In this document: piece after piece, positions 1 to 64,000 of the stretch | How positions within the stretch are numbered: position 1 is the stretch's first letter | How the letters are laid out: every line of letters begins with the position of its first letter | Source of the DNA: Galaxea fascicularis | Lineage: Eukaryota; Cnidaria; Anthozoa; Scleractinia; Euphylliidae | Reading direction: 5' to 3' | Length of the DNA: 64,000 bases | Assembly (NCBI GenBank): GCA_948470475.1 | Contig: OX419337.1 | Location: 23,868,791-23,932,790, forward strand | The notes under the pieces: generated by a model | The model's database searches: none | Told to the model about the DNA's origin: nothing | Seen by the model: only the letters and a program-made list of their open reading frames with translations | Translations under genes and position numbers: made by a program

Positions 1-402
1 ACACTTAAAGATGAAGAATACACTGTTGTTGTTGGTGTGGATACACTCAAACTCGATGAACTTGAAGATGTACTGCTCGATACACTGGTAGTCACTGAGG
101 TTGACGAGGTTGTCGTAGTTGGTGTGGACACACTTGAAGTCGTCGAAGTGGAAGTCCTACTACTTGAGCTCACACTTGTAGATGACGGATAAACTGTTGT
201 AGTTGGTGTGGATACAGTGGACACACTAGAACTTGCTGAGGTAGAAGGCGTGCGACTTGAGCTCACAGTTGATGATGTTGAGTAAACTGTAGTAGTTGGT
301 GTGGACACACTTAAACTCGATGAGCTTGAAGATGTGCTACTTGACACAGTTGTGGTGACTGATGTGGATGACGTTGTTGTGGTGGGTGTGGAGGCACTGG
401 AA
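1..402 (-). CDS. PTS repeat exon F, cut by window edge
   Basis: The acceptor is at 402 (GCCTTAAG), and the sequence runs open to position 1. It carries the same 171-bp composite units as exon E, and its start is a near copy of that exon's start. The donor lies outside the window. Confidence 0.84.
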
Positions 403-3400
403 CTTAAGGCAAAAAATAAGACGTCAGTTATCTGTTATTGTCATAGAGTATCTAAAGTGGTGAGTTTTTCCATAATTCTAGGTACAGAAAGCAGATTGTA
501 AGTAATCATCCTTCTTATTTGTATCTTACTTTTCTCCACTTGAACTTATTAGTTTTACAATAAATAGCACTAGAAAGCCTGGTTGAACTCTTTGGTAAAC
601 CATAGCAACAGCCTGTGCGTGAAGACATTCGCTTTTATGAATGACGGTGGCTCTTTAGAACCTTTAATTCTGAAAGACTTAAAGTTGATCAGCATAGAAT
701 TCATCCATTGTTGCATTATCTGCTTCCAATAAAACCGAACCGTTTTAACAGAAAAGTTTTTAAGGTTTCATAAAAAAAAACAAAGCAACACTACTGAATC
801 ATTTATGCCAAGGTTTTGGCGTCTTGTCAGGTCGTTATCATTTCTGTAAAAATTCATTTCTGTACACGGTGGTTATATCTTTAGACATGTCGCAATCTAT
901 GAAACAGACAAAATGGCGAAACGACCTTGAATCTGACTTGATTACAAACCTTCCATTGGCCTCTCAAGATAAAAGAATGTACTCAACTCATAACAGCTTC
1001 AACCACTTTCAAGTCCCAGAAGGGCTAACAGTGTGTCTATGACTCCCAGTCATACCTGTCTTGTCACCCAATTCTTCCGTTTACAATACACTATAAACCA
1101 CAAGTGAGGTAACATTTCTATTTTCTGGGTGTCTCCTCACTATTAACCTAACCAAGACAACCTTCTTCCTATGGAGATTTCATCACGTCGGCCTCTGGAA
1201 CCAGATTGCTCAATAAACAAACTATATTCCCTTCGTTAATACTTTATCAAACCGCCGACCGGTTGGCTCAATGGTAGAGCACCGGACTGCTGTGCGGGAG
1301 GTCGAGCCCAGGCCGGACCAACACTCAGGGTCTTTAAATAACTGAGGAGAAAATGCTACCTTTGTTATGACATCTGCAAATGGTTAGACCTTCTAGTCTT
1401 CTCGGATAAGGACGATAAAACCGGAGGTCCCGTCTCACAGTACTGGTGTGGGACGTTAAAGAACCCACACACTGATCGAAGGCAAACTGGGGGCGCCTTT
1501 GTTGATCCTACTATTCATTCAAATAAGATTGTAAACTGCGTGACTGCAATTTGCGCCTAAAAAGCAGTCTCCCCAGTATCCCCCAAAAAGTGTTGTAAAG
1601 CGCTTTGAGCCTTTGGATAAAAGCGCTATATAAATCCTCATCATTATCATTATCATTAACCTCGCCATCACTGGTAATAGTTATTAGTGTTTTATGCTAA
1701 GGCTAATAACCTGCTGGATGACGTAGGAATGGAGTATTGTGTCCCTGTTGAAGTCACTGCACTGGAAGTGAAAACTGTGGCTGTACTTTTCTGTGAAACT
1801 GATTTATATGAAGATGGAGACGGGAACACTGGGCTTGATTTGGAAGAAGACGTCAACGCAAATTCCGATCTTGATGTGGACACGGTTATCACTTTGGATG
1901 ATGGAGGAACTTGACTGAAGAGACTTGGCGAGCTAATCAAATACAATGAATGAGTTGACGCCTTCAGTATCCCAGTTCAATTCTCCTGATGCTATAGGTT
2001 ACGTAGACACTTCGACAAAAAACATGTACCACAAAATCATTGTTACCACATTGCTAGTAATTAATAAATTTAGCCTTTGCGTGATCTACAAGTTATCACT
2101 ACCGCAGGTAATATCCAGACATACAATGTCATTGTCTTAAATGCTCATGCTCCTATTTGTAATCAACCAAGATATCTTTGTTATCATCATTATTCGCTCC
2201 ACCATTATTATTTAAACAAATGTCATCATCGGGTGACAACATGTATGCTAAATAACAATAACCTGCTAGACGAGATACTTGACGTTGATGTTCGTATCGG
2301 AGGCTTCAAGCTTGGTGGTGACCTACTTGACACAGGAATGGAGTATTGAGTCCCTCTGCTCTTGGTCGCGCCAGATGAGAACAAAGTGGCTGTGCTTTTC
2401 CGTGAAACTGATTTATATGAAGTGGATGAAGACTTGGAACTCGCGCTAAAAAAGACAATGAGTAAAATGAAAATGATAAAGGGGTAGACGAAAAACTATT
2501 TGAGTCACCTACGGCCAGTTTACCATGAGCATGGAACGAACACCGTAGGAAACACTTCGTGAATTCGTGAATTAACGAACAGACGGAGGCACGCATACCT
2601 GTACAGTCCCCATAGCTTTTTATTTACAGACTGTTTTATCTTAATGCCGTTTTCAAGGCGTTTAGCCACAAACGTGACTATGTTTTGTGTCTCATTACGC
2701 AGTAAAATAAAGTCTTGGTACACCAGTAATAGAAGTCGCACATTGTTTCAACTTAACTTCCTAATAAATAAAGCTCAGTGGTTAAAGCGCAAAGAGTGTT
2801 CAAGAGTGTCTTGTACCATTGAGAGACATTTAACTTGTTTCAACATTCCCGATCATATATCACTTCCCTCAAAACTCCCTGAAGTGACATAGCTTGTCCA
2901 ACAGTATGATGTTCCCTTTGTTTTAACGGTAAACGCGGCCAAAAAAAGTCCAAAAGTTTGCTTTAATGTTATTGAACCTAAAAAAGACTCTAAACTAAAT
3001 TTGTAACTGCCTCTACGAGAGGACGAGTATTTATAAACTGTAAAAACCTCAATAAACTGTTCCAATTACTCACCCAGATCACTTGCGAGAAAAAATACTA
3101 GGATATGTTTTTAGTCGTGACATTAGTTTCAAAGTTTGCATTAACTGCATAAGAGATAACTTTTTTGTTCATAAAAACAAAACGAGCCCATTAACAAAGC
3201 ACCTCCTTGTCACTATCACAAAGTATACAGTAACCTTATATATACCAAGACTAGCCCTTAGACAGAATAAAGGCGATATGTCCTATGAAGACCGTTGCAA
3301 AATTTTAAATTGGCTGTTTTTATCCACTCACAGGTCCTATTAGTCATTCGTCGAGTACTATAACACTCAGATTTTGAGGATTTATTAGAGTCCCAAAAGG

Positions 3401-6400
3401 TTACGTCCACTGGAGCTAACCACTCTTAAAAATTGCATCTTACGCCAGTTCGAATGAACCGTTATGGACATTCTTTTTATATGACTATGGATAGCTCAAG
3501 AAGAATTTCCCCATCGCCATTCCGACAGCCGGTAGCTTTAAACGTTTTAAAACTAGATTGGGAACTTTCTTACAAATTCTAGTGTCTAAGTACGATTTTC
3601 AAATTTGAACCTTGTCGATAATAAGTTCAGTGTTATTAGATAGACTTTCATAATTTTTATATTGTAACATTGCAATTTGTTTAGGGAGTTTCTTTTATTT
3701 AGAGATAACCTCCAGACTCCCTTTTCAATTCTTTTTGAATTGGAATAAACACGTTTGTCATGTTATATCCCACTAAAGACTAGAATCATGGAGTGAATTT
3801 TTTTCTAGGCTATTATTGAAGTATTTCTAAAACACTTCCCTTTTTAGATCACTAATCGTTCAACAACTGAGTGATTAAAAATACACAAAAACCATAAATT
3901 ACTCAATTACACCTACAAGTTCAACAACACTGAGAGAAAAATAATAAAATACCTGGCACTACTAGAAGTAACTGACGTCGATGAACTTTCAGAGGTTGGT
4001 GTGAAAACACTTGACCTGGATGACCTTGACGATGGACTGCTAGACACACTCGTGCTCCCTGGTGTAAATGAACCTGTTGATGTTGCAGTAGACACACTTG
4101 AACTCGATGAACTGGAGAACGTACTGCCCGACACAGAAGTGGTAGTTGTAGCTGCTGGAGTCGTACTACTTGAGATCACACTTGAAGATGACGAGTGCAT
4201 TGTTGTCGTTGGTGTGGATATACGCAAACTCGATAAGCTTGAAGATGTAGTGCTAGACACACTAGTGGTAATTGAACTTGACGAAATTGTTGTGCTTGGA
4301 GTGGACACACTGGAACTTCTTGACGTGGAAGGCGTACTACTTGAGCTGACACTTGAAGATGATGAATAAACTGTTGTAGTAGGTGTGGATACACTCAAAC
4401 TCGATGAGCTTGAAGATGTACTGCTCGATACACTGGTAGTCACTGAGGTTGACGAGGTTGTGGTAGTTGGCGTGGACACACTTGAAGTCGTCGAAGTGGA
4501 AGTCCTACTACTTGAGCTCACACTTGAAGATGAAGAATAAACTGTTGTAGTAGGTGTGGATACACTCAAACTCGATGAGCTTGAAGATATACTGCTCGAT
4601 ACACTGGTAGTCACTGAGGTTGACGAGGTTGTGGTAGTTGGCGTGGACACACTTGAAGTCGTCGAAGTGGAAGTCCTACTACTTGAGCTCACACTTGAAG
4701 ATGAAGAATAAACTGTTGTAGTTGGTGTGGATACACTTAAACTCGATGAGCTTGAAGATGTAGTGCTAGACACACTAGTGGTAATTGAACTTGACGAAAT
4801 TGTTGTGCTTGGAGTGGACACACTGGAACTTCTTGACGTGGAAGGCGTACTACTTGAGCTGACACTTGAAGATGAAGAATAAACTGTTGTAGTAGGTGTG
4901 GATACACTCAAACTCGATGAGCTTGAAGATGTACTGCTCGATACACTGGTAGTCACTGAGGTTGACGAGGTTGTGGTAGTTGGTGTGGACACACTTGAAG
5001 TCGTCGAAGTGGAAGTCCTACTACTTGAGCTCACACTTGAAGATGAAGAATAAACTGTTGTAGTTGGTGTGGATACACTCAAATTCGATGAGCTTGAAGA
5101 TATACTGCTCGATACACTGGTAGTCACTGAGGTTGACGAGGTTGTGGTAGTTGGCGTGGACACACTTGAAGTCGTCAAAGTGGAAGTCCTACTACTTGAG
5201 CTCACACTTGAAGATGAAGAATAAACTGTTGTAGTTGGTGTGGATACACTTAAACCCGATGAGCTTGAAGATGTAGTGCTAGACACACTAGTGGTAATTG
5301 AACTTGACGAAATTGTTGTGCTTGGAGTTGACACACTGGAACTTCTTGACGTGGAAGGCGTACTACTTGAGCTGATACTTGAAGATGAAGAATAAACTGT
5401 TGTAGTAGGTGTGGATACACTCAAACTCGATGAGCTTGAAAATGTACTGCTCGATACACTGGTAGTCACTGAGGTTGACGAGGTTGTGGTAGTTGGCGTG
5501 GACACACTTGAAGTCGTCGAAGTGGAAGTCCTACTACTTGAGCTCACACTTGAAGATGACGAATGAACTGTTGTAGTTGGTGTGGATACACTCAAACTCG
5601 ATAAGCTTGAAGATGTAGTGCTAGACACACTAGTGGTAATTGAACTTGACGAAATTGTTGTGCTTGGAGTGGACACACTTGAACTTCTTGACGTGGAAGG
5701 CGTACTACTTGATCTGACACCTGAAGATAAAGAATAAACTGTTGTAGTAGGTGTGGATACACTCAAACTCGATGAGCTTGAAGATATACTGCTCGATACA
5801 CTGGTAGTCACTGAGGTTGACGAGGTTGTGGTAGTTGGCGTGGACACACTTGAAGTCGTCGAAGTGGAAGTCCTACTACTTGAGCTCACACTTGAAGATG
5901 AAGAATAAACTGTTGTAGTTGGTGTGGATACACTCAAACTCGATGAGCTTGAAGATGTAGTGCTAGACACACTAGTGGTAATTGAACTTGACGAAATTGT
6001 TGTGCTTGGAGTGGACACACTTGAACTTCTTGACGTGGAAGGCGTACTACTTGAGCTGACACTTGAAGATGATGAATAAACTGTTGTAGTAGGTGTGGAT
6101 ACACTCAAACTCGATGAGCTTGAAGATGTACTGCTCGATACACTGGTAGTCACTGAGGTTGACGAGGTTGTGGTAGTTGGCGTGGACACACTTGAAGTCG
6201 TCGAAGTGGAAGTCCTACTACTTGAGCTCACACTTGAAGATGAAGAATAAACTGTTGTAGTAGGTGTGGATACACTCAAACTCGATGAGCTTGAAGATAT
6301 ACTGCTCGATACACTGGTAGTCACTGAGGTTGACGAGGTTGTGGTAGTTGGCGTGGACACACTTGAAGTCGTCGAAGTGGAAGTCCTACTACTTGAGATC

Positions 6401-8258
6401 ACACTTGAAGATGAAGAATAAACTGTTGTAGTTGGTGTGGATACACTTAAACTCGATGAGCTTGAAGATGTAGTACTAGACACACTAGTGGTAATTGAAC
6501 TTGACGAAATTGTTGTGCTTGGAGTGGACACACTGGAACTTCTTGACGTGGAAGGCGTACTACTTGAGCTGACACTTGAAGATGAAGAATAAACTGTTGT
6601 AGTAGGTGTGGATACACTCAAACTCGATGAGCTTGAAGATATACTGCTCGATACACTGGTAGTCACTGAGGTTGACGAGGTTGTGGTAGTTGGCGTGGAC
6701 ACACTTGAAGTCGTCGAAGTGGAAGTCCTACTACTTGAGCTCACACTTGAAGATGAAGAATAAACTGTTGTAGTTGGTGTGGATACACTCAAACTCGATG
6801 AGCTTGAAGATGTAGTGCTAGACACACTAGTGGTAATTGAACTTGACGAAATTGTTGTGCTTGGAGTGGACACACTGGAACTTCTTGACGTGGAAGGCGT
6901 ACTACTTGAGCTGACACTTGAAGATGATGAATAAACTGTTGTAGTAGGTGTGGATACACTCAAACTCGATGAGCTTGAAGATGTACTGCTCGACACAATG
7001 GTGCTAATTAAACTTGACGACGTAGCTGTGGTTGGAGTGGACACACTAGTGCTAGACGACGTCGTACTACTTAAATATGTCGAGTAAACTGTTGTAGTTG
7101 GTGTAGACACACTCAAACTCGATGAGCTTGAAGATGTACTGCTCAACAAACTAGTGCTTATTGAACTTGAAGAGGTGGTTGTTGTTGGTGTGGACACACT
7201 TGAAGTCGTCGAAGTGGAAGTAGTACTACTTGGGCTCACAGTTGAATATGTCGAAGAAACTGTTGTAGTTGGTGTGGACACACTTAAACTTGATGAGCTT
7301 GAAGATGTACTGCTCGATACACTGGTAGTCACTGAGGTTGACGAGGTTGTCGTAGTTGGTATGGACACACTTGAAGTCGTCGACGTGGAAGGCGTACTAC
7401 TTGAACTCACACTTGAAGATGACGAATAAACTGTTGTAGTTGGTGTGGATACAGTGGACACACTAGAACTTCTTGACGTAGAAGGCGTACTACTTGAGCT
7501 TACAGTTGATGATGTTGAGTAAACTGTAGTAGTTGGTGTGGAGACACTCAAACTCGATGAGCTTGAAGATGTGCTACTTGACACAGTTGTGGTGACTGAT
7601 GTGGATGACGTTGTTGTGGTGGATGTGGAGGCACTGGAACTTAAGGCGGATATGAAAAATAAGACGTGAGTTATCTGTTATTGTCATAGAGTATCTAATG
7701 TGGTGAGGTTTTCCAGCTTTTTCCATAATTCTAGGTTCAGAAAGCAGATTGTAAGTAATCATCCTCCTTATTTGAATCTTACTTTTCTCTACGTGAACTT
7801 ATTAGTTTTACAATAAATAGCACTACAAAGCCTGGTTGAACTCTTTGGTAAACCATAGCAACAGCCTGTGCGTGAAGACCTTCGCTTTTATGAATGACGG
7901 TGTAAAGAGATGTATTGTCGGTGGTGAAAATTAATTTACCTCTTTGTTCAAGTGTGTGTTGTTTGCCTATAATCTACTACGGCAAAGATTTGACGATGTG
8001 CACCATCATTTTGTCTAAATAATTAGCAATAAGTTTGGTTACGCAACTACACAGACTATGGGTAAAAGGGGTAGTTTCTGGAGAAGCTCTGGCGCTGTGT
8101 GGGAGGGCGAAATGTAAACAAGAATTTGGTTTTATAACCGGAGCTGATAATGTAAAATGACCACCGTAGAGGGATTCTAAATGCCACCGGTTCGAATGTT
8201 AGCCCTTCGTCAGAGCGAATCTGATGAAAAACGCTCGAAAAGTGAGGTTTTAGAATCC

Positions 8259-8289
<31 letters not shown>

Positions 8290-11200
8290 CGTTCATGAAA
8301 CCAGATTCTTGTTTACACAGACCATGGGTCGACCTGGCGTGTTAGGTTTTTGGATTTTACAAAGCACTAGCCGGTATTTCTTTCTTCACTTTAAGGTTCT
8401 GAATAGTGTGGTTGACAATTTTTTGGACGGTTAAACTGTGAATTACGTTATTAATGTTAAAGGTATATATTAGTTACGTAGTTCTGTTGCTAACCATTCC
8501 TCAAGAAAAGGACTTTTTGTCTCAATACACTTACATATTTAAAATACACGTCTTTTCTTTATTGTTAAATGCCGCCTAGTAGTATTTCAATGCCCGTGGG
8601 GGGAAATCTCTATTCCTCATAAGCTTTGCTTCTCGGAGATTTCCCCGCCACAGTCACTCCTTCCAAGTTATATGTTCACTTTAAATTTAATATTAATTAG
8701 CTATTTATTACCAGTTTTCTATTCTATCTGTAATTTATTCTGTGGCAAGAAGATAATAAATAAATAAATAAATAAATAATAAATAAAGGACTGGCTAGGA
8801 TGTAAATTTTCCTTAATAGTGTAATACAGGTAACTGACCACCACTGAGATTATTGCATGTTACGTTGCTCTCTCTAGTATCCCTTATTACCAACTTCCCT
8901 TCCACCATCTGACAAGTTACTAAACCCAAACTAATAACCTGCTCGATGAAACTGTTGACGTTGATGTTCTTGCCGGAGGCTTCAAGGTTGGTGGTGTCGT
9001 ACTTGACGTAGGAATGGAGTATTGTGTCCCTGTACTCGTCGTCACGGAGGTGAAAACTGTGGCTGTGCTTTTCTGAGAAACTGGTGTATATGACGATGGA
9101 GACGGAAACACTGGACTCGATTTAGAGGATGAAGACACAGTGAATTCAGACCTTGATGTAGACACAGTTGTCTCTTTGGATGACGGAGGAACTTGAGAGA
9201 AAATACTTGGCGAGCTAAGTGATTGGAATGAACAAGTCATCACGTTCAGTTACCCATTGTTTCTTCCTTATTTGCCAACTCTTTAGGAGTATATAACACC
9301 AGCTGAAATTTCATAACCATTCCAAAGACATACAAGTAACATTGCCTCATCATCATCAGCAGCACCAATTATTAACTCTTTACTAGGAACTAAAAAAATC
9401 CAATAGAAAATTTGAGAGGAAGTGTTTCAGAGAGAGAAATTTCCCAAGATCGTTATTTTATGCAGTTATGAAATTTAATAGCAATGACTTTCTTTGGCAA
9501 AAGTTTGATGCACACTGTGTGGCGGAAACTTAAAATCCCTTTGCATTTTAGTTTAAGAATTTTCATTGCAGAATCGTTTGAAATGCTTTAGCCTTGGCGC
9601 ACTACGGCTGAAATTTTGCACCACTTTGTTGACTCGTTCACTTTTTATTTTCTGTTAGCTCGCTCGTGGATATTACTAAAGTTTGCATCATCAGAGCGCG
9701 GGTTAGGGCTCAAAACTCTAGCTCTAAAACACAGTGAGAATTCTGACCAAGAAATCCTACTACCATTTCCTCAACTCTTATCAGACCATATACTGTAGAC
9801 AACCATTTACTGTGGACACTCTACACCAAGCCTGCTACTTGCAGTAAGGAGATTTCCAATGTATATCCCCATACTACTCCTACAAATAACATCCTCGTCA
9901 TGAATGATATATCTTCTCCATAGTCATCATCATCCTCATCTTCATTATCGCGCTTCCCATTGTTCAATCAATACCACCTCCATACCAAAAATCACAACAA
10001 CGCCACCCCTGCTAACATTACCCGTAACTCCATTGGGTTTTCATAACTGTCTTTCCGAGCATCCTTTGAATTACTTTCTTCCTATCACAAACAGTCATTA
10101 ACTCTCCGTTGCAAACATACCCACCATTTTAAACACTAATCCACTACCTAAAATCATAATAACAAACTAATTCAAGTCATTTCTGACAACACAATTCTGC
10201 CTTTGCCGAAAATATAAACTTTGTCTGGAGAAGAAGGAAGCTAACAGTCTAAGAACAGACATAAAAGACCCGCTTAAAATCGAAATAGTATCTCACTTTA
10301 ACAATGCTCCTTTACTCTTTCAGGAATTGGAACCACAAATCTAAAATTAAAACCTACCTTGTTGTTTTTGTAGTTTGCGTGGTGAAACTGGAGCTAGATA
10401 AACGTGAAGATGTACTGCTCGATGCAATAGTAGAACCTGAACTTGACAAGATTGTTGTAATTGATGTGGACACACCTAAGCTTAAGGAGCTGGAGGATGT
10501 ACTGCTCGACACACTTGTGGTTAATGAAGTGGATGACGTTGTTGTGGTCGGTGTGGACACACTACTACTCGAATAAGTGGATGAAGAACTGCTGGAGCTC
10601 ACACTTGAATACGTCGAGTGTACCGTTGTAGTTGGAGTAGACAAAATTAAACTTGATGAGCTAGAGGATGTACTGCTCGACACACTTGTGGTTAATGAAG
10701 TGGATGACGTTGTTGTGGTCGGTGTGGGCACACTACTACTCAAATAAGTGGATGAAGAACTGCTTGAGCTCACACTCGAGTACGTCGAGTGTACCGTTGT
10801 AGTTGGAGTAGACAAAATTAAACTTGATGAGCTGGAGGATGTACTGCTAAGCACACTAGTGGTTAATGAAGTGGACGAAGTTGTTGTGGTTACTGTGGTC
10901 ACACTGCTGTTAGAAGAGGTGGAAGATGAACTGCTTGAGCTCACACTTGAGGTCATCGAGTAAATGGTTGTAGTTGGTGTGGACATAGCGGAGCTTGTCG
11001 CGCTGGAGGATGTACTGCTTGAAACACTGGTGGATAGATACCGTGAAAATAAAACCTTAGAGAAAACTACCTTTTAGAAGATGTATCGATCACTAATTGT
11101 CCCCTTCTTCTGAAAAGTATTCGTCTACTCCATATTGCTTTCATTGCCTGTAATACAAGTCTGTTTTACTCAACTTGCGTACCACTTTAGTAATCTATAA

Positions 11201-11814
11201 AGAACTCAAGGAACAATGCCTTTATCCCAACAGGTTTTGCAAAGTAATATATGTTCTTCTTCTCCATCAGATTACCTTGACTACTATACGACTTACAATG
11301 CCCTTCCAATTTGAGCGACTATTTCCATACTAAAGTCATCACCTCAACTCACTACTCCTCAACCACAAGTACTGCTCATCTAATCTAATAAGCAGCAGTT
11401 GTATCAGAGTGACTCTCCTTTATTTCAAAATCTCGGCTACCAATCAAGAACTCAGTTAAGTCTCTGTTCCATATAGCACGCACGGCATCTAAAACCCTCA
11501 TAAGACAACATTGCTAACCCGTGCTACAACCCTTGTCCATGATGACTTTGTGGTACGTTAAAGATCCCAACCACTGATCACAAAGAGCAGGTGACGTAGT
11601 TACCGGTGTTGTGGTCTGGCCTCATATAGGGTTAACCTTATTGTACCTTCCCCCCTGGGACAGAATTCTCTAAGAAAAATCACTACGAGCTAGTATAAAC
11701 CTAAAGCAGTATGACAATTTATAAGGTTTCCTTCTTTTCCAGAACTGCTACGATGACATTAATGCCATGCTATCTTAAATTAGAGTACCATTAAATTTCT
11801 TGAAGTTGAATTTT

Positions 11815-11859
<45 letters not shown>

Positions 11860-12024
11860 GGTTAAAAGTGCTTCCTGAGCCAACAAAGATGTAAACCAAA
11901 AGGATCACAAGGATTCCCAGTCCTGATTCGGTGAATGGTAAAAACTGGTTAAAAAAGAGACCGAAATTGGACAACTTTTGGTTTAAACCAAAAGTTGTCC
12001 AATTTCGGTCTCTTTTTTAACCAG

Positions 12025-12067
<43 letters not shown>

Positions 12068-14949
12068 GAAGCGAGGATGGACAACTTCTGACGTTAAAAA
12101 AAGATTAAAACTATAATAAAACGTTTCGGTCAAAGACCTTCTTCAGTTATTACAACTTTAGAATAAAAACGGACCTTAAATAGGATAAAAGTGCTAAAGA
12201 TTACGTAATTACATGTGACAACTAACTGACTAACGAATAAGGTACGAGATTACAAAAAAGAACAACAAGTAGTGGTAATTAATAGACGACAAAAAAGCAG
12301 AATCAGGGGAGCGAAAAAATACTGAATAGACGCCACTATGAACAACTAACAAAAGAGGGGTAAAAATTAAGTAATAAAAATCTGGCTAAAACTAACACAG
12401 CAACTGAAGAAGCAATGCAAGGATTAGAAGCGAATGTCTAGAGATCAGAAAGGTAACCCACCCCGACGTAGAAATCAAGCGTAACAGCGTAACAAAATCC
12501 CAAAACGAGGCCTTTGGAGCCCGAAAGGGCCGACAAACAACAAAATCCCCGGGGGGGCCCTTAAACAATATCGTAATAAGTTCCCCAAACAGGGCCTATG
12601 AGTCCAATCGACACCCAAAAGGCCTTTTTTTCTTTTCAGTGCATCGATCAGGTGCGGGCTTTAAACAACCTTGAAGAGGTCGATAGGCTTTTAATCACAA
12701 AAGAGGCTTATTGGAGTGCCCAGCTGTTCTCTCTGGCACCTCACGGCTTAAATAAAAGGAAGGAATTTCATTCTTAAAACAGAATCTGTTATAATTAATT
12801 TTCCCCCTTTCAGCTTACGTTCTTGCGTGATCAATCGTTCAAAGGCCCTTTTCTTGGATTTTGTCAGCCTTTTGGGTGTCGATTGGACTCATAGGCCCTG
12901 TTTGGGGAACTTATTACGATATTGTTTAAGGGCCTTCCCAGGGATTTTGTTGTTTGTCGGCCCTTTCGGGCTCCAAAGGCCTCGTTTTGGGATTTTGTTA
13001 CGCTGTTACGCTTGATTTCTACGTCGGGGTGGGTTACCTTTCTGATCTCTAGACATTCGCTTCTAATCCTTGCATTGCTTCTTCAGTTGCTGTGTTAGTT
13101 TTAGCCAGATTTTTATTACTTAATTTTTACCCCTCTTTTGTTAGTTGTTCATAGTGGCGTCTATTCAGTATTTTTTCGCTCCCCTGATTCTGCTTTTTTG
13201 TCGTCTATTAATTACCACTACTTGTTGTTCTTTTTTGTAATCTCGTACCTTATTCGTTAGTCAGTTAGTTGTCACATGTAATTACGTAATCTTTAGCACT
13301 TTTATCCTATTTAAGGTCCGTTTTTATTCTAAAGTTGTAATAACTGAAGAAGGTCTTTGACCGAAACGTTCTATTATAGTTTTTATCTTTTTTAACGTCA
13401 GAAGTTGTCCATCCTCGCTTCCTTTTTAACGTTTTACATTCATTCATGCTGTGAGGTTTGGACTGAGAATCCTACTGATCCTCCTGACGCAGTGACACCT
13501 TTGTTGGCTTGAGAGACCTACTACTATATATATAATATATATATATATATATAAATTCTTCTTGAGTAGAACGTGTTTCGTAGAGCGCTCAACTCAATCG
13601 ATTGAGGAGCATTAACTATTACTTCACAGAAGTTCAGGTTTTACGAGTAATCATCGTTTTATTGCTACAGAACTGTTTCGTATGGTACAAGGACCACACT
13701 CATCAGGCAATTTTAACGACTGAACTGTTGGAATTGGGAAGCTGGCAGTTAAATACGAAAATTTGAATGGTTGCTATAGTAAATGCGTAACATACAAAGA
13801 GTTTCTAGATATAAGAAGGATTATATGTCGTTATTTTAAAATTACGTTACTCTAAAGTTCCGGAGTACATATCGGTTTCTGTGGGGGCATGAACTTGCTA
13901 ATTCGTTTCTTCTGTTAAGGCTACACAGTTCTTTTTTACATATGATTATGAACTTTTCATTCAGACAAAGACTACATTTCTTGCTAATGTTGCTGTATGG
14001 TTTACATTTCTTAAGAATTTTCCATTTAATCTGAAACGGTTTCTTAGCGTCTTGTAAGTTCCAAACGTGTTTGGAAAGCTCTGTCTCATTCCTTCTTTTC
14101 GAATGTCGGAAGGATGTTTTGTGATTCCCGTAGTGGATGGCTTTTCTGGAAGCATTTTTCGACGATATGTACTTTACAAGATTTTCAACAGACACACACT
14201 CAAGCTAAGCTACTCATGTATGCCAAACATGAAATCCATCATATCGTCACACAACAAACACGTTCTTTCAAATACAAATGCACAAACACCGCAACCTGAC
14301 ACCTGCAATTGTAGAAAAAAGCCTGATTGCCCACTCGAAGGAAAATGTCTCCAAACTAACGTAATCTATCAAGCCACAGTCACCACCGAGACAACAACTG
14401 AAACCTACGTTGGACTAGCTACAAACTTTAAGGAACGCTACGGGAATCACAAAACATCCTTCCGACATTCGAAAAGAAGGAATGAGACAGAGCTTTCCAA
14501 ACACGTTTGGAACTTACAAGACGCTAAGAAACCGTTTCAGATTAAATGGAAAATTCTTAAGAAATGTAAACCATACAGCAACATTAGCAAGAAATGTAGT
14601 CTTTGTCTGAATGAAAAGTTCATAATCATATGTAAAAAAGAACTGTGTAGCCTTAACAGAAGAAACGAATTAGCAAGTTCATGCCCCCACAGAAACCGAT
14701 ATGTACTCCGGAACTTTAGAGTAACGTAATTTTAAAATAACGACATATAATCCTTCTTATATCTAGAAACTCTTTGTATGTTACGCATTTACTATAGCAA
14801 CCATTCAAATTTTCGTATTTAACTGCCAGCTTCCCAATTCCAACAGTTCAGTCGTTAAAATTGCCTGATGAGTGTGGTCCTTGTACCATACGAAACAGTT
14901 CTGTAGCAATAAAACGATGATTACTCGTAAAACCTGAACTTCTGTGAAG

Positions 14950-15032
<83 letters not shown>

Positions 15033-18000
15033 CAGTTATAAACTTTAGGTCATTGTGAATATTTGAAATCATGTATTCACGATTCTTGTTAAAGACAACC
15101 CAGTGAGAAAATGTATCAAGAGTTATTTGACCACTGAACAAATCCTTAAACAGAGGACCTCTAATTAACCTTGCAAGAGAGTAAAAGCACCTCTAGTCAC
15201 ATACGAGAAAATACCACAGGTGAGTACCAAATGGCAGTATTACTACTCTGTCAAAGAGAGAGATTTATTACGTATTAGCTTCACAAACTGATAAGACTTC
15301 GACAACGACTTATTATTGGCGAGGAGACCTCCAAAAACCACAAGTTTTGTACTATAGGTCTACTCACGAGATGTAAAAGTCGAGTGAGGGACGACTGGGG
15401 GCATTCATTCATGATTAAAGAGAAAGTTGTATCAACCTCATATGATACTGGACAGAGAATCTGAGCTGGTAAGACCATTTGGTAAAGAATTGGTAAAGAA
15501 TTCCAATTTTTAGTCCTTTGAAAAGCGATTGGACCATATGCTCCATTTCATCTAGTGATACAGGCGAGTGTTAGATTATCAGTTGGAAATAAGCTGAGAA
15601 CCGAACAACGCGGAACATCGCGTTTATAAAAAGATACCTTGATTCGGCAGTATGTAGAGTGACAATCATGTCAGATATTAAGTCAACAATACGCACAATG
15701 TGAAGTAAGTTTTGTCTCTCAGCAAAGAATTAAGAAGCCAGAAGAGAACAACCTTCCGACTCTTTAACACGATAAGCAGTACACCAATACGCCACAAGAA
15801 TCCAAACCGATAACAGAGTAAAAGCACCCAAAAAGAGACAAGAACAAGGGACTTACAACAGTTTTCATAAGGGTTTTAAACCACCGACTAGAAATCAACT
15901 AGTCTACCACTAGTCTTTCAAATCACAGGGTTCTCAATAGAAGGCGGACCCGGCGATTGATCGCCGCTTTCTTTGGAATTTATACCCGCTTACTTTGTGT
16001 TTAAGTCGCTTTTCTTTTCTTTGTTTTGTTTCTTCTGGCTTTGCTAATGAGCCTCCTACTTTATCAGTGATCACCTCCTGCTTAAAAATCTATTGAGAAC
16101 CCTGAAACGAGTCACATTTTATTAGACAACACTTACTTCATGTTTGTGAACTTTTCACTAACTACATCTGCAGGATACGTTCCCCTATCTTTGAGTAACA
16201 AGTCATGTTAAACCTGGAGGAACTAAGATAACACCAGCCACAAAAGTGGTAACCGCTACAAAATAAAGATACATGCAACGTTGGCAAGCATACCTAGAAC
16301 TGCTAGAAATACTCGTAGTGACGGAGGACGATGCAGTTGTTGTTGGTGGTGTTGACACGCTTGTGGTGATTGATGTGGATAAAGTTGTTGTACTTGGTGT
16401 GGACACACTTGAACTCAATGAGCTTGACCACGTACTGCTAGAGACACTTGTAGTGGCAGATGTGGATGACGTTGTTGTCGTTGGAGTAGACACACTTGAA
16501 CTCAATGAGCTTGACGATGTACTGCTAGAGACACTTGTAGTGGCAGATGTGGATGAAGTTGTTGTAGTTGGTGTGGACACACTTGAACTCAATGAGCTTG
16601 ACGATGTACTGCTAGAGACACTTGTAGTGGCAGATGTGGATGAAGTTGTTGTACTCGGTGTGGACACACTTGAACTCAATGAACTTGACGATGTACTGCT
16701 AGAGACACTTGTAGTGGCAGCTGTGGATGAAGTTGTTGTACTCGGTGTGGACACACTTGAACTCAATGAGCTTGACGATGTACTGCTAGAGACACTTGTA
16801 GTGGCAGATGTTGATGAAGTTGTTGTACTCGGTGTGGGCACACTTGAACTCAGTGAGCTTGACGATGTACTGCTAGAGACACTTGTAGTGGCAGATGTTG
16901 ATGAAGTTGTTGTCGTTGGTGTGGACACACTTGAACTCAATGAGCTTGACGATGAACTGCTAGAGACACTTGTGGTGGCAGATGTTGATGAAGTTGTTGT
17001 CGTTGGTGTGGACACACTTGAACTCAATGAGCTTGACGATGTACTGCTAGAGACACTTGTAGTGGCAGATGTTGATGAAGTTGTTGTCGTTGGTGTGGAC
17101 ACACTTGAACTCAATGAGCTTGACGATGTACTGCTAGAGACACTTGTAGTGGCAGATGTTGATGAAGTTGTTGTCGTTGGTGTGGACACACTTGAACTCA
17201 ATGAGCTTGACGATGTACTGCTAGAGACACTTGTAGTGGCAGATGTTGATGAAGTTGTTGTCGTTGGTGTGGACACACTTGAACTCAATGAGCTTGACGA
17301 TGTACTGCTAAAGACACTTGTAGTGGCAGATGTTGATGAAGTTGTTGTCGTTGATGTGGACACACTTGAACTCAATGAGCTTGACGATGTACTGCTAGAG
17401 ACACTTGTAGTGGCAGATGTTGATGAAGTTGTTGTCGTTGGTGTGGACACACTTGAACTCAATGAGCTTGACGATGTACTGCTAGAGACACTTGTAGTGG
17501 CAGATGTTGATGAAGTTGTTGTACTCGGTGTGTACAAACTTGAACTCAATGAGCTTGACGACGTACTGCTAGAGACACCTGTAGTGGCAGGTGTTGATGA
17601 AGTTGTTGTCGTTGGTGTGGACACACTTGAACTCAATGAACTTGACGATGTACTGCTAGAGACACTTGTAGTGGCAGATGTTGATGAAGTTGTTGTCGTT
17701 GGTGTGGACACACTTGAACTCAATGAGCTTGACGACGTACTGCTAGAGACACTTGTAGTGGCAGATGTGGATGAAGTTGTTGTCGTTGGTGTGGACACAC
17801 TTGAACTCAATGAGCTTGACGACGTACTGCTAGAGACACTTGTAGGGGCAGATGTTGATGAAGTTGTTGTCGTTGGTGTGGACACACTTGAACTCAATGA
17901 GCTTGACGTTGTACTGCTTGACACACCACTGGTCAGTGTGCTAGACGAGGTTGTAGTTGTCGGTGTGGACACACTGGAACTTGTCGACGAACTTGAGCGT

Positions 18001-21000
18001 GAACTATTAATAAGGAAAAGTAATCAATGTAATTGTTTTTATCCATTTCGTCTTAGAGAACTCTTGCATACTGAAGTGCAACTAGACAACATAACCTGGG
18101 TGAGGAGTGTTCTGGTTTTCCACTCTTCTTCTTTAAACGATCATCACCGCTAGTTAGATTGTTTCGAACTGCAGCAACTTAACAGCATACCCTCGAGAAT
18201 ATGATTTCTCTTAGTCTTAGAATTTGGCTAATAATACATTACACTGACATTACCCTTTACATGTCTTAGTTTCTGCATCTTTATTTTGGGGATGCGATTA
18301 TTTACCAATCTCATTCAATCACCTCTTACCAAAGAAAAACGACACTAAAGCAAAATATGTTTTCTTGAACGCCTCTTCCCTATTTATAATAAAGCTAATA
18401 ACCTGCTAGATGTAACTGACGTAATTGACGTCGAGGTTCGTTCTGGCGGTTTCAAAGTCGGCGGCGCCCTACTTGATGTAGGAATGGAGTATTGTGTCCC
18501 TGTACTGGTCGTTGCTGAGGTGAAAATTGTGGCTGTGCTTTTCTGTGAGATAGATTTAAGCGAAGTTGACGTGGATGTGGAGCTGAAAAAAAGATGCTTA
18601 TTAAATGTGATAGAATGGCAAAGCACTCTACGTGTAAGTCTGTTCAGCAAAATTTAGTGAGCGGTTCAACATGAAATTACAAGAAATTCTTCCTATATGT
18701 GAGTCTAGGATTAATCTTAAAGAGCTCCCATTACTGGTGCCTTTGCTCTAATAATTGCCATCACTATAACCATTTGTATCGGCATCATCAAAAACAACAC
18801 CATCGTCGTCATCCTTAAAATTGCCGGGTCATCAGTATTCATCCTAATCGACATCGTCCCAGAACTATCATTATGACCTCCTTATCGTCAGCATCATCAT
18901 CATTATCAAAATCATTGCTGTCACTATCGTCATCATCAGCAAAAGCTGTGACCACCCGAAAGCCCTTTACCCTTAAAGACCCATCCCGGACCAATATGCT
19001 TTGCGCGCGTCTATTATTGTTTTGACAAACACAAGGAGGAGGCGCCATTGTGTGATGCGGTCGCCGAAGTTTGAATATTTCGCGTGCTTGTCGGTTGATC
19101 AAAGAACAATATGAGTTCATCATTGTCTTTATTAGAAAACTCTCTGGAGGAGAGAAATTTAGGCGAAAGATGGCTCAATAGTAGCGGATAACGAGAAGGA
19201 GGAAGACGAAGCCGTCGAGATTGAAGAGGTTTGAGAAAAATTTTCGGCAACTCCAAATGTTCCCTGCCTTCCATCTCGTTCACACGGGCTATTAAAATGA
19301 ACAAAGCTGTGATACATAAGCATTGTAGCAAAGCTATAAGAAATAAACAAACCATCGAATTCTAGGTCCTAAACTTGATGCTCTGTGGTCTGTTTGATGC
19401 AGTAGATACTAAGCAAAGGCAGTTCGTTGCTTCCGAGAACCTAAGAGTAATTTTCCTCTCATGCCATAGTTCAAACACAGATGAACGTACCATGATATAA
19501 CGGGCACAACCAGATTAACGTGGCCTCCACTTACGCGAAGGTACGGCCATCAAAATGCCAAACGATCAGAGCTTTCTGGGAGTTCATCATATTCACTTTA
19601 CAGATATTGCAATTCCAAAAAACTCATCAAAATCAACACACAAGTGAAATAGTGAAATCCTTTGGGCAACAAAACGTAAAATCAAGCTCCATAAACGCCG
19701 GATGGAAGCGAATTGCTGTGGATTCAACGGTCTTCACTTGACTTTTCGACTCACAAAAAATATGGCGACCTGACTTGACGCGCGCAAAGCATATTGGTCC
19801 GGCATGGGTCTTTAAACAAAAGCAGAGGAATTGTATTTGGATACTTCAAATAGTGGTGGGACACGCTGAAAACAAATAACTAACATTACGTCTTGTTTAA
19901 CTCATCCTTAAACATTTACCTTAAGCTACTTAAACCAGTAACTGACGTTGAAGACGTTGTTGTACTTGGTGTAGACACACTTAAACTCGATGAACTGGAA
20001 GACGTACTGCTTCCCGAACTTGTGGTGACTAAACTGGATAAGGTCGTTGTACTCGGTGTGGACACACTTGAACTCAATGAGCTTGACGATGTACTGCTAG
20101 AGACACTTGTAGTGGCAGATGTTGATGAAGTTGTTCTCGTTGGTGTGGACACACTTGAACTCAATGACCTTGACGATGTACTGCTAGAGAAACTTGTAGT
20201 GGCAGATGTGGATGAAGTTGTTGTCGTTGGAGTGGACACACTTGAACTCAATGAGCTTGACGACGTACTGCTAGAGACACTTGTAGTGGCAGATGTTGAT
20301 AAAGTTGTTGTCGTTGGTGTAGACACACTTGAACTCAGTGAGCTTGACGATGTACTGCTAGAGACACTTGTAGTGGCAGGTGTTGATGAAGTTGTTGTCG
20401 TTGGTGTGGACACACTTGAACTCAATGAGCTTGACGATGTACTGCTAGAGACACTTGTAGTGGCAGGTGTTGATGAACTTGTTGTCCTTGGTGTGGACAC
20501 ACTTGAACTCAATGAGCTTGACGATGTACTGCTAGAGACACTTGTAGTGGCAGATGTTGATGAAGTTGTTGTACTCGGTCTGGACACACTTGAACTCAAT
20601 GAGCTTGACGACGTACTGCTAGAGACACTTGTAGTGGCAGATGTTGATGAAGTTGTTGTACTCGGTGTGGACACACTTGAACTCAATGAGCTTGACGATG
20701 TACTGCTAGAGACACTTGTAGTGGCAGGTGTTGATAAAGTTGTTGTACTCGGTGTGGACACACTTGAACTCAATGAGCTTGACGATGTACTGCTAGAGAT
20801 ACTTGTGGCGACAGATGTTGATGAAGTTGTTGTCGTTGGAGTAGACACACTTGAACTCAATGAGCTTGACAATGTACTGCTAAAGACACTTGTAGTGGCA
20901 GGTGTTGATAAAGTTGTTGTCGTTGGAGTAGACACACTTGAACTCAATGAGCTTGACGACGTACTGCTAGAGACACTTGTAGTGGCAGATGTTGATGAAG

Positions 21001-24000
21001 CTGTTGTACTCGGTGTGGACACACTTGAACTCAATGAACGTGACGATGTACTGCTAAAGACACTTGTAGTGGCAGATGTTAATGAAGTTCTCGTCGTTGG
21101 TGTGGACACACTTGAACTCAATGAGCTTGACGATGTACTGATAGAGACACTTGTAGTGGCAGATGTTGATGAAGTTGTTGTACTCGGTGTGGACACACTT
21201 GAACTCAGTGAGCTTGACGATGTACTGCTAGAGACACTTGTAGTGGCAGATGTTGATGAAGTTGTTGTCGTTGGTGTGGACGCACTTGAACTCAATGAGC
21301 TTGACGACGTACTGCTAGAGACACTTGTAGTGGCAGATGTTGATGAAGTTGTCGTCGTTGGTGTGGACACACTTGAACTCAATGAGCTTGACGACGTACT
21401 GCTAGAGACACTTGTAGTGGCAGATGTGGATGAAGTTGTTGTCGTTGGTGTCGACACACTTAAACTCAATGAGCTTGACGACGTACTGCTAGAGATACTT
21501 GTAGTGGCAGGTGTTGATGAAGTTGTTGTCGTTGGTGTGGACACACTTGAACTCAATGAGCTTGACGATGTACTGCTAGAGACACTTGTAGTGGCAGTTG
21601 TTGATGAAGTTGTTGTACTCGGTGTGGACACACTTGAACTCAATGAACTTGACGATCTACTGCTAAAGACACTTGTAGTGGCAGATGTTGATGAAGTTGT
21701 TGTACTCGGTCTGGACACACTTGAACTCAATGAGCTTGACGATGTACTGCTAGAGACACTTGTAGTGGCAGATGTTGATGAAGTTGTTGTACTCGGTGTG
21801 GACACACTTGAACTCAGTGAGCTTGACGATGTACTGCTAGAGACACTTGTAGTGGCAGATGTTGATGAAGTTATCGTCGTTGGTGTGGACACACTTGAAC
21901 TCAATGAGCTTGACGATGTACTGCTAGAAACACTTGTAGTGGCAGGTGTTGCTGAAGTTGTTGTCGTTGGTGTGGACACACTTGAACTCAATGAACTTGA
22001 CGATGTACTGCTAGAGATACTTGTAGTGGCAGGTGTTGATGAAGTTGTCGTCGTTGGTGTGGACACACTTGAACTCAATGAGCTTGACGACGTACTGCTA
22101 GAAACACTTGTAGTGGCAGATGTGGATGAAGTTGTTGTCGTTGGTGTGGACACACTTGAACTCAATGAACTTGACGATGTACTGCTAGAGATACTTGTAG
22201 TGGCAGGTGTTGATGAAGTTGTTGTCGTTGGTGTGGACACACTTGAACTCAATGAGCTTGACGATGTACTGCTAAAGACACTTGTAGTGGCAGATGTTGA
22301 TGAAGTTGTCGTCGTTGGTGTGGACACACTTGAACTCAATGAGCTTGACGACGTACTGCTAGAAACACTTGTAGTGGCAGATGTTGATGAAGTTGTTGTC
22401 GTTGGTGTGGACACACTTGAACTCAATGAACTTGACGATGTACTGCTAGAGATACTTGTAGTGGCAGGTGTTGATGAAGTTGTTGTCGTTGGTGTGGACA
22501 CACTTGAACTCAATGAGCTTGACGATGTACTGCTAGAGACACTTGTAGTGGCAGATGTTGATGAAGTTGTTGTACTCGGTGTTGACACACTTGAACTCAG
22601 TGAGCTTGACGATGTACTGCTAGAGACACTTGTAGTGGCAGATGTTGATGAAGTTGTCGTCGTTGGTGTGGACACACTTGAACTCAATGAGCTTGACGAC
22701 GTACTGCTAGAGACACTTGTAGTGGCAGATGTGGATGAAGTTGTTGTCGTTGGTGTGGACACACTTGAACTCAATGAACTTGACGATGTACTGCTAGAGA
22801 TACTTGTAGTGGCAGGTGTTGATGAAGTTGTTGTCGTTGGTGTGGACACACTTGAACTCAATGAGCTTGACGATGTACTGCTAGAGACACTTGTAGTGGC
22901 AGATGTTGATGAAGTTGTCGTCGTTGGTGTGGACACACTTGAACTCAATGAGCTTGACGACGTACTGCTAGAGACACTTGTAGTGGCAGATGTGGATGAA
23001 GTTGTTGTCGTTGGTGTCGACACACTTAAACTCAATGAGCTTGACGACGTACTGCTAGAGATACTTGTAGTGGCAGGTGTTGATGAAGTTGTTGTCGTTG
23101 GTGTGGACACACTTGAACTCAATGAGCTTGACGATGTACTGCTAGAGACACTTGTAGTGGCAGTTGTTGATGAAGTTGTTGTACTCGGTGTGGACACACT
23201 TGAACTCAATGAACTTGACGATCTACTGCTAAAGACACTTGTAGTGGCAGATGTTGATGAAGTTGTTGTACTCGGTGTGGACACACTTGAACTCAATGAG
23301 CTTGACGATGTACTGCTAGAGACACTTGTAGTGGCAGATGTTGATGAAGTTGTTGTACTCGGTGTGGACACACTTGAACTCAGTGAGCTTGACGATGTAC
23401 TGCTAGAGACACTTGTAGTGGCAGATGTTGATGAAGTTGTCGTCGTTGGTGTGGACACACTTGAACTCAATGAGCTTGACGATGTACTGCTAGAAACACT
23501 TGTAGTGGCAGGTGTTGCTGAAGTTGTTGTCGTTGGTGTGGACACACTTGAACTCAATGAACTTGACGATGTACTGCTAGAGATACTTGTAGTGGCAGGT
23601 GTTGATGAAGTTGTCGTCGTTGGTGTGGACACACTTGAACTCAATGAGCTTGACGACGTACTGCTAGAAACACTTGTAGTGGCAGATGTGGATGAAGTTG
23701 TTGTCGTTGGTGTGGACACACTTGAACTCAATGAACTTGACGATGTACTGCTAGAGATACTTGTAGTGGCAGGTGTTGATGAAGTTGTTGTCGTTGGTGT
23801 GGACACACTTGAACTCAATGAGCTTGACGATGTACTGCTAAAGACACTTGTAGTGGCAGATGTTGATGAAGTTGTCGTCGTTGGTGTGGACACACTTGAA
23901 CTCAATGAGCTTGACGACGTACTGCTAGAAACACTTGTAGTGGCAGATGTTGATGAAGTTGTTGTCGTTGGTGTGGACACACTTGAACTCAATGAACTTG

Positions 24001-27000
24001 ACGATGTACTGCTAGAGATACTTGTAGTGGCAGGTGTTGATGAAGTTGTTGTCGTTGGTGTGGACACACTTGAACTCAATGAGCTTGACGATGTACTGCT
24101 AGAGACACTTGTAGTGGCAGATGTTGATGAAGTTGTTGTACTCGGTGTTGACACACTTGAACTCAGTGAGCTTGACGATGTACTGCTAGAGACACTTGTA
24201 GTGGCAGATGTTGATGAAGTTGTCGTCGTTGGTGTGGACACACTTGAACTCAATGAGCTTGACGACGTACTGCTAGAGACACTTGTAGTGGCAGATGTGG
24301 ATGAAGTTGTTGTCGTTGGTGTGGACACACTTGAACTCAATGAACTTGACGATGTACTGCTAGAGATACTTGTAGTGGCAGGTGTTGATGAAGTTGTTGT
24401 CGTTGGTGTGGACACACTTGAACTCAATGAGCTTGACGATGTACTGCTAGAGACACTTGTAGTGGCAGATGTTGATGAAGTTGTCGTCGTTGGTGTGGAC
24501 ACACTTGAACTCAATGAGCTTGACGACGTACTGCTAGAAACACTTGTAGTGGCAGATGTTGATGAAGTTGTTGTCGTTGGTGTGGACACACTTGAACTCA
24601 ATGAACTTGACGATGTACTGCTAGAGATACTTGTAGTGGCAGGTGTTGATGAAGTTGTTGTCGTTGGTGTGGACACACTTGAACTCAATGAGCTTGACGA
24701 TGTACTGCTAGAGACACTTGTAGTGGCAGTTGTTGATGAAGTTGTTGTACTCGGTGTGGACACACTTGAACTCAATGAACTTGACGATCTACTGCTAAAG
24801 ACACTTGTAGTGGCAGATGTTGATGAAGTTGTTGTACTCGGTGTGGACACACTTGAACTCAATGAACTTGACGATGTACTGCTAGAGATACTTGTAGTGG
24901 CAGGTGTTGATGAAGTTGTTGTCGTTGGTGTGGACACACTTGAAATCAATGAGCTTGACGATGTACTGCTAGAGACACTTGTAGTGGCAGATGTTGATGA
25001 AGTTGTCGTCGTTGGTGTGGACACACTTGAACTCAATGAGCTTGACGATGTACTGCTAGAGATACTTGTAGTGGCAGGTGTTGATGAAGTTGTTGTCGTT
25101 GGTGTGGACACACTTGAACTCAATGAGCTTGACGATGTACTGCTAGAGACACTTGTAGTGGCAGTTGTTGATGAAGTTGTTGTACTCGGTGTGGACACAC
25201 TTGAACTCAATGAACTTGACGATCTACTGCTAAAGACACTTGTAGTGGCAGATGTTGATGAAGTTGTTGTACTCGGTGTGGACACACTTGAACTCAATGA
25301 GCTTGACGATGTACTGCTAGAGACACTTGTAGTGGCAGATGTTGATGAAGTTGTTGTACTCGGTGTGGACACACTTGAACTCAGTGAGCTTGACGATGTA
25401 CTGCTAGAGACACTTGTAGTCGCAGATGTTGATGAAGTTGTCGTCGTTGGTGTGGACACACTTGAACTTAATGAGCTTGACGGCGTACTGCTAGAGACAC
25501 TTGTAGTGGAAGATGTGGATGAAGTTGTTGTCGTTGGTGTGGACACACTTGAACTCAATGAGCTTGACGACGTACTGCTAGAGACACTTGTAGTGGCAGA
25601 TGTTGATGAAGTTGTTGTCGTTGGTGTGGACACACTTGAACTTAATGAGCTTGACGTTGTGCTGCTTGACACACTACTGGTCAATGTGCTAGACGAGGTT
25701 GCAGTTGTCGGTGTGGACACACTGGAACTTGTCGACGAACTTGAGCGTGAACTAATAATAAGGAAAAGTAATAAATGTAATTTTTTTCTATCCATTTCTT
25801 CCTAGAGAATTCTTGCATACTGAAGTGAAACTAGACACCATAACTTGGGTGAGGAATGTTCTGGTTTTGCACTCTTCTTGTTTAAACCATTATCACCGCT
25901 AGTTAGATTGTTCCGAACTGCAGCAACACAACAGCATACCCTCGAGAATGATTTCTCTTAGTCTTGGAATTTGGCTAATAACACATTACCTTGACATTAG
26001 CCTTTACATGTCTTACTTTCTGCATCTTTAATTTGGGGATGCGATTATTTACCAATCTCATTCAATCACCTCTTACCAAAGAAAAACGACACTAAAGCAA
26101 AATATGTTTTCTTGAACGCCTCTTCTCCATTTATAATAAAGCTAACAACCTGCTAGATGTAATTGACGTCGAGGTTCGTTGTGGCGGTTTCAAAGTCGGC
26201 GGCGCCCTACTTGATGTAGGAATGGAGTATTGTGTCCCTGTACTGGTCGTTGCTGAGGTGAAAATTGTGGCTGTGCTTTTCTGTGAGATAGATTTAATCG
26301 AAGTTGACGTGGATGTGGAGCTGAAAAAAAGATGCTTATTAAATGTGATAGAATGGCAAAGCACTCTACATGTAAATCTGTTCAGCAAAATTTAGTGAGC
26401 GGTTCAACATGAAATTAGAAGAAATTCTCCTTATATGTGAGTCTAGAATTAATCTTAAAGAGCTCCCATTACTGGTGCCCTCGCTCTAATAATTGCCATC
26501 ACTATAACCATTCGTATCAGCATCATCAAAAACAACACCATCGTCGTCATCCTTAAAATTTCTAGGTCATCGGTATTCATCCTAATCGACATCGTCCCAG
26601 AACCATCATTATGACCTCCTTATCGTCAGCATCATCGTCATTATAAAAATCGTTGCTGTCACTATCGTCACCCTCAGCAAAAGCTGTGACCACCCGAGAG
26701 TCCTTTACCCTTAAACAAAAGCAGAGGAATTGTATTTGGATACTTCAAATAGTGGTGGGACACGCTGAAAACAAATAACTAACGTTACGTCTTGTTTACC
26801 TCATCGTGAAACATTTACCTTAAGCTACTTGAACCAGTAACTGATGTTGATGACGTTGTTGTACTTGGTGTAGACACACTTAAACTCGATGAACTAGAAG
26901 ACGTACTGCTTGACAAACGTGTGGTGACTAAAGTGGATGAGGTTGTTGTTGTCGGTGTGGACACACTTGAACTCAATGAGCTGGACGACTTACTGCTAAA

Positions 27001-30000
27001 GACACTTGTAGTGACAGATGTGGATGAAGTTGTAGTTGGTGTGGACACACTGTAGCTGGATGAGCTGTAGGATGTGCTACTTGACACACTTGTCGTTAGT
27101 GACGAGGACGAAGTCGTTGTAGTTGGTGTGGAGACACTGTAGCTAGATGAGCTGTAAGATGTGCTACTTGACACACTCGTCGTTAGTGACGAGGACGAAG
27201 TCGTTGTAGTCGGTGTGGACACACTGTAGCTAGATGAGCTGTAGGATGTGCTACTTGACACACTGGTCGTTAGTGACGAGGACGTAGTCGTTGTAGTCGG
27301 TGTGGACACACTGTAGCTGGATGAGCTGTAGGATGTGCTACTTGACACAATGGTCGTTAGTGACGAGGAGGAAGTCGTTGTACTTGGCGTAGACACACTT
27401 AAACTCGATGAACTGGAAGACGTACTGCTTGACAAACTTGTGGTGACTAAAGTGGATGAGGTTGTTGTTGTCGATGTGGACACACTTGAACTCAATGAGC
27501 TGGACGACGTACTGCTAAAGACACTTGTAGTGACAGATGTGGATGAAGTTGTAGTTGGTGTGGTTACACTGTAGCTGGATGAGCTGTAGGATGTGCTGCT
27601 TGACAGACTTGTAGTTAGTGACGAGGACGTAGTCGTTGTAGTCGGTGTGGACACACTGTAGCTAGATGAGCTGTAGGATGTGCTGCTTGACACACTTGTC
27701 GTTAGTGACGAGGACGAAGTCGTTGTAGTCGGTGTGGACACACTGTAGCTAGATGAGCTGTAGGATGTGCTACTTGACACACTGGTCGTTAGTGACGAGG
27801 ACGAAGTCGTTGTAGTCGGTGTGGACACACTGTAGCTAGATGAGCTGTAAGATGTGCTACTTGACACACTTGTCGTTAGTGACGAGGACGAAGTCGTTGT
27901 AGTTGGTGTGGACACACTGTAGCTAGATGAGCTGTAGGATGTGCTACTTGACACACTTGTCGTTAGTGACGAGGACGAAGTCGTTGTAGTTGGTGTGGAC
28001 ACACTGTAGCTAGATGAGCTGTAGGATGTGCTGCTTGACACACTTGTCGTTACTGACGAGGACGAAGTTGTTGAAGTTGGTGAAGACACACTGGAACTGT
28101 ATGACGTTGAAGTAGAACTACATGAATTGAACAAGAAAAAGAAAAGTAAATGAACGGCATTCCGAGTTCTAGTTCGTGCCTTTTGTTTAGCAACAAGTGA
28201 CCTTGTTGCGAGTAGTTTCCATTCTAACTGAACTTCAAATTACAGTGTTTCCTATTGACAGGTTTTTGAATAAGTAATCATTTTTACAATTGTCGGCTTC
28301 GTGAGGTGGCGTGTTGTTCGAACACGAAACCTGTTGCGCGTCACTGAATTGTTAAGGAGATGGAAATCGGTAGCTAGTCACTGCAGATATTTAGATTTAC
28401 TCCCATCATCGCTTGCTTCTTCTCATCGTCAGCATTATCACAATTACCAACACGATCAAAGTGTCCATCGCCCTTGTCGTCACCCTCATCATCATCACCA
28501 TCCCCACCCTCAACAATATCGTCATTGTCATCATCACCATCATCATCATCATAAAGCCAACCTCTTCACCATCATCATCATCATCGTTATCGTCAACATC
28601 ATCATCATTGTGAAGCAATGACACGAATCCAGACTTGTTACACGAAAAGAAATTCGTGTCCTTAGTATTAAATTAGTTTCTTTTACTGGTTTAGTAATTA
28701 TGTATGTAAGTAATTATGTATACGCATATATATGTGAAATAAAAAATAGAAATAAAATAGAAATAAATCATTATCAACCAGCCATTATCATCACCATCAC
28801 CATCACGATTATCACGGCCGCATAACTGTAAGTAATGCTAAAATACCTGATACTACTTGTGCTTGATACAATACTAGTTGTAGACGACGTTACAGACGTT
28901 GTGCCACCCACACATGGCCTACTGCACTGCTGAGTTTGATTGACGCATTTTTTACCATCAAAGAAAGTGCCATTGGGACACGAACATCCTTCAACACGGG
29001 GACCACGACAGCATCTCGCTCCCAGCTTTTGGCAGTCTTTCGAGGGCCTCTCACAAGTACTGGGTAAACTGATATCGGGGAGGTACCCTCCGGTGTTTTG
29101 ACAAGGACGGCAACAAGGAAGCTCTGCAAATAACCACAACGACAACGATATTAAACCCGGGTAAAGCAAAGTCTCTGTCCAAAAGAATTGAACAAGCCAA
29201 GTAGCTCATTGTTGATGGCGCTATGGCTCAATTTGGTTGCATAATGACAGTAAACACATCCCCTAAACGCAATGTTAGTCTATCATAGCAATACCCAGCA
29301 CGAAGAACCAAGATCATCATTACTACCCCCTGGATGGTTTATATTGTATCACATGATCCCTAGCAAACGGAGTAGCTAAAGGTATTACGAGTCCCTACGT
29401 TACCCGGCATGACGGGACTAAGAGTATCACTACTACCCTCTTAATGGATGCTCATCCATCACAGGACACCCACCATTAAGTGACTAGGAGTATTACCAAT
29501 CCCCACTGCATGAGATGCTAATCTACCACAGGATAACCACCATGAAGTGACTACGAGTATTACATCTCACCGCTGGACGTGATGCTAGTCCATCACAGGA
29601 TACCCAGCTTAAATTGACCAGGAGAACTACTTCTCCAGTCTGGATGAGATGCTAGTCCATACAGGGTGTTTCAAAAGTTCGTTCCGATTTGTTTTCTTCT
29701 AACGTTTCATTATTTATTTAACCTACCTCGTTAAAAATTAGGTATATTATTTTTTGCTTATTTTTCATTCGATCATTGAAATTATTAGTAACCAGAATGC
29801 CCGCCTTTATCTTTAATGACATTTTCTAAGCGCCTAGGCATAGAATGTGCGAGTTCCTTTAGCGTGTCAAGAGTCACATTTTTCCATGCAAAGCGTAGTC
29901 GCCTTTTAAGCTGTTTCATCGTTTTGGGGGCTGGATCTTTGTCCGTTGTCTCATCAATGATACTCCAGATGTTCTCAATGGGATTGAAATCAGGAGAGTT

Positions 30001-33000
30001 CGCTGGCCAGCCATCCTTGGTTACAAAGTTTGGCAAATTCTTTTGACACCATGACTGAGTTGCCTGTGAAGTGTGAGCCGGTGCTCCATCCTGAACGAAT
30101 GTCATCTCTTTCTTTGAGCTAAACAACTTCCTCTCTATCGGGCCACCTGTCGCATGCCGCCTTGATGTTAATGGTTTCACTTCTTTCTCAAGGATTTGGT
30201 TGATGTAGTACTCAGAAGTTAAGGTTTGGCCTGTGGGTAGCATGTGTAACTTTGTGAGCCCACGACCCGTCATGCCACCCCACACCATCACCTTCGCACT
30301 TTGCTTCACTTGGAAAGCTGGAGGAACATCACATTCCTTCGAGCCCCATACGATATCGTTTTTGGATTAGGGTAATGGAAAAGATATTTAGGACACTCAT
30401 CTGTAAATAAAAAATTGTCCCAATCTTCTGCTGTCAGGTTCGCGTATTTCTTGGCGAATCTCAAACGGGCTTTTCTTTGATTTTCGCTCAACAAAGGTAT
30501 TTTCTTTCGCTTGAAAGCCTTCCATCCTTTCGTAGTCATGTATCTCCACACCGTTATGTTCGAAACTTCGATATTTTTCTGCTGAAGACTCTTTGCAATC
30601 TTCCTTGTTGAATTGTTCCGTTTGTACTTTGCTTTCTCGATTGATTTTCGAGCACAATTGGTCAAAACAGACGGTCGTCCACTCCTTGGTTTGTCTTCGA
30701 AGCACCCTCTTTTCGACCACTTGTTCACCCAACGTTCCGTCTTGTTAAAAAATTTAGCGATTTCTTTGACTGAATGACCAGATGATCGTAATATTGCTGC
30801 TTGAGCTCTAGCAAAAAAAATGCCTGACTTCATTTTCGTGACAGAGAAGGCAGAAAGTTCAGGAAAAAAATCACAGAATAACAAAAAAGTCGGGAAAGGA
30901 ACGACATACACAAGGTGAGGGGAAAATGGCGGGAAAACGCGTGTGTGCACATTTGGCGCGAAAATCGAAACAAAGGCATCTAATCGACGACTAAAATTTC
31001 TATTGCCAGCTATTTTAATAAATTCTCTACCTCAATTTGTTAAAAAAGTTCTAAGAAACAATTGATTTGTTTAAATATTTAGCAACTTTAAATCGGAACG
31101 AACTTTTGAAACACCCTGTACATATTTCATTACAGCGATTCATTTTATCGTACTTACCACAAAAGCCTTCCCGACGCCATGTGATTGATATACCATGTTG
31201 ATTACAAGCTCGCACGTACGCTGCTACCGCTGTACAGAAACATGCACAGTCGCCTCCCTTGTGGCACAAGCAGGCCTCATGCTTGCAAGCCTTGAAGTAG
31301 CGGGAAGGGTCCACAGTGTTATGGCACACCGTGAAATTAGGATTCGTGTTAATCTCATTACAACCTAAAATGCAGAGGATGGTTAAAATAAAGATACATA
31401 CATCAGTTTAAAAATTAAGAGAAAGGTTAATTAGAAAATAATGAAATCCAAAAACTGTCTAAAAGGACTGTACGCAATCGTTTCTAGGGTTAGTCGTATT
31501 TCATCTACTCCACACTAGGAGGTGAAGCACCACTCCCTGTAGTGTCGCTTATTGTAAGGTGCAGGAACCGTGCAGGGGGAGGGGCCGGGGGAGGGGGGGA
31601 GGGGCCGGGGGAGGGGGGAGCAGGTCCCAACCCCACTTTTCGTGGATAAGATAATAATTTAAGTCAAATAAATTTGCAAAAAAGGTACTTCCACAGGAAA
31701 ATAGTTGTCGGTTACAGCTGGCGGACCTTTCGGGAAAACATTCAAATTTATGATTGTTTCGTTTCGATCCTAATTTTGACGGGGTAAGTATTATGAATCA
31801 AACTGAGTTCGATGCGTTTTAAGGTAATTCCCGTGAAAAGGATCTACTATCCAGAATTTATTCAAACCTGGCACAATTGATAGCCATGCATAGGACATTG
31901 AAAAAATGTAATTAAAAGATGGGGTCACCATGCTTGTTTTCGCCCTGCATGCCTGTTATTCTAAGTGGCTTTTGCTGAGTTGCGCGAGAATGTTCGAAAC
32001 TTGATCAACCGCGGAAAAATTGTTATTACAGAGCAAAAACTATGAATATTACTGAAACCTAGGGCCTATTCGTCTTTCTGGGCTATAATCTTTCAGAAAA
32101 GTGGTCTCAAATTGCCTGATGTTGCAAATAATGGAAGGAAATTGGACCGCTATCTCATATTCTCATACTCCTCCCTGGCTCCAAATGCAGAGTTTTATGT
32201 CATTTATACACAAATACTACAACTTCTACTAGCCAACTTTCTTCTTGAAATATGCTTTTCCTGTACCTACTACGAGCAAATAACACCAATAAAAACGGAG
32301 GGTCACCGTACTCGTTTCTTCGCAACAGGACGTCAAGGGGAAAATTTCGGCTTCAAACTGTCATTTTAATGCGAAGGGACTGGGTCGAGTTCTTAAATGG
32401 TCGACCATATGCACGGTTCTTACGATTTTCTCTGCTATTTTCGCTTATTTATTCTTTGCAACAAGTTATAAACGGTGAAGTAAATTACAAGAGTGATCAG
32501 AGAAGTCGGTAAATAAAACCTGGCGAACTTTGATGTTGCAATGTTATGCGCAGTAGGATCTGCGCAGTGCAAAACAAGGGAATTACCTTAACAATTGCTA
32601 GAGTCAACCCTCCTCCTCTCAATTGTAGAGGCGAGAGCGGGCCCCGCACTTTCAAGGCTGTTCTGCAGGCCCTGAGGAGGTTATAACTCGCGCGTGTGGA
32701 AATCAAATCGCTTAGCGTAAAGAAATTATCTTGCGACAAGAGCGAACAAGCTTGGTGAAGAAAATTTATATGACTTTCACATTTGGCAAACTGTGTTGAA
32801 AAGGTTACAGACGAGAATAGTAGTGTGGATGTTATAGTCTGATGTTACATCCAAAATGCCCGATTCAATCCGCTGTGACTACACTCAGCGAAAAGTAGAC
32901 ACAGACCCAAATTACCTTTCTCGGCCCAACCCAATCGATCTGGATTCTCCTCGCAGGGATAAAGGCTCACAGGCTTTGTACAGTCCATCTCATTCTTCCA

Positions 33001-36000
33001 GGCATAACCGAACACTGTGTCGTCAGCAGCATCTGGACTGCCATCTGGCAGCATCGAATCATCCGAATCCTCTCCGTTGAAGTTACCGCAGATACCAATC
33101 AGCATGTTTTTGTTCTTATAGGCTGGATTCGGAGTGACGTAGACACGAGCACCTTGATCAAATCGTACCTACATTAAAACAGACATGAGAGGGAGGAGAT
33201 AAGGAGACCATAGGAGTTTTTCTCCAGGTACTCCAGTACGGTCCCCTTTCCACAAAACCACTGTTATAAAATCACGGATTGGAAGACTGTTTAAGGATCA
33301 TTCTTGATGATGACAAGCTTTGCAGAGGCAGAGGAATTTCAGCAAAAACAGTCTTAATAACTTTGCCTACATTTTCATAACCTCGTGATTCATAAGGGTA
33401 AAAAACAATGTGAATCTAACAAGGAAGCACCAGGCATTTTTCAGCTTTATCAGAGTGCCATACAGTATTCTTCAAAAAAACAAAGGATTTTAGGAGAGAA
33501 AAGTCAATTGACTGCTGTTAACAAGAATAACCTACCTCTGAACTATATTAAAAGTAAACTATATGGTATAATTTTACAACAAACTGAAAACGTAAAGAAA
33601 TTCAACTGAGATGTCCTACATGTCTTTTTCATGATTCATCGTCGTTGCTTGTCCAAGACATTTGGAAATCTTAATTACTATATTTTTGTGCGAGATTTGT
33701 TTTATGGAGGCTTATATCATTTTTTATCGCGCACATAATTCTTCCAATCAGGGTTCGAACGAACGTCTCTGGTTCATTAGCAGCTACTAGCGTTGTTCAG
33801 TAATTCACAAACTGCTACTCACCTCAAATTTAACGAACAATGGATTGCCAGGCGCGTAAATACGAGCGACAAGGAACAGACCCACGTGAAAAATCTCCAC
33901 ATTTGGGATGACCTGTTGACAAGGCTCTGGATATTCACCAGCATTGTAGCTTGTGGTGGCTCCATTTTGTGTGATAGAGAATTCTTTTTGAAACAAATCA
34001 AGCACTACTGCCCCACCCTGTAACTCTATTCCAACCCGCTTGCACATCTGCAGCTCCAGGGAATTCCTGTGTGACACAACAATTTCCGTTTAGATGCAGA
34101 ATTCCAAGACATTTCCGGAAATTGTGCAGCACCAAAAGTCATTCCTACATTACAAACCTCACCACAAAATATATCAGGTGATTAAAACTAACGATATCGA
34201 GCTTTCCTTAGAGTATCGATACTTGAGAGAAATATCGGTTGTCTCGATAGTTCTCTAATTGCTCACGTGATCATTTAAAGTTGTCAAGGAAAATAAATTA
34301 CTTCCTCGCTGAAGATCAGTGTTTTGCACTAACCTACACGATGGCGTCAATCTGAAATTCACGAAATTTGGTACACAACCCCTCTTTTATGGAACACTCT
34401 TATCTAAGTGACGCTTTTACACGAAATGATATTAATTTATCGTAAAATAGTCGCTACGATTCCCGGAATGCAGAGCAATCACTTCATATTTTTAACATAA
34501 CATCAAAAGTAATTGAAGAGACCACAAAGTGTGGTCTTTTTTGTTGTTGCTCTGTTAGCTTTTCTTCATGGCATTCAGTGCTGTCCCCGAGATTTTACCT
34601 CTAGTTACATCGAATGAACAAACACCCATCATGTGTTGCGGTATATACCCCGAGTACATCTGTAGGTGTTTCAGGTTTCCTTGAAACAAGCCGGATATTA
34701 TCTGTATGGTTCGATTTCAACTTTGATCTCAAGTCTACCCCCACCCCTCCCTGGAAGAACTAAACTCGCAGATTACAGGGAAACACCATCCCTCTGCCGA
34801 ACATACCCAAAGTACTCCCAGAAATATTTTAATCCCCCCTTGGTTGATCCAACCCTTACTTGCATGGTGTATTCTTAACAGTTATCTTCACTCCAGCTCC
34901 CTCCATTAAAATGTACTCGCAACGCCTATGGTGGAACACCACCCATTTTCCGTCAAACGAGCGATAGTGGTCCTGACCAAATGCAGCACATTCGTACTCT
35001 GGTGAAGGCTCCACCAAACTGTTTGTCACCCATTCACGTGAACCATTACAAGTTCTGGAATGAAAAACACAACGTGTTTTCTCTAACAATCATTATACAA
35101 TGAAGACGGTATAAACTTCACAAATTGGCCAAACGGTAAATTGAAACGGTAACACAAATGATATCCACCCAGCAAGTAAGTGACACTCTAACAGTCACAC
35201 AACTTTCACATAACCGCTATCCACTTATCATACAGAGGACACAACTCCGCGTGACTGTCCTGTAAATATCAGCTAGTGAAAATGTTTAGGTATTCTGCAA
35301 ACTTTCAAGTGAACTTACTTTGAACAATCTACAGGGGACACTTCACCCTTTTGGTAGAATTTACCGCTGTGCTTGCAGCCACATTGGTTTTTTGGTAGGC
35401 AGGTGCCGTTCTCGTGAAGGACCATACCCCCCAAACAGGCGCATCCTTTATTGCACCGCAATTGTAGCTGAGACTCGCTCAACAAGAAATTGTCACACGT
35501 GGGCACGCAGTCGGAGTACTCTCTACCCATACTCCTACACAACGCTGCAAGAGAAAGCAAGAGAATCAAAAGCAGTCCAAGGAAGGAAGAACATGTAGCT
35601 CGGTGATTGGAGAACAAAACAATAGGCTACATGACACGAAAAATACCCCTAGCCCTGATAACTTAATAAGCTATAGGTCATAGGGACCAGAGAAAATAGT
35701 GGTCTGGAAGATGACTCCAAGTAGGTAGTAAACGAAAACTGCATTTGGACCGCATCAAACGGCGAACCTAAACCGCAGGTCACTTACGCACCCAGGGAAG
35801 TTTACCATCATCACAGATTCCCTACTAAGCCAGAAAAGATCTTCTGATACCTGGGCATCTGTCACCAAACGCAGCCCACGCAGCCAGAAAATAGGCCACA
35901 GGCAGTTCATTAACAACTCCAGATACATTGGATACCTAGATGATATGCTAGTTCATTGACGGCTTTATCAGCAAAAGCTAGGGGTGTTGCTACTGCCCCC

Positions 36001-39000
36001 TAGGTAACTGGATCTTCTGCTAGTCCAGAGCAAAGTTATCCATCAACAGTGATCATATCATCACTTATCCACCAAATACCTGTCACTACAACTCTTGGTC
36101 TAATTATTCCTTATCCCAAACATTATGTGCACAATAATGCAGGATAAAGAAATTAAAAAATGATCATAATTATAATTACAATTACAATTCATCATAATTA
36201 TAAATAATATTTATAATAAAAGGCTCGATACAAACCATCGCAGTCCTCTTGAGTACATTCCCACACACCGCCTCCTTTGCAAGTGCTACGGGACAGACAA
36301 AACTATGTTGAAAGAACTGGCAATGTGATGAGGGATACGTTCATATGAGAGTCCCATTAGGTCGGTAGATACCATGGCGAGGTAAGTAGATTGTGTTTCA
36401 AATGATAATATTAAATAATTAAGTTATCAATGTCATCGTCATTGTCATTCCACCTTTATTTCAGCAGGAAAGGCATTCCAGTCATATGGATCTGATTTCT
36501 GCTGGAAAATGTTTTGGTTGTTGTATTCTGTCCTTTGCACAAGGTTATTTCTGTCGATGTCATTAATCTGATGCAGCGTTGTAGCCTCTGTGTCTACACG
36601 ATTCTTAGTGTCATAATTGTTGTTGTTGAAGTAGTTGAAGTCGTTGACGAAGTTGTATCTCAAAGCGAAATTTTGCGCTCTCCAGAATGGACTGTCTATA
36701 AAACGAAAGTACCATTTATTTTGAAAGTCTGGCTTGATATTGATACAAAATGTGTGCACTTTGAAAATTGAAAATGCTATTTGGAAGGAATTCGAAGACT
36801 GCTACATAAACTATCGGCCAAATTAGTGTGCTTCGTTTAGAAACTGACTGTTCTGACCAACGGTTCAGGCAAAAAAAGCCACAAAAGACACTTGTATCGA
36901 TTGAAAGTCAAACGAATGCTCCAGGTTTGCTTGCATAAACTCAAATAAGGCACTAAAATTGTAGAAAGGTATCCTATCCTTGTCTACGAAAAAAAAGCGG
37001 TCCGCTGTTTTTCAAGTATTATGCTTCGCTCTCGTTTCTTTCTGTTTCTGACTGTAGACAAGCATACGTCACGTGATAATGACACTTCACATACGGGAGC
37101 TCCATGTGGAACAGTTTTCATTTCAAGTTTGTTAACACTTAAGCTGTCCCAGGCTAATGGTCTTTGACGATTTGGCAGGTATGGTACGCTAATTTGTCAG
37201 TATTCCTCGAAAGTGGTCTGCTGCAATAAATGGCGTCGTTATTGACCGGATCATGTAAGACTTTGACTTCGTCATCATTAATTTCCGCGCACCGCTTCTC
37301 GACCTTCTCGAAGAACAACCCGGGAACACAAGCGGCAGCGACACTGACTTTTATGTCTTTCTTCTGGAGGTCTAAGACCACTTTGTGTATAAAAATGTTC
37401 TCAGTCTTGATATAAATTGACCCAAAGCCGGTAAATACCCATAGCAAAGCCTACCCTATTGCTGTTGTTGTTGCTAATACCTGTCAGACTTACCAAGAGT
37501 TGCATTTATCAATTCTTGTATCACCAGCCTCGTACTCTTTGCCTTCAAAGTAGCAAGGGCAGTCTGTTTTCTGAACGCATTTGTCGCCTCTGAGAACGTG
37601 GTCGGGGTCTTTGCAGTAACAGGCCTCCAAGCATTTACGCCTGAAATAGAGAGGGAAACAACACGAAATTTTATCGCAGCGGTTTATAGCAAGGGCAAAG
37701 TCCTGAGCTCTGAATAGCCACACTTCAGAGTATGATCAATAAATTTAAAAACCTTCAGTATCCACTTCACCATGTCAAATTCCACCCATTTAGCTGCACC
37801 CCATGAAAGAAGTGGTCAGTAGCTATCCTTTGAATGGTCACACTTCAGCATTTCATTCGCAGATTCAAAACTTAGAATCAATTAGTTTGGACAAACAACT
37901 GAACTTTTACGACTGAAATTGCAACTTATTAAACAAATCAGAAAGCTAATTGTATTAAGCTGAACTGCGCAATCTCGTAGCCTGATCGTGGAAGGGGAAC
38001 CGTCACACTAATTTGGTACAAAACCAACAATATTTTTGTCCTTCCAGCAAAAGAAATCCAAAAATGGTCTCACTTTTACCAAAACATATTTTACTGCCCT
38101 AAAACCACCTACGTTTGTGATAGCAAGGTTAGAAAGTTCTTGAGCTGTGTCTCAAAGAAATATGTGAAAATAAAACTATGGCTTGATCACACTGCTTGCT
38201 GAAAAGCACTTAATAAAACTTTCCCCTTAGTTTTTCAGAGGCATTTTGGAATCAACAAAGACGTAATGAATAATGACTTGAAGACATTTTTCACCAAACA
38301 AAAACGCAGCAAAACTCCAGTGGCAGTGCTCTTTAAACTAACATACCACGCACCTCTGACAGTCGCCGTCAGTTGGATCTAAATCCTCGCATGTCTGAGG
38401 ACATTTCAGCGAACCGTTATCGTGTCTGTGGCATTGTTGTAGCACCTTGTCATTTGAGCACTTTAAATCTGAAAGTCAGAAAATAGAGGGGACAATGCTG
38501 TGACTAATACTTCAATGCAACTAGAACGCGCAAGAACAGTGCTGAGACTATTGTTCCCTGCATCGATTGATATTCATTTACATTTAACATAATTGCACAA
38601 TTGGATAGTTGCATGCTTTATCTCTCGAATGTAAGCCGGAACCTTCAAAGCGCCGTATGGCAATATGTCGGTTTTCAATTGAGCATCGATAGTAAATTGC
38701 ATTTGCTTTGGTTTTGGATTGCTTCGCTCTTTGATTGGCCAGCAAAACTCGCACCACTCTTTCAACCAATGAAAACCAAAACAAAAGCCAATCGTGACTT
38801 TCACGCGCGCATTTTTCCGCGCTTTACGCTGGTTACATGCAACTGCTTCGAATTCTGATTGGCTCAGCGCACTTTTTCGGTCTGTTCTAGTTGGCTGAAA
38901 TAATTCCTTTGGTTTTGGAGTTGACTCTCAGTTGAAATCATAACTAAGAGCATAATCGCTAAAGCGACAACGGACCGAAGCATAACATGTTGAAGTTCGT

Positions 39001-42000
39001 GACACGTTACTAAGCTGCAATCAGGTCCCTTGAAACACCTGACAGAACCCCTTGAAGTATGTGACAAAACCTCTGAAGTACATTACCTCTTCCACAGTCC
39101 GTTATGTTACGCCACCCATTCACATCGATATTCTTATCTGCACAGGCCTTCGCATAGGCTGCCAACACATTGCACAGGCAATCCACGCAGCGGCAACCGT
39201 CCTGTTCGCACTGCGAGTAGAACCCAACAAAGGAGACTTTCTTGTGACACTTTGCGAACGGTCCGGCGGGATCTGCGTGAAAATGGTTAAGAGCTTAATC
39301 ACACCATTGATCGCTATTTTATTAATGGTTTTTAAGTGAAAACAACTTGTTGGGCGAAGGAGGATGAGGATGAGGAAGGGGGGGGGATAAAAGGACGGTG
39401 GAACCCTGTTAACAGGGACACCAACAGTCCATAAGCCTTTAACCATATTACCAGGGTAGGCTTAACGTTCATGGCGGGCGGGTGAGACAAACATAACTAC
39501 ATTTTAAAAATATAAAAAGAAACTGTTACATGTACTCTCCTTTTCAGAACAAAGGCGCCGAACACAATTCAAAGGAATATCCTTATTGTTTAAAATCTGT
39601 CATTTCCCTTCTCTTCAGATGCACATTGGGCTTGAGTGGCCGTATCTCCGAGATAAAATCATAAAGGAATAGACATTCTGGTATTTCACAGTGTGGTCAA
39701 TAAACGGGATTTCGTATGAGGAAATATATGGGTATTTTGCCAGGACGAAAATAGTGGACGTAATAACTAGGTGGCCGTATGTGGGGGCTCCACTGTATTT
39801 ACAAGTTACCTTTGATGTGTCTACAGTGATTCACAGCCCAATCTTTATTTTGCGAGTAAGTCACACAATAGTCATTGGCTGGTGTTACGCTTTCAGAGGG
39901 GTTCTCTTCTCCAATCAGCCACTCGGCAGCGAACTCGTCCAAATCCAGGTTGATTTCCCCGCTTCTCAGATGCCTATCATCGTCCAACCTGTCGTTAAAT
40001 GTGCCACAAAGACCACAGGTTTGACCATACAGTGAGGCGCTGACCGTCAAATATGCATTGTAACCCGTCCACTGAATCGAAAAAGCCTGTCCGTTCTGCA
40101 GGACAACAACAGAAATTTCAAGGAAATATTGAGTCCATTTTATACGACCCAATTCACTCTTAAGTCCATCTGTTGAGGTGACAGAAACAAAGTAAGTGTG
40201 TTACCTGCAAGTCCACGTAAAGTAGTATGTTGTGATCACCCAGAAATTCCACGTCCATATTCTGTGTAGAGTAGTCTCTGTTGATAACGGTCTGACTCCC
40301 CTGCTGGGTCGCTATGTTAGCTCTTGGTTTATTCGCCAAACCATCCCAATCCAAGATTAAGTACGGCTGCCCAGTGACGTTCACCGTCAGTTCCCGCCTG
40401 CAGTCGAGATAAGGGGCCTCGCAGTACCTAAATGGAGACGAGAAAGGTCACCTATGTTGATAAGTTTGAATAGGTAGCATGTTTCCGATCTCATAATGTA
40501 CAGTTTTGGCCCCAGTAGTGTTTCGAATTTAAGCCGCTTCGATTTGAGTTTAAAGGCCCTGGCAAATGAGGACACACTGTTGCGGACACATTGTTGCTGC
40601 CACAAATGTTTCCCCGTTTGCCCGCGCGCGCAACATTTGTTGCGGACACAAATTTCTGATTTTGTTTAGAAACATTTTGTGGCCGCAACAAATGTTTCTC
40701 AGTTTGCGCAGCATGGAAACAATTATGAGCAACAATGTGTCCGCAATGTCCCCTTGTGCGCTTCAGTACACCTGGTATAAACAGTCGTACAGGACATTCA
40801 AAACTAACGCAGCCTAAAACTTGTGTGCGCGTCAAAGCCTCGTCGCAACTGTCACGCATCACAAGAGCTTTGTCTCTCATTCTGTTGTTGTTCAAATGGC
40901 AATACCTGTGTTTGATGGTGATTTGGAAATCTCTGCTTGGTCCGTGGCAATGTTCGGAGAGGATATACTCGTTATCGCGCATGTGCATTGAGTAACCTTT
41001 GGGTTGCTTGTCATCAAATGTTGTGATGTGAGTATCGCCAAATACAGCGCAAGTTCCTGAATAAAAAAATGTATAACAATTTAAACCAAAGTGAAATCAT
41101 ATAGCTCAAATTGCTGTAGATATTATCATATCTACCGATTTAAATTTTACGTTTGTAGTTGCTATACTCAGTTTTACTAATTTTTTTCTATTACGGTTTT
41201 TCTGATCATATCTAAATAAACCGAGATAAGAATAACGAAAACATTATTCTGTTCACCTGGGCACGGCTTCTTGGTACAGTTCCAGGACCCACCATTACAG
41301 ACGCTACAAAGATAAAACCCAACTAAATTAGCAAGCAACTAAGGGAATTTCTTTCCTGACGGAACTTTTTTTTCTTCATAAACAATCAGCGATATGGAAA
41401 AGTAGCAATCTCGCATATCGACTATTCAGTGATCACTCTTTACTGCGCATGCTTAACCCCCAGGTCCCAGTAATGACCAGCACCTCATTTGTCATTACAA
41501 AAAAACACTTCTTCAATTCACTTCTTCATCAAACACGAGAACAGTTAGGGAAATACGAATGCTGTTTCTAGGGTTTAAAAAGAGTTAAACGAGCGAATCT
41601 CCAAACAATTGGTGAAACTGAAAACCGACTGAACCGTTTTTATCAAGCGATTTACTGAAATTACTGGAAAAAGACCCAGTTGAACAGCGAGTAGTGTTTG
41701 AAACTTAGCACTGACTTCTACTGCTTAAGGTTTAAACAGTGGTTTGAAAATGATTAGCTTTCTTATAACTTTCTTATAACTAAGGCGTCCTACCCACTTC
41801 TAAGCTACGCCTAGATGCTGAATAACAAAAACAGTTACTGTTACCATTCTTGACAAGCCTCCGCTCTCACGCCTCCGTTGGGGTAGATGATGCCATTGTT
41901 CGAACAGGAGCACTCACTCTTAGCAACACACTTATTTCCATCCACCATTTTTCCAGCAGGGCAATGACAGCCTTCTACGCAGGGTATTAGGCTAGTACAC

Positions 42001-45000
42001 TTTATATTGTTCACATTTCGACAACTTGGAGTACAGGTTGTACCACACTCGCTGTAAAGACGATCATTGGAACAAGGCATGGCTAAAACAAAGAACCAAA
42101 GTCAATTATCATCATTACTGTCAGTCTCGTTATCGTTATCATTATCATTATCATTATCATTATCATTATCATTATCACTGTCACTGTCACTGTCACCATC
42201 ATTATCACTATCACTATCACTTCTATCACTGTCACCACCATCATCATTATGACACTATCACTATCACTACCATCACTGTCACTATCATTATCACTATCAC
42301 ACTGTCACTGTCACTATCACTATCACTATCACACTGTCACTATCACTATCACTATCACTATCACACTATCACTATCACTATCACTGTCACTGTCACTGTC
42401 ACTGTCACTATCACTACCACTATCACTATCACTATCACTATCACTATCACTATCACTATCACTGTCACTGTCACTGTCACTGTCACTATCACTACCACTA
42501 TCACTATCACTGTCACTGTCACTGTCACTATCACTATCACTGTCACTGTCACTGTCACTGTCACTATCACTATCACTATCACTATCACTATCACTATCAC
42601 TATCACTGTCACTATCACTATCACTATCACTATCACTATCACTATCACTGTCACTATCACTGTCACTATCACTATCACTATCACTATCACTATCACTATC
42701 ACTATCATTATCACTGTCACTATCACTATCACTGTCACTATCACTATCACTATCACTACCACTATCACTATCACTATCACTGTCACTATCACTGTCACTA
42801 TCACTATCACTATCACTATCACTGTCACTGTCACTGTCACTGTCACTATCACTACCACTATCACTATCACTATCACTACCACTATCACTACCACTATCAC
42901 TACCACTATCACTATCACTGTCACTATCACTATCACTATCACTGTCACTATCACTATCACTATCACTATCACTATCACTGTCACTATCACTGTCACTGTC
43001 ACTGTCACTATCACTATCACTATCACTATCACTGTCACTATCACTATCACTATCACTACCACTATCACTATCACTATCACTGTCACTATCACTGTCACTA
43101 TCACTATCACTATCACTATCACTGTCACTGTCACTGTCACTGTCACTATCACTACCACTATCACTATCACTATCACTACCACTATCACTACCACTATCAC
43201 TACCACTATCACTACCACTATCACTATCACACTGTCACTATCACTGTCACTGTCACTGTCACTAGGGACCTTAAGATACCAGGACGGGACGAGCTAGGAC
43301 GGCTACCGGAAGTAAATTTACTCAACCGGGCATGCGCACGAAAACTCTAGCATCATCTCTCTGCCGTCCTCGTCTCGTCGAGGACGTCATTTCGCCCGTT
43401 TAGCCGTCGTATCGAAAACGTGAGCATTTTGCTCTTGTTTTGCCTCGACATATGCTCCAATCGACCTTATTTTCAGTCATATTGATAAGAATGTTCCTAA
43501 GGTTAACATTTTTCGTGATTGTAGTGTATAATATTACGCTGAGATACGAAACTGAGATTAAAAATATTCCTCGTCTGTTCGTTTGTGTTACAGCAGGTTT
43601 CAGTCAGTGTTCAGGCGGCGTCACGAGTATGCAAGCTCGAAGCGAAATTCAAACCATATGCATTTAGAATATAGCAGTGTAAGTACAGTCGATAAAGTGT
43701 TGAATGCCATGAAAGCTTCTATCGAGCAATTAAAGTACCGTCACATTTTCAAACTGATGTTTAGCTGTTGTTTTTTCTACTAAACAGAACTTGATGCAAT
43801 GTTTGTTTTATGTTTATAAACCTTGTTACAATTAAAGATCGAAATTTAAGTATTCACCAAAAGTCAGGATTCTCCGGCGACAGAATTCTCAAACGCTCTG
43901 GTGCCTGCCGGTAAAAAGCCATCTGAAACAGGGCGGTCAGATTGTTGGTTTAAGTTTTTCATACGGAAATTCTGGCTATTTCATTTAATAGAATATTTAC
44001 ATATGTTTGCTATGCTTGTAAATAAAAAGAAACTCAATATCGCTGATCACCATCTCTTTTATGGTCCCTTGATAGTCTATAGGATGTCATTGCTTCTGTG
44101 AATGGCTTTTACGAAGTTCGAATTATTGCCGTCGCCGTCCTTTAGCTTTGCGAAAATGCACATCTTAAGCATTTTATTTTTGGCGGCACAACGGGGCCCT
44201 CGAAAGTTTCCCGCGACCAGTGCCGTTCCCGTCCTAGCCCTCCCGTCGTCGTATCTTAAGGTCCCTACTGTCACTGTCACTGTCACTGTCACTGTCACCG
44301 TCACTGTCACTGTCACTGTCACTGTCACCGTCACTATCACTGTCACTGTCACTGTCACTGTCACTATCACTGTCACTACCACTATCACTACCACTATCAC
44401 TATCACTATCACTGTCACTACCACTATCACTACCACTATCACTGTCACTATCACTATCACTATCACTGTCACTATCACTGTCACTATCACTATCACTACC
44501 ACTATCACTGTCACTATCACTATCACTATCACTGTCACTATCACTATCACTGTCACTATCACTGTCACTACCACTATCACTACCACTATCACTATCACTA
44601 TCACTGTCACTACCACTATCACTACCACTATCACTGTCACTATCACTATCACTATCACTGTCACTATCACTATCACTGTCACTATCACTGTCACTACCAC
44701 TATCACTACCACTATCACTATCACTATCACTGTCACTACCACTATCACTACCACTATCACTGTCACTATCACTGTCACTGTCACTATCACTACCACTATC
44801 ACTATCACTATCACTGTCACTCAGTCACTATCACTATCACTATCACTGTCACTATCGCTATCATTATCATTATCATAAAACACTGGCATAACGCACGCGC
44901 GTGATGTACTTACGGCAGAACTCCCGGAACGTCGGTCTCCACGCGATAGTTATGTTATGATGCCAGGCGCACACATGAGCGTAAAGCGAGAGCACGTCAC

Positions 45001-48000
45001 AGAAGGCATCATGATGTTTAGTGTAGTTAGTGTTACATACTGCATTTCTGCACATCGAAATGAAGGATTCGCGCTTCACATACGGTTCACAGGGCTTAAA
45101 AACAGGGTGATCCAAAGCACTGCAGACTTTCTCGGCGGTCATATATCCCTTCCTGGTATCTCCATTAGGATCATAGCAACTCGGTTTATGATCAAGGTTT
45201 TTTTCTTCACAACGGTGAAGAGGTGTATTCCTTTTATAGGACGTTGCAAAGGAGTTTATTTGATCCTGTGTAGGGTTTGCGAAAAATTTCAGTCTTTTGG
45301 GGTCTGTTGAGAATTGATCGAGTGGAGTGAAATCGTTGGTACTGTTACCATCGTACAAACCACACAAACCAATCAGTCTACGTTCGTAGGTTGGGGACAC
45401 ACGGATGAACACTTCTTTTTCACCATCCCAGAGAATGTTGACGTCCTCAGTCATGACCATGACATACCAGCCCCCGCCGACCTGTTTGATAGACAACAGA
45501 TACCACAAGGGGTTATTATTTCGAACATTGGATAATGCAGTCCCGGAAATATGATGAACTGTGTCAATAGGGTATCAGCGATTACACCACACCCGTTGAG
45601 CAAAATAAAATCAAGTAAATCTACCAGTACTTCTTGGTTGCTTTTAATAACATAATTATTCCACTCACGCTTGGAGAGATCTTAGAACCAACTTGCCCCT
45701 TCCTCACTTATTTATATTTCATTATCTTTAATATGTTATTAAAATAAAAATTATAAATTTTTAATTGACTTCTCCCCTTGAGAGGCTTTTCAGGGACAAT
45801 GAAACAAATAATGCAAACGAACACAAAAGAGTTAAGAATCCCATCTGGCGGGAGGCAGACCAGTTGGTTAATGGCAAGGACAAACATAAAGTAAAAGCTA
45901 CGTCCTCCACCACTCACTGACCTCTTTAATGGTGGGATCCGAAGTAGTGCGTGGCAGATGGATTGGCTCATTGTTGACTGTCACGTGGAACGAATTACTA
46001 GTCCTTGCGCCTAAATGTACTTCCACGCCGTCCACGATCAAACCTAGCGTTTTCTTGCACGGTAGACTAACGTTGTAACAGTTTGGATCTCCGTTTAACC
46101 ACACTTCTAGCTTTGGCGGATTCACTGTATCCATCACTAGATATGTTGGACATGCTCCCTTGAATTGGTAGCCACTGTTGTCGAATGTCTTGAAGTGGTC
46201 AATCCCCGAAACAAAACAACTTCCGGTGGCTACAAAATCAAGATCAAAAATAAGACATCGGTGTCAGAAGTGCCGAATGGTAAATTAGAGACTTTGCGGG
46301 ACGGTTATCAACCAACATGACGAGGTTTTTCGTTGCGTTGTTCAGGGTACGATTACAATTGCTTCAGGTTTCAGCTTTGGCTTTTGTCTGTTACTGAAAA
46401 GAGCAGTAACAGCTAGATTACCCAAAGAGTGCTCAGAGCATAAAAAGTTCTTTCTTAAGTTTTCAGTCTTTACTAGAACAATTATTGAACGGAACTCTCT
46501 CTTCAAAGAATTTGTAACGGCATTTTCAATCTAAATCAATCATTCACTTTTAACATGTTCTTATAATATTACATAGAAATTTTAAGTAGGATCGATTCTA
46601 ATATGATTTTAATAGTTGACGCGATGTCTTATGTCCTAAGATTTTACTGACTCAATAAAGATAAGATTTTTGATAAGGATACTTGCCGTTTATCTCTAGA
46701 GGAAAGGGAAGATGCGGGTTGATCTCTCCTGAAATTTTAAGACAAAGAGCAATGTTTTTAAGTGACAAAACACTGGATGAATAAATATAACTATAAATTG
46801 TAAATTTAATATATAAGATAATACTAATATTGTCACAGCATATGTCTTACTATTCTACTGAAATAACAAGGGGCCGAAGAGGAATGACTGAATAAATATA
46901 AAGGTAGGGGAATTATGAAAAAAGTAGATTTTTCGAGAGGAATAATATTTTTTTTTACTGAAAAAATGGAATAACGAAAATTTTCGAGCAGGAATCAGGC
47001 CCGGCCAGGGGGAGTAGTGGGATACCAATATACCCGCTATCCCCCCCCCCCCCAAAGATACCAATATACCTGAAAATCATGATACTTAATACCTAAAATT
47101 ATTTTGAAACGATACTAAATACCTGAAAATGAATAACTAAAATCTTAATCTGAATACCTAAAATACGGGAAAAACCAAATACTTTATACCCGAATTTTGA
47201 CCAAAAAATACCAAATACCTGAATTAAAACGGCCCGGGATACCGTATACCCAAAACCCCTGGCCGGGCCGGACGAATAACACTCCATTATTTTTCTTCAA
47301 TCTCGAGGAATATGAAGTCTTCATTTGAAGTGCTAACACAATATTTCGTAAATCTATGTATATCTCAGAATTCGTTAAAAGCTCTAATTGAATTACTCTA
47401 ATGTATAAAACTCAGATGAATCAAAATTTCTTACGAGAACATTTGGCCTCGCAGATCTGCTGTGTGGCAAAATTGTTTGCGTTGCCAAGGCAACCGAGCC
47501 CATTGAACGACCTGCACGTTTTAGCGGCGTGATCGAAAAACCACGTAGTGTTAGCTCTCTTGATAACGTTGCTTTGGAAGCCGTAGCCAATGGGATCCCA
47601 AATCTTCTGACACACTTTCCCTGTTTCACTGGGAACTGGAAAAGTAAAGCGCGAAATATCATTAAGGATAAATAAATAAATAAATACTTAGTTGACCATT
47701 CCCCTTGAGGGGCTTTTCAGGGCCAATGAAACAAATAATACAAATGAACACAATCAGAGTTAAGAATCCCAACTGGCGGGAGGCAGACCAGTTGTCTATT
47801 CACAAAAGTAGCCGAGACGTTGAACTAGGGGCGAACCCAGAACAACACCATTAAGCTATGAAAGCGAGACTTTGAACTCCCAATCAGGAAACCGTTTTAT
47901 TATAGAATAAAGTTGAACACGCTCTATCAAAGTAGGAACCACGTTTTAAAAAAGGAAGCAGTTTTACGTTTAGTATGATTTTGTTTTTCTTCTTTTTTTT

Positions 48001-48467
48001 ATGACGGGGGTGGGGAATGGAGAAACTCTCAATTATTTCCACGTTTGTTGATCAGTCATTACAACAATTTCCGGACAATCCTTACGCTCACAAAAAAAAT
48101 ACTCCCCCCCAAATAGAGCAATGAGAAATACACAGTAACAAACATTTCTTCACGTGCACTTACGGCAGTATCGTTCGCATTCTTCTTGAGTGAAAGTCGC
48201 ATTTTTAGACAAGCAGTGTTTGTCTACCTCCTGAAGGTACGCAATACAGGCTGCCTTTGCAGCACTGTTCCCAGTGAAGCCATTATATCCACTTGGCCTT
48301 GTTAGCACTCCCAGAGATTCGCGAAGGAACTCAGCGCTGATGCCCTCGCTAAATGACATTTCACAAGGATTCACTGAAAACGAAAGACAATATTGTTCGA
48401 AGAGTAGTGATTGGCGGCCCTGAGAGCTAGTTTTAGACTGATGATAATGATAATAATAATAATAATA

Positions 48468-48503
<36 letters not shown>

Positions 48504-51500
48504 GTTATTATTATTATTATTAAACAACCAAGTGACTGGGATGTTTAACGATCAGTGCATGAAGACTAACGAAGTGAGCATGGACAGACTGGAAGCATGA
48601 ATAGTTTCACGCCCTAACAGCGATATGGCTCTCATTGATCTTTTCCTGTACATATTTGTCGTATAGCAGTATTGTTTCTGACTCAGAGGGCTAAAAATAT
48701 GACGTATAATTCTAGCATTCGATACCTCAACCCCCAAATCCTGTGCGGAAGTTACCTGCTACTGAAACCAAAACAATTGCCTTCCTTCCACTATCGACGC
48801 ACCCCCTAACTTTCTTTAGAGACGAACTCTTCGAGCGGACGAGTGAGCAAACGAATTGAAGAAAGGTTTAAGCAGAAAAAACAAAAGGGCAAAAAAAGAG
48901 TTGAAAAGATGGAAGATCGACATACCTGTATCGCATCTATCACCATGGAATCCTTTCCGACAAGTGCACGTGTGATAGTTTAACGTGGCGTTGTATGCAC
49001 AAATTCCACCAACACTACATGCAGGTGCGCATCTTTCTGCAATTAACAAATCGGGTCAATTTACCATGATGTAAACGGTGGGCATTCGAACGGTAAATCA
49101 AAACACGACCGTTCAAATGAAAGCCACAGAGCAATAGTATTCCGTGGTGCTGTTTATTAATACCGCCCAATGTGGTTCTAACTTTTTAGTCTGTGGATGA
49201 AAACTTAAATTGTGCTCATTCAAATGAAAGCCACCGAGCATTGTTCTCGAGTGGTGCTCTCTATTATGCTATACAAGGTGGTTGTAGCTTTTGAGTCTAT
49301 GGATGAAATCCTGAAGAGTGACCATACAAATGAGAGCCAGGCACTGAGCAGTACTCTTCCGTGACGCTGTTTAATTATTAATACGGCACATTGTAGTTCT
49401 AACTTTTCAGTCCGTGAATGAAAACCCAATGTGTGACCATTCAAATGAAAGCTACTGAGCAGTGCTCTCGAGTGGTGCTGTTTCTTACACTGTACAAGGT
49501 GGTTCTGACATTCAAATCTATGGACTTACCAAATTCGCATCTTGCACCTAAGTACCCGTTTGGGCACACACAACTATTTGGAGTGTTGCCGCAGGTTCCA
49601 CCGTTTTGACAGTATGGAATACAAGTGGCTGCGAAAAAAAAGGGCACATCGTGTAACCTGTGTCGTTATGACTGGTACCCAAAAGCTTAGCTTTAGAGAC
49701 TACTTACTTAACTATAGATTAAGCGTTATCGCTAAGGGAGATTTACGGACAGTATCTGTAAAACAACATTGCGCAGCGTTCGTTTCGTTATTTTCGACAA
49801 ATATTTCAAAGCGCGTATGGAATTAAGAAGAGTCAGACTCGTCTTCTGGGCAAAAACCATCTCACATCCAACACATTCCAATGCAATATTCTTTTCGTTA
49901 TTGTTGTTGTTGTTGTTTTATTTCATGACTTTTTAAATTACACATAACTTACAAGTACTTTCTAGGTAAAGAAAATGTAGTTTACCACAGTGCCTACGCT
50001 ACTTATGTTAGTTACACAAAATACAGACATTATATTATTAACAATGATTACGTAGCAATAAGGAGGAGCTGGTATACAAGGAGAACCGAAGTATTGTCAA
50101 TAAGGCCCAGTAGCAAAAGGAAAGGTGAAAGTGTTTCAGACCCATTAGAAACTTCTTTCCCAAAACAGATTTGTCTGTTTCCGATTCCAAGAAACATGCA
50201 CGAGGGGAAAAGGAGAATAAGTCAATTTGCTGAAGTCCGATTTTACATAGAACATCATTTGTGGCATTCCTCTAAAATGCTGTTTCGTTCAAAAAGAAGT
50301 CGAAATTGTCATATTTGACCCTTTAACTCCCAGAAATGATAAGTATCTGATGCACCTTCTGCTTATAATATCAATACATTGTGCAGCAGAAAGGTGACGA
50401 GAATACACACATCCAGAGTGTGTTATCTTGATATAACCCCAAATTCTCCCCACTAATGTACAAGAAAATGTATCAGTGGCTAGCTGGGAAAATTGATAAT
50501 CAAATCATCTTGAGATTTAAAGTGTTAAAAACTGCGCGTCCGTGAGAATAAAACACACAGAGTAAGGTTGTTTTGGGTAACCTACTCGGTTAGTTATACG
50601 GACTGTTTAGGTGTCCCAATCTCTACATAATCAACATAATAATTGAAAAAGTTTGTTTTCCTTTTTCACATTTTTATTGCGTGCGACGAAGGAGACCGCA
50701 TACTTGTCATGTTGTTTGTCGAAATCAGGCGTGCGTTTCTCGAAACTCCCGAAACGTTTCGGGCGCATTTCGGGTGCCTTTTCGGCCCGAAAGGCACGTG
50801 GGTATCGGTCGATACCATTCGAGCTCACAGTTTGGCCGCCATGTTGGACTAGGTATCTGGAGCACTTCACCTCGATCTGGTGCGAATCCAAATGAAGACG
50901 AGTACGGTCTGGATATGAAAGTTTGCGAGTCGAACGCACTTAACCAATCTAATATTATTTCTAGTTTTTTTATATTTAAAAGCATTGAATTCTAAACAGC
51001 ACCAATATTCTAGGTGAGTTAAATAAAAATTTAATTGACTTGGTTTGGTTTCACGTACCTCTCTCACACGTGTCTCCAGCCCAGCCCCCGGTACACACGC
51101 AAGTGTTGTTTACACACGCCGCTCCATTTTGACAATTCTTTTTGCACTTGGCTAAATAAAGTTAATGAAGAGGAGATCATGGCACTAGAATCAGTAATAT
51201 GGACTAAGCGCTCGATCTTTCAAGTGTTGACTGGTTGATTGGCAAAGTGACTGACTGAGTGGCTGACTTACTGACTGACTGACTGACTGACCGACTGACC
51301 GGCCGGCTCCATGGATGGATGGCTGGTTGGTTATCTGGACTATGGACGAACGCATTAACTCAGACTAGAGACTGATTTCTGCCCCGCAATTTGCATCAAA
51401 GTGACTACTGTTTGATAAAAGGACGACACTCACTATCTTCCAGTATTAACAAGTTTTACCCCGATATCGTTATGGCAAAGACTGGCTGTACTGTGCATTA

Positions 51501-54500
51501 CACGTGATGTGCGTGTGAAACTTTTACAGGGGCCAAATACAGAACCATTTCAAGTTGACTTGCGTTGATTTGTTTTTTATGGCAAAATACTCAAGTTCAA
51601 AGAGTTAAGACGGATGTGTAAACTAACAAAGGTATTTGCTAACTCAAAACTATTACGATCATGGTAGCGGGGGGAGGGGTGAAGTAGGGTTTAACAAGTA
51701 ACACTCCTCCCCTAAAGAAGTAGTACTTACGCGTTTCACATTGATTTCCTTCCCAGTCGTCAGTACATTTACACTTTCCACTTTCACAAAGTCCTCCGTT
51801 CTGACAAGGAGGAGAGCAAACCTCTGTGAAATGGAAACAACACAAACAAGGTGTCACACAAAGTCGCTCAAATAACTGTTGCGACAAAGGCCTGGCCTAT
51901 AATGGAACAACACAAAAGTGTGACGCAAAGTCACGCAACAACTAGCTGTTGTGAAAAAGGCCTGGTCTAAACTGAGGTGTCACGCAAAGTCAAGTAACTC
52001 TCATACAAGCTTCAGTCATCTGTTAGTTGTTATAAATTTGCAACCCTTAAAATGCAACCTTTAATCATCAGCCACCTTCAATAATCTCTTGCTTCGTTTA
52101 AGTATTCTTTCTTTGTCCCCAGCATTCAGTTTTGGATAATCTCCCCTCTGAAGCTGCCAACGCCTTAGTTAGTTAGAGCACTTTCAAAGTCCAACAAACG
52201 TTACCGAGCGCATAATTATGTCCACCATAGACCGTCCGTTGCGAATATTAGCTTGCCATTTGGATGTTATTCTCATTGAAGTTTAAAGGCACCGGGATGA
52301 CGCTTGTATGACAGCCGGGTCTGAAAACGAAGTCTAACAACTTTTGGAAAAAAAATCGCAGAGCTACAACCATGTCCGGTTGTAATGCTTTGTTCAGTGC
52401 CAGGTTGATCTGGTTGATCATCCTCTGTCAGTTTTTCGATCATTTCTTGCTGTTATCAAGAGGTATTATTGTATTTTTGAGGTTCGCGGTTTGTACGTAA
52501 CAAGATTAGTGATAGCGCTTTCATATTCATCAAACAGAATAAGCTAGCGTGACAGCAACGCCCAAGAGCAGCAAGAGTAGGACTTATAACCAACGTGATT
52601 CATTTGCTTGGTAATTTGCTCCCAACGTCAACAAATCTGCGATTTTATCATACAATTACCCGATTGAGTTGCTTCTAATAATAACATCCTTTACCTCGTG
52701 TAACCTGGTGTAGCAGAAAAGTCTACAACATTGAAAAAGGTAGCTCCTGACGTGACGGAACTTACCGACATCGTGGAATATAGGTAACGAAACAACTAAC
52801 GTCAAAGAACTTCTACAAATATCCGACCAAGCGAGCATCAATATGATCACCGAGCGTTGCAAAACAGGTCAAAAGCTAAGGGAGTATGACAGAATTCACC
52901 TTGTGTACAGTCGGGTCCAGTCCACCCTTCAGAACAGTCACACGTTCCGTTTACGCATGTTCCGTGAACACAGGTTGGGGAACAGATGCTGCTGTCACTT
53001 TGAGGGCGAAGAGGAATGCTGCGAGCACTACTCAGACGTCTGGCCGGTTCGTAATCATAGTCTACAGAAAGGAATTATCAAATTCAGCCTTTAGGGTCGG
53101 AGCTTCGAGGGAAAGGATGGTGCAGCAGAAGCGAGGCACGTGACTTCAAAAGAAAAAAGAAGTTACTAAGGTAACGCCACAGTAAACCTTCTTGGATTTC
53201 GGTTGCTAAAAATAAGGTCGGCGTTGCCGTAAAAGGAGTTTATTGCGAAATCAAACGCTAGTAATCAGACGTGATTCACTGAATCATAGCAACTCTGGCT
53301 GCTAGGTTAGCGTTTCTACAGAAGGAAAAATTTAATTTTTGTTTTTAAAATTGCATTTGCTTTTTGAACATTAATGATGACGGCCATTTAGGAAGGAATA
53401 TTTTATCCTGATTGGAATAGAAATGAAAATTTGTAACAGAAAAAAAGAAAAGGAAAAAGAAATTTACGTCCTCCTACTTAAGCAAAAGGCTGAAAATTAA
53501 CCATACATATTGATAACTAAACTGATTGATTCACCACTTTAGATCAATTCTTAATGATTAACGACTTATTCTTAAAATAAAATTCAAAAATTATGACCAA
53601 TTTCCAAACTGCAAAGTACATTCTTCAGACGGATTTTTCTCCTTTTGTTATTCTTCATTGTATTCTTCGATACTTGCTCATTATACATAATTTCTGTTTC
53701 TAAATTTCATTTAATACTATTTAGCAGGTGTTAATTCTGAAAAACTTTTTGTTTTTCAAGTGAAAAAAATGAAGTCTGATCTAGCCTTATATTTTTCTCT
53801 CAATCTTCGCGCAGAAAGTAGTACGAAAAAGAAACTTAAAATCGACTGTTTAGCTTACGATTAACTCAACCATAACAAAAAAAACCCGTCATTGTGAAGA
53901 TCACAAACGAGCTGAGCTAGGCCCAGACTGATTTGAAAGATTACCGTGTTGCATAACACAAAACTGCTTGCATTAATTAGAAAAAGGGAACTTCAGTTTG
54001 AACTCGAAAACTTATTTGAAAACGGAAAAGGATTTCTTAGTATACATGGTACAAGGAAAGGGTTTCACAGACAGGAGTTCTGTTGTGCGAAATAACGTTT
54101 TCCCCACTGAATATGTATAAAAGGTGCATTCGAAAGCTCTCAGCGAAAGTTAAACCACAGCTGTACCTCTCTGTAAAAAGGAAGATAGCATTTACAAAAC
54201 AAAATGGGATAAAGGGATACGCAAGGATAAGAGATCACGGACTGAAGAGATCGCGGAATTAGGGTGCGTTTCTTTGGGGCGATCCAGATCAGGATCAATG
54301 ATCTAAGATCACCCAGATCATGGCGCATCAAAGGGACCGAGAAATCCACTCTGAGAAAGGATTCTTCGGTCCAAGTGATCTTGGATCACTGATCCTGATC
54401 TGGATCATCCCAAAGGAACGCACACTAAGAGATATCAAAGTGAAAGCAAAACCCACACGACAGCATGACTGATGTGGGCATCATAAACGAATAAACAAAG

Positions 54501-54872
54501 AAAAAAGTAATATGGAAAAAGCTTCCTTATAAAGGAAATTAGTTTCAAGATACAAACTAAACGAGTTCATAAAATCTCAAACTTCGCCTGTGAGTCCACG
54601 AAATTAAGGAGAATAAATTAAGGCGAAACCTCGTGTATTCTTTGTAAAAACGGACCAGGAAAACCAGCATTTCCAGTACCTAAGCTTTCACACATTGTTC
54701 CCGGCGCAACGCCGGAAAGGAAAAGGGTTCTTGTTCTGACAAACGGAAAACGGAATCGAAAAATTGACTACCACATGGAGAGGACCACTTACAGTTTCGG
54801 AAAGATCGCTGTCTTCTTTCTAAGTCGGCGAGACCGTCAACTTCGGTCTCAAAGGTCTCTGGTGATTCATAT
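1..54872 (-). CDS. Gel-forming-mucin/VWF-like gene, 37 exons, 3' end outside window
   Basis: Predicted secreted, heavily O-glycosylated mucin. The listed exons sum to about 19.4 kb of coding sequence (about 6,480 residues), and every adjoining splice phase matches. Order: leader, 5 EGF, 2 Kunitz-like, D1 (VWD-C8-TIL), D2 (VWD-C8-TIL-E), D' (TIL-E), D3 (VWD-C8-TIL), then a PTS region of about 4,900 residues. D1-D2-D'-D3-PTS is the layout of VWF and gel-forming mucins (MUC2/5/6 family); the EGF and Kunitz modules in front are not part of vertebrate mucins. The likely role is a mucus or matrix polymer assembled through D-domain disulfides (inference). No signal-peptide exon was found upstream of 54872, and the first exon listed begins in mid-codon, so at least one 5' exon is missing. 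The C-terminus lies beyond position 1. Orthology to a named mucin is not claimed. Confidence 0.88.
1251..1661 (+). repeat. tRNA-derived SINE, full-length-like
   Basis: The head resembles a tRNA: A-box-like TGGCTCAATGGTAGAGC at 1264-1280 and B-box-like GGTCGAGCCC near 1300. The body follows, then a 3' tail with AAAGCGCTTTGAGCC and AAAGCGCTATATAAAT, ending in short TCATTA repeats. The structure fits a Pol III retroposon using a LINE-type tail. It lies in an intron of the mucin gene. Confidence 0.72.
1711..1932 (-). CDS. PTS linker exon L5
   Basis: 222-nt phase 2-2 exon closest to L3. Motifs: [46 protein letters not shown] and [12 protein letters not shown]. It lacks the PPTLKPP block. Acceptor TTTGATTAG, donor GTTATT. 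Confidence 0.8.
2263..2445 (-). CDS. PTS linker exon L4
   Basis: 183-nt phase 2-2 exon, diverged but open. Motifs: [40 protein letters not shown] and [10 protein letters not shown]. Acceptor GTCTTTTTTAG, donor GTTATT. The frame was recovered by aligning to the other linkers. Confidence 0.75.
2446..3952. other. Intron, nothing recognised
   Basis: AT-rich intron between PTS exon E and linker L4. No repeat, RNA gene or plausible ORF was recognised. Confidence 0.6.
3953..7639 (-). CDS. PTS repeat exon E (about 21 x 171 bp)
   Basis: 3,687-nt phase 2-2 exon encoding about 1,229 residues. The unit is a 57-residue composite: a 28-residue half ([20 protein letters not shown]) plus a 29-residue half ([20 protein letters not shown]). 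Acceptor CGCCTTAAG, donor GTATTT. The 5' part and the upstream intron are duplicated at the left edge of the window. Confidence 0.86.
8113..8317. mobile_element. Fold-back MITE-like element
   Basis: Imperfect inverted arms of about 68 bp (8113-8181 and 8250-8317) both read TGTAAACAAGAA from the ends and include GACCACCGTA. No coding capacity. The loop contains GTTAGCCCTTCGTCAGAGCG and a CTGATGA...GAAA stretch. Confidence 0.75.
8755..8788. repeat. (AAAT)n microsatellite
   Basis: Short run of AAATAAAT units in an intron. Confidence 0.9.
8939..9214 (-). CDS. PTS linker exon L3
   Basis: 276-nt phase 2-2 exon. Motifs: [53 protein letters not shown] and [13 protein letters not shown]. It has an N-terminal SQVPPSSK block that is missing from L1 and L2. 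Acceptor TCACTTAG, donor GTTATT. Confidence 0.83.
9215..10357. other. Intron, nothing recognised
   Basis: Intron between PTS exon D and linker L3. AT-rich, with no recognisable element. Confidence 0.55.
10358..11026 (-). CDS. PTS repeat exon D (about 4 x 171 bp)
   Basis: 669-nt phase 2-2 exon. It uses a composite unit of about 57 residues in which a [16 protein letters not shown] half alternates with a [17 protein letters not shown] half. It ends with a Thr/Lys-rich TTQTTKTT. Donor GTAGGT; acceptor ATCTATCCACCAG, chosen because it gives the shared phase. Confidence 0.78.
11530..11680. repeat. SINE-related fragment
   Basis: GTACGTTAAAGATCCCAACCACTGATC resembles the internal part of the SINE at 1251-1661 (GGACGTTAAAGAACCCACACACTGATC). 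No tRNA head was seen. Described by similarity only. Confidence 0.4.
11817..11856. repeat. (TA)n microsatellite 1
   Basis: Pure TA run at the left border of the fold-back cluster. Confidence 0.95.
11940..12029. repeat. Perfect ~88-bp palindrome
   Basis: The sequence reads the same on both strands around a centre at 11984/11985 (TTTAAA), from AAAACTGGTT to AACCAGTTTT. It abuts a (TA)n tract at 12027-12064. It can extrude as a hairpin. Confidence 0.93.
12027..12064. repeat. (TA)n microsatellite 2
   Basis: Pure TA run between the palindrome and the fold-back element to its right. Confidence 0.95.
12064..13425. mobile_element. Large fold-back element with ~560-bp arms
   Basis: The left arm (about 12064-12625) is the near-perfect reverse complement of the right arm (about 12865-13425), with a spacer of about 240 bp. 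Each arm carries CTGAAGAAGGTCTTTGACCG followed by AAACGTT, a motif laid out like a weak hammerhead core. There is no coding capacity. The element is bounded on the left by a TA tract, as is its neighbour, which suggests a Penelope-like-element derivative (inference). Confidence 0.8.
13524..13552. repeat. (TA)n microsatellite 3
   Basis: TA run at the left border of the Penelope-like fold-back. Confidence 0.93.
13661..13711 (-). ncRNA. Mirror-image hammerhead ribozyme copy
   Basis: Exact inverted copy of the motif at 14860-14910 in the left arm. It keeps every core residue and all three stems on the minus strand. That is the coding strand of the mucin gene, so the ribozyme would be present in its pre-mRNA. 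Confidence 0.86.
14175..14729 (+). pseudogene. Penelope-like element C-terminus with GIY-YIG endonuclease
   Basis: The open frame contains [18 protein letters not shown] (end of the PLE core protein), the CNC...C...C cysteine cluster, VIYQATVTT and [20 protein letters not shown] (GIY-YIG type core with the conserved Arg and His), ETELSKHVW, and a C-terminal CSLCLNEK plus CPHRNRY. The frame formally opens at 14067, but the first 30 or so codons lie partly in the inverted arm. Without the upstream RT domain it cannot be autonomous. A mirror copy of its end lies on the minus strand at 13842-14133. Confidence 0.85.
14860..14910 (+). ncRNA. Hammerhead ribozyme (PLE-type, minimal stem III)
   Basis: Core CTGATGA at 14865-14871 and GAAA at 14892-14895. 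Stem II is a 7-bp GTGTGGT/ACCATAC pairing with a CCTTGT loop. Stem III is ACAG/CTGT with a UU loop. Stem I is ATTGC (14860-14864) with GCAAT (14906-14910). The predicted cleavage site is after A14905 (a GUA triplet, allowed by the family). Very short stem III is typical of ribozymes in Penelope-like retroelements, and it lies just 3' of the PLE endonuclease frame. Confidence 0.88.
14951..15028. repeat. (TA)n microsatellite 4
   Basis: About 78 bp of pure TA directly abutting the right arm of the Penelope-like fold-back. Confidence 0.96.
15029..16293. other. Intron, nothing recognised
   Basis: Remaining part of the 5.3-kb intron before PTS exon D. No element or exon was recognised. Confidence 0.5.
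16273..18153 (+). other. Antisense open frame over PTS exon C (not a gene)
   Basis: This 626-codon plus-strand frame is open only because each 87-bp unit lacks stops on both strands. It reads as [23 protein letters not shown] repeats rich in Val, Leu and Asp. No promoter or conserved domain is visible. The minus strand is preferred because its exon fits splice sites and phase. Confidence 0.7.
16294..18003 (-). CDS. PTS repeat exon C (about 20 x 87 bp)
   Basis: 1,710-nt phase 2-2 exon of the same 29-residue unit as exon B. It starts with the same [15 protein letters not shown] and ends [10 protein letters not shown] before a GTATGC donor. If the donor is not used, the frame continues 30 residues into a hydrophobic stretch and stops at 16203. 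Confidence 0.87.
18403..18582 (-). CDS. PTS linker exon L2
   Basis: 180-nt phase 2-2 exon. It is a copy of the linker at 26150-26320 with a three-residue insertion (TSV) near its end. Motifs: [39 protein letters not shown]. Flanking intron sequence is duplicated too. Confidence 0.85.
18977..19811. mobile_element. 835-bp TTAA-target TIR element (non-autonomous)
   Basis: Terminal inverted repeats of about 36 bp with one mismatch (AGACCCAT-CCGGACCAATATGC and TTTGCGCGCGTC), flanked by TTAA at 18973-18976 and 19812-19815. The duplicated intron at 26701 onward is the unoccupied site, CCCTTAAACAAAAG, with one TTAA. TTAA targeting is typical of piggyBac-type transposition (established for the family; assignment is inference). 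No transposase frame is seen. Confidence 0.85.
19893..25805 (+). other. Antisense open frame over PTS exon B (not a gene)
   Basis: A 1,970-codon plus-strand frame antiparallel to the 5.8-kb mucin exon, with an acidic Val/Leu/Asp/Glu 29-residue repeat. It is probably a by-product of repeat amplification and is listed so it is not mistaken for a gene. Confidence 0.7.
19920..25751 (-). CDS. PTS repeat exon B (about 67 x 87 bp, 5.8 kb)
   Basis: 5,832-nt phase 2-2 exon with no stop in the frame. It encodes about 1,944 residues of a 29-residue unit resembling [16 protein letters not shown], then [13 protein letters not shown]. This is a classic heavily O-glycosylated mucin backbone. The first part (transcript sense) reads [15 protein letters not shown], and the last part diverges to SVTGLSSL before a GTAAAT donor, as in exon A. 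Within it the units form a higher-order repeat of 1,566 bp (18 units). The opposite strand is also open for nearly the same length. Confidence 0.88.
26150..26320 (-). CDS. PTS linker exon L1
   Basis: 171-nt phase 2-2 exon, non-repetitive. Shared linker motifs are [26 protein letters not shown] and [13 protein letters not shown]. Acceptor TTTTTTTCAG, donor GTTGTT. Nearly identical with flanks to the linker at 18403-18582. Confidence 0.85.
26819..28117 (-). CDS. PTS repeat exon A (about 15 x 87 bp, Tyr-containing)
   Basis: 1,299-nt phase 2-2 exon. It is a tandem array of a 29-residue unit resembling [16 protein letters not shown], then [13 protein letters not shown], with one Pro and two Tyr per unit. 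Two blocks near the middle and 3' end match the units of the next large exon instead. Acceptor TTCATGTAG, donor GTAAAT. Confidence 0.88.
28400..28620. repeat. CAT/ATC-rich low-complexity tract
   Basis: Imperfect trinucleotide ATC/CAT sequence in an intron. It creates open frames of Ile/His type on one strand and Met/Asp type on the other, none credible. Confidence 0.75.
28847..29123 (-). CDS. Mucin gene exon: D3 TIL and start of PTS region
   Basis: 277-nt exon, phase 1 in and 2 out. It encodes a fourth TIL module ([45 protein letters not shown]) and then switches to [18 protein letters not shown], the first mucin-type Ser/Thr sequence. From here on all complete exons are phase 2-2. Confidence 0.92.
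29290..29655. repeat. Degenerate ~70-bp minisatellite
   Basis: About five degenerate copies of a unit containing GATGCTAGTCCATCACAGGA and AGTGACTAGGAGTATTAC. The copy at the right end is interrupted by the Tc1 insertion at the TA of GTCCATA. A related fragment lies near 35940-36060. Confidence 0.7.
29662..31118 (-). mobile_element. Tc1/mariner transposon, 1,457 bp
   Basis: 29-bp perfect terminal inverted repeats begin CAGGGTGTTTCAAAAGTTCG at 29662 and end at 31118. TA target duplications lie at 29660-29661 and 31119-31120. One transposase is encoded on the minus strand. The insertion is in the mucin gene intron, 40 bp from the C8-3 exon. Confidence 0.95.
29785..30837 (-). pseudogene. Tc1/mariner DD37E transposase with one frameshift
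   Basis: The first frame (ATG at about 30833, [20 protein letters not shown]) has the paired helix-turn-helix DNA-binding region, a GRPSVLT AT-hook-like stretch, and the first catalytic Asp in LFTDECPKY. One base is missing from an A run at about 30363-30367, which shifts the frame. The rest (29785-30309 and just upstream) has the second Asp in [10 protein letters not shown] and the Glu in [11 protein letters not shown]. There are 37 residues between these two, which gives a DD37E signature. All catalytic residues survive, so the element is young but disabled by this one lesion, unless it is an assembly error. Confidence 0.88.
31158..31364 (-). CDS. Mucin gene exon: D3 C8 domain
   Basis: 207-nt phase 1-1 exon with C8 cysteines: [44 protein letters not shown], ending GFCG. 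A Tc1/mariner element sits in the next intron, almost against this exon's donor. Confidence 0.93.
31365..32915. other. Intron with G-rich tract, otherwise nothing recognised
   Basis: Intron between D3 VWD part 3 and C8. Apart from the G-rich tract at 31568-31622, no element was recognised. Confidence 0.5.
31568..31622 (+). repeat. G-rich tract, possible G-quadruplex
   Basis: Two tandem copies of [24 protein letters not shown] sequence with at least four runs of four or more G. On the transcribed mucin pre-mRNA (minus strand) this is C-rich. The G-rich strand is the plus strand. Confidence 0.7.
32916..33168 (-). CDS. Mucin gene exon: D3 VWD part 3
   Basis: 253-nt exon, phase 0 in and 1 out. 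[17 protein letters not shown] is the VWD calcium loop with the first CGLC-type cysteine absent. Then [12 protein letters not shown] leads to the C8 domain. Confidence 0.92.
33823..34066 (-). CDS. Mucin gene exon: D3 VWD part 2
   Basis: 244-nt exon, phase 2 in and 0 out, encoding [14 protein letters not shown] and the middle beta strands of D3, ending NPLFVKFE before a GTGAGT donor. Confidence 0.9.
34860..35054 (-). CDS. Mucin gene exon: D' end and D3 VWD part 1
   Basis: 195-nt phase 2-2 exon. [14 protein letters not shown] finishes the E' subdomain. [17 protein letters not shown] opens the third VWD domain, followed by [10 protein letters not shown]. Confidence 0.92.
35319..35544 (-). CDS. 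Mucin gene exon: D' TIL-E module
   Basis: 226-nt exon, phase 1 in and 2 out. It encodes a TIL module not preceded by VWD-C8: [36 protein letters not shown], then [11 protein letters not shown]. Its position between D2 and D3 is that of the D' segment of VWF and gel-forming mucins. Confidence 0.9.
36236..36285 (-). CDS. Mucin gene exon: D2 E subdomain
   Basis: 50-nt exon, phase 2 in and 1 out, encoding [18 protein letters not shown]. It pairs with the 47-nt D1 exon of the same type. Confidence 0.88.
37494..37640 (-). CDS. Mucin gene exon: D2 TIL, second half
   Basis: 147-nt phase 2-2 exon encoding [20 protein letters not shown], then [19 protein letters not shown], the rest of TIL and the start of the E subdomain. 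Confidence 0.9.
38354..38468 (-). CDS. Mucin gene exon: D2 TIL, first half
   Basis: 115-nt exon, phase 1 in and 2 out, encoding [20 protein letters not shown], then [17 protein letters not shown], the start of the second TIL module. Donor GTGCGT. Confidence 0.88.
39087..39272 (-). CDS. Mucin gene exon: D2 C8 domain
   Basis: 186-nt phase 1-1 exon with C8 signatures: [36 protein letters not shown], and a terminal TDCG. Acceptor TTTCACGCAG, donor GTAATG. Confidence 0.92.
39810..40095 (-). CDS. Mucin gene exon: D2 VWD part 3 with CGLC motif
   Basis: 286-nt exon, phase 0 in and 1 out. It includes [17 protein letters not shown], the intact CGLC motif and calcium-binding loop of VWF-type D domains, then [12 protein letters not shown] leading into C8. 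Confidence 0.93.
40205..40427 (-). CDS. Mucin gene exon: D2 VWD part 2
   Basis: 223-nt exon, phase 2 in and 0 out. It encodes [19 protein letters not shown] and subsequent beta-strand sequence of the second VWD domain, and includes an NVT sequon. Confidence 0.9.
40570..40753. mobile_element. Fold-back MITE
   Basis: Inverted arms GTTGCGGACACATTGTTGCT (left) and AGCAACAATGTGTCCGCAA (right), plus internal AACATTTGTTGCGG/CCGCAACAAATGTT pairs. No coding capacity. Intronic. Confidence 0.72.
40906..41056 (-). CDS. Mucin gene exon: D2 VWD part 1
   Basis: 151-nt exon, phase 1 in and 2 out. It has the canonical VWD opening, [16 protein letters not shown], with the G-D-x-H calcium-site motif, followed by ...YILSEHC. 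Confidence 0.93.
41257..41303 (-). CDS. Mucin gene exon: D1 E subdomain
   Basis: 47-nt exon, phase 2 in and 1 out, encoding [16 protein letters not shown]. This is the short cysteine-rich tail that follows TIL modules in VWF-type proteins. Confidence 0.85.
41845..42082 (-). CDS. Mucin gene exon: D1 TIL domain
   Basis: 238-nt exon, phase 1 in and 2 out, with the TIL (trypsin-inhibitor-like cysteine-rich) pattern: [20 protein letters not shown], then [19 protein letters not shown] and CSC. It ends in the first part of the E subdomain, ACQEC, which is completed by the next exon. Confidence 0.92.
42115..43263. repeat. Hexamer satellite (TCACTA/TCACTG)n, left part
   Basis: About 1.15 kb of tandem TCACTA and TCACTG with occasional TCACTACC variants. 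It has a longer-range repeat: blocks around 42750-42910 recur about 300 bp later around 43050-43220. It lies in the intron between the D1 C8 and TIL exons. Long frames through it (Ile/Thr/Val or Ser/Leu) are artefacts. Confidence 0.95.
43264..44266. mobile_element. 1,003-bp TIR element inserted in the satellite
   Basis: The ends are inverted repeats starting AGGGACCTTAAGATAC and continuing imperfectly through GCTAGGACGG for about 45 bp. ACT lies on both sides (43261-43263 and 44267-44269). Removing one ACT restores the hexamer register exactly, so a 3-bp target duplication is likely. No transposase frame is seen. Confidence 0.82.
44267..44878. repeat. Hexamer satellite, right part
   Basis: Continuation of the same TCACTA/TCACTG array for about 610 bp. 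It ends at TATCATTATC near the D1 C8 exon donor. Confidence 0.95.
44914..45481 (-). CDS. Mucin gene exon: D1 VWD C-terminal half plus C8
   Basis: 568-nt exon, phase 0 in and 1 out. It completes the VWD fold (GGGWYVMVM...WDG, then [18 protein letters not shown]) and carries a C8 domain ([17 protein letters not shown], then [30 protein letters not shown]). The VWF-type CGLC vicinal cysteine motif is IGLC here, so the first cysteine is missing. Confidence 0.92.
45922..46229 (-). CDS. Mucin gene exon: D1 VWD domain, N-terminal half
   Basis: 308-nt exon, phase 1 in and 0 out. It opens a VWD domain: [14 protein letters not shown], then [12 protein letters not shown], an NVSLPC strand with an N-glycosylation sequon, and VDGVEVHLG. 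The conserved G-D-x-H calcium-site stretch is G-I-D-H here. Acceptor TTTTGTAG, donor GTCAGT. Confidence 0.92.
46687..46728 (-). CDS. Mucin gene micro-exon with GC donor
   Basis: 42-nt phase 1-1 exon encoding a proline-rich [14 protein letters not shown] linker before D1. The acceptor is AAATTTCAG. The donor is GCAAGT, a rare but known GC-AG intron type. It is supported by exact phase on both sides and an open frame. Confidence 0.65.
46998..47273. mobile_element. Fold-back MITE, GC-rich ends
   Basis: Ends GGCCCGGCCAGGGG and CCCCTGGCCGGGCC. The interior is a degenerate ATACC/AATACC-rich region with a C homopolymer at 47040-47052. Intronic, non-coding. Confidence 0.72.
47435..47635 (-). CDS. 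Mucin gene exon: Kunitz-like module 2 lacking one disulfide
   Basis: 201-nt phase 1-1 exon. It has the Kunitz (BPTI) core [18 protein letters not shown], then 12 residues including GNANNF, then C-EAK-C: exact 7-12-3 cysteine spacing. The second family cysteine, next to the protease-binding P1 residue, is absent from the N-terminal half, so inhibitor activity is doubtful and one cysteine loses its usual partner. Confidence 0.85.
48164..48373 (-). CDS. Mucin gene exon: degenerate Kunitz-like module 1
   Basis: 210-nt phase 1-1 exon. The C-terminal half has a Kunitz-like spacing: [12 protein letters not shown], then 11 residues, then CERYC (the family usually has 7 and 12 residues in the first two gaps). 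The N-terminal half, from [10 protein letters not shown], has no family signature that I recognise. The next exon is a clearer Kunitz relative, so this is probably a diverged duplicate. Confidence 0.6.
48452..48522. repeat. (AAT)n/(ATT)n microsatellite
   Basis: AAT units switch to ATT units at about 48468, which makes a perfect self-complementary tract. Confidence 0.93.
48926..49036 (-). CDS. Mucin gene exon: EGF-like domain 5
   Basis: 111-nt phase 1-1 exon encoding an EGF module ([20 protein letters not shown], then [13 protein letters not shown]). It contains an N-glycosylation sequon, NAT. Donor GTATGT, acceptor AATTGCAG. Confidence 0.88.
49080..49530. repeat. ~115-bp tandem repeat, about 4 copies
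   Basis: Units contain GACCATTCAAATGAAAGC, ACTGAGCAGT, GTGGTGCTGTTTATT, ACAAGGTGGTTCTAAC and GTCTATGGATGAAA. Homologous copies lie at 56695-56850 and 57110-57310, with a reverse fragment near 37800-37870. It runs up against the EGF-4 exon donor. Confidence 0.82.
49530..49628 (-). CDS. Mucin gene exon: EGF-like domain 4
   Basis: 99-nt phase 1-1 exon encoding [20 protein letters not shown] followed by [11 protein letters not shown], a complete EGF module. Donor GTAAGT, acceptor TTTCGCAG. Confidence 0.9.
49629..51058. other. Intron, one palindromic fragment only
   Basis: Contains a fragment near 50740-50800 (TTTCTCGAAACTCCCGAAAC) that is related to the MITEs at 60406-61142. Nothing else was recognised. 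Confidence 0.5.
51059..51151 (-). CDS. Mucin gene exon: EGF-like domain 3
   Basis: 93-nt phase 1-1 exon encoding one EGF module ([18 protein letters not shown], then GWAGDTCER). Donor GTACGT, acceptor TTTATTTAG. Confidence 0.88.
51265..51300. repeat. (GACT)n microsatellite
   Basis: Short GACT/GACC run beside GATGGATGGCTGG-type repeats. Confidence 0.85.
51731..51823 (-). CDS. Mucin gene exon: EGF-like domain 2
   Basis: 93-nt phase 1-1 exon encoding one EGF module with six cysteines ([18 protein letters not shown], then DWEGNQC). Donor GTAAGT, acceptor TTTCACAG. Confidence 0.88.
51840..51990. repeat. Short tandem repeat, ~65-bp unit
   Basis: Three degenerate copies sharing CACGCAAAGTC, CTGTTGCGACAAAGGCCTGG and CACAAA. 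Starts just upstream (transcript sense) of the EGF-2 exon. Confidence 0.65.
52900..53061 (-). CDS. Mucin gene exon: EGF-like domain 1
   Basis: 162-nt phase 1-1 exon. It starts with a low-complexity [15 protein letters not shown] stretch and ends in an EGF module ([17 protein letters not shown] then GWTGPDC) with six cysteines and the usual G-W-x-G ending. Acceptor TTTCTGTAG, donor GTGAAT. Confidence 0.85.
53062..54792. other. Intron holding one fold-back element
   Basis: AT-rich intron between leader and EGF-1 exons. Only the element at 54264-54423 was recognised. Confidence 0.5.
54264..54423. mobile_element. Fold-back MITE
   Basis: Arms GTGCGTTTCTTTGGGGCGAT and, at the other end, the complement of GTGCGTTCCTTTGGGATGAT, followed by complementary CCAGATCAGGATCA/TGATCCTGATCTGG. 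Non-coding. Confidence 0.82.
54793..54872 (-). CDS. Mucin gene exon 1 of those found (leader)
   Basis: 80-nt exon between a TTTTTGTAG acceptor and a GTAAGT donor. It is entered in phase 2 and left in phase 1. It encodes [19 protein letters not shown] followed by a basic RQRSFRN, an unstructured charged segment that could be a propeptide with a dibasic site. Assignment rests only on phase and on joining cleanly to the first EGF exon. Confidence 0.6.
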
Positions 54873-56694
54873 CTACAAAAAGAACGGTTATAGGATTTAG
54901 TACACAGCTTGAAAAACTAATGCGAAGACCTTGTCTTGGGCGTGGGGAAGACGTTCTTGGAGCAATTAAAACTTGAGAATGCAGTAATTTGTTTTATGAT
55001 TTTACACGGTTTCTCACAAACCACGGACTCGGATTTTGCTTTGCCTTTCTCTCTTCACGTCTGAGTAAAGATCGGAACAAATTGACCCTAGTTGTAATTA
55101 GCATTACAACATTCTTGTTGCCATATTAAAGTCTTTCTGGTTGAACAAGGAGTTGGTAAGGAAAAAGGAAATTAGAATGACTTTAACACAGTAGTTGTTA
55201 TACAAAATACCGTGCTTTTCTATTTTTTCTTTCTCATATTTTTCGCAGTTCAAATAAAAATCAAAGCGGGTAACGATTTACTTGTGCGGAACTAAACATT
55301 TCATGAAACAAATTCAGTTTCTACTCCCAATTAAAAACTGAATACGCTGGCTACCTAAAAAGTCAAAAACATTTTCTATTCTCAAGAGAAATTCAGAAAG
55401 TTTTGGGACATTGAGACGGATAAAAGATCTCAAAGTAACAAAATGGAGTCACAACTTTGAAAGCGTGATTCGCTCTCCTAGTTCACTGACAAATGGCGAG
55501 TACAATTTTGACAATTTTCGTTCGTCTTTTAACTGGCTGTTCAGAAATAATTTATCAATTGTCCTTTTACAACGTTTTAAATACTTTTTCGTTCTGAAAA
55601 ACCACTCTGGTTCCATAAGGAAAACATCTCTCTTGCATAACTTCACCTCTGATTGAACGCATTTCCTAAAAAAATTAGTTCTCCAACCCAAGTATACGAA
55701 TCCCTAAAAATCCTCTCAAATAAATTATCAGGACCTGCAGCATTTACCTCAATCCATCAACAGTTTCCTCGACGAAAAACAGCGCTAGAACAGTTAAACA
55801 GAAGACCTGGTAAAACCGCGCCGTATTTCGCATTCTCGACCAAACGTCTTTCCTTTTTTTCGGTTACACTTTGAATTCTACTATTTCTATTTTCGGTTCT
55901 CCCCCTTGGCTTAAAAAAACTTTCTTTCTCTTCGTTATTCGACCAGGCTGGTTTCTGTCGGTCGTTCTTCTTTTAGGCCGAGTTTGGGGGGTTTAGGAGG
56001 TGGCCTGTAATAATGTTGTCCGTTGCAGGTAAAGTAAATTTAACCCCATTTGCAAACAACGTCAACCTTTTGTCAGCCAATACGACTTCACTTATGATTT
56101 ACAAATGGTTCTCACGGGCCTTTTTCAACCATGGCGACACATAACCTGCCAATACTTTGCTACACAAATATCGGAAAAATCACAAGATGGGCGGTTACCT
56201 TGGAAATCTATATCTCATACTTTGAAAGCATTTCAGCTTTTAGCCACTGGAAAGCTAAGATTTCTCTTTATTCAACCAACTTCACAACTCTAATCACGAA
56301 AATAAACAGAGTAATTCATTCGTGAAACTGTTCAAGGAAAGCAAAAACAAGCGGAGAGTAGAACCAGAAGTGACATTTGTATTTAATGTCATCTTTTTTC
56401 AAAGGCCAAATTGCATTTATATGTCAATTTTCATTGAGGTGCCCCTATTTCTTCAGAATTTTTAAAAGTTTACCTTCAATCATAAAAATGACTTAGAACG
56501 GGGGCCTAGCAATTTATTAGATTCAGTCAGTTCAGCAAATGGACAAACGTTTCGGCGCTGTGTAGCGTCTTTTTCTATTTGCGAAGTTTTGCGTAATTAT
56601 GTTCTCCAAAAAAATTAAGACAGAACTCCGCTCTGATTTTGGGACATAATTTTACTTTTACGTTTTTTCACTCAAAAGTTAAAACCATCTTGTA

Positions 56695-57310
56695 TAGCAA
56701 AATACACAGCACCAGAGTAAAGTACTGCTCAGTAGCTTTCATTTGGTCATACTTTCGCATTTCACCCACAAACTTGAAAATTAGAACCACCTCGTAAGCA
56801 TAATTAACAGCACCACAGGAAAGCACTGCTCATCAGGTTTCAATATATGGCCCTAATAAGAAACCACCCACCCCTTAGTCTTTTGACAACCTTGAAACAA
56901 TTATCATTCAACAATTACCACGGTAGAATAAAAAACGAAAGCTGTGACGAACAATTTTCCGCAATGGTGCTGTTATTGATTTGTTTGTTTGCTCGTCTAT
57001 TTTTCCCTACTATCTTTCGTCACTTTTCATGCCTATCACCTGTTTTTGTGGAAAAGCCATCACTTAAAGCCGTTTAATCTTTTGCAAAATTGGACTGTAA
57101 TGTGCCTCTAACTTGAGTCTGTGGATGAGTGTTAGCATTCAAATGAGACCCTCTGTGAAGTACTTTCTTGTGGTGCTGTTTATCATTCTGTACAAGGTGC
57201 TTCTAGTTTTAGGTCTGTGGATGAAATCCTAAAGTGTGACCATTCAAATGAAAGCTACTGAGCAGTTCTTTGCTGTGGGCTGTTTATTGTGCTGCACGAG
57301 GACGAGGTTG
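56695..57310. repeat. Dispersed copies of the ~115-bp repeat
   Basis: Two blocks (56695-56850 and 57110-57310), separated by other sequence, match the 49-kb array: GTGACCATTCAAATGAAAGC, TACTGAGCAGT, GTACAAGGTG and GTCTGTGGATGA. Confidence 0.75.
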
Positions 57311-57944
57311 TAATATTCAACCATTAAACAATTGTAGGCTTTCAATAACAATAATACAGTCACATGACAATAACCAGCCTCCCATTAAACTTCAGCCACA
57401 ATTTTCATTTTGTTTCGTGAGCTGATGACCATTTTCGCCATAATACAAGAGTGATTACAACCTTTCTTTGCTTTGCTTCCCCAGCCTACGTACAGTAAAC
57501 CAAACCAGTTGCACCCATAAATTTTAAACCTTCTTCAAAGCGGAAGCACGTGCGATATAGACAACTTTCACGTGATTTTGGTGTGATTAATACGTTGTCA
57601 TGATTACAAGTCCAAACTGAGAAGAATGGTGTACTCCAACCTTCAGTCAAGAGAGTGTGCAAGGCACGCCTGGATCACATGGAAAACCGGCTGAATAACG
57701 GGCAATACAATATGTTTTAACTGTTACTGAGCGAATTTACCACAAATATGGCCAGTTTTTTCTAAACCTCTTATTACGATGGATGCAATTTTGATGCGAC
57801 TGAGGCTAAAGTGGGCAAATTGCTTTAACTTGCTTTGCCGTTCGGCATCAAATTTATTGTCACTACATTAGAACTTGATCACAAGCTGGTTATGAGAATA
57901 ACGAAAACGATCACCACAGACGTGATACATGTATCCTGGCATCT

Positions 57945-58090
57945 GGTCCCGGTTGTTCAAAGGCTGGATAGCGCTATCCACCGGATAAATATCTATCCAG
58001 AGGATAGTGCAATTAGTTTTCCCAATACTTATCCACTGGATAGTGATTTATCTGGTGGATAGCGCTACCAACGTTTGAACAACCGGGGCC
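57945..58090. mobile_element. Fold-back MITE
   Basis: Arms GGTCCCGGTTGTTCAAAGGC/TGGATAGCGCTATCCACCGG pair with the right end, ...CTGGTGGATAGCGCTACC and GTTTGAACAACCGGGGCC. Non-coding. Confidence 0.85.
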
Positions 58091-58838
58091 TGACCTTCGA
58101 TTAACTGGTACTCATAAGAGATGTGTACTTAGTTAAATTATATCACGGGGCTCATAAAACCTATAAAAGTACCACAGTGTTGTAAAATTAGCATTCCTCG
58201 TCGGGCACTTCAAATCTGAAATGTTCCCTTCGTAAAACAGTGGAAAGAAAAGGTTTCAGAGGTTTTCTTCTTCGCGTAAAGCAAGTCAGTGTTTAATGCA
58301 ATACCATCCAGTAGACAGCTGATTTGCTAATTCAATTAATTTCCTTGTATGTCAGTATAGTTCGATTTTTTTTTCTGCCTTTGTTTTTGAGTGGTAAATG
58401 TTTTGATTAATAACTCTATTGCCTCGATGCTCTCCATGCCGTCGTCGTCGCGCCACCTGCGACTCCCAAGTGCCTACGGCGGGGTGGGACAGGGGGCGCT
58501 TCGCTTGGCAAATTTGCTGAGCACCCCCAGTTATTTTAGTCTTGCTACGGGCCTGAGGAGACCTAATGATATCAGAGTGTGATCGATATCGTATCGATAG
58601 AGCAGAAACATTGGTATCGAATTTGGGAAACGAGTACCTAAAAAGAGGTCTTTTGCTAACAAATGCAAAGCCACTGACCTTTATGGAAAAACAGCGAACG
58701 AAGAACGATTTCAATGCGCGGGGAAACCGCAACCACGTGATCGTTACCTGATGATCGCGTGACGTTTCAAAGAAAACGAACCCTCGTTGTGATTGTCTTT
58801 GAGCTACAGTACCATGCACAGTCTCCTGATCAATGACT

Positions 58839-59563
58839 TTATCTGGAGTTTCCTTTGTGAACGACATACATAAAATACTGGAAGCCTGATCCACCCTCAA
58901 GTTCACGCCAAATAAAAGACAAATGGCCATGATTTCCCGGACGGTTTGGTTGCAGTAATTCACGTTTGACTTTCTCTAAAAGACTGAGTCGGATCTCAGG
59001 AGGTTCGTCAGAAAATTGAATGAGCTTTCCACCTGGTTTTAATACACGCCAAGATTCTTTCACCACATCCACAAAGGCGCTTTCTCCATCAGTCCCCTTT
59101 AACACTGCATCAGAAGTACCCTTGTCAAAAGCCAATGAAAACGTTCCTTCCTTAAATGGTAAATTTCTTACATCAGCTTGGTGACACGTTAGTCCTGTAC
59201 AATCCCGCGACAGAGTTCCATTACCCTCTGGATCGAACGTCTCCACTGCTTTAAGTCTCCGTTCGCGGATAATTTTTTCCATTGCTTTTATTGCTTCGGA
59301 TGAAAAGTCAACACAATCAATACGGCATTTCCTGTTCATATTTTCAAAGAGTTTTAAGCTGAAATCTGAAGTTCCACAGCCAATGTCCAGTATTCTCATA
59401 GCATCATCATAACTAACAGTTGGTAGGTAGGGATCAAGATACCCAGCGACGTCATCAAAACTCACGAACCAATCGAAGCGCTTGTCGCCTTGACGATTGG
59501 CATAAAAACTGTTCCAGAACGATTGATCAGACATGTCTCCGTAGGAACGCAATCTGAACAAAT
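58839..59563 (-). CDS. CSKMT: CSKMT exon 2 (methyltransferase domain)
   Basis: 725 nt including the TAA-type stop (complement at 58839-58841). It carries the whole class I methyltransferase domain. Confidence 0.93.
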
Positions 59564-62500
59564 CTGCAATGGAACTAAGAAGGTTACTTTCACGGGTAAT
59601 GGCGCATGTCTGGGAAAAGATTCAGATCAGTAGATTTTCATTAAAGGACTAACAGAATGGATGGGACGATGGTCAAATAAAAAAGAAATTTCACCATTAT
59701 GAACCGAGGTGATAAAGGCTTCTACAAACTTAAGGCTAGGCTACCATACGAAATTTAATAGAGTCAGCAAGCTATGTTTTAAAAATACCTCGAGATTTGT
59801 TTGAAACATTGCATGTCTCCGATTTGTTTGATAATTCAAGAAAGTCTTAAATTCCAGATTCTAAACAGTCCACTTCACAGTTGTGTGTTAAATAACCTGA
59901 CCTTTGAGGGGAGACGAGGCTGTAGGTGACCTTGCTTTGATACAAACCTCTTTGTCTTTCCCTTGTAAATATAACATAAGAGTAACATGATTTACATGTT
60001 ACTCTTTTCTCACAAAACAGTGAAGTCTGTATTAAAATAAGGCCACCCCTTACCTTGACCCCGTTTGTAGACCAGGTCTATGAACATGCCATTTTTTAAG
60101 AAATGGCTTTTGCCGAATCACTTGGCTTATGTTCATGAAAATGTCATAGATTATATCACACATATTCACTTCCCTTTCATTTCCGTCAGTCATTTGCTGT
60201 TCTGGAAACGTTGACTTGACCGGCAATCGGCCCTTAATATAATCTGTCACGACACATCGCTTTTCTTCTATGGCCAGAGTAATCTACCGGACCGGGTTTC
60301 TCAAAGCATGGTTAGCGCTAATCCAGGTTAAATACCATGACAACCTATAGGTTTTAATACAACTTAACCAATAGTTAGCGCTAACCATGCTTCGAGGAAC
60401 TCTGAGGGGGCCTGTTTCTCGAAAGCTCCGAAAACTTTTCGGGCCCGAAAAGCCATTTCTAAAACGGCAAACTGCAGGAGCAGGGTTGGGGAGCAGGGTT
60501 GGCGCAGTGCTAAGTGCACTTGCCTCCCACCAATGTGGCCCAGGTTCGATTCCTGGAGTCGACATCATATGTGGGTTGAGTTTGTTGTTGGTTCTCTACT
60601 CTGCTCGGAGAGGTTTTTCTCCGGGTACTCCGGTTTTCCCCTCTCCCTAAAAACCAACACTTCTAAATTCCAATTCGATCCGGATGCAGGACCTCCCTGA
60701 AAACACCTTCGCGGTGAGTGGAGCTTCCTGGGTAAATATATTCATTTATTTATTTATTTATTTATTTATAACTGCTCATTCTAAAAAGCTGGTTTTTTAC
60801 TATGATTTCAAGATACCAAGGGGCAAATTTGTTACAAAATTTCATGCCTGGAAATGTCTTCGTCTTTAAGATACGAAGGAAATTATGGGACCCGAAATAG
60901 GCCCGATAAGCTTCGGGACTTTCGAGAAACGGACCCCAGGGGCCCGTTTCTCGGAAGTCCCGCAAACTTTTCGGGCCCGCTGGCCTTTTACTATGTTTTC
61001 AAGTAACGAAAGGGCAGATTTGCTGTAAAGTTTCATCCCTGAAAATATCTTCGTTCTCGAGATAGGTAGGAAATTATAGCACCCGAAATAGACCCGAAAT
61101 AGACCCGAAAAGTTTCGGGACTTTCGAGAAACGGGCCCCAGGTTGACTTTAAAAACCATAAAAGTCTTCTGAATCTTTATCTTTGTCAAAATATCATACT
61201 TTAGATTGGATAAATTCCTTGGCCTTCCTGAAATTGTCAAAAGATAACGGACTGCCGGTATTTTAGTGTTCTCAGTGAAGAACGCGTGACGAGCTGTCGG
61301 TCATTTAGACACTTCGAACATTTTAATACTGATATTACTAAGGCATTTGAATCATTAAAAGGTACCATAACGAACCAAATTTAAGTTCGTAAAACATGTT
61401 TTTAACCTTCAAAAACTTGGCAAACTAATTTCTATCCTTGTTTCTTATGCACCTATCAGTGTCAAGCCCGAGGGGGGGGGGTCGGGCATAGGGTGGGGAT
61501 TTTGACATTTTCTGAAAAAAATTATCAAAATCCCCACCCCCGGGCAAAAAATAATTGTCAAAAGTATCAAAATTCCCTTCAGTCCTCGTTGCACACAAGA
61601 GGAAAGCAATAAAATTCCCACCCTGGGGCCATGATGTCCGATCAAAATCCCCACCCTGGGGATATACGTGACAGTCAAATTCTCATGGGTTGCCCGACCC
61701 CCCCCCCCCCCCTCGGGCTTGACACTGATAGGGGCATGTACTAAAACCAGGAACACTGGAACACTCCGGAACACCGGAACACCCCGGAACAGCCGAAAAA
61801 TCCCGAAACACCGAATTTGACGGTGTTGTTTTGTTTTCCCATTACAGACCACGGTAAAAAATTAATGTCAATGTATTTTGTTTACCCATGTAACACGAAA
61901 GAGCTTAGTAAAAAAAAAGTGAAAAAAGACAGAAAGAAAGAATGAAGAAATAAAAAATAAAAGGAAGAAATAAGTTAATAAATTACCCATCACAGACCGC
62001 GTGATATTCTCAGGAAAAAAATATATTCATATTCACGCGACTAATTGAAAGTTTCTCAAGACTATGATCACATAAGGGGAGCTGGAATGGTGGAATGGCA
62101 CTCGTCTCCCACCAATGTGACCCAGGTTTGCTCCCCTGACCCGCCGTCATATCAAGGTAGAGTTTGTTTGTTTTTCTCCGGGTTCTCCGCTTTTCCTCCC
62201 TCCACAAAAACCAACACTTCTAAATTCTAATTCGATCTCATACACGTACACTTTATAACTAGCTCTAGGCTCTTTCGTTATGCGTGGGTAAACAAAATAC
62301 ATTGACATTTTAATTTTTTACCGTGGTCTGTAATGGGAAAACAAAACAACACCATCAAATTCGGTTTTTCGGGATTTTTCGGCTGTTCCGGGCTGTTCTG
62401 GGCTGTTCCGGGCTGTTCCGGTGTTCCGGTGTTCCTGATTTTAGTACATGCCACTGATAGGTGCATTATTGGAGGTAAACAGCACATTGTTCAACAAAAT

Positions 62501-62743
62501 AGACGAGAGCAAGTTTCAAGTTTGTCTCTCCATGCACCTCTCGTTTTTCGTTATCTCGTAAGAAGCTTCTTGCATTTGCGGAGAGATGAGAAGCATAGTT
62601 GGCACACGTCGTTTGTCACGCAGCACGACGCTCGTGCAACAACAACACAACAATAACAACTCACCTTTCCGGGCGGCCAAACGATTAGCACTTTTTGAGA
62701 TAAATTCAGCAGCATATCTTCGTGTTTTTATAAAAAGGGCCAT
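58839..62743 (-). CDS. CSKMT: Citrate synthase lysine methyltransferase (CSKMT/METTL12-like)
   Basis: Mitochondrial SAM-dependent protein-lysine methyltransferase. The human protein methylates citrate synthase in the matrix. Two exons: 62665-62743 (26 codons plus 1 nt) and 58839-59563, total 804 nt, 267 residues. Exon 1 encodes an Arg-rich amphipathic MALFIKTRRYAAEF start, as expected for a mitochondrial presequence. Exon 2 has FDWFVSFDDVAG, SAM-binding ILDIGCGTSDFS (about residues 84-95), VDFS, DKGTSDAVLKG, VLKPGGKLIQFSDEPPEIRL and a terminal FMYVVH, matching CSKMT (human has FDWFFGYDEV and LIQFSDEDPDVRL). The donor GTGAGT and acceptor CCATTGCAG are both phase 1. The first ATG in exon 2 (59534) would give a 231-residue form lacking the presequence. 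Confidence 0.9.
60293..60402. mobile_element. Fold-back MITE
   Basis: Arms GTTTCTCAAAGCATGGTTAG/CGCTAA and TTAGCGCTAACCATGCTTCG/AGGAAC. Intron of CSKMT. Confidence 0.83.
60480..60684 (+). repeat. tRNA-derived SINE copy 1
   Basis: A-box-like GGTTGGCGCAGTGCTAAGTG and a clear B box GGTTCGATTCC (60543-60553). Body with TTTTTCTCCGGGTACTCCGG and AAAACCAACACTTCTAAATT, ending in CAATTCGATCCGG. Different family from the SINE at 1251. Confidence 0.8.
60737..60770. repeat. (TTTA)n microsatellite
   Basis: Run of TTTA units in the interrupted MITE. Confidence 0.9.
60936..61142. mobile_element. MITE, same family, intact ends
   Basis: Ends CAGGGGCCCGTTTCTCGGAA and the complement of CTGGGGCCCGTTTCTCGAAA. 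Internal CCCGAAAAGTTTCGGG palindromes. It abuts the preceding copy. Confidence 0.85.
61447..62464. mobile_element. Nested fold-back complex
   Basis: The outer ends ATGCACCTATCAGTG (61447) and CACTGATAGGTGCAT (62464) are inverted. Arms of about 150 bp (61734-61886 and 62284-62460) include GGAACACCGGAACA-type repeats, TTTGTTTTCCCATTACAGAC and TTGACATT. Inside the left end is another fold-back (61452-61733) with poly-G/poly-C inner arms and CAAAATCCCCACCC. A SINE lies in the centre. Confidence 0.72.
62075..62245 (+). repeat. tRNA-derived SINE copy 2
   Basis: Same family as 60480-60684: CTCCCACCAATGTGACCCAG, TTTTTCTCCGGGTTCTCCGC, AAAACCAACACTTCTAAATT. The B box is mutated (GGTTTGCTCCC). Confidence 0.78.
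62665..62743 (-). CDS. CSKMT: CSKMT exon 1 (mitochondrial presequence)
   Basis: 79 nt with ATG at 62741-62743 and donor GTGAGT. It encodes MALFIKTRRYAAEF and KSANRLAARK: positive, with one acidic residue and no Pro. It joins exon 2 as GAT-TTG-TTC, which matches the phase. Confidence 0.82.
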
Positions 62744-63081
62744 TCTTGAAGCTGTCAAATTTTTCCACCGGTGAATCGATCCTCCAAGAGTCAATGGAAT
62801 ATCCAGAATATCACATTACTCCTTCACATAAAATAGGAAACAAAATTTTGGCATTACCCTGAAAATACGTTCAAAAACATCGCATTTCTGTAAAGATTTG
62901 ACTCCAGTCTTACCAAAGTCTATGGCTCACTGACCGACTACTGATCGACCGCCATTTCGAATGAGCTGATAAATTATCTGGACAGCAGTAGCCCCCTATT
63001 TGTTGCTGCGCGGCGCAATGTAAACTGAATGTGTAATGGCGGATGAATGTTGCTGACAGATTTGCACGAATTTTGCGAAAC
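62744..63081. promoter_or_regulatory. Putative bidirectional promoter of CSKMT and PCMT1
   Basis: 338 bp between the divergent start codons. It contains GCCGCCATTTCG (YY1-like GCCATnT core) near 62950 and a short GC-rich stretch, GCTGCGCGGCGC, near 63004. There is no TATA box at a convincing position. Inferred from geometry. Confidence 0.6.
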
Positions 63082-63307
63082 ATGGCTTGGAGATCTCATG
63101 GGACAAGCAACAGTGATCTCATCCAGCAGTTAAAAAGTATGGTACATTAAAATTTCTTGTTTAAGGTGTAGATTATAACCTTTTGTCTCGTTATTATTTT
63201 AGTTCATGGCGTGTTGAAAAGCGAACGAGTGGAAGAGGCCTTACGGAAAGTTGACCGAAAGCATTACTGTAGATCTCGTGCCTTTGAGGATTCTCCACAG
63301 CCAATAG
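63082..63307 (+). CDS. PCMT1: Protein-L-isoaspartate O-methyltransferase, exons 1-2 (partial)
   Basis: Repairs isoaspartyl residues in aged proteins by SAM-dependent carboxyl methylation in the cytosol. Exon 1 63082-63136 (MAWRSHGTSNSDLIQQLK) and exon 2 63203-63307 (HGVLKSERVEEALRKVDR, then KHYCRSRAFEDSPQPIG). The human protein starts [20 protein letters not shown] and has DRSHYAKCNPYMDSPQSIG at the same place. The 66-nt intron has a GTATGG donor and TTATTATTTTAG acceptor. The exon phases (1 and 1) agree with the human gene as I recall it. Exon 3, with the SAM-binding motifs, is beyond the window. Confidence 0.93.
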
Positions 63308-64000
63308 GTTTGTCACAGGTTAAGTCATGATCAACACTCGCTCTCATTTTAGGTTTGCAGGCCGTTTGCAAGTCGCATATGTTTCCGCAGTGGCTTATCG
63401 TACAGAATGCCTGCCACTTATTTGCATGTGAATAGTGTCTCGTTCTTCAGACGATGCCACTACAAGAAGACTATAGTGGCGGGTTATTCAGCAGTTACTC
63501 CGAGGGAAATTTCGGAAATTTCACAAAGTCCCCCCACCCCCGCTTGCGTGGGAAATTGACATGAAATAATGTCTTGTGTAAACAAATTCTCCCTATTACT
63601 ACCATAAAAATAGGAGGCAAGCAGTGAGGATGATACACGGCCAGCGGGGACAGCTCCTCAGTGGCTGGGAGCTGATTCGAAAAATGGTTAAAACGCAACT
63701 ACCTCGGCTTAATTCATAAGAGTCATTCCATCAGGCTGTTATCCTGTGAAAGTACTTTTCAGTTTTGGAAACGCATTTTACTAAATTTATTATTTTTTCT
63801 GCCCCCTGCACGGTCCCTGATATGTATATTAATATCAGGTTAAAAGAGCTTGCCAAAAAACCATTTTGACACTATCAAAAAGTTACTGTTCTGTAGAAAA
63901 TACTGTGGTGATACTAAGGGTTGGTTTGAAATTATTGTTAGTCCTAGCTGGTTCAACTCAAGAATAACTAAAGCATGACTTAGTCTCATACATCATTAAA
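63308..64000. other. PCMT1 intron 2, nothing recognised
   Basis: Begins with a GTTTGT donor. No further PCMT1 exon or mobile element was seen up to the edge. Confidence 0.6.

Follow-up and report, generated by a model that had tools for sequence, protein, structure and literature searches.

The window analyzed here, a 64-kb stretch of Galaxea fascicularis DNA, holds a 5′-truncated, head-to-head double copy of a Penelope-like element (PLE) inserted in a (TA)n tract (Table 1). Its arms form an inverted repeat of 517 nt with 100% complementarity, separated by a spacer of 304 nt; a preliminary description had given a perfect repeat of 513 bp, of which the perfection stands and the length does not. 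With an exact inverted repeat and one hammerhead ribozyme (HHR) per arm, the mirror-image arrangement given there is confirmed. The interior is asymmetric: the minus-strand stretch at 14134-14171 is attached to the left arm with a gap, and its equivalent is contiguous in another insertion (L041).

Table 1. Features of the double insertion in the window
Feature	Position	Strand	Detail
TA-rich tract, left end of insertion (target)	13525..13552	.	sequence
64-nt tail past the short 3′ end, left arm only	13553..13616	-	
Left arm: PLE 3′ part (endonuclease frame end, 3′ region, HHR)	13617..14133	-	
HHR	13655..13718	-	core from 13706, predicted cut between 13666 and 13665
Inner piece: element sequence normally preceding the right-copy start	14134..14171	-	12-residue minus-strand reading
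Penelope-type protein, C-terminal part with putative GIY-YIG endonuclease, 5′-truncated	14160..14729	+	
Right arm: PLE 3′ part, terminating at the short site	14438..14954	+	
Proposed RNA start: TATA-like TATTTAA (14816) and initiator-like TCAGTC (14848)	14816..14853	+	inference
HHR	14853..14916	+	core from 14865, predicted cut between 14905 and 14906
(TA)n tract, right end of insertion (target)	14953..15030	.	

Mucin-type Ser/Thr repeats lie on the minus strand on both sides of the insertion, VWD, C8 and TIL domains are found farther upstream on that strand, and candidate splice sites, one GT donor and one AG acceptor, were assigned by eye. Judging from these sequence features, the insertion probably sits in an intron of a mucin-type gene, and the setting proposed in the preliminary description is plausible on that footing. 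Elsewhere in the window an 87-bp mucin-type Ser/Thr repeat forms very long arrays (16267-17958 and 19884-25805) with long open frames on both strands, and minus-strand frames at 29785-31031 by eye resemble a Tc1/mariner transposase. A perfect 46-nt palindrome (hairpin) at 11939-12030 adjoins TA repeats and gave weak cmscan matches to several miRNA/sRNA families, all under their gathering scores.

The frame at 14058-14729 matches Penelope-type proteins from residue 35 (position 14160) onward. It matches one relative, P0002, at 86% over 189 aa, and has 769 homologues at E up to 1e-3, few of which carry a Pfam label. Its GIY-YIG match (PF01541) scored 17.1 bits, under the cut-off of 22.6, and a search for solved structures with P0002 found none. 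The Penelope-type homologues bear out the earlier identification of a Penelope-like endonuclease frame adjoining the HHR, with the GIY-YIG domain itself putative. Tandem PLE copies spaced 3,428 bp apart occur on contig C11; one of these units (L074) has a 528-aa frame followed by the endonuclease frame, and its relatives include an Oculina patagonica protein (76% over 57% of the query). Reverse transcriptase (RT)-like motifs in the 528-aa frame were recognized by eye only, and the frame had no Pfam RT match at E up to 0.1. At L074 (C11:12039000-12042000) the PLE protein frame is interrupted by a stretch somewhat under 1 kb, both ends of which read VWFQKISIPPP in opposite directions, resembling a nested element with inverted ends.

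Hammerhead ribozymes of the element

Both HHRs are intact, one per strand, with core and stems present as first reported, and their coordinates needed slight correction. Each has the type I core (CUGANGA...GAAA) and an NUH cleavage triplet, here GUA. Stem I comprises 5 bp plus an outer CGTT/AACG helix. The 7-bp stem II of the preliminary description was recovered; its 4-bp stem III with a 2-nt UU loop is obtained only if A15.1-U16.1 is counted, and a 3-bp stem III capped by a GUUC loop is the likelier form on steric grounds. A pattern scan of the 64 kb returned just these two motifs, against 0 matches in 60 sequences simulated from its dinucleotide frequencies. The arms being exact complements, the second motif adds no independent evidence.

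Folding of a single 74-mer was modestly better than that of shuffled sequences (z, -1.91; 9 of 200 shuffles were equally good). Stems I and II survive in its minimum-energy fold, but part of the core pairs in a way that replaces stem III, the hammerhead fold of a single HHR having -12.4 kcal/mol versus -15.3 for the best fold. Two 56-mers can form a double hammerhead with an extended stem III (-31.4 kcal/mol), an arrangement known for newt and viroid HHRs (PMC6155905); the window locus has no second sense copy of the HHR in cis.

The check set beforehand, a covariance-model search, went against an HHR when Rfam models were used: the motif was unmatched at gathering scores, and no HHR family appeared at E up to 10 in 11700-15100. 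RF00008 reached 14.9 bits (E, 0.77) on a 111-nt stretch in another register, and its genome-wide search gave 0 matches, as did its 14 controls. We also compared five variants from this one genome: the window copy (family A), L053 and L045 (B), L051 (C) and L031 (D). Across them, 11 of 22 pairs in the hammerhead structure changed on both sides and 95.4% of cells were paired; 0 of 500 shuffles did as well, and slid structures were 24 to 48% paired. The core was identical in all five sequences, in which compensatory change upholds the three helices of a type I HHR. Core, stem III and triplet were retained in all 37 family-A copies that span the motif among the fetched loci, the window included. 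Families A and B agree in 55/67 aligned columns of the HHR, in 88/153 directly upstream of it and in 23/43 directly downstream. We take the motif to be the PLE's own minimal type I ribozyme.

A second inverted repeat, at 12061-12623 and 12867-13428 (98.8% over 563 nt), possibly represents a further PLE family. Near both of its outer edges lies CTGAAGAAGGTCTTTGACCGAAACG, a degenerate hammerhead-like motif that also flanks L041, L050 and L057.

Head-to-head insertions across the assembly

In the 416.6-Mb assembly, at least 49 places matched the arm, at least 47 the tail end and at least 40 family B. We retained at least 55 family-A places, comprising 42 of the 49 arm matches (7 were dropped as other families or internal fragments) and 13 new ones from the tail end. 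Among the matches listed, family-A neighbors within 10 kb were head-to-head in 21 cases, direct in 2 (one tandem array) and tail-to-tail in 0, with corresponding family-B counts of 13, 0 and 0; an inverted partner was not found among these matches for 11 of 55 family-A and 14 of 40 family-B places. The mirror arrangement is thus not peculiar to this intron; head-to-head is the family's usual insertion form. A 200-kb sample, made up of 20 regions of 10 kb, half of which adjoin the window, contained 0 PLE copies.

The 3′ ends of 43 arms (42 of family A, 1 of family C) fell at a short site in 20 cases and after a tail in 22, and 1 was broken. The tail is ∼62 nt long, with the short site 61 to 64 nt upstream of the tail site. 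Scoring the outer ends by eye, with five A pairs and the D pair each read from two separate pieces, we found one tailed and one short end in each of the 31 scorable insertions (20 A, 10 B, 1 D); the A pair L060/L050, with a broken end, stands outside this set. Most insertion ends enter TA repeats, with exceptions that include L022, L040 and L050. Tandem or inverted pLTRs with an optional tail and an AT-rich target, as expected of a PLE, are present. The HHR cut might have fixed where integrated 3′ ends fall, an idea we rejected because 0 of the 43 arm 3′ ends lie there.

Two loci combine families. At L041 a family-A arm is joined to a family-B arm, which suggests two RNA templates; L045 has a family-A copy with a TA repeat on its 5′ side, plus a family-B arm. 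A third PLE family (D; L031 with L073, C4:25104200-25105350) has its own HHR variant and is likewise head-to-head, with a one-sided tail and TA repeats, its inner join lying just 5′ of the HHR.

Insertion ends near the predicted cut

Short arms have their 5′ ends in two zones. The first, 40 to 71 nt 5′ of the predicted cut, holds the ends of 11 family-A arms and 7 family-B arms (L064, L066-L068); L080 and L081, read by eye, each contribute one arm more. In family A this zone coincides with TATTTAA and TCAGTC, in family B with TCATTC, and both L068 arms and the L036 minus arm terminate on the A of the TCAGTC/TCATTC motif. We take TATTTAA and TCAGTC to be TATA-like and initiator-like, going by motif consensus, and from its sequence this zone may mark the RNA start.

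The second zone lies exactly at the predicted cut, where the L054 plus arm and both arms of L055 and L057 (family A) and of L062 (family B) end. The L056 plus arm and the L064 minus arm (with a TG microhomology) stop one nt short of it. In L055, L057 and L062 the arms share a central GC, leaving up to 2 nt of ambiguity between arms; this does not affect L054 or L056, and the end positions of L063 and L064 are ambiguous. Other arms end 6 to 9 nt 3′ of the cut (L056, +6; L058, +8; L054, +9), and among the arms examined none ended between -39 and -2. The palindromic cut-site join occurs at 3 places genome-wide, with 0 for a reversed control pattern. Ends of L055, L057, L062 and L063 were read from the sequence, as BLAST overran the palindromes by 8 nt, and those of L065, L080 and L081 were read by eye.

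Among 25 insertions with an end in -71 to +48 (14 A, 11 B), leaving out 3 family-B pairs with long inner distances, 4 ended exactly at the cut (P about 7e-4) and 7, two of them ambiguous, within 1 nt of it (P, 1.6e-4). For the cut-proximal 88 nt the counts were 4 of 14 (P, 2e-4) and 7 of 14 (P, 1.4e-5). All of these P values assume uniform, independent ends over a range picked afterwards, and the exact set is four insertions.

That short sister copies end exactly at the predicted cut suggests HHR activity during jumping. The two families differ in the base 5′ of the cut (A in family A, C in family B), which makes a simple RNase preference unlikely. The main rival to ribozyme cutting is that the RT stalls where an uncut HHR folds into its three-way junction. 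The cut does sit at a structural junction, and the ends at +6, +8 and +9 fall in stem I and look like pauses. However, the ends peak at the cut itself in two families whose triplets differ, GUA and GUC, and the arms of other insertions cross the whole HHR to end 40 to 71 nt farther on; we regard stalling as an unlikely source of the cut-site ends.

The insertions can be accounted for if both target strands of (TA)n prime reverse transcription of element RNA, with one cDNA starting at the tail site and the other at the short site 61 to 64 nt upstream. In the resulting structure, the 3′ ends with their HHRs face outward and the truncated 5′ ends meet centrally. The HHR would probably occupy the extreme 5′ end of the element RNA, and, from the insertion ends, uncut and ribozyme-cut RNAs of the family would both be reverse transcribed in vivo. 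The same form might instead arise from one cDNA by self-priming or fold-back, as proposed for rotifer Penelope from palindromic joins (PMC3846280), and here some joins are near-palindromic and the window arms identical. Yet the two ends differ, tailed and tailless, in 31 of 31 scored insertions, arm lengths are frequently unequal, and the joined A and B arms of L041 point to two templates, leaving fold-back of a single cDNA a rather improbable origin.

The explanation we favor overall, and think probable, combines a head-to-head PLE, two-strand priming, HHRs masked at this locus and an HHR that works in the family. Counting against it are the small exact set, the arms that end 6 to 9 nt 3′ of the cut, the copies with no inverted partner among the matches, and the single HHR's preference for another fold. 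It seems somewhat probable that the PLE HHR cuts in vivo, that the cut RNA is reverse transcribed, and that each insertion draws on two templates, copied from the tail site and the short site respectively, one on each (TA)n strand; the ambiguity of 2 nt where arms join palindromically takes a little off our confidence in this reading.

The mucin locus and known systems

Every transcript of the window locus contains one HHR and its antisense, and on either strand the antisense is produced first. In the minimum-energy folds of both transcripts (-1008.7 and -985.7 kcal/mol) the HHR is wholly paired in the hairpin, in agreement with the suggestion that the arms mask each other's ribozymes. Given this predicted masking by the antisense arm in cis, cutting of the mucin pre-mRNA, also raised in the preliminary description, is unlikely, and on these predicted folds both HHRs here are probably passengers that do nothing. 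Service to the mucin gene, as an intronic riboswitch-like or pre-mRNA-cutting ribozyme, might be imagined from the minus-strand HHR lying on the presumed sense strand and from intronic HHRs conserved in amniotes (PMC6155905), but with many near-identical copies elsewhere in the genome and complete pairing with antisense in cis, we consider it highly improbable. Equally hard to credit is an assembly artefact, which the 100% identity across 517 nt could suggest, given that one end alone bears a tail, the inner part is asymmetric and the identical plan recurs on many contigs.

The hammerhead-bearing PLE is itself of a known kind; what is new is the genomic record of insertion ends at the cut site, and our literature search (titles, abstract starts and passages; not exhaustive) returned no report of PLE insertion ends at an HHR cut. 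The finding bears on why PLEs retain HHRs. With cut-site ends in two families, genome assemblies by themselves suffice to test for cutting in vivo. The inverted PLE copies, long known, gain an explicit two-template model from the strict one-tail rule. If the reading is true, genomes carry a direct record of ribozyme activity during transposition.

Minimal type I HHRs of PLEs were reportedly described by Cervera and De la Pena in 2014. The Galaxea motif resembles them in its short stem III, its place in the element's repeated end and its very high copy number (PMC6155905, PMC7229834); in Acropora millepora, for example, more than 6000 type I motifs are recorded, all but 1508 of them like PLE/Terminon variants (PMC7229834). 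It differs in that a stem III of 3 to 4 bp is present and that insertion ends at the cut are recorded.

A biochemical comparison is with Poseidon PAc of Anolis carolinensis, whose protein nicks and extends both strands, and in which two RT start sites delimit the tail (PMC11167929). A pLTR HHR and an AT-rich target are shared; the GIY-YIG endonuclease, the tail between two RT starts and the nicking of both strands would be shared too, being putative in Galaxea. In PAc no RNA-seq ends were seen at the cut and HHR cutting was dispensable in vitro, and its HHR cuts only when PAc protein is added (PMC11167929); the dispensability in vitro and the absent RNA-seq ends count against an HHR working in the family, and the remaining PAc results count for the favored explanation.

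Penelope elements of the rotifer Adineta vaga likewise have head-to-head inverted pLTRs with a tail on one, palindromic inner joins and tandem copies (PMC3846280), and the main text of that paper has 0 occurrences of "hammerhead." In Galaxea, by contrast, the target is usually (TA)n and every scored insertion has one tail.

In R2 and other non-LTR elements, a 5′ HDV-like ribozyme sets the 5′ end of the RNA. The RNA of the Galaxea PLE, likewise a retroelement, would also begin with a self-cleaving ribozyme; the ribozyme class and the element class are different, and uncut RNA of the PLE appears to be used too.
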